Source of the DNA: an uncultured Bacteroidota bacterium
GTDB taxonomy: Bacteria > Bacteroidota > Bacteroidia > UKL13-3
DNA length: 33,011 bases
Assembly: GCA_903901345.1 (NCBI GenBank)
Contig: CAIUQQ010000052.1
Coordinates: 1-33,011 of the forward strand
Reading direction: 5' to 3'
A program made the translations under genes and the position numbers. Below the pieces are notes generated by a model that saw nothing but the letters and a program-made list of their open reading frames with translations, was not told where the DNA came from and did no database searches. Position 1 is the first letter of the stretch, and each line of letters starts with the position of its first letter. Shown here piece after piece: positions 1-33,011 of this stretch.

Positions 1-960
1 AATTAAAACTGCAGTTCCCAAATGCAACTCTTCTTCACCAAATAAACTAGCAACGTACATGACAGTTTGAACGCCCATACTTGTAAAGAAAAAACCTAAC
101 AAATATTTTAACATGGTGGGTTGTTGTTTTACTTGTTCCCAAACTTTTTTCAACTCGTCAAAACCTTTACTTAATAAATTTCCTTCATATGTTTTATGTG
201 AATGAATTTCGGGCACATTTTTAAACATAATTTGAGCAAAACCTGCCCACCAAATACCAACTGAAACAAACGATAAACGAGTAGCAATTCCCGCATAAAA
301 ACCTTTTGCTTCTTCGGTTGCAAGTTCATTAGTTAATAAAGGATTGGCAGCCATTAACTCAGTTATTTTTGCTTGAACAGGGAAAAATAATTCTGGCATC
401 ATGATAGTCATTAAATTTAAAATTAATAAAATAACACTCCCAATATATCCCATTGAAAAACCTTTAGCACTCACTTTATCTAGCATTTCTTCACTGGCTA
501 TTTCGGGTAAAAAAGCATTGTAAAAAACTAAACTTCCTGCAAATCCAACTAAGCTTAGCATGAATAAAACAACGCCCATTCCAATGGTATTAGCTGTAAA
601 AAAATACATGCCAATGCAACTGGCGGAACCCATATAACAAAAAACTTTTAAAAAGAATTTTTTATTGTGTTTAAAATCTGCAATTCCTGACAATAAAGGA
701 CTTAAAAAAGCTACTATTAAAAAACCTGCAGAAACTACAAATGAATACAATTCAGCTCCAACTACTTTCATTCCCCAAAAATTTAAATAGTAAATTCCGT
801 CTTGCACGCTACCTTGAGCTACAGAAGCAGTTTTACACATTTTATTAAAATAAATTGGGAAAATAGCAGTGGCTATAGTCAATGAAAACACCGAATTGGC
901 CCAGTCATACATAGCCCATGAGTTGATTACTTTTTTATTATTTAGTTCAAATTTTTTCAT
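1..960 (-). CDS. MFS transporter, UMF1/Atg22-like family (partial, C-terminus beyond window)
   Basis: Reverse-strand translation from 960 gives MKKFELNNKKVINSWAMYDWANSVFSLTIATAIFPIYF..., a multi-TM protein with the 'WAMYDWANS' N-terminus typical of UMF1-type MFS. Open to the window edge. Confidence 0.8.
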   Translation of the reverse strand, partial: MKKFELNNKKVINSWAMYDWANSVFSLTIATAIFPIYFNKMCKTASVAQGSVQDGIYYLNFWGMKVVGAELYSFVVSAGFLIVAFLSPLLSGIADFKHNKKFFLKVFCYMGSASCIGMYFFTANTIGMGVVLFMLSLVGFAGSLVFYNAFLPEIASEEMLDKVSAKGFSMGYIGSVILLILNLMTIMMPELFFPVQAKITELMAANPLLTNELATEEAKGFYAGIATRLSFVSVGIWWAGFAQIMFKNVPEIHSHKTYEGNLLSKGFDELKKVWEQVKQQPTMLKYLLGFFFTSMGVQTVMYVASLFGEEELHLGTAVLI

Positions 961-1171
961 GATTTTCAAATAGTTGTAGCCGCAATATATTTTTTTTTAC
1001 ACCATTTTATAAATAAATATGCTATTATAATGCTCATAAAATTTAAACAGATTTTATGTTAAAATAGAATCAATAATAAAATTCATGTGTAATTGAGTAA
1101 TATTTCAATAAAAAATGTACATGATTTAATCAAAAGTATTATTGTTGCACGCTATTTATAAAAAACAATAA

Positions 1172-1963
1172 ATGAGTGCTGAAACCATGTACGAGAACAT
1201 ATTAATTGAACTAAAAAACAATATTTTTTACATTACAATTAACCGTGAAGTAAAATTAAACGCTTTAAATATTCAAACACTTTCCGAAATTAAAAATGCT
1301 ATTTTAAGCATCTATGATAATGCGGAAGTAAGAGGAGTAATATTAACAGGAAGTGGTAAAAAAGCATTTGCCGCTGGTGCCGACATTGCTGAATTTGCTG
1401 ATTTTAACGTAGAACAAGGAACTAAATTAAGTGCAGATGGTCACATCGTTTTGCGTGCCATTGAAAACTGTCCAAAGCCCGTTATTGCTGCGGTAAATGG
1501 TTTTGCCCTTGGTGGTGGAAATGAATTAGCCATGAGTTGCCACATGCGTGTAGCTGCTGAAAATGCTAAATTTGGACAACCAGAAGTTAACCTAGGACTT
1601 ACGCCTGGATATGCCGGAACACAACGTTTGCCTCAATTAATTGGTCGAGGAAAAGCATTTGAATATTTAATGACAGCCGATATCATAGACGCGCAAACTG
1701 CTTTAAATTTAGGTTTGGTAAATCATGTAGTTCCTGCTGATCATTTAATAGAAAAATGCGAAGAAATATTAAATAAAATAAAAACAAAATCTCCTTTAGC
1801 CATTGCCAGTGTGATTCGTTGCGTAAATGCACATTACGAAAAACGTGCGGATGGAAATGAATTTGAAGTAAATGAATTTGGTAACTTTTTTGGTAGCGAA
1901 GATTTCATAGAAGGCACCAAAGCTTTTATGGAACGTAGGCCTGCAAATTTTAAAGGAAACTAA
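1172..1963 (+). CDS. Enoyl-CoA hydratase/isomerase family protein
   Basis: Crotonase motifs: AAGADIAEF, NGFALGGGNELAMSCHMRVA, FGQPEVNLGLTPGYAGTQRLPQLIG. Confidence 0.92.
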   Translation: MSAETMYENILIELKNNIFYITINREVKLNALNIQTLSEIKNAILSIYDNAEVRGVILTGSGKKAFAAGADIAEFADFNVEQGTKLSADGHIVLRAIENCPKPVIAAVNGFALGGGNELAMSCHMRVAAENAKFGQPEVNLGLTPGYAGTQRLPQLIGRGKAFEYLMTADIIDAQTALNLGLVNHVVPADHLIEKCEEILNKIKTKSPLAIASVIRCVNAHYEKRADGNEFEVNEFGNFFGSEDFIEGTKAFMERRPANFKGN

Positions 1964-1976
1964 AATTATATTCAAC

Positions 1977-2006
1977 AAAAAAGCCACTTTATAAAGTGGC
2001 TTTTTT
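1977..2006. terminator. Bidirectional Rho-independent-like terminator after enoyl-CoA hydratase
   Basis: Perfect inverted repeat AAAAAAGCCACTTTATAAAGTGGCTTTTTT with A/T tails on both sides. Confidence 0.85.
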
Positions 2007-2011
2007 ATTAT

Positions 2012-2144
2012 CTACCCCTTCCAATACCACTCTTCAGTTTTTATTTCCGATTCTCTTTGGTACCAATAATCTTTGACTATTTTCAATTTTTACAGTTTAA
2101 AATTAAATTGTAAATTTGATGTGTAAGAGCGAAGAAAATTTAAA
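2012..2144 (-). pseudogene. Decayed copy (A) of the 3' end of the 6288-6668 ORF plus adjacent sequence
   Basis: Reverse-strand translation reads ...KLKIVKDYWYQRESEIKTEEWYWKG*, nearly identical to ...VVTKDYWYQRETEMKTEEWYWKG* of the 126-aa ORF. An in-frame stop lies just upstream and there is no start. Confidence 0.7.
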
Positions 2145-2157
2145 AAATTGTTCCCAT

Positions 2158-2217
2158 GCGGCAAATATATCATTTATTCACCGCAAATATGCGGTGAATA
2201 AATGATATATTTGCCGC
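2158..2217. promoter_or_regulatory. 60-bp near-perfect palindrome, putative operator of the Fic gene, containing a Bacteroidetes -7-like box (TATATTTG, 2206-2213)
   Basis: GCGGCAAATATATCATTTATTCACCGCAAATATGCGGTGAATAAATGATATATTTGCCGC. Every position pairs about 2187/2188 except 2186/2189. It ends 16 bp before the ATG at 2234. Confidence 0.75.
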
Positions 2218-2233
2218 AAAATAGTATTAGAGA

Positions 2234-3340
2234 ATGGCAAAATACATTTATGAGCATAAAAACTGGACAGCGTTTACTTGGCAAGAACAAGCAATAAATT
2301 CTGTGTTTGGCGAGGTTCGCCTCATGCAAGGAAAAATCATTGGTCAAATGAATGCATTGGGTTTTTCAAGCAAAGAAGAAGCCACGCTAAATGCATTAAC
2401 CTTAGACGTAGTAAAATCATCTGAAATAGAAGGCGAATTGCTTAACTACGAACAAGTGCGTTCATCCATAGCAAGACGTTTGGGCATCAATACTGCTGGA
2501 CTTGTTCCAAGTAGCCGAAACATAGAAGGCATAGTAGAAATGATGCTTGATGCTACCCAACGCTACAAATTACCTTTGACCGAAAAACGATTGTTTGGTT
2601 GGCACGCAGCACTTTTTCCCACAGGACACAGCGGACCTTACGAAATAGAAGTTGGAAAATACCGTACAGGTAAAATGCAAATAGTTTCGGGTGCAATGGG
2701 TAAAGAAAAAGTGCATTACGAAGCTTTAAAACCCGAACTAGTGAAAACAGAAATGGACAAGTTTTTAGATTGGTTTAACAAAGACAATACTCTTGATCCA
2801 GTTTTAAAAGCTGCCATCGCACACTTTTGGTTTATTATTATTCATCCTTTCGATGATGGAAACGGTAGGATTGGTAGAGCAATAACTGATATGTTGCTTG
2901 CCCAAGCGGAAGGTAGTGGTGAACGATTTTACAGCATGTCGAGCCAAATTTTATTGGAACGTAAACGCTATTACGAAATATTGCAAAAAGTGCAACACAG
3001 TACAAGCGACATTACCGAGTGGCTTGAATGGTTTTTAAATTGCCTAAAAAATGCAATACTTGCCACCGAAAACACCACACAAAGAATATTAAATAAAGCC
3101 CAATTTTGGAAGTTGCATGAACATACATCATTGCATGAACGTCAACGCTTAATGCTCAACAAAATGTTTGACGGTTTTGAAGGCAAATTGCAAACCTCAA
3201 AATGGGCAAAAATAACCAAAACATCTACCGACACTGCCTTACGAGATATAAAAGACCTGGTGAATAAAGGTATTTTGCAACAAACAAACGAAGGAGGACG
3301 AAATGCCAATTATGAATTAGTGGAGTTTAAATTAGAATAA
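2234..3340 (+). CDS. Fic family protein with DUF4172-type N-terminus and C-terminal winged-helix-like region
   Basis: Core motif HPFDDGNGRIGRAI matches HPFxxGNGRxxR. The N-terminal SSEIEG matches the (S/T)xxxE(G/N) inhibitory motif. The C-terminus KWAKITKTSTDTALRDIKDLVNKGILQQTNEGGRNANYEL resembles a wHTH. Confidence 0.93.
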   Translation: MAKYIYEHKNWTAFTWQEQAINSVFGEVRLMQGKIIGQMNALGFSSKEEATLNALTLDVVKSSEIEGELLNYEQVRSSIARRLGINTAGLVPSSRNIEGIVEMMLDATQRYKLPLTEKRLFGWHAALFPTGHSGPYEIEVGKYRTGKMQIVSGAMGKEKVHYEALKPELVKTEMDKFLDWFNKDNTLDPVLKAAIAHFWFIIIHPFDDGNGRIGRAITDMLLAQAEGSGERFYSMSSQILLERKRYYEILQKVQHSTSDITEWLEWFLNCLKNAILATENTTQRILNKAQFWKLHEHTSLHERQRLMLNKMFDGFEGKLQTSKWAKITKTSTDTALRDIKDLVNKGILQQTNEGGRNANYELVEFKLE

Positions 3341-3343
3341 ACG

Positions 3344-3463
3344 TTCCTATTCTATACCTCTGTCACACCACTTCTTTTTGTTACCAATAATCTTTGGTTA
3401 TTTTCAGTTTTTGTGGTTTGAAAATAAATCTAAATTTGGATATGTTAGCGCTAAGAAAATTTA
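3344..3463 (-). pseudogene. Second decayed copy (B) of the same 3' tail
   Basis: Reverse strand reads ...KLKITKDYW*QKE.... At the DNA level it aligns with copy A through 'ttaccaataatctttg.tattttca.ttttt...taaattt...gaagaaaattta'. Confidence 0.6.
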
Positions 3464-3607
3464 TTTTAGTTTGATGTAAAAATGGTTATTATTGTCGCGA
3501 TAAAAATGCTACTAAATTTATACTTATCTTCTCAAAAAACATGAGATTTTGAAATAATTTTTAGCATATAATATACAAGAAAACAAACTTTAAAAAAATA
3601 GAATAAC

Positions 3608-4027
3608 ATGAAAATTTGGTTGGTAAATTCAAATAGTAATGAAGAGAATGGAAACCCTAACGGCTTCTTAATAATGTTAAGGCAAAATAAAGTAGCAACT
3701 TATTATCAAAGGGCAGATGATGTAAGAAATATTGAAAATGGAGATTTAATTTTACTTTATCATAATAATAACAGAGTAATTGCTGTAGGGTTTGCGGTTC
3801 AAAACTCAAAGCATGATTTTGTTGACATTGCAAATATTGAAAGATGGGTTGATGTTAATTGGATTTGGAAGTCAAAATTTAATGAATCATTCGAGCCTAT
3901 TGATTCAATAGATAGAAAAGACTTAAAATTTACCACTGTAAGAAGAGCTGTAAATAATATTACAGAGGAAATCGATACAAAGTCTCTTTTAATAGAAATC
4001 GGTAAGAGACTATCAAATTTTATCTAA
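3608..4027 (+). CDS. Uncharacterised protein, possible PUA/EVE-like domain
   Basis: Pattern 'NGDLILLYHNNNRVIAVGFAV...WVDVNWIWKS' resembles PUA/EVE-fold beta-strand segments. Intact ORF of 139 aa. Confidence 0.5.
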   Translation: MKIWLVNSNSNEENGNPNGFLIMLRQNKVATYYQRADDVRNIENGDLILLYHNNNRVIAVGFAVQNSKHDFVDIANIERWVDVNWIWKSKFNESFEPIDSIDRKDLKFTTVRRAVNNITEEIDTKSLLIEIGKRLSNFI

Positions 4028-4039
4028 AAAAATAAAACA

Positions 4040-6154
4040 ATGAAAACAATTCTTTTTATTATAAGTATTTTTGGACTATCGATAAATTCATTTAGTCAAT
4101 TTTCAAAGTTATTTCAATTTAGTAACTTAAATTATCAAGGTAAGTTTCCATGTGCAAATTTGATTTCAATTGGGAATCAACTATATGGAACAATATCACA
4201 AGGTGCTGGTAGTACAGGTAATGGTAATGGTGGCATTTTCAAGATAAACAAAGATGGTACAAACTTTAACCTCATTAAAGGTTTCGGAAACACAACACAA
4301 GGACAAAACCCAATGGGTACGTTGTATTTTGATGGAACTTACTTGTACGGTACAACGTATTCTGGCGGTGGCGGTGACTATGGAGCTTTTTTTAAAATGC
4401 TTCCTGATGGCTCTAATTTCATTAGTAGGTCCGCTTTTTCACCACGCGGTTCATTTGTTTCAGATGGAAGTTCTCTTTATACTACGGATTATATAGGTGG
4501 AACTTCATCAAAAGGATCAATTTGTAAAGTGAATCTATTGGATATGACATTCCAGATATTATATAGTTTTAATGGTGTAAATGGAGAAATACCTAAAGGA
4601 GATTTGTTGCGCATAGGTATTTATTTGTATGGTATGACTGAAAAAGGAGGAATAAATGGATTAGGTACTCTTTTCCGAATTAAAACAGATGGTACAGGTT
4701 TTCAAAAATTGTTAGATTTTGCTGGAACAAATGGTGCTGGTGGTCCAACTGGTTCATATATTGGTTTAGGAGGATTAATAACTGATAGTACATTTTTATA
4801 TGGCATGACCTGTACGGGTGGTATAAATAATCAAGGTGTTATATTTAAAATTCAATTAGACGGAACAAATTATCAAAAACTTTTAGACCTAAATAATACA
4901 ATAACAGGTAGTTTACCATTTGGTGCTTTGTACTATGTAAACAATAGGTTGTTTGGAATGACATCATCTGGTGGTTTAAATACTTTTGGGACTATTTTTA
5001 TGATAAAAAAAGATGGTACTAATTTTCAAAAAATTCATGATTTTGATGGAATTGATGGAGGAAGAACACCTTTGGGTTCATTTTATTATGAAAATGGCTT
5101 TCTTTATGGAATGACATCAAGAACTGGCAGCACTACCACCACAAATGACGAAGGACTTATATTTAAGAAAAAAGTTTGTGTGCCAACTACGAGTAATAAC
5201 AATGCAACATCATGTAAACAATATTTATGGCATGGTCAGACATATACCCAAAGTGGTACATTTATTTATTCACTTAACAATTCTCAGGGCTGTGATTCTG
5301 TTGCCACATTGAATCTAACAATAAATAATGTAAATAAAAATATCAATGTTAGTGGAAATACAATAATAAGTCAAGCAATTGGGGCTACTTATCAATGGTT
5401 AAACTGTGATAACAAAATGTCAATCATTAATGGTGCAACAAGTCAATCTTTTAAGCCATCATTAAGTGGGAATTATGCAGTAAAAATCACTCAAAATGGT
5501 TGTATAGACACTTCTAACTGTATTTTTATTTGTATACCTACTTCAAGTAATAACAATGTAACAACATGTAATCAATATACTTGGCACGGCCAGACATTTA
5601 AACAAAGTGGTACATATACTTATACTTTAGTAAATTCTCAAGGATGTGATTCAATTGCTACATTGAATCTAACAATTGATTCTGTAAATAAAAATATCAG
5701 TGTTATTGGAAATACAATAACAAGTCAAGCAATTGGAGCTACATATCGTTGGTTAAACTGTAACAATAACATGTCTGTCATAAATGGTGAAACCAGTCAA
5801 TCTTACACGCCACTTTTAAGTGGGAATTATGCTGTAAAAGTTACTCAAAATAATTGTATCGACACATCCAATTGTATTTCTATTACGACCGTAGGAATTG
5901 ATGAAGTATTGGTAAAGATGAATTTTGTTGCATTCCCAAACCCCACAACTAAAACAATTAATATATCATTTGAATCGCCTCAAGCCCTCATAAGTTTAAG
6001 GCTAATTACTATTGATGGTAAATTGTTAACTGAGAAAACATTCTATCAAACTGAAAAAATAGAATTTACTATAATGGAACCTAATGGCATTTATTTTCTG
6101 GAGTTAACTGATAATTTTAACAATAAATCAAGGTTGAGAGTTGTAAAACAATAA
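4040..6154 (+). CDS. Secreted protein with GloVer-type tandem repeats and T9SS type A sorting domain
   Basis: Signal peptide; multiple LYGMTxxGGxNxxGxIFKIxxDGTxxxxL repeats (GloVer/TIGR03803 style); C-terminal FPNPTTKTINISF...GIYFLELTDN...VVKQ. Confidence 0.85.
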   Translation: MKTILFIISIFGLSINSFSQFSKLFQFSNLNYQGKFPCANLISIGNQLYGTISQGAGSTGNGNGGIFKINKDGTNFNLIKGFGNTTQGQNPMGTLYFDGTYLYGTTYSGGGGDYGAFFKMLPDGSNFISRSAFSPRGSFVSDGSSLYTTDYIGGTSSKGSICKVNLLDMTFQILYSFNGVNGEIPKGDLLRIGIYLYGMTEKGGINGLGTLFRIKTDGTGFQKLLDFAGTNGAGGPTGSYIGLGGLITDSTFLYGMTCTGGINNQGVIFKIQLDGTNYQKLLDLNNTITGSLPFGALYYVNNRLFGMTSSGGLNTFGTIFMIKKDGTNFQKIHDFDGIDGGRTPLGSFYYENGFLYGMTSRTGSTTTTNDEGLIFKKKVCVPTTSNNNATSCKQYLWHGQTYTQSGTFIYSLNNSQGCDSVATLNLTINNVNKNINVSGNTIISQAIGATYQWLNCDNKMSIINGATSQSFKPSLSGNYAVKITQNGCIDTSNCIFICIPTSSNNNVTTCNQYTWHGQTFKQSGTYTYTLVNSQGCDSIATLNLTIDSVNKNISVIGNTITSQAIGATYRWLNCNNNMSVINGETSQSYTPLLSGNYAVKVTQNNCIDTSNCISITTVGIDEVLVKMNFVAFPNPTTKTINISFESPQALISLRLITIDGKLLTEKTFYQTEKIEFTIMEPNGIYFLELTDNFNNKSRLRVVKQ
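5177..5884 (+). repeat. Two tandem 354-bp (118-aa) intragenic repeats
   Basis: CVPTTSNNNATSCKQYLWHGQTYTQSGTF...IDTSNCIFI at 5177 is repeated as CIPTSSNNNVTTCNQYTWHGQTFKQSGTY...IDTSNCISI at 5531, in frame. Confidence 0.85.
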
Positions 6155-6287
6155 ACATTTACTAATCACAAACTTGCTCAATAGACATTAATTCATTTGT
6201 TTGAATCATTAATTATACTTTTACTAATATCTTAGTGTGATAGTTTGAAATTCACAAACCTAAACTAGTTAAGTTCAAAACTTTTTC

Positions 6288-6668
6288 CTATCCTTTCCAA
6301 TACCACTCTTCGGTCTTCATCTCGGTTTCTCTTTGGTACCAGTAATCTTTGGTTACTACTTGTCCTGATTCTATTTTTAGTTCGCGGTTAAACACAGCAT
6401 TGATTGGGCTAAATGATACATCGGTTACGCCAACATTAAAAGTTGTTGGGGCTATTGGTTCATCAATTTCGGGTATAATTTCGCCTTCCACAACGGCTGG
6501 TTTTGGTGCAGCTTTTGGTGGCGGACTTGGAACTACCACTACCGTAAATTTATTTAATTCCAATAATTGTTTTAAAAAATCAACACGGGCTTGCGAGCAG
6601 TTTTTTTCTACAATGGCACATTTTATTTCGCCAAGATCTTCAAAAGTATGTGTTGTATTTAGGGCCAT
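6288..6668 (-). CDS. Uncharacterised 126-aa protein with proline/alanine-rich linker
   Basis: Intact ORF MALNTTHTFEDLGEIKCAIVEKNCSQARVDFLKQLLEL...VVPSPPPKAAPKPAVVEG...KDYWYQRETEMKTEEWYWKG. Its 3' end is duplicated at 2012 and 3344. Confidence 0.7.
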   Translation of the reverse strand: MALNTTHTFEDLGEIKCAIVEKNCSQARVDFLKQLLELNKFTVVVVPSPPPKAAPKPAVVEGEIIPEIDEPIAPTTFNVGVTDVSFSPINAVFNRELKIESGQVVTKDYWYQRETEMKTEEWYWKG

Positions 6669-6710
6669 GTTTGATATGCTTTATTGTTTATTATTTTACT
6701 TAATTTTTTT

Positions 6711-6852
6711 GCCACAGATTCACAGATTTTTTCTTCTAAATTTATTTGAAATTTTTAGTTCAATCTTTGGCTGCTTTTTTCACTTAATTTTTTTTGCCAC
6801 AGATTCACAGATTATTTTTTAAAATTGCTAATATAATCTGTGAATCTGTGGC
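6711..6852. repeat. Three copies of GCCACAGATTCACAGATT (two direct, one inverted)
   Basis: Direct copies at 6711-6728 and 6796-6813; inverted AATCTGTGAATCTGTGGC at 6835-6852. The last two form an 18-bp perfect-stem hairpin just downstream of nuoN. Confidence 0.85.
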
Positions 6853-6856
6853 TATT

Positions 6857-8263
6857 TTATTGCATTAACGAGTTTATATAATCATACAATACGCTTGCAA
6901 AGCCAGTGAATATAACGCCTGCCATGCAAATGTATAATGCTATTTTTGAATATAAATTGCTTTCAATTTTTTCAATTGGTGTTTCGTTTTCATCTACAAA
7001 AATGGCTTTTACCACACGTAAATAATAGTACAGTGAAACCACCATATTTAAAACCGCAATGATGATTAGCACATAATTTCCTTTACTAGCTCCGGCAGTT
7101 ACCAAAAACATTTTTCCAAAGAAACCTGATGTAGGAGGAATTCCAGCCAATGAAAATAAAGCAATGGTAATAATCCAACTCAATGTTTTATTATTTTTAT
7201 AAAAACCTTTAAAGTTGCTGATGTTTTCTTTTTCAGTTTGCGCAGCTACCAAAGCTATAACTCCAAATGCACCCAAATTAGAGAAGATATAAACGATTAA
7301 AAAGTAAACGCTGGCACTTACTCCCATAGTATTTCCCGATGAGATGCCTAATAGAATAAATCCAACTTGAGAGATAGATGAAAATGCTAAAAAACGTTTG
7401 ATATTATTTTGTCTAATGGCAAAAAGATTTCCAATAGTAATGGTAAGTACAATGGTTAAAAACAACATATTGTACCAAACAGTTGGTACGTTTTCAAACA
7501 ATGGATTCAATATGGAGATGAATACAAAAACCATGGCTGCTTTTGAAATTACCGATAAGTAAGCAGTAACTGGAACGGGCGCACCTTCATATACATCGGC
7601 TGTCCATAAATGAAATGGAACAGCTGAAAGTTTAAATGCAAAGCCAGTAAACACAAATATTAACGCTAAAATTTGTAAAGGATTATTGGTAATTAAAGCT
7701 GGTAATTCTGCAAAATTTAAAGTACCTGTTGTTCCATAAACCAATGAAATTCCAAACAACATAATACAAGAAGCAAAAGCCGATGAAAGTATCATTTTTA
7801 CTGCTGCTTCCGATGATTTTATTTTTTCTAAATCAAAGTTTACAATGGCTGCTAATGGAATGGAAGCCAATTCTAATCCTAGGAAAAACATCAAGAAATT
7901 TCCGCTCGAAACCATGAAAAACATACCCAATAAAGTAGTCAACATCAGTATATAAAATTCTATTACATGCTTGTGGTTTTTAAGCCATTCATAAGCTTGT
8001 AACGAAATAATTAAAGTTCCAAAATTGAGGATATTTTTTTCTAAAGCAATTAAACCATTGGTATGGTACATGTCGCTAAATAAAGTTCCTGTAGCATTGC
8101 CAATAAAGCCTAACAAAAAGTTGATTAGCAATAAAAAATTAGCCAAGTGAATGATTGAACTATTTTTGTTCATTCCATCCGAAACCTTTATAATTAGTAG
8201 TATAAAGATGATGAACGTTAAGCTCAGTTCGGGTTTTAATAATATGAAAAAGTCTGTATTCAT
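6857..8263 (-). CDS. nuoN: NADH-quinone oxidoreductase subunit N
   Basis: Multi-TM antiporter-like subunit with FFLGLELASIPLAAI, PFHLWTADVYEGAPVPVTAYL, KRFLAFSSISQVGF. Likely start is MNTDFFILL (8263) rather than the ORF-track start at 8290. Confidence 0.93.
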   Translation of the reverse strand: MNTDFFILLKPELSLTFIIFILLIIKVSDGMNKNSSIIHLANFLLLINFLLGFIGNATGTLFSDMYHTNGLIALEKNILNFGTLIISLQAYEWLKNHKHVIEFYILMLTTLLGMFFMVSSGNFLMFFLGLELASIPLAAIVNFDLEKIKSSEAAVKMILSSAFASCIMLFGISLVYGTTGTLNFAELPALITNNPLQILALIFVFTGFAFKLSAVPFHLWTADVYEGAPVPVTAYLSVISKAAMVFVFISILNPLFENVPTVWYNMLFLTIVLTITIGNLFAIRQNNIKRFLAFSSISQVGFILLGISSGNTMGVSASVYFLIVYIFSNLGAFGVIALVAAQTEKENISNFKGFYKNNKTLSWIITIALFSLAGIPPTSGFFGKMFLVTAGASKGNYVLIIIAVLNMVVSLYYYLRVVKAIFVDENETPIEKIESNLYSKIALYICMAGVIFTGFASVLYDYINSLMQ

Positions 8264-8264
8264 T

Positions 8265-9773
8265 TTAATTACCAATTGCTCCTCTCGCAATGTTTTCCAT
8301 GATTATTTGTGTATCGGGTGAAATGATATTGATTAACCAAAATGGTGCTAATCCAATAGAAAGAATGGCAAATATTAACAATACCGAAGCCATTTTTTCG
8401 TTCCAAGTTGCATCTTTTAAATGATTGAAATGTTCATTTTTAATTGGTCCCATAATGGCACTTCCAGCAGCCCTTAAAATATAAACTGCGGTTACCACAA
8501 TAGATGCCGCGGCAAGAATAGTAGCTATTCTGTGAAAAGCATCGGGTTGCTGCCAAGCACCAACAAACACTACCATTTCCGATACAAATCCACTAAAGCC
8601 AGGTAAGCCTAATGAACATAAACCGGCAATGATAAATACCGAAGAAAGGAATGGAATTGTTTTCAATAATCCGCCTAATTCTTTTATTTGTCGGGTATGT
8701 GTTCGTTCGTAAATCATGCCAATAGCACCAAAGAAAAGGGCTGTCATTAAACCATGAGAAACCATTTGCATTACTGCACCAATTAATGCGGTTTTGGTTA
8801 ACATGCCAATTCCTAATAATATAAATCCGCAATGACTTACCGATGAATAAGCATTGATATACTTCAAATCTTTTTGCATTAAAGTTGCAAAAGCACCATA
8901 AATAATGGCAATGGTTGCTAATAAAACTATGATCCAAGAATAGTGTTGCGCAGCTTCTGGCATTAAATAAGTAGCTACTCTTAAACATCCGTAACCGCCT
9001 AATTTCATAGATATTCCAGCTAAAAACATAGAAGCCGCAGTGGGTGCCGATGAATGTCCGTCAGGAACCCAAGTATGAAATGGAAATAATGCAGTAAATA
9101 CTCCAAACCCAATAAATAAGAATGGAAAAATAAACAATTGTGTTTCGTAAGGAATTTGTTGATGTGCAATTTTCAGTAAATCCCAAGTATGTACGCCACC
9201 ACCTATATCGGTATTGAAATAAGTAGCCAATAAACCAATTAAAACCAAAGCAGAACCACCCATTAACATCAACGCTAACTTCATGGCACTGTATTCTTTT
9301 TTGCCACTGCCCCAAATGGCTATCAATAAAAATTTAGGAATTACCGCTAATTCTAGGAAGAAAAACATGGTAAATAAATCCAATGAAATGAAGAAACCAT
9401 AAGCCCCAACACTTAATAATAACAGTAAAAAGAAAAACTCTTTGGTTAAGGTTTCAATTTTCCAAGAAATTAAAATACCGCAAGTAACTACAAAAGCGGT
9501 TAGCATAATCATGATTACAGAAATGCCATCTACGCCCACATAATATTCAATGTTCATGGCACTGTACCAACTGTATCGTGCTTCAAAAAGCATTTGTGCA
9601 GTATTGCCCGCTGAACGTTCGCCATAGTATGAATACATGAGCAATGAAGCAATGGTTAATTGAAGCAATGAACCAATTAAAGCGGTCCATTTTATCTGCG
9701 TTACGTTACGGCAAAACAATATTGCCAACGTAGTGAGCAGCGGAAAAATTACTAATATTGATAAATTCGTCAT
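8265..9773 (-). CDS. nuoM: NADH-quinone oxidoreductase subunit M
   Basis: FPFHTWVPDGHSSAPTAASMFLAGISMKLGGYG, KYINAYSSVSHCGFILLG. Confidence 0.95.
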   Translation of the reverse strand: MTNLSILVIFPLLTTLAILFCRNVTQIKWTALIGSLLQLTIASLLMYSYYGERSAGNTAQMLFEARYSWYSAMNIEYYVGVDGISVIMIMLTAFVVTCGILISWKIETLTKEFFFLLLLLSVGAYGFFISLDLFTMFFFLELAVIPKFLLIAIWGSGKKEYSAMKLALMLMGGSALVLIGLLATYFNTDIGGGVHTWDLLKIAHQQIPYETQLFIFPFLFIGFGVFTALFPFHTWVPDGHSSAPTAASMFLAGISMKLGGYGCLRVATYLMPEAAQHYSWIIVLLATIAIIYGAFATLMQKDLKYINAYSSVSHCGFILLGIGMLTKTALIGAVMQMVSHGLMTALFFGAIGMIYERTHTRQIKELGGLLKTIPFLSSVFIIAGLCSLGLPGFSGFVSEMVVFVGAWQQPDAFHRIATILAAASIVVTAVYILRAAGSAIMGPIKNEHFNHLKDATWNEKMASVLLIFAILSIGLAPFWLINIISPDTQIIMENIARGAIGN

Positions 9774-9784
9774 TCCTTAATTTT

Positions 9785-11713
9785 TTAGTTCCATAAATAA
9801 ATAAACAACAACATAAACCCTAGCACTCCAACAAAAAAGTAACTTGCATATTGTTGCAATTTCCCTGACTGTAAACCTTTAATATTATCTGAAATTTGTG
9901 CTGTTGTATCAGCAAACAAATTCATTAAACCATCTACAATATTTTTGTCAATCCAAGCTGCGGGTTTCCCTATTAAATTGAAAATAACTTTTTGGGTAAT
10001 GAACATATACAATTCATCCATATAGAATTTTTTGTGTGCTGCTGTATATAATCCACCTAAAGAAGTGGCAATGGTTTGTGGTTTACTATTTTCAGATTTG
10101 TATAAACTACTTGCCAATAAAATTCCTCCAATAGCTAACAAAACAGGAGTTAATGAAAACAAATAATCAATATGAGTTTCTAAAGCTAAACCATCGGAAG
10201 TTACCAAAGATGCAATTGGGAAAAAGCCTGCAAAAACTGCCAAAACTGCCAAAATAATCAAAGGTATTTTCATACTTAAAGTTCCTTCTCCATGTCCGTT
10301 TTCATGCACATGACTTTCTTTGCTCCAGAAAATAGAGAAGTATAACCTGAACATATAAAATGCTGTTAAACCTGAAGTAAATAATGCTACAAAAAACACC
10401 ATTTTATTGGAGTGAAATGCTGCTAATAAAATTTCTTCTTTACTGAAAAATCCAGCAAATGGAGGAATTCCTGCAATGGCTAAGCAAGCAATTAAAAAAG
10501 TAATATGTGTAATTGGCATGAGTTTCCTTAAACCACCCATGTCTTTCATTTCATTGCTATGCACCAAATGAATAACTGCTCCAGCACCTAAAAATAACAA
10601 CGATTTAAAGAATGCGTGAGTAAACAAATGAAACATTGAAGCCATATAGCCTAATCCACCTTCGCCACCATGTTTGGCAACGCCTAACGAGAACATCATG
10701 TAACCAATTTGCGACATGGTAGAATAAGCCAAAACTCTTTTTATATCGGTTTGTGTGCAAGCAATAATGGCTGCAAACAATGCTGAAAATGCACCCACAT
10801 AAGTTACCACAGTTAAAGCAGCTGCATCAAAAGCAAAAATGGGGAATAAACGTGCTACTAAAAATACACCTGCAACTACCATGGTTGCCGCATGAATTAA
10901 AGCGGAAACAGGAGTTGGACCTTCCATGGCATCAGGTAACCAAATATGAAATGGAAACATGGCCGATTTACCAGCACCACCTAAAAATACCAAAACCAAT
11001 CCCCAAGTTAATGCGCTAATTCCAATAAATGAAGCACCGGCAGCATTAACAAAATAAGGTGAAGAAGCATCGGTTAAGCGAGCTATCAATGTTCCAAAAT
11101 CTAAAGTTTCGGCACTGTAAGCTAAAATCAAAATGCCAATTAAAAAACCTAAATCGGCAAAACGGGTAACGATGAATGCTTTTTTAGAAGCAGCCACGGC
11201 TGATGGTTTGTCGAAATAATAACCAATGAGTAAGAATGAAGAAACGCCCACCAATTCCCAAAACATGTAAATTTGGAAAATATTTGACGATAAAACCAAA
11301 CCAAGCATGGAGAAAGTAAACAAGGAAAGAAATGCATAATAAGTAGCAAAACGTTCTTCGCCTTTCATGTATCCCAAACTAAAAATATGAACCATGAGTG
11401 AAACAAAAGTTACCACCACAATCATCATCATAGAAATAGGATCAAGCATGATTCCCATGTCGATAGAAACAGAAGGCGTAAACTGTAGCCATGTATATTT
11501 TAAAGCAATAATGGGTTGGTAAATGCCATTTATTTTACCCGAAATAAAGAAATATTGGTAAGCAGTTACCAACGAAATTATGGTAGAAATGAGCAAGGAA
11601 ATTGTTCCTATAATTCCAGAAAATGCGCTTAAATATTTTCTGCCAAATAAACCTAAAACAACAAAGGTTGCTAAAGGTATAAGTGGAATTAATGCGATAG
11701 TATAGTTCGACAT
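9785..11713 (-). CDS. nuoL: NADH-quinone oxidoreductase subunit L
   Basis: FWELVGVSSFLLIGYYFDKPSA, PFHIWLPDAMEGPTPVSALIHAATMVVAGVFLVAR, KRVLAYSTMSQIGYMM. Confidence 0.96.
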   Translation of the reverse strand: MSNYTIALIPLIPLATFVVLGLFGRKYLSAFSGIIGTISLLISTIISLVTAYQYFFISGKINGIYQPIIALKYTWLQFTPSVSIDMGIMLDPISMMMIVVVTFVSLMVHIFSLGYMKGEERFATYYAFLSLFTFSMLGLVLSSNIFQIYMFWELVGVSSFLLIGYYFDKPSAVAASKKAFIVTRFADLGFLIGILILAYSAETLDFGTLIARLTDASSPYFVNAAGASFIGISALTWGLVLVFLGGAGKSAMFPFHIWLPDAMEGPTPVSALIHAATMVVAGVFLVARLFPIFAFDAAALTVVTYVGAFSALFAAIIACTQTDIKRVLAYSTMSQIGYMMFSLGVAKHGGEGGLGYMASMFHLFTHAFFKSLLFLGAGAVIHLVHSNEMKDMGGLRKLMPITHITFLIACLAIAGIPPFAGFFSKEEILLAAFHSNKMVFFVALFTSGLTAFYMFRLYFSIFWSKESHVHENGHGEGTLSMKIPLIILAVLAVFAGFFPIASLVTSDGLALETHIDYLFSLTPVLLAIGGILLASSLYKSENSKPQTIATSLGGLYTAAHKKFYMDELYMFITQKVIFNLIGKPAAWIDKNIVDGLMNLFADTTAQISDNIKGLQSGKLQQYASYFFVGVLGFMLLFIYLWN

Positions 11714-11721
11714 ATCTTTAG

Positions 11722-12036
11722 TTAAAACTTCATCAAATCAGCATCGTTCACATCTATTGATTTGCTGCTACGATACAAGTGAATAATTATGGCAATGGCC
11801 ACTGCAGCTTCAGCAGCAGCAATGGTGATAATAAAAATGGTAAAGAAAGTTCCATCTAATTTACCCGCATGTAAAAATTTGTTGAAAGCAACAAAATTGA
11901 TATTTACACTGTTCAAAATAAGTTCTATGGACATTAACATAGTAACCATGTTTCTGCGAGTTAGGAAACCATAAACGCCTATAAAAAATAAAATGGCGCT
12001 TAAAAATAAAATATGAGTTAAACCAATTTCGTTCAT
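11722..12036 (-). CDS. nuoK: NADH-quinone oxidoreductase subunit K
   Basis: 104 aa; GVYGFLTRRNMVTMLMSIELILNSVNINFV and TIAAAEAAVAIAIIIHLYR. Confidence 0.95.
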   Translation of the reverse strand: MNEIGLTHILFLSAILFFIGVYGFLTRRNMVTMLMSIELILNSVNINFVAFNKFLHAGKLDGTFFTIFIITIAAAEAAVAIAIIIHLYRSSKSIDVNDADLMKF

Positions 12037-12548
12037 GCTTCTGTTTTTGGTTTTAAGGCAATTACAATTGATCCAATTAAGGCGGCAAGCAATAACATAC
12101 TCACTACTTCAAAAGGTAAAATAAATCCGTGTTCGGTGGTACTTAACATTTGTCGTCCAATGTTTTTAACTGTTGGTTCTATAGCAGTGTTTGTAGAGGC
12201 AACAAATGAGTAATTATTGATTAATGAAATAACAAAGGCACAAGCAAAAACGACTGCCAAAGCTGATACTATTATCGACATTAATTTAGGTTTCTCCATG
12301 TCTTTTCCCGATGCGTGGGTTAAAAATATGGAGAATATGATGAGTACTACGATTCCACCAATGTAAACTACTATTTGCACAGCAGCTATAAATTCATAGT
12401 TCAAGTAAAAATATAATCCAGCAATTCCCATTAATGAAAATAGCAAATAAATAGCCGAACGGAATATTTTTTTGGCAGTAACTGCCAAAATTCCTCCACC
12501 TATTATTACGGCTGCTAAAATGTAAAATATGACTATCGATGCACTCAT
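12033..12548 (-). CDS. nuoJ: NADH-quinone oxidoreductase subunit J
   Basis: YLNYEFIAAVQIVVYIGGIVVLIIFSIFLT; 4-bp overlap with nuoK. Confidence 0.93.
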   Translation of the reverse strand: MSASIVIFYILAAVIIGGGILAVTAKKIFRSAIYLLFSLMGIAGLYFYLNYEFIAAVQIVVYIGGIVVLIIFSIFLTHASGKDMEKPKLMSIIVSALAVVFACAFVISLINNYSFVASTNTAIEPTVKNIGRQMLSTTEHGFILPFEVVSMLLLAALIGSIVIALKPKTEA

Positions 12549-12608
12549 TTTATATTGTTTTTTTATTAAATTTTTAAATCAAAAATCCTAATTCACAAAT
12601 CAAAAATT

Positions 12609-13085
12609 CTACTCTACTCCTTGCATTAATTTAGAATCTGGCATATTCAAAATTTTCTTCAATTGTTTTTTATCGTAAACACTGTGTTCAAAATTTTGCG
12701 CCATTACAATTGCGTCAGATGGGCAAGCCACCACACATAAATTGCACATGGTGCATAAATCTAAATGATAAACAAAGGCATCAATTCTCTTTTTCTTTTT
12801 ACCATCTTCTAAAATTTCTTGCTTGGTAATAATTTTTATTGTTCCGTTCGGGCAAGCTATTTCGCAAGCCTGACAGCCAGTGCAACGGTGTTCATTATTA
12901 TCATCATGAGGCATTACTACTTCGCCTCTAAAACGATCGAACATTTTTAAAGTTGCTCTATTATCAGGATATTCTTCTGTTTTAATTTCATCGAGATGGG
13001 TAAAATAATATCCAGTCACTCTCATCCCTACCAGTAAGGATTTAACCGATTTGTATATTGTACCGAAATATTCTTTTAAAAACAT
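12609..13085 (-). CDS. nuoI: NADH-quinone oxidoreductase subunit I (2x[4Fe-4S])
   Basis: CTGCQACEIACP and CTMCNLCVVACP ferredoxin motifs in operon context. Confidence 0.95.
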   Translation of the reverse strand: MFLKEYFGTIYKSVKSLLVGMRVTGYYFTHLDEIKTEEYPDNRATLKMFDRFRGEVVMPHDDNNEHRCTGCQACEIACPNGTIKIITKQEILEDGKKKKRIDAFVYHLDLCTMCNLCVVACPSDAIVMAQNFEHSVYDKKQLKKILNMPDSKLMQGVE

Positions 13086-13143
13086 CTTCTTTAGTTGTTA
13101 GTTGTCTGTTGATAGTTGTTCGTTTTTGTTAATATTTTTATTC

Positions 13144-14238
13144 CTATAAGTGCCAACCCATAATGGCCATCACTGTTATTATTATTACATTTACCATGCT
13201 TATTGGCAATAAATATTTCCATTCTAAAGTGAGCAATTGATCTACGCGCAAACGTGGGAATGTCCATCTAAACCACATAATAATAAATATAATCAAAAAC
13301 GTTTTTGAAAAAAACCAGATAGATGATGGAATAAAATCCATGATGTGGTTAAATCCATCTAATCCACCAATATGAAAAGGCATCCAACCACCTAAAAACA
13401 AAGTAGCTGCAATGGCCGAAACCACAAATAAATTAATGTATTCCGACAATAAAAACATAGCGAATTTCATTCCTGCATATTCCGTATGAAAACCACCAGT
13501 TAACTCTTGATCAGCTTCTGCTAAATCGAATGGTGCACGGTTAATTTCAGCAGTAGATGCAATTACAAAAATTACAAATGAAATCATTACAGGGATATGT
13601 CCTTTTATAATCCACCAACCATTTTCTTGACTTCTAACAATATCGCCTAAACTTAAACTTCCACTTAAAACTACAATAGAAATCAAAGACAATCCAACTG
13701 ATAATTCATAACTTACAATTTGTGCGCCACTTCGCATGGCACCTAGCAATGAATACTTGTTATTACTTGACCAACCAGCCATTAAAATTCCAATTACACC
13801 AAGCGATGAAACAGCCGAAACATAAAGTACACCAATATTAATATCATACAATTGAAAATCTTTTGCAAAAGCAATTGGAGCAATCACCATCATAGAGCCA
13901 ATAACCATAATTACAGGTGCTAAGTTAAATAAAAACTTATCGGCACTATCAGGAGTTAACCCTTCTTTCAATAATAATTTTACGGTATCGGCTACAATTT
14001 GTAAAGAACCTTTAGGCCCAACTCTATTCGGCCCTAATCTTATTTCCATAAATGCTGCAACTCTGCGTTCCATGTATCCTAAAAAGAAACAAAGTATGAC
14101 CAAAAAAGCAATCAGACTTACACCAGTTATTACCATTTCAGTTACATGAAGCAGCATTGGATTTATTATCAAATCTGCAAGCAAATTATGAACATAAGTT
14201 GCAAAAGAAGAAAAGCTATAGGTTAATAAAATTTTCAT
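13144..14238 (-). CDS. nuoH: NADH-quinone oxidoreductase subunit H
   Basis: YMERRVAAFMEIRLGPNRVGPKGSLQIVADTVKLLLKE, INRAPFDLAEADQELTGGFHTEYAGMKFAMF. Confidence 0.96.
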   Translation of the reverse strand: MKILLTYSFSSFATYVHNLLADLIINPMLLHVTEMVITGVSLIAFLVILCFFLGYMERRVAAFMEIRLGPNRVGPKGSLQIVADTVKLLLKEGLTPDSADKFLFNLAPVIMVIGSMMVIAPIAFAKDFQLYDINIGVLYVSAVSSLGVIGILMAGWSSNNKYSLLGAMRSGAQIVSYELSVGLSLISIVVLSGSLSLGDIVRSQENGWWIIKGHIPVMISFVIFVIASTAEINRAPFDLAEADQELTGGFHTEYAGMKFAMFLLSEYINLFVVSAIAATLFLGGWMPFHIGGLDGFNHIMDFIPSSIWFFSKTFLIIFIIMWFRWTFPRLRVDQLLTLEWKYLLPISMVNVIIITVMAIMGWHL

Positions 14239-15359
14239 CGGTCAATATCAGGAATTACTAAATCAATGGTTGACATAATCGCAACTAAATCTCCAATTTT
14301 TCCTCCTTTTGCCATTAATGGCAATGCAGAAAGATTTGAAAAACCTGGTGAACGATACTTAATTCTGTATGGACTTGCAGCGCCATCACTTACTATAAAC
14401 ACACCTAATTCGCCTCTTGGAGTTTCTACTCTTTGGTAAAATTCACCTTTAGGAAGCTTGATTACATTTTTTGTTTTTGCTTGAAATTCGCCTTCAGGAA
14501 TATTGTCAATTAATTGTTCAATAATTGAAACCGATTGTTTCATTTCTTGCATTCTAATCATGTACCTTGCATAGCAATCGCCACCGTTATCTAATATCTC
14601 ATCAAACTGAACTTGGTTATATGCTGAATAAGGAATAAGTTTTCTTATATCGCAACTAACACCCGAAGCTCTGGCAGTTGGACCTGTTACACCATAAGAA
14701 ATGGCGTCTTCTTTTGAAAGAAATCCAACTCCTTTTGTTCTATTTTCAAATATTACATTGCCAGTCATAATATTATCGTATTCCTGGAATTTACCTTTTA
14801 TTTGAGACAAAACTTCCTTTGTTCTTTTCTGAAAATTTGGATGAATATCGTACATTACACCACCCGGAACCATAAAGTTTTGAGTCAATCTTGCACCACA
14901 AGTTTCCTCCATAATTTCCATGATAAATTCACGTTCTCTGAATGCATAAAAGAAAGGAGTAACAGCTCCTAGGTCAAGCCCAGTGCAGCCCCACCATAAT
15001 AAGTGTGATTGCAATCTGGTTAATTCTGCTAAAATGGTACGAATATATTTTGCTCTATCAGGTACTTCTAATTGCAAACCTTTTTCCACTGTTAAAGCAC
15101 AAGCTTCGTTGTTAATATGAGCAGCCAAATAATCCATGCGACTGGTAGCAAAAATAAAATTTCTATACGAAAGACTTTCACTCATTTTTTCAATCGAGCG
15201 ATGAATATATCCTAAATGTGGCTGAACTTTTTTAACAGTTTCACCATCTAACCAAACTTTTAAATGAAGCACCCCGTGAGTAGATGGATGCTGAGGTCCC
15301 ATGTTTATTACAAACTCACCTTCTTCTGTTACGTAATCGTCTTCTATCAGGCCTCTCAT
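14235..15359 (-). CDS. nuoD: NADH-quinone oxidoreductase subunit D
   Basis: NMGPQHPSTHGVLHLKVWLDGE, HLGYIHRSIEKM, TPRGELGVFIVSDG. Confidence 0.96.
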   Translation of the reverse strand: MRGLIEDDYVTEEGEFVINMGPQHPSTHGVLHLKVWLDGETVKKVQPHLGYIHRSIEKMSESLSYRNFIFATSRMDYLAAHINNEACALTVEKGLQLEVPDRAKYIRTILAELTRLQSHLLWWGCTGLDLGAVTPFFYAFREREFIMEIMEETCGARLTQNFMVPGGVMYDIHPNFQKRTKEVLSQIKGKFQEYDNIMTGNVIFENRTKGVGFLSKEDAISYGVTGPTARASGVSCDIRKLIPYSAYNQVQFDEILDNGGDCYARYMIRMQEMKQSVSIIEQLIDNIPEGEFQAKTKNVIKLPKGEFYQRVETPRGELGVFIVSDGAASPYRIKYRSPGFSNLSALPLMAKGGKIGDLVAIMSTIDLVIPDIDR

Positions 15360-15811
15360 AATGATATCATGTTTTCGTCAACGTAATCTTTTCTTAAAGG
15401 ATAACCGTTCCAGTCATCGCTTAAAAACAACCTGCGTAAATCGGGATGATTAATAAATTTTATACCAAATAAATCAAAAACTTCACGTTCTAATAATTCG
15501 GCAGTTCGCCAAATATTACAAACAGTTGCTATTTCTGAGTTTTCTCTATTGCTAATTTTAGCTTTTAAAACAATGGTGTGGTTATGTGTTTTTGACAATA
15601 AATGATAAACCATCATTAAATGGTCTTTCCAATCAATGCAGGTTAAACAAAACAAATAATCAAAATCAAATTCGCTATTTGAACGCAGTTCATTTATTAA
15701 AGGATATAACTCTTCCGAAGCAATATTTACATTTAAAAATTCTCCGGTTTCATCATAAACAGCCGATGGTAAAATGGCGCTGATGCTGCTTTTTAGTTCT
15801 TCTATGTTCAT
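15356..15811 (-). CDS. nuoC: NADH-quinone oxidoreductase subunit C
   Basis: [43 protein letters not shown]. Confidence 0.95.
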
Positions 15812-16371
15812 CTAACGTCCTCTATTTTCTTTTTAAAATATTGTTCGTGTTTAATTTTTTCTTGCAATGTTATCATGGAATGCAACAAAGCTTCTGGGCG
15901 AGGCGGGCAACCAGGAATATAAACATCTACAGGAATTACGTGGTCTACCCCTTTAACTACAGAATAAGTATTATAAAAAAAAGGACCACCAGAAATGGTG
16001 CAAGCGCCCATGGCAATTACATATTTTGGTTCTGGCATTTGGTCGTATAAGCGTTTTAAAACCGGAGCCATTTTCATTACAATTGTTCCAGCTACTATTA
16101 TTAAATCGGCTTGTCGTGGAGTAGCACGCGCTACTTCAAATCCAAACCTTGACCAATCATGTTTTGCGCCAGCAGCCGACATCATTTCTATTGCGCAGCA
16201 GCTAGTTCCAAACACTAAAGGCCATAATGAATTAGAACGAGCCCAATTTATTACATCATCTAATTTTGTTACTAATATTCCTCCATCTGCGGTTTCGTGA
16301 ACTTGTCCAGGAAACGTCATTGGACCTTCCATACTTTTATTTATTTCCATTCCAAAGCTCCTTTTTTCCAC
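15808..16371 (-). CDS. nuoB: NADH-quinone oxidoreductase subunit B
   Basis: [59 protein letters not shown]. Confidence 0.96.
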
Positions 16372-16691
16372 GCATATAATAAACCCATAAATAAGATAAA
16401 CATAAATACTAATATTTCAAATAATGCTGGCATGCCAATTTCCTTTACCACTGTAGCCCAAGGATACATAAAAACCAACTCCACATCAAATACTAAAAAA
16501 ATCAATGCAAATAAATAATAGCCTACATTAAATTGAATCCAAGAGGTTCCAGTAGTAGGAATTCCACATTCGTAAGTTTCGCCTTTTTGGGCATTCTTCT
16601 TTGTTTTTGCAACTGCTAATGAGAGTAAAATTCCTGCTCCTGCAAATGCAATTCCACAAAGTAATAATAGTATTAGTGCTGATGAACCCAT
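16341..16691 (-). CDS. nuoA: NADH-quinone oxidoreductase subunit A
   Basis: [40 protein letters not shown]. Confidence 0.95.
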
Positions 16692-16865
16692 ATTTTAAGA
16701 TTTCAAATGTATTTGTTGCTATATTTTAAAAAAATGACCTGAATCATGGAAAAACAAATTATGTACGAACCTAAACTTTATTTAAAATTATTGCTTTTGC
16801 TAAATAAATCAATATTTTTGATGGGCAAATAAAACAATATTTTACAAAATACAAATACAAAATAT

Positions 16866-17645
16866 ATGAACAAAAAAATAATTGCCATTATAACCCTTTT
16901 AATTACAGGCTTTTTTGCAAAAGCACAAACTACTGCTACCGATTTTAATGTAAATGATTGTGGTGGAACTTCCCGCCATCTTTTTACAGAATTAGATGCA
17001 GGCAAAATAATCGTGTTAGCCATGGTCGATCCTTGTAGTTCATGTATTGGTCCAGCAAAATCGGCATTTGCTATTTCAAAAACTTATGAAGTCACAAACC
17101 CAGGAAAAGTAGTTTATTATTTAACCGATGATTTTGGAAATACTACTTGCGCAACACTTACTAGTTGGGCTTCTACTAATGCTATTGCTGGTGTGCCAAT
17201 AATTTCAGATGAAACTGTTTCACAAGCTAATTATGGCGGTGCAGCCATGCCAAAAATTGTAATTGTTGCAGGAACAAATCATAAAATTTATTTCAATCAA
17301 AACAACGGATTAAATGCCACCACATTTACTGTAGCAATTAACAATGCAATTGCTACTTCTAGCATAAAGGAATCTGTGCAATCTGATTTTAAAATGAGTG
17401 TATATCCTAATCCCGTAAACGATAAATTGACAGTAAATTATCATTTAAACACTGCGTCTGAAATTAGCTTTGAAATATATAATTTATTAGGTTCAAAAAT
17501 AAGAAGTTTTGCTGCTTTTAAGCAAAATTCAGGCGCTCATTTAGAATCAGAATTTGAAACAGAATCATTCAATAATGGTATTTATTTTTTAAAAATAAAT
17601 ACCAATGAAAATTCACAAATTATCAGATTTTCGGTATCTCATTAA
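16866..17645 (+). CDS. Secreted thioredoxin-fold protein (CSSC) with T9SS type A sorting domain
   Basis: Signal peptide, DPCSSCIGPAKSAF CxxC motif, AMPKIVIV cis-Pro-like segment, C-terminal YPNPVNDKLTVNY...GIYFLKINTNENSQIIRFSV. Confidence 0.75.
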   Translation: MNKKIIAIITLLITGFFAKAQTTATDFNVNDCGGTSRHLFTELDAGKIIVLAMVDPCSSCIGPAKSAFAISKTYEVTNPGKVVYYLTDDFGNTTCATLTSWASTNAIAGVPIISDETVSQANYGGAAMPKIVIVAGTNHKIYFNQNNGLNATTFTVAINNAIATSSIKESVQSDFKMSVYPNPVNDKLTVNYHLNTASEISFEIYNLLGSKIRSFAAFKQNSGAHLESEFETESFNNGIYFLKINTNENSQIIRFSVSH

Positions 17646-17662
17646 TTACTAATTTTTTAAAA

Positions 17663-18685
17663 ATGCGTTTGCTTATTATTTGTTTACTATGGTTTGTTTT
17701 TTCAAACAATTCTTTTTCACAAGGCTGTTGCTCGGGTGGTAGCGGAAGTCCAATAGCGGGTGGCGTTTCCCAAGGAGTGTTACAAGAAGGACAAATGGAA
17801 TTTGGTTTAAATCACCAATATTCTTATTCCAATTATTTATATAAAGGCAGTGTTTTAGATACCGCATTAGTAAACAAAATAGATAACCTTAACAGTAATT
17901 ATTTGTATTTTAGAATGGCTTATGGTGTTACTAAAAACTTTACTTTATCTGTTGAATCTGGGTACTTTTTGAACAGGAATTTAGTAAAATTACATCCTGA
18001 AAATATTGACAATACACAAAAATCATTGGGCATTGCCGATTTAATTATTTTCCCTAGGTATGATCTTTATAATAAATCGAAAAGCAAACACCAAACTGAA
18101 ATTACCATTGGACTTGGTGTAAAAATCCCTTTAGGAAAATATAACGATTCATCATTGGTATATGAAGACCCAACCTCAGGTCAAAAACAATTCACCACAT
18201 CTGCGCCAACAGTACAGCCTACCAACGGTTCCCACGATTTGTTCTTTTATGGTTTTGCCATGAGGGATTACAAAAAACTAAAATTTAAAGTTTTTGCCAA
18301 TGCCATGTATGTAAAAAAAGGTTGGAATCCTTTGGGTGAAAAATTTGGTGATTATTTTAGTGTTGGATTATTTATTGGTAAAACTTTTTTTAAGAAAATA
18401 GGCCTTACTTTACAGGCAAAAGGCGAGTGGATTGATGCCATGCAATCGGCACCTGGCGTTGATTTATTAGGTATGTATAATATTGATGTGAAATCGACTG
18501 GAAGCGAAAAATATTCGGTAGTTCCCCAAATTAATTACAGCATTGGCACATTTACTTTTTTTGCAATGAGCGATATCCCTTTTTACCAAAACATGAGAGG
18601 CACACAAATAGGTGCAAAATACCAATTAACAACAGGCATTACTTATCGATTTATGCCTAAAAAAATTTTATGGAAAAAGGTATAA
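17663..18685 (+). CDS. Putative outer-membrane beta-barrel-like protein with N-terminal QGCCSGGSGSPIAGG motif
   Basis: Signal peptide then CCSGGSGSPIAGG; remainder has alternating aromatic/polar segments (barrel-like). Confidence 0.55.
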   Translation: MRLLIICLLWFVFSNNSFSQGCCSGGSGSPIAGGVSQGVLQEGQMEFGLNHQYSYSNYLYKGSVLDTALVNKIDNLNSNYLYFRMAYGVTKNFTLSVESGYFLNRNLVKLHPENIDNTQKSLGIADLIIFPRYDLYNKSKSKHQTEITIGLGVKIPLGKYNDSSLVYEDPTSGQKQFTTSAPTVQPTNGSHDLFFYGFAMRDYKKLKFKVFANAMYVKKGWNPLGEKFGDYFSVGLFIGKTFFKKIGLTLQAKGEWIDAMQSAPGVDLLGMYNIDVKSTGSEKYSVVPQINYSIGTFTFFAMSDIPFYQNMRGTQIGAKYQLTTGITYRFMPKKILWKKV

Positions 18686-18720
18686 TTAAATAAAAATTTC
18701 TTTTTAAAAATCTTAACAAT

Positions 18721-19500
18721 ATGCAATCACTTATCAATAAATATGGAAAATGGGCATTAATTACTGGGGCTTCATCAGGAATTGGGGCTGAGTTTGCTTT
18801 GCAATTAGCAGCTTTAAAATTTAACTTGGTTTTAGTAGCACGAAGAAAAGATAAATTGGAAAATCTTTCCGCTGAATTAATTGCTAAAAACAAAATTAAT
18901 ACATTGGTAATTTCTGCAGATTTATCTACGCCAGATTTTTTAGAAATAATAAAACAACAAACCTATCATTTGGACATTGGTTTATTAATTAACAATGCTG
19001 GTTTTTCCATTACAGGAAGTTTTTTAAATGATCAATTAGAAAACCAACTTTCACTATTAGATGTAAATTGCAAAGCACCACTTATTTTATCTCATTATTT
19101 TGGAAATAGAATGCTTTCAAGAGGTTCAGGAGGTATTATAAATATTGCTTCTACTGCTGCATTTTTACCACTTCCTTTTTGGTCAAATTATGCTGCTTCT
19201 AAAGCTTATATATTGTCGTTTTCTGAAGGAATTTGGCATGAATTAAAAAACGCAGGAATTGATGTTTTGGCTGTTTGTCCTGGTCCTACGCAAACTGAAT
19301 TTGCTGATACAGCAAAAGTTAATTTAGGTGGCATGACAGCAAGAGAAGTAGTTGATTGTTCACTTAAAAATATTGGTAAAAATTCTTCTGTTATCGTAGG
19401 ATTTGAAAATCAGTTTTCAACATTTTTCTTAAGATTTTTTAGCAGAAAATTATTAATAAAATTTGGTGCAATGTTCACTAAAAAAATTGCTATTAATTAA
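18721..19500 (+). CDS. SDR family oxidoreductase
   Basis: TGASSGIGAEFALQLA, LINNAGFS, YAASKAYILSFSEGI. Confidence 0.92.
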   Translation: MQSLINKYGKWALITGASSGIGAEFALQLAALKFNLVLVARRKDKLENLSAELIAKNKINTLVISADLSTPDFLEIIKQQTYHLDIGLLINNAGFSITGSFLNDQLENQLSLLDVNCKAPLILSHYFGNRMLSRGSGGIINIASTAAFLPLPFWSNYAASKAYILSFSEGIWHELKNAGIDVLAVCPGPTQTEFADTAKVNLGGMTAREVVDCSLKNIGKNSSVIVGFENQFSTFFLRFFSRKLLIKFGAMFTKKIAIN

Positions 19501-19584
19501 TTTAGCATTCAATAAAAATAATTTTCATTGCTGTTTTAAAAACTTACACTAAGGTTTATCATTTAAAACCAAGCATAGTTTGTA

Positions 19585-19592
19585 TATATTTG
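19585..19592 (+). promoter_or_regulatory. Candidate Bacteroidetes -7 element (TATATTTG) upstream of the mutase gene
   Basis: Matches TAnnTTTG, 21 bp before the ATG at 19614. No convincing -33 TTG was identified. Confidence 0.4.
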
Positions 19593-19613
19593 CGCAGCTT
19601 TAAAACAAAAAAA

Positions 19614-21173
19614 ATGGCGGAAAATAAATTTACAACTGATAGCGGCATTATCATCAATAATCTTTACCAACCTGAAAGTTCAAATACCAACAATGAATTA
19701 CCAGGTGAATTTCCATATACAAGAGGTGTTCAGCCTGATATGTACCGAGGAAAATTATGGACCATGCGTCAGTATGCTGGATTTTCTACTGCTGAAGAAT
19801 CCAATAAAAGATATAAATATTTATTAGCAAATGGTACCATGGGTTTGTCGGTTGCCTTTGATTTACCAACCCAAATTGGTTATGACAGCGACCATTTAAT
19901 GAGTGAAGGTGAAGTGGGTAAGGTGGGCGTTGCCATTGATAGTTTGCGCGATATCGAAACTTTATTTGATGGAATAAATCTGCAAGACATTACCACTAGC
20001 ATGACCATCAATGCCACTGCATCTACCCTGCTTTCGTTTTATATTGCCTTGGCAAAAAAACAAGGTGCTGATATCAAGAAAATTTCAGGAACCATTCAAA
20101 ACGATATTTTAAAAGAATACGCTGCCAGAGGAACTTATATTTATCCGCCAAAACCAAGCATGCGGATCATTACCGATATTTTTGAATATTGCAGTAATGA
20201 AGTTCCAAAATGGAATACCATTTCAATAAGTGGATACCATATTAGAGAAGCTGGAAGTACAGCAGTTCAAGAAATAGCATTTACCTTAGCCAACGCAAAA
20301 GCATACAGTGAAGCAGCAATAGCAAAGGGTTTAGACATTAATGTTTTTGGACAACGATTATCGTTTTTCTTCAACGCACACAATAACTTTTTTGAGGAAA
20401 TAGCAAAGTTTAGAGCAGCACGTAGAATGTGGGCTAAAATGGCCAAAGATTTAGGTGCAACCAATCCAAAAGCCATGATGTTACGTTTTCATACGCAAAC
20501 GGGTGGAAGCACTTTAACGGCTCAACAAGCTGAAAACAATATAGCCCGTGTAACGCTACAAGCATTAGCTGCGGTAATGGGTGGAACTCAAAGTTTGCAT
20601 ACCAATGGTTTTGACGAAGCATTGAATTTACCAACTGAAGCAGCAGCCAGAACTGCATTGCGTATGCAACAAATTATAGCATTTGAAAGTGGCGTAGTAG
20701 ATACTGTAGATCCAATGGGTGGAAGTTATTTTGTAGAAGAATTAACCAATCAAGTAGAAGCAGAAGCTTGGAAATATATTGAAAAAATAGATGCCTTGGG
20801 CGGAAGCGTTAGTGCAATTGAAGAAGGTTATATGCAAAATGAAATTGCAACTGCCAGTTATAAATACCAAAAAGACATTGAAAAAAGCGAAAAAGTAATT
20901 GTTGGAGTCAATAAATTTAAGGTGAAAGAAGAAGTTGCACCTCCATCGTTTAGAATAAATGACAGCATTAGAATAGAACAAACTGAAAAGTTAAACAAAC
21001 TAAAAGCAGAAAGAAATAATAGTTTGGTAAAAGCCAATATTGAAACACTAGAACAAGCAGCTAAAGATGGCAGAAACGTGATGCCACACATTATAGAAGC
21101 CGTTGAAAACTTAGCTACACTTGGCGAAATAGCCGATACTTTTAGAGGTGTTTTTGGTGAATATAAAGCCTAA
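19614..21173 (+). CDS. Methylmalonyl-CoA mutase, catalytic (alpha) subunit lacking the B12 domain
   Basis: [64 protein letters not shown]. Ends without a DxHxxG domain. The ORF-track start at 19590 is a TTG; ATG at 19614 is more likely. Confidence 0.88.
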
Positions 21174-21206
21174 TTGTACATTTTATCATATAAAAAATAT
21201 TAAAAA

Positions 21207-21241
21207 AACGCTCCTAAAAACAAAGGTTTTTAGGAGCGTTT
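21207..21241 (+). terminator. Rho-independent-like terminator after the mutase gene
   Basis: AACGCTCCTAAAAAC-AAAG-GTTTTTAGGAGCGTT perfect 15-bp stem followed by a short T tract, preceded by an A-run. Confidence 0.8.
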
Positions 21242-21314
21242 GCATTTCTAAAAAAATACCAACAAAAATCCTTTCTCTATCTTCAAATCATTCTTATCTT
21301 CGCTGCGCATTATT

Positions 21315-22844
21315 ATGACAGAAAAAAGAGTTAGAGTTAGATTTGCTCCAAGTCCTACGGGAGCATTACATATAGGCGGTGTTCGTACGGCTTTATACAA
21401 TTATTTGTTTGCAAAAAAACATGGTGGCGATTTTATTCTTCGCATTGAAGATACAGATCAAGGAAGGTTTGTGCCGGGTGCGGAGCAATATATTATTGAA
21501 AGTTTAAAATGGGTTGGCATTGAGCCAAATGAAGGAATAGGTTTTGGAGATGGGGAATATGCGCCCTATCGCCAAAGCGATAGAAAACCAATGTACAAAA
21601 AATATGTAGACCAATTAATAAACGATGGTTATGCCTACTACGCTTTTGATACTGCAGAAGAATTAGATGCCATGCGCGACAGATTGAAAGCTTCGAATGT
21701 AGATTCAAAGTACGATCCCATTACGCGTAGTGCTATGAAAAACAGTTTAACTTTACCAGAAGATGAAACCAAACGCAGATTGGAGAATGGTGATGCTTAT
21801 GTAGTTCGTATTAAATTGCCACGCAAAGACGAAGTAAAATTTCATGATGAAATTAGGGGTTGGGTTACCTTTAACACTTCCACCATGGACGATAAAGTTT
21901 TGTTTAAATCAGATGGAATGCCAACTTACCACATGGCAAATGTGGTAGATGATTACAGCATGCAAATTACCCACGTAATTAGAGGCGAAGAATGGTTGCC
22001 ATCAGCACCTTTGCATGTGCTTTTATACAAATATTTGGGTTGGGAAAATGCCATGCCAAAATTTGCTCATTTACCATTATTGTTAAAACCTGATGGAAAT
22101 GGAAAATTAAGTAAACGTGATGGTGATAAATTAGGATTTCCTGTTTTTCCATTAGATTGGGTGGACCCAAATACTGGCGAAAAATCGAGTGGATACAAGC
22201 AAGCCGGATATTTGCCAGAGGCGGTTATTAATTTATTGGCATTTTTAGGATGGAATCCAGGAACAGCACAAGAATTATTTAGCAAACAAGAATTAATAGA
22301 TGCTTTTAGCTTAGAAAGAGTAAGTAAACATGGTGCTAAGTTTGATCAAAATAAAGCAAAATGGTTCAATCACCAATATATAAAAATGGAAGACAATAGC
22401 TTATTAGCTATTGAATTAAACAAACAATTGTCGGCTCAAAATATTACTGCCAATTCAACTTACGTAGAACAAGTTTGTGGTTTAATAAAAGAAAAGATTA
22501 GTTTTACGAAAGAACTTTTTGATTATAGTAACTACTTTTTTGTAGCGCCAACTGTTTATGATGAAACTGTGATAAAAAAACGTTGGAATGAAAAATCGCC
22601 ATTGGTTATTGCAGATTTAATTATATTGTTAAATAATATATTGGACTTTAATCATTCTAATATTGAGGCTGCTTATCATGAAGCATTGACCAAAAATGAA
22701 GTGGCAAGTAAAGATTTTTTACAAATGTTTAGGGTGTGCTTAAGTGGCGTGGCTGGCGGTCCGCCAATGTTTGAGATGGCTGCTTTGTTTGGCAAACAAT
22801 CAACCATTAGCAGACTTGAAAGTGCATTGCAACGCATTAAATAA
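21315..22844 (+). CDS. gltX: Glutamate--tRNA ligase
   Basis: RFAPSPTGALHIGGVRTALYNYLFA (HIGH-type), GKLSKRDGDK (KMSKS-type), 509 aa. Confidence 0.96.
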   Translation: MTEKRVRVRFAPSPTGALHIGGVRTALYNYLFAKKHGGDFILRIEDTDQGRFVPGAEQYIIESLKWVGIEPNEGIGFGDGEYAPYRQSDRKPMYKKYVDQLINDGYAYYAFDTAEELDAMRDRLKASNVDSKYDPITRSAMKNSLTLPEDETKRRLENGDAYVVRIKLPRKDEVKFHDEIRGWVTFNTSTMDDKVLFKSDGMPTYHMANVVDDYSMQITHVIRGEEWLPSAPLHVLLYKYLGWENAMPKFAHLPLLLKPDGNGKLSKRDGDKLGFPVFPLDWVDPNTGEKSSGYKQAGYLPEAVINLLAFLGWNPGTAQELFSKQELIDAFSLERVSKHGAKFDQNKAKWFNHQYIKMEDNSLLAIELNKQLSAQNITANSTYVEQVCGLIKEKISFTKELFDYSNYFFVAPTVYDETVIKKRWNEKSPLVIADLIILLNNILDFNHSNIEAAYHEALTKNEVASKDFLQMFRVCLSGVAGGPPMFEMAALFGKQSTISRLESALQRIK

Positions 22845-22859
22845 TTAATAAACTAAAAC

Positions 22860-23498
22860 ATGAAAAAAATCAATTTTAAATTCTTTTACTTTTTTACTTT
22901 GTTATTGATAATTATTTCTTGCGGGAGCAATAATTATTTTGACAGGTGGCCAGGACAAAGACTAAGCTCTTTTCCTGCCGAAATGCAAGAAAATTACAAA
23001 TTGAATATTGGTTTTTTTTCAGGAATGTTTGTTAAAAACAAAGACAGCATTTTACTTTTAACAATTGATGAAAACAGCATTCATGAAATTGATAAAAATA
23101 ATAGCACAGAAAATACTTTAAGCGATAGTTTAATACTTTCTAAATTAGGAAATTATTATGTGCTAAGTTCGTTAAATGCCAATGATAAAGGATTTTGGAC
23201 TATCGGTTATTTTAAAATTGTAAAAAATGGCTTAACTTACGTTCCGTATATGGGCGTAAATAAAGTGAGTGACGATAATTTGGCTAAATATTTACCATTT
23301 GTAGCTAGCTACAATACTGGCAAAACAACTATTAATTCTTTGCCGTTAAAAGATAGAGAAGCATTTTATGTTCATCATACCGATACGATTAATTATTATG
23401 AAATGGATGATACTAAATTTTTATCATTTATGGAAAATGAAAAGCCTCAAATACTAATAAAGTTTAATAAAATTTACCCTAAAAAAAGAAATAAATAA
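22860..23498 (+). CDS. Putative lipoprotein
   Basis: N-terminal hydrophobic segment with lipobox [11 protein letters not shown]; no recognised family. Confidence 0.6.
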
Positions 23499-23905
23499 TG
23501 CAACGTCCTGTTAGAGTTTTAGTAGCAAAAGTAGGCTTAGATGGCCACGATAGAGGTGCAAAAGTAATAGCTACAGCACTGCGCGATGCAGGAATGGAAG
23601 TTATTTATACTGGTTTACGCCAAACTCCCGAAATGGTAGTTCAAGCTGCTTTGCAAGAAGATGTGGATGCAATTGGAGTAAGTATTCTTTCGGGCGCACA
23701 CAACACAGTTTTTCCAAAATTATTAAACTTAATGAAACAAGAAGGAATGAATGATGTGCTGTTAACTGGAGGTGGAATTATTCCTAATGAAGACATTGAA
23801 GAGCTAACAAAAATTGGCGTTGGCAAGCTTTTTACTCCAGGCACTAACACTCAAGATATAGCAGATTATATTAAGGAATGGGTTCAAAAAAACAGAAGTT
23901 TTTAA
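23498..23905 (+). CDS. Cobalamin-binding subunit of methylmalonyl-CoA mutase
   Basis: [36 protein letters not shown] contains the DxHxxG B12 motif. TAATG stop/start overlap with the preceding ORF. Confidence 0.92.
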
Positions 23906-23965
23906 AATAAATTTCAATAAAAAAATAGGCAAAACATCATAAAAAACCAAATTCAAATTCAAATT

Positions 23966-24613
23966 ATGCAAATTCAAAAACCTTATTTAGTTGGTATTAC
24001 TGGTGGAAGTGCAATGGGGAAAACACATTTTTTGAATTCTCTAAAAAAGCTTTTTTCTACTGATGAACTTTGTGTAATTAGCCAAGACAATTATTACAAA
24101 CTTTCTTACGAACACCAATTAGATATAGAAGGGAATATTAATTTTGACTTGCCAGAGTGCATTGATTTAGATGCTTTTGCCGCTGATTTAGAAAAGCTTC
24201 ATAACAACGAAACCATTTACCGAAACGAATATTTGTTTCAACACGAAAACCAAGTTGGACCACTTTTAACGTTTAAATCTGCTCCAATAATTGTTTGTGA
24301 AGGCTTATTTATTTTTTATTCTGAGGCAATTCGCAAGCAATTTGACTTAAAAATATTCATTCAAGCCGATGAATCAATTGCGCTAAATAGGCGTTTAAAA
24401 CGTGATTCTACAGAGCGTAATATTCCCGATTCTTATATTCGTTATCAATGGAAAAACCATGTTATGCCAGCTTACGAAAAATTCCTTTTACCATTTTTAT
24501 CTCAAGCAGATATTATAGTCAATAACAATAACCATTTTGATAATAGTTTAGTGGTTTTAGATGATCATTTTAGGTATCAAATTGAGAAAAATAAGAGAAG
24601 TGCTCAGTTTTAA
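23966..24613 (+). CDS. Uridine kinase-like protein
   Basis: P-loop GITGGSAMGKTHF, SQDNYYK, FDLPECIDLD, IIVCEGLFIFY. Confidence 0.82.
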   Translation: MQIQKPYLVGITGGSAMGKTHFLNSLKKLFSTDELCVISQDNYYKLSYEHQLDIEGNINFDLPECIDLDAFAADLEKLHNNETIYRNEYLFQHENQVGPLLTFKSAPIIVCEGLFIFYSEAIRKQFDLKIFIQADESIALNRRLKRDSTERNIPDSYIRYQWKNHVMPAYEKFLLPFLSQADIIVNNNNHFDNSLVVLDDHFRYQIEKNKRSAQF

Positions 24614-24634
24614 ATAAAACCTATAAATTGCTTT

Positions 24635-25324
24635 ATGATTTCTCCAAAATTTAAAAAAATATTCCTTTTAGCATTTTCAATAATTGCACCTTATTTTATT
24701 TTACAAGCTCAAACTAAAACTGAACGTTTTTTCAAAGATAAATATTTGAATAAAGAAGTTGCTGAAAACAAAGCAAATTACAAGCAAATTATTTACAAGA
24801 ATTTAGACGAAACAATAACTATTGAAGTTATAGAAATAGATAACGATAAAACTATTAAGAGTTCAACTTTTAAAGGCATTGAACCTTTCGGTATTTGGAT
24901 TTCGGAATACGAAAAAACCAATTTTGATTACAACTTCAATATTAACTACTCAGACGCTTTATGTAACGACTGTTATAAAGACAGTTTGGTTAAAGATTTT
25001 TTTGAAAATAACGATACTATCAATTATAAAGCACCAGTACTTTCCTCTGGAGAAAAAAATATTTATGAGTTTTTAGCTGAAAAAATTAACTATCCAGCTT
25101 ATGCAAAAGAAAATAATATTCAAGGTCAATTATATTTATCTTTTATAATGGATGAAAGTGCAAATATTTCGGATATTAGAATAAATAAAGGTGTGCATAT
25201 AATTCTAGATAAAGAAACAGTTAGGGTATTAAGGTCAATGAAGTTTTCTAATCCATGTTTGCTTAATAACAAACCAATAAAAATGCAATTTAAATTGCCT
25301 TTTATTTACCGATTAGACAATTAA
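24635..25324 (+). CDS. TonB C-terminal domain-like (energy transducer TonB family) protein
   Basis: C-terminal YPAYAKENNIQGQLYLSFIMDESANISDIRINKGVHIILDKETVRVLRSMKF...NNKPIKMQFKLPFIYRL is the typical TonB-C pattern. Confidence 0.8.
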   Translation: MISPKFKKIFLLAFSIIAPYFILQAQTKTERFFKDKYLNKEVAENKANYKQIIYKNLDETITIEVIEIDNDKTIKSSTFKGIEPFGIWISEYEKTNFDYNFNINYSDALCNDCYKDSLVKDFFENNDTINYKAPVLSSGEKNIYEFLAEKINYPAYAKENNIQGQLYLSFIMDESANISDIRINKGVHIILDKETVRVLRSMKFSNPCLLNNKPIKMQFKLPFIYRLDN

Positions 25325-25858
25325 TTAGTCAAATATTTCATTTGGCCCGGGTACTTTAAATACTAAAAAATTAGTACCAATAAAGTTAAGCATTACATTT
25401 AATAAAATAGAAATTACATTGGATACCAAAGGTCCGTTATTATTAGTCCAAGCTGCACTTTGTAACCATCCTAACGAATCTAAAACACTGGAAATGTATA
25501 CGTTTGGAAACAAATAATGATCGCACAACACATTAAATCCTAAGTAGATAAAAAAAGTAACAGCATATACCGCAATATACTTTATTAGGTATTTTTCACC
25601 GTCATCAGTTTGATCTACATAAGTCCAGAATTTATTTAAGGTAAATCCAACAAAGAAACCCATAATCCAACCTGCTGCTTTTGTTAGCAAATTAAGTGCA
25701 GGAAATTGCAATGAAAGTAGCCAAAAAGCCAATAAACTTACCACGGTACTTGAAGTTCCTACAATGCCAAATTTTACAAATTTTTTTGCTGTTGGGTACT
25801 GGGCAAACCACTTGCGCAAATGTCTTATAGCTGTTATTATCATTTTTTTATTTGGCAA
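25325..25858 (-). CDS. GtrA family protein
   Basis: FVKFGIVGTSSTVVSLLAFWLL... AGWIMGFFVGFTLNKFWTY, four TM segments. Confidence 0.85.
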   Translation of the reverse strand: MPNKKMIITAIRHLRKWFAQYPTAKKFVKFGIVGTSSTVVSLLAFWLLSLQFPALNLLTKAAGWIMGFFVGFTLNKFWTYVDQTDDGEKYLIKYIAVYAVTFFIYLGFNVLCDHYLFPNVYISSVLDSLGWLQSAAWTNNNGPLVSNVISILLNVMLNFIGTNFLVFKVPGPNEIFD

Positions 25859-25897
25859 ATATATTTTTATTCAATACAAAAACCGATTTTCGCCTTT

Positions 25898-28699
25898 ATG
25901 AAAAGTGTTTTTTATTTACTGATTTTTGTTTTTGGTAACATTGTTACCATAGCTCAGCCCAATGGATACGAGCATAAAGGCGATACCACTACCTTTATTT
26001 TTAATGAAAAAGATTATAACATTTCTATTAAAAATAAAGTAATAATTACTGGTTCATTCCGTAATTGGAGTCAAGACATGGACGATAAAAAGTGGTTTTT
26101 AACGAATCAAGGTGATCATATTTGGACAATAAAAATTTATAATCCTAATTTAGAAATTATAAAGCCCAGTTCGGCTTTTAAGTTCAGAATTGATGAAGGA
26201 AAATGGCTTGACCCTGCTGCTGGAGCAACCAATACGGATGGCGGAAACCTTATTTTTATGAAAGGGAAAGAGCCATTTGGAATGAAAGCAACTTTAATAG
26301 ATAACAATAATATAGAAGTAACATTAAGTGGTTTGCCCAATAAGGAAAGTTTTTCTGAATCCGATTTTATTTTAACCAATGCCAATAATGAAAAGTTTGA
26401 AATTGAAGGAACATCTTTTAACATAAAAGACAATGATTTTGACACCAATAATTACACCATAAAATTGAAAGAAGATGGTATCATTAAAGTTATTTATTCT
26501 ACCAAAACTGCCATTGATAAACGAAGAGTTTATTATATTGAAATACCAAAATTTAAACTCAAAACCTTATGCACTTATGATGGTTGGTTTAAAAATTTAA
26601 AAAGTGATAAAGAACTTGGAGCCAATATTTCGTCCGATTACAAGCAGACAGCTTTTAGAGTTTTTGCCCCAAGAGCTACTATGGTAAAATTGTATTTATA
26701 CAAACCAATTGATGAAAGCGATAAAGATATTTTTTACTCAAAAATTCCTTATAGCACTATTGAAATGCAAGTAGATGAGCAAGGTGTTTGGGAAACAATG
26801 ATTAATGAAAACTTAGAAGGCGTTTGGTATGATTATACTGTGCATGGTTTTAAAGATCCAGGAAATCTGTTTTACGGAACAAATCCTGTACATGTAAGCG
26901 ATCCTTATGCAAGGGTAACAGACGATGGTTTTGGAGCTTGTATGGTAACACCAAAAACAGTTCCAGCTTCAGCATTGGCAAATGGTCGTCCACGATTAGA
27001 ACAAGTAATGGCTTACGAAGTTCATGTTCAGGATTTTACTGATTTACTTCCAATATCAAATGACTTAAAAAGAACAATTGCAGGTATGGGAATTTCGGGT
27101 TTAACTAATTCAAAAGGTAATGCAATAGGGTTTGACCATTTGGTTAATTTAGGAATAAATACTGTGCATTTAATGCCAGTTCAAGAAATGCTCAATTGGC
27201 CAAAAGATGAATGGAAAAAAGCTTTTAGTAAAGATAAATATATGATAGAGCAAGGTATAGCTAACGAAACTTACGATTGGGGTTACCGCACTTCTCATAG
27301 CTTTGCCATTGAAAGCAGATACCGACAAAAAGGTACCATGCCGGGCGATGAACGCAAACAATTTAGAGATGTAGTTCAAAAATTTCATGACAAAAATATT
27401 GCTGTAATCGTTGATTTTGTATTTAACCATACAGCCGATAACATGGATGCAAGAAATTATTTATTTCATTTCAATGCTTTTGATAAACAATATTATTACC
27501 GAACCAAAAACTTGGAACATATTGGAGAATATGGTAACGAAACCAAAAGTGAAAATCGTTACATGACACAACGTTGGATCATTGATCAATGCAAACATTT
27601 TATTGAAGAATTTGGCGTGGATGGCTTTAGAATTGATTTAGCTGGACAAACAGACAAGGAAACATTATTGGCAATTAAAGCTGCTTTACCAGCCGATATC
27701 ATTATATACGGAGAACCTTGGATTGACAGCAACGATCCAGATTACAACAAAAATCCAAAATGGCATTGGTACAAAGATTCTGCTCCTATTTGTTACTTTA
27801 ACGATGACACTAGAAATGCTTATAAAGGTCCAGTTTTTGAATTATCTGACAAGAAAAAACACAGAGGTTGGGCAGGTGGAAATTTTGAAGAAAGAGAAAA
27901 TGTGCTTAAAGGATTGAGTTGTACTTTTCCTCCACAAAAAAATATAAATAGCGCCATTAATTACTTAGATATTCATGATAATTTTGCTTTAGCTGATCAG
28001 TTTGGAACCACTAATTTTGATGGTCGTTTTGGGGTAGATGAATACAATTATAAAATAGCTGCAACACTATTATTTACAACTCCAGGACCAATAGTAATGC
28101 ATGGTGGAAGCGAGTTTATGCGCAGCAAAGGGCTTGCACCTTTAAAAGAAATTGTAAAAGAAATTCCCAGTGGTAAATTGTTTTTTCATGGTAAACGCGA
28201 CACTTATAATATGAGAGCTGCCAACCAATTTGTTTGGGAAAATATTGGAAAAAATGCAGAAGAAAATAACACAAAATCAAAAGTAATTCCATATCAAAAT
28301 AGTAATTTTAAAAATATGCTTGCTTATTGGCAAGGTTTAATCCTATTAAGAACGCAAATATTGCAACCATTAATTGATGCATTACCTACAAAAAATACTA
28401 ATAATTTAGATAATTTAAGCAAACGATTTATTGTGCCAAGTGCTAATACCAGTGAATTTATACAATTTATTTTACCTGAAAATAAAGCCATGCTTGGTTA
28501 CATGATTGGAAATAAAATATTGGTTTTAATCAATAACGATAACAAACCAAATAGTTTTGATACGCGTAAAATGAACTTAAAAGGACGATGGAAATTGATA
28601 GCAAATAGCAATGAAATTAACTTAGATGGAATTAGCCAAAAAACGCTAATTGGTAATCCTATTAGGGCTAATGGGATTTGTATTTGGCTAAACGAATAA
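25898..28699 (+). CDS. Secreted GH13 glycoside hydrolase, type I pullulanase-like
   Basis: YEVHVQDFTDL, VIVDFVFNHTADN, GVDGFRIDLAGQTDKETL, IIYGEPW, YLDIHDNFALAD; N-terminal E-set/CBM48-like region. Start at 25898 (MKSVFYLL signal peptide) preferred over 25820. Confidence 0.85.
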   Translation: MKSVFYLLIFVFGNIVTIAQPNGYEHKGDTTTFIFNEKDYNISIKNKVIITGSFRNWSQDMDDKKWFLTNQGDHIWTIKIYNPNLEIIKPSSAFKFRIDEGKWLDPAAGATNTDGGNLIFMKGKEPFGMKATLIDNNNIEVTLSGLPNKESFSESDFILTNANNEKFEIEGTSFNIKDNDFDTNNYTIKLKEDGIIKVIYSTKTAIDKRRVYYIEIPKFKLKTLCTYDGWFKNLKSDKELGANISSDYKQTAFRVFAPRATMVKLYLYKPIDESDKDIFYSKIPYSTIEMQVDEQGVWETMINENLEGVWYDYTVHGFKDPGNLFYGTNPVHVSDPYARVTDDGFGACMVTPKTVPASALANGRPRLEQVMAYEVHVQDFTDLLPISNDLKRTIAGMGISGLTNSKGNAIGFDHLVNLGINTVHLMPVQEMLNWPKDEWKKAFSKDKYMIEQGIANETYDWGYRTSHSFAIESRYRQKGTMPGDERKQFRDVVQKFHDKNIAVIVDFVFNHTADNMDARNYLFHFNAFDKQYYYRTKNLEHIGEYGNETKSENRYMTQRWIIDQCKHFIEEFGVDGFRIDLAGQTDKETLLAIKAALPADIIIYGEPWIDSNDPDYNKNPKWHWYKDSAPICYFNDDTRNAYKGPVFELSDKKKHRGWAGGNFEERENVLKGLSCTFPPQKNINSAINYLDIHDNFALADQFGTTNFDGRFGVDEYNYKIAATLLFTTPGPIVMHGGSEFMRSKGLAPLKEIVKEIPSGKLFFHGKRDTYNMRAANQFVWENIGKNAEENNTKSKVIPYQNSNFKNMLAYWQGLILLRTQILQPLIDALPTKNTNNLDNLSKRFIVPSANTSEFIQFILPENKAMLGYMIGNKILVLINNDNKPNSFDTRKMNLKGRWKLIANSNEINLDGISQKTLIGNPIRANGICIWLNE

Positions 28700-28703
28700 A
28701 AAA

Positions 28704-31700
28704 ATGAGATCTAAAATTACTGTTATTACCTGTTTAATCTTACTGTGCTTTACTCTAAATGCGCAAGTAATTGACGATTTTTCTGATGGAAATTTTTCAT
28801 CAAATCCCACTTGGGAAAGTGATGACAGCCTTTGGCAGGTAAATACAAGTTTTCAATTGCAAAGCAAAGGAACAATTGGAAGTTCAAAAGACATAAGTTT
28901 GAGTACGCAAGCAAATTTTATAAATAATACAGAATGGCGTTTTTTTGTACGATTTAATTTCAGTCCAAGTACACAAAATTTTTGCAGATTTTATTTAGCA
29001 TCGGACCAAATAAACCTAAAAGGAAATTTAAACGGTTACTATATTCAATTTGGTGGAAGCACTGGAAACACTGATTCCATAAGTCTTTACAAACAAGAAG
29101 GCGCAAAACGAACTCGCATTATTGCTGGAAGACCAGCAACTGTTTATAAAACAAATAATTTACTAGATATTAAAGTAAATAGGGACAATTTAGGCAATTG
29201 GATTTTATACAGTGATACCACTGCAAATGGAAATTTTGTGTTAGAGGGAAATGCTTTTGATTCTGCTTTTAGTTCCACTTCTTTTGCAGGAATATTTGCA
29301 CGATTTACAGCTGGAAATGTATCAAACTTTTATATAGATAATATATACATAGGCGAACCTATCAATGATTTAAATCCACCAAAAATTCAAAATTATTCAT
29401 TCATCAATGACAGTGTGATTCAAATAAATTTCAATGAAAGATTAGACATCAATACTGCCAACAATATAAGTAATTTTGAATTAAATTATTCCTTCCCAAG
29501 CATTATAAATACTGAGCTTACCAATGATGGCAAAAGTATTTTAGTTAATTTTAAAAATTCATTTATTTCCACAAATAATTATATTTTAACTATAAAAAAT
29601 ATAAGCGATTTGGCCAATAATATAATGCCTGATACCAATATCTCTTTTTGGTTTTACAAACCAAGTATTGACGATATTGTAATCAATGAAATAATGCCCG
29701 ATCCAACTCCTAGTAATGGATTACCAGATTCTGAATTCATTGAACTTTATAACCGAACAAACTACCCAATAGACATCAGTAATTGGAAAATATTTGATTT
29801 AACAGGTTTTGCAAGCATTCCCAATTATATCATTCAACCCAAAGAGTACTTAATTATTAGCAATCCTACCAATGAAAGTTTATTTAAAAGTTATGGTAAA
29901 ACATTAGCCGTTCCCTTTTTAGTTGGTTTAAATAATGATGGCGATTTGGTTCAATTAGTAAACACGAAGGGAGAAATTATGAATCAAATTAGGTACGATT
30001 TATCATGGTATCAATCTGCTGTGAAGGCCAATGGAGGCTATAGTTTAGAACTCATAAATCCTTATGTATTATGCAAAGGAATTGATAACTGGATAGGTGC
30101 TGGAAGCAGCGTTGGTGGTACACCAGGAAATGCAAATTTTTCAAACAACATGAATCCTGATATTACAAAGCCATTAGTGAAGAATTGGTTTTATAAAGAT
30201 GATAGAAATATTGTAATTATATTCAATGAAAAAATGGATTTGAATTCAATTCAAAACATAAAATTAAGTATCATTGGAAATACAATTTTATCAAAAACTG
30301 TTTCTGGTTTTAGGAATGATTCATTGTTTATTTTGCTAAATAATTCATTAATTGACAGACAAAATTACACGCTTCAAATTGATGCTGCTTTTGATTGTTC
30401 CATGAATAAAATAGCAGATAATTCAAGTGTAAATTTTACTTATATTCCTATTCAAGCTGCGCTACAAAATGATATCATTATCACTGAAGTGTCTCCTAAT
30501 CCAAAACCAAATATGGCATTGCCCGATGCCGAATACATGGAAGTTTATAACCGTTCTAAAAATATTATCTCCTTAAATAATTTCAAAATTAAAAAAGGAT
30601 CAACCATTACTACCATTGGAAATATTCAATTGTATCCTGATAGTTTTTTAGTAATTTGTGATGACAGTAAATTAGCCTTATTTTCAGGTTTTAACAATAT
30701 AATATCAGTTACTAATTTTCCAACTTTAAGTTTAGATGATGAAATTGTTTTACTCAACCAAAACAACCATGTCATTTATCAAATAGCATACAAACAAACT
30801 TGGTATCATAACAATGTGAAAGCCGATGGTGGTTGGAGTTTAGAAATGATTGACATTAAAAACCCTTGTGGAACTGCGAGTAATTGGGAAGCAAGTAAAA
30901 GTACAAATGGGGGAACTATTGGAAAACAAAATTCTGTAAAAGGAACGAACGAAGATCTTGCTTTACCGATGCTTGATAGAATTTATCCTGTTAATAATAA
31001 TACTGTTGAAATATATTTCAATGAAACATTAGATAGTTTGAGCGCGTGTAAAATCAATAATTTCACATTCAATCCTAGTTTAAGTGGTTCATTTGTATTT
31101 GATTTTAAGGATGATTTTTTGACTACACTGCGTTTGAAATTAAATGATAGTTTGAAACAAAATCAAGTTTATACTTTAAAAATAAATACGGTAAAAGATT
31201 GTGCGGGGAATATAATTAATGCGGAGAATAACTTTGAATTTGGTTTAACAAAACCCGCTGATACCAACGATATTGCTATCAATGAAATACTTTTCAATCC
31301 AAGAACTGATGGCGTTGATTTTGTAGAAATTTACAACAAAACCAATCAATTTATTGACATAAAAAATTTATGGATAGGCAATAGAAATGTTGGAAATTTA
31401 ATCGATAATTTTTATCCAATGGCCGATTCAGGATACATGCTTTTACCAAAAAATTATTATGTGCTAACTACCAATCCAGAAATCATCAAACAACAATATT
31501 TTGTTCAAAATAACAATAATTTTATACCTGTAAAAACTTTACCAAGCATGAACGATGATGAAGGAACATTGGTGTTATTTTCTAAACCTGAAACCATTTT
31601 TGATGAACTAAAATATGACGATAAAATGCACTTTACTTTAATTGATAACAAAGAAGGTGTAAGCTTGGAACGCATTGATTTTAATAGAAAAACAAACGAT

Positions 31701-32105
31701 AGAAGTAATTGGACATCGGCAGCAAGTACCAGTAATTTTGCTACGCCAACTTATAAAAATTCGCAGTATTTGAAATCCAATAACAATGCTGAATTTTTAA
31801 GCATTGAACCTGAAGTTTTTACTCCAAATAACGATGGTGTAAACGATTTAGTAAACTTTACTTATCAATTCAATAAAAATAATTATACTGCTAATTTGAA
31901 TATTTATAACAGCAATGGAAATTTAGTAAAAATGCTTTTAAATAATGCGCCATTGGGAACGGAGGGAATAGTAAGTTGGAACGGATTAAGTGATAAAAAC
32001 CAATCCTTACCCGTTGGAATTTATGTGGTAAATTTTGAATATTTCAATACGGATGGAACCACCGATTCATTGAAAAAAACATTGGTAATTGGTAAAAGTT
32101 TTTAA
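28704..32105 (+). CDS. Large secreted protein with three lamin-tail-like domains, Ig/SbsC-like segments and CHU_C-like C-terminus
   Basis: INEIMPDPTPSNGLPDSEFIELYNRTNYPIDISNWKI, ITEVSPNPKPNMALPDAEYMEVYNRSKNIISLNNFKI and INEILFNPRTDGVDFVEIYNKTNQFIDIKNLWI; C-terminal FTPNNDGVNDLVNFTYQF...NGLSDKNQSLPVGIYVVNFEY. Confidence 0.85.
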   Translation: MRSKITVITCLILLCFTLNAQVIDDFSDGNFSSNPTWESDDSLWQVNTSFQLQSKGTIGSSKDISLSTQANFINNTEWRFFVRFNFSPSTQNFCRFYLASDQINLKGNLNGYYIQFGGSTGNTDSISLYKQEGAKRTRIIAGRPATVYKTNNLLDIKVNRDNLGNWILYSDTTANGNFVLEGNAFDSAFSSTSFAGIFARFTAGNVSNFYIDNIYIGEPINDLNPPKIQNYSFINDSVIQINFNERLDINTANNISNFELNYSFPSIINTELTNDGKSILVNFKNSFISTNNYILTIKNISDLANNIMPDTNISFWFYKPSIDDIVINEIMPDPTPSNGLPDSEFIELYNRTNYPIDISNWKIFDLTGFASIPNYIIQPKEYLIISNPTNESLFKSYGKTLAVPFLVGLNNDGDLVQLVNTKGEIMNQIRYDLSWYQSAVKANGGYSLELINPYVLCKGIDNWIGAGSSVGGTPGNANFSNNMNPDITKPLVKNWFYKDDRNIVIIFNEKMDLNSIQNIKLSIIGNTILSKTVSGFRNDSLFILLNNSLIDRQNYTLQIDAAFDCSMNKIADNSSVNFTYIPIQAALQNDIIITEVSPNPKPNMALPDAEYMEVYNRSKNIISLNNFKIKKGSTITTIGNIQLYPDSFLVICDDSKLALFSGFNNIISVTNFPTLSLDDEIVLLNQNNHVIYQIAYKQTWYHNNVKADGGWSLEMIDIKNPCGTASNWEASKSTNGGTIGKQNSVKGTNEDLALPMLDRIYPVNNNTVEIYFNETLDSLSACKINNFTFNPSLSGSFVFDFKDDFLTTLRLKLNDSLKQNQVYTLKINTVKDCAGNIINAENNFEFGLTKPADTNDIAINEILFNPRTDGVDFVEIYNKTNQFIDIKNLWIGNRNVGNLIDNFYPMADSGYMLLPKNYYVLTTNPEIIKQQYFVQNNNNFIPVKTLPSMNDDEGTLVLFSKPETIFDELKYDDKMHFTLIDNKEGVSLERIDFNRKTNDRSNWTSAASTSNFATPTYKNSQYLKSNNNAEFLSIEPEVFTPNNDGVNDLVNFTYQFNKNNYTANLNIYNSNGNLVKMLLNNAPLGTEGIVSWNGLSDKNQSLPVGIYVVNFEYFNTDGTTDSLKKTLVIGKSF

Positions 32106-32813
32106 ATGGCAAATAACTATTTTCAGTTCAAACAATTTTTAATAAATCAGGATAAATGTGCCATGAAAGTGGGCACCGACAGTGTTTTGTTGGGTTGTTT
32201 AGTCACTATCAATGATGCTGTAAATTGTTTGGACATTGGCACAGGAACAGGCATTTTATCACTAATGCTGGCGCAACGAAACAATGCACTTCAAATAGAT
32301 GCCATTGAAATAGATGAACAAGCTTTTTTACAAGCAAATCATAATTTTTCATCCTCTAGGTTTAGCAATCAAATTCAAGGGCATTGCTGTGCTTTGCAAA
32401 GTTTCGCTCCAAATAATAAGTATGATTTAATCATTAGCAATCCCCCCTATTTTGTAGGTAAAAACAATTTTTCGATAGCCAATATACAACGCGCAAAAGC
32501 TAGGCACGACAATGATTTGTCGTTTGAGGATTTAATTCATTCAGTAATAAAATTATTAAGGGAAACAGGGAAATTCATACTTATTTTACCCATTACGGAA
32601 GCAATCACTTTTAAAGAATTAGCCATTCAAAAAGGATTGTTTTTAAACAAAGAAACTTTTATAAAACCAAAGCCAAGTAAGGAACCTAATAGAATGATCA
32701 TGGAGTTTTCGCTGCTACAAAAAGAGAAAATCACAGCAGAATTTGTTATTTACAATGATGATAATTCACAAACCGAATCTTATAAAAATATAACAAGTGA
32801 GTTTTATTTATAA
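32106..32813 (+). CDS. trmN6: tRNA1(Val) (adenine(37)-N6)-methyltransferase
   Basis: FQFKQFLINQDKCAMKVGTDSVLLG, LDIGTGTGILSLMLAQR, LIISNPPYF (SAM MTase with NPPY). Confidence 0.88.
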   Translation: MANNYFQFKQFLINQDKCAMKVGTDSVLLGCLVTINDAVNCLDIGTGTGILSLMLAQRNNALQIDAIEIDEQAFLQANHNFSSSRFSNQIQGHCCALQSFAPNNKYDLIISNPPYFVGKNNFSIANIQRAKARHDNDLSFEDLIHSVIKLLRETGKFILILPITEAITFKELAIQKGLFLNKETFIKPKPSKEPNRMIMEFSLLQKEKITAEFVIYNDDNSQTESYKNITSEFYL

Positions 32814-32815
32814 AC

Positions 32816-32863
32816 CCCGTCAGACGCTTAATTAGCCTATGCGCTGCCAAGGCGTCAGACGGG
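32816..32863. repeat. GC-rich inverted repeat / hairpin after trmN6
   Basis: CCCGTCAGACGC (32816-32827) pairs with GCGTCAGACGGG (32852-32863) with one mismatch. CGTCAGACG is itself an odd palindrome. Confidence 0.8.
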
Positions 32864-32891
32864 TAAAATTAAACAAGCAAGACTTTGTATA

Positions 32892-32944
32892 GTCCTGAAA
32901 TAGGTTGACTCTAAAAATGTTAATAAGTCAACTAAAATCAGGAC
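32892..32944. repeat. Imperfect inverted repeat in the leader of the transposase gene
   Basis: GTCCTGAAATAGGTTGACT (32892-32910) versus AGTCAACTAAAATCAGGAC (32926-32944), 15/19 complementary, 15-nt loop, ending 3 nt before ATG 32948. Confidence 0.75.
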
Positions 32945-32947
32945 AAA

Positions 32948-33011
32948 ATGGAAAGAAAAAAACCAACCTATTACAGTGAAGAATTTAAAATGACTGTAGT
33001 AAACGATGTAT
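32948..33011 (+). mobile_element. Start of an IS3-like transposase OrfA (partial)
   Basis: MERKKPTYYSEEFKMTVVNDV... resembles the N-terminus of IS3-family OrfA HTH proteins. Truncated by the window end. Confidence 0.65.

What the first reader, a model, noticed from the sequence alone, without database searches (positions are those of the whole stretch)
2158..2217. Near-perfect 60-bp palindrome directly upstream of the Fic/DUF4172 gene, with a promoter box embedded in it
Seen directly: 58 of 60 positions pair, and the palindrome ends 16 bp before the Fic ATG. The right arm contains TATATTTG (2206-2213), matching the Bacteroidetes -7 consensus TAnnTTTG, and the left arm necessarily contains its mirror on the other strand. 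The core TTCACCGCAaataTGCGGTGAA is a more GC-rich nested dyad. Inference: the Fic protein's wHTH-like C-terminus, or the Fic protein as an AMP-sensing regulator, may bind this site and autoregulate, coupling AMPylation to transcription. A cruciform or RNA-hairpin role is an alternative.
Basis: partly seen in the sequence, partly recalled or inferred. Interest (0 to 1): 0.72.

Follow-up and report, generated by a model that had tools for sequence, protein, structure and literature searches.

The report
Self-recognised operator of a Fic enzyme
The 60-base palindrome is real and is one copy of a switch found in front of nearly every gene of this Fic (AMP-transferase) family: the DNA letters change in step with the DNA-reading helix of the Fic protein, so the enzyme very probably binds and controls its own promoter.

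Summary
The palindrome is confirmed: two perfect 29-nt arms (2157-2185, 2190-2218) around AATA, unique in its genome, 15 nt before the Fic/DUF4172 ATG. The perfect symmetry is not the conserved feature. Across 193 homologous loci the conserved element is an operator of 11-bp half-sites (TGNNNNRAWTA) paired as 29-bp inverted modules, usually two modules, overlapping a TATATTTR promoter box. In 198 genomes of the class all 9 loci matching the strict pattern lie directly beside a Fic homologue. Half-site letters differ between clades (TGCGGY, TGCGGA, TGCAAC, TACGGC, TTCGGY, TGTTAC, TGAGCC, TGAGGC). They co-vary with residues 331-337, the start of the predicted recognition helix of the Fic protein's own C-terminal winged helix. 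This is the only 7-residue stretch of 368 that holds a diagnostic column for all four rare half-site changes tested. Best explanation: the Fic protein is the sequence-specific autoregulator, most likely repressor, of its own promoter. No binding was measured. The concept is known from Yersinia CccR; the family-wide four-site operator and recognition code were not found in the papers searched. The perfect palindrome itself is a secondary template-switch copy: the left arm was rewritten from the right, with two further likely cases elsewhere.

The parts
2157..2218 (.). Fic operator: two 29-bp inverted modules, here forming a 62-bp near-perfect palindrome
2157..2167 (+). half-site A, TGCGGCAAATA
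   Evidence: aligned with homologues
2175..2185 (-). half-site B, read on the minus strand TGCGGTGAATA
   Evidence: columns 25-29 of the operator 99-100% conserved
2190..2200 (+). half-site C, TGCGGTGAATA
   Evidence: columns 34-37 of the operator 99-100% conserved
2208..2218 (-). half-site D, read on the minus strand TGCGGCAAATA; overlaps the promoter box
2206..2213 (+). predicted -7 promoter box TATATTTG (Bacteroidota type), overlapping half-site D
   Evidence: TATATTT conserved 88-99% per column in 95 operators; function inferred
2234..3340 (+). Fic/DUF4172 protein, 368 aa; N-terminal SSEIEG inhibitory motif; HPFDDGNGRIGR Fic motif at residues 204-215
3137..3319 (+). C-terminal winged helix-turn-helix, residues about 302-362
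   Evidence: AlphaFold2 model, mean pLDDT 91; TM 0.91 to 8CIL
3224..3244 (+). residues 331-337 (STDTALR), start of the recognition helix, which co-vary with the half-site letters

Best explanation
The palindrome is the operator through which the Fic protein controls its own transcription. A dimer of the DUF4172-Fic-wHTH protein places its two winged helices on the two 11-bp half-sites of a 29-bp module. Two modules (A/B and C/D) lie side by side, and the downstream one covers the -7 box TATATTTR, so binding should block RNA polymerase and hold expression low. Shown here: the element is conserved, it is exclusive to Fic genes in the genomes scanned, its architecture is fixed, and its letters co-vary with the protein's own recognition helix. 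Inferred: physical binding, repression rather than activation, and the dimer-per-module stoichiometry. The perfect symmetry of this particular copy is inferred to be a secondary template-switch product in which the left module was rewritten as the reverse complement of the right.
For: (1) Nearly all of the 80 nearest homologues (81-96% identity, many Bacteroidota orders) carry the TGCGGT-N17-ACCGCA-N4-TGCGGT-N17-ACCGCA layout or most of it about 15 nt before the start codon; the few others are cut off, masked or degenerate. (2) RCCGCAN4TGCGGYN17RCCGCA in 198 class genomes: 9 loci in 8 genomes, all adjacent to a Fic homologue, 0 hits for the reversed-pattern control. In its own genome even single modules with one mismatch occur only here. 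(3) Half-site score >=20 in 83% of 190 upstream regions against 0 of 950 dinucleotide shuffles; 29-bp inverted module (>=9/11) in 82% against 3.6%. (4) The half-site class differs by clade and co-varies with helix residues: base 3 = C in all with D333 (164), not C in all with A/M/S333 (15); base 2 = T with R337N, R337 being otherwise invariant (2 of 2 against 177); TGCRAC with I/V336, the only diagnostic column in the protein (8 against 171, two origins on the tree); TACGGC with S331H. Only window 331-337 of 362 seven-residue windows holds a diagnostic column for all four, also without hand-assigned labels. (5) AlphaFold2 puts 332-344 as the recognition helix of a winged helix. (6) Proteobacterial plasmid homologues show matching helix and site: Pantoea and Acinetobacter SKATAT with TGAGCC-type sites, Labrenzia and Sulfitobacter SQDTA with TGCGGA. 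(7) Precedent: CccR represses itself through its HTH on inverted repeats near its -35/-10 (PMC9755527).
Against: No binding or expression was measured. Independent phylogenetic contrasts are few (1-5 per trait on well-supported branches), so no single contrast reaches significance on its own. Two of 12 plasmid homologues break the D333/base-3 rule: Bradyrhizobium A333 with TGCAGA, Persicobacter D333 with a TGAGAA-like repeat. 19 of 193 upstream regions gave no automatic call; some are degenerate or masked, and two (L238, L241) are remote Fic proteins without the site. Activation cannot be excluded from sequence.
Confidence: 0.87

Rival explanations
1. A separate regulator, not the Fic protein, binds the operator; the gene is simply always under that factor.
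For: The layout resembles many repressor operators, and no binding was measured for this protein.
Against: The site occurs only at Fic genes, travels with the gene across orders and phyla, and its letters co-vary with Fic's own recognition helix. No conserved neighbouring regulator gene is annotated in the plasmid loci read.
Confidence: 0.05
2. The palindrome works as an RNA hairpin or cruciform (attenuator, translational control, or structural switch).
For: This copy folds extremely well, and the B-C core can pair in most homologues.
Against: In 93 operators (without the two perfect copies) spacer pairing is 65.5% against 63.6% in shuffles, and outer half-site pairing is no better than shuffled. 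A-C mismatches at the B/C pair are common (13 of 93). If the conserved TATATTTR is the -7 box, the palindrome lies upstream of the transcript.
Confidence: 0.04
3. It is a recombination or insertion site of a mobile Fic cassette.
For: Fic with >80% identity is scattered over distant Bacteroidota; the window copy and some others are flanked by direct repeats of 92-437 bp.
Against: The element sits only at the 5' side of the gene with fixed spacing to the promoter box, and its letters follow the Fic DNA-reading helix rather than any recombinase. 64 of 76 loci tested have no flanking direct repeat.
Confidence: 0.03

Closest known systems
CccR of Yersinia pseudotuberculosis (FIC + HTH, T6SS effector and autorepressor; PMC9755527)
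   Same: Fic enzyme with a C-terminal HTH that represses its own promoter through inverted repeats over the promoter, as a dimer.
   Different: CccR footprint is AGATAATCAT-N26-ATGATAATCT, one pair of boxes; here four half-sites in two 29-bp modules, with other letters and spacing. The window protein's secretion was not examined.
CbFic2 of Coxiella burnetii (DUF4172-Fic-wHTH, PDB 8CIL; PMC10628234)
   Same: Same domain order, Fic motif and inhibitory helix; closest solved structure (E 3.7e-101; TM 0.91, 46% identity). Binds DNA through the wHTH, and DNA induces dimerisation and deAMPylation.
   Different: Only random DNA was used there; the authors leave a specific site open. The present work proposes what such a site should look like in this subfamily.
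SoFic / Sofic anti-phage Fic (PDB 3EQX; PADLOC SoFic; PMC12249575)
   Same: Class II Fic with C-terminal winged helix; PADLOC SoFic model matches at 8.6e-48.
   Different: Scores 70.7 against a cut-off of 550 for the NCBIfam SoFic equivalog; TM only 0.56-0.58. No antitoxin gene was sought.
Quasipalindrome template-switch correction (e.g. PMC7202029)
   Same: Imperfect inverted repeat turned into a perfect one by copying one arm from the other.
   Different: Here inferred at an operator, in up to three loci, with the left arm rewritten from the right in the two that could be compared.

Membership tests
DUF4172-Fic-wHTH class II Fic (CbFic2-like) | PF13776 N-terminal domain and PF02661 Fic domain above cut-off | tested here: met
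   109.8 and 68.1 bits
DUF4172-Fic-wHTH class II Fic (CbFic2-like) | Fic motif HPFxDGNGRxxR | tested here: met
   HPFDDGNGRIGR in P0002
DUF4172-Fic-wHTH class II Fic (CbFic2-like) | N-terminal inhibitory (S/T)xxxE(G/N) | tested here: met
   SSEIEG in P0002
DUF4172-Fic-wHTH class II Fic (CbFic2-like) | C-terminal winged helix | tested here: met
   H302-312, H321-328, H332-344, strands 348-351 and 359-362; TM 0.91 to 8CIL
DUF4172-Fic-wHTH class II Fic (CbFic2-like) | DNA-induced dimerisation and switch to deAMPylation | not testable with these tools
   needs purified protein
Autorepressed Fic-HTH regulator (CccR type) | Inverted-repeat sites over its own promoter | tested here: met
   promoter box inferred from sequence
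Autorepressed Fic-HTH regulator (CccR type) | 10-bp boxes separated by 26 bp | tested here: not met
   11-bp half-sites in 29-bp modules, N4 between modules
Autorepressed Fic-HTH regulator (CccR type) | HTH binds the site and represses | not testable with these tools
   co-variation only
SoFic equivalog | NCBIfam NF046030 score above cut-off | tested here: not met
   70.7 against 550 bits

The most novel reading that the evidence does not exclude
The operator acts as a DNA-borne antitoxin. A Fic dimer held on its four-site operator is locked in the deAMPylating or inactive state while it represses its own gene; loss of operator occupancy frees monomers that AMPylate. Co-resident Fic genes diverge in operator code (0 of 11 pairs share a class, P about 0.03) so that each switch stays insulated.
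Probability: 0.15. Interest if true: 0.82.

Novelty: new variant of a known kind. Interest (0 to 1): 0.62.

Why it matters
Class II Fic enzymes are the most common kind, but how they are controlled is little known (PMC9755527 says this explicitly), and for CbFic2 the specific DNA target is an open question (PMC10628234). This result gives a concrete operator for the DUF4172-Fic family in Bacteroidota and for several Proteobacterial homologues, plus a residue-to-base code that can be tested with single-residue swaps. If it holds, the family is a widespread class of enzymes that are their own regulators.

Tried and rejected
Viral contigs: 120 stretches match the strict pattern, none of the 80 loci held encodes a relative of this Fic, so treated as chance in a very large collection. 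Simple mutual information over all columns: helix residues 332, 333 and 336 rank high, but clade-wide columns do too, so it was replaced by the diagnostic-column test. Independent-pairs tests: too few contrasts for significance. RNA covariation: small excess only, rejected as the main role. Mobile-cassette idea: flanking direct repeats in only 12 of 76 loci, rejected as general. A -33 box at the usual spacing was not recognised by eye, so only the -7 box is claimed.

Full report
Observation. The inverted repeat is real: arms 2157-2185 and 2190-2218, 29 nt, fully complementary, loop AATA. It is unique in the 3.8-Mb genome, and its fold is far beyond shuffles (z -11.8). It ends 15 nt before the ATG of a 368-aa protein with DUF4172 and Fic domains.

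What is conserved. The one genome scan for relatives of the Fic protein returned 80 loci, 81-96% identical, from many Bacteroidota lineages and one Ignavibacteria genome. Printing their upstream DNA shows the same layout almost everywhere: TGCGGT-N17-ACCGCA-N4-TGCGGT-N17-ACCGCA, the last half-site about 15 nt from the start and overlapping TATATTTR. The left spacer is usually A-rich and does not mirror the right one. In 95 operators with this layout the full arms typically match at about 21 of 31 positions; only the window (30) and L056 (31) are near-perfect, the next best being 26. So perfect symmetry is the exception.

Specificity. The strict three-half-site pattern in 198 genomes of the class hits 9 loci in 8 genomes; every one is adjacent to a Fic homologue (one of them a truncated copy), and the reversed-pattern control has no hit. 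A scan of 396 genomes of the phylum with one arm and up to 3 mismatches found only one other place, L082, again in front of a 60%-identical Fic. In the window's genome the single 29-bp module, one mismatch allowed, occurs only here. This argues for a private operator rather than a regulon.

Distant homologues. DUF4172 searches and fetched stretches gave 193 non-redundant loci. The upstream regions keep the 29-bp inverted module but change letters by clade: TGCGGY 102, TGCGGA 47, TGAGCC 9, TGCAAC 7, TACGGC 3 and several rarer types among 179 usable proteins (15 labels were set by hand from the printed sequence where the automatic rule failed). A half-site score of at least 20 occurs in 83% of regions and in 0 of 950 shuffles; the module with 9 or more of 11 matching positions in 82% against 3.6%.

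Co-variation with the protein. Residues 331-338 read STDTALRD in the window protein. Base 3 is C in every protein with D333 and not C in every one with A, S or M333. T at base 2 goes with R337N while R337 is otherwise invariant. TGCRAC goes with I/V336, the only column of the protein with disjoint residues for that split. TACGGC goes with S331H. Sliding a 7-residue window along the protein, only 331-337 contains a diagnostic column for all four splits, with or without the hand-set labels. On a tree built from residues 1-295 only, the half-site class changes about 22 times, but the rare splits each represent one or two origins, so phylogenetic independence is limited and the sign tests cannot reach significance. 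The AlphaFold2 model (mean pLDDT 91) places 332-344 as the third helix of a winged helix, and the best structural match is CbFic2, 8CIL (TM 0.91).

Outside Bacteroidota. Twelve plasmid-borne homologues were read; nine are Proteobacterial. Pantoea and Acinetobacter have SKATAT helices and TGAGCC-type sites, the same pairing as distant Bacteroidota; Labrenzia and Sulfitobacter have SQDTA and TGCGGA. Bradyrhizobium (A333, TGCAGA) and Persicobacter (D333, TGAGAA-like) break the base-3 rule, so the code depends on context.

Why this copy is a perfect palindrome. Against L002 (96% identical protein) the left arm differs at 7 positions, all 7 to the complement of the right arm, while the right arm does not differ at all. 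L056 against L044 shows 9 of 9 in the left arm, with 2 differences in the right arm. L053 has an assembly gap flanked by mirror arms. This fits template-switch correction of a quasipalindrome, a known mutational mechanism (PMC7202029). In the two comparable cases the right arm, which carries the promoter box, served as the template.

RNA or DNA. Without the two perfect copies, pairing in the spacers is 65.5% against 63.6% for shuffled partners and outer half-site pairing does not exceed shuffles, so a conserved RNA hairpin is unlikely.

Mechanism. Binding of Fic dimers to two adjacent 29-bp modules, one covering the -7 box, would repress transcription. Precedent: CccR represses its own promoter through its HTH and inverted repeats (PMC9755527). 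CbFic2 binds DNA by the same domain, dimerises on it and then deAMPylates, but its specific sequence is unknown (PMC10628234). Repression and any coupling to AMPylation are inference here.

Side observation on insulation. In 11 genomes with two such genes, the two never share a half-site class; about 3 would be expected (P 0.03). Suggestive only.

Literature limits. Searches of the open library found no description of this operator; subscription papers are not covered.

Noticed in passing
window 2051-2142 and 3372-3463: A 92-bp direct repeat (about 80% identical) flanks the Fic gene. Long flanking repeats also occur at L026 (437 bp), L056 (199 bp) and L047 (95 bp), hinting at how the gene was inserted.
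   Followed up: partly
window 2012-2075 and 6288-6351: The sequence upstream of the Fic gene copies the 3' end of the minus-strand ORF 6288-6668 (86% over 64 bp).
   Followed up: partly
window 6704-6735, 6789-6820, 6796-6852: Repeated GCCACAGATTCACAGATT units as direct and inverted copies (23-nt arms, 96% complementary) between two genes.
   Followed up: no
window 1974-2009: Strong hairpin with T-run just after the enoyl-CoA hydratase gene, probably a terminator.
   Followed up: no
window 5175-5474 and 5529-5828: 300-bp duplication (81%) inside ORF 4040-6154.
   Followed up: no
P0002 (window 2234-3340): Matches the PADLOC anti-phage SoFic model at 8.6e-48, so a defence role is possible.
   Followed up: partly
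L053 2856-2959: Assembly gap of N exactly at the centre of a probable perfect palindrome; perfect copies may be under-represented in assemblies.
   Followed up: partly
G436:C22 (L093, L097): A truncated Fic copy (about 65 residues matched, with a stop) still carries an intact operator upstream.
   Followed up: no
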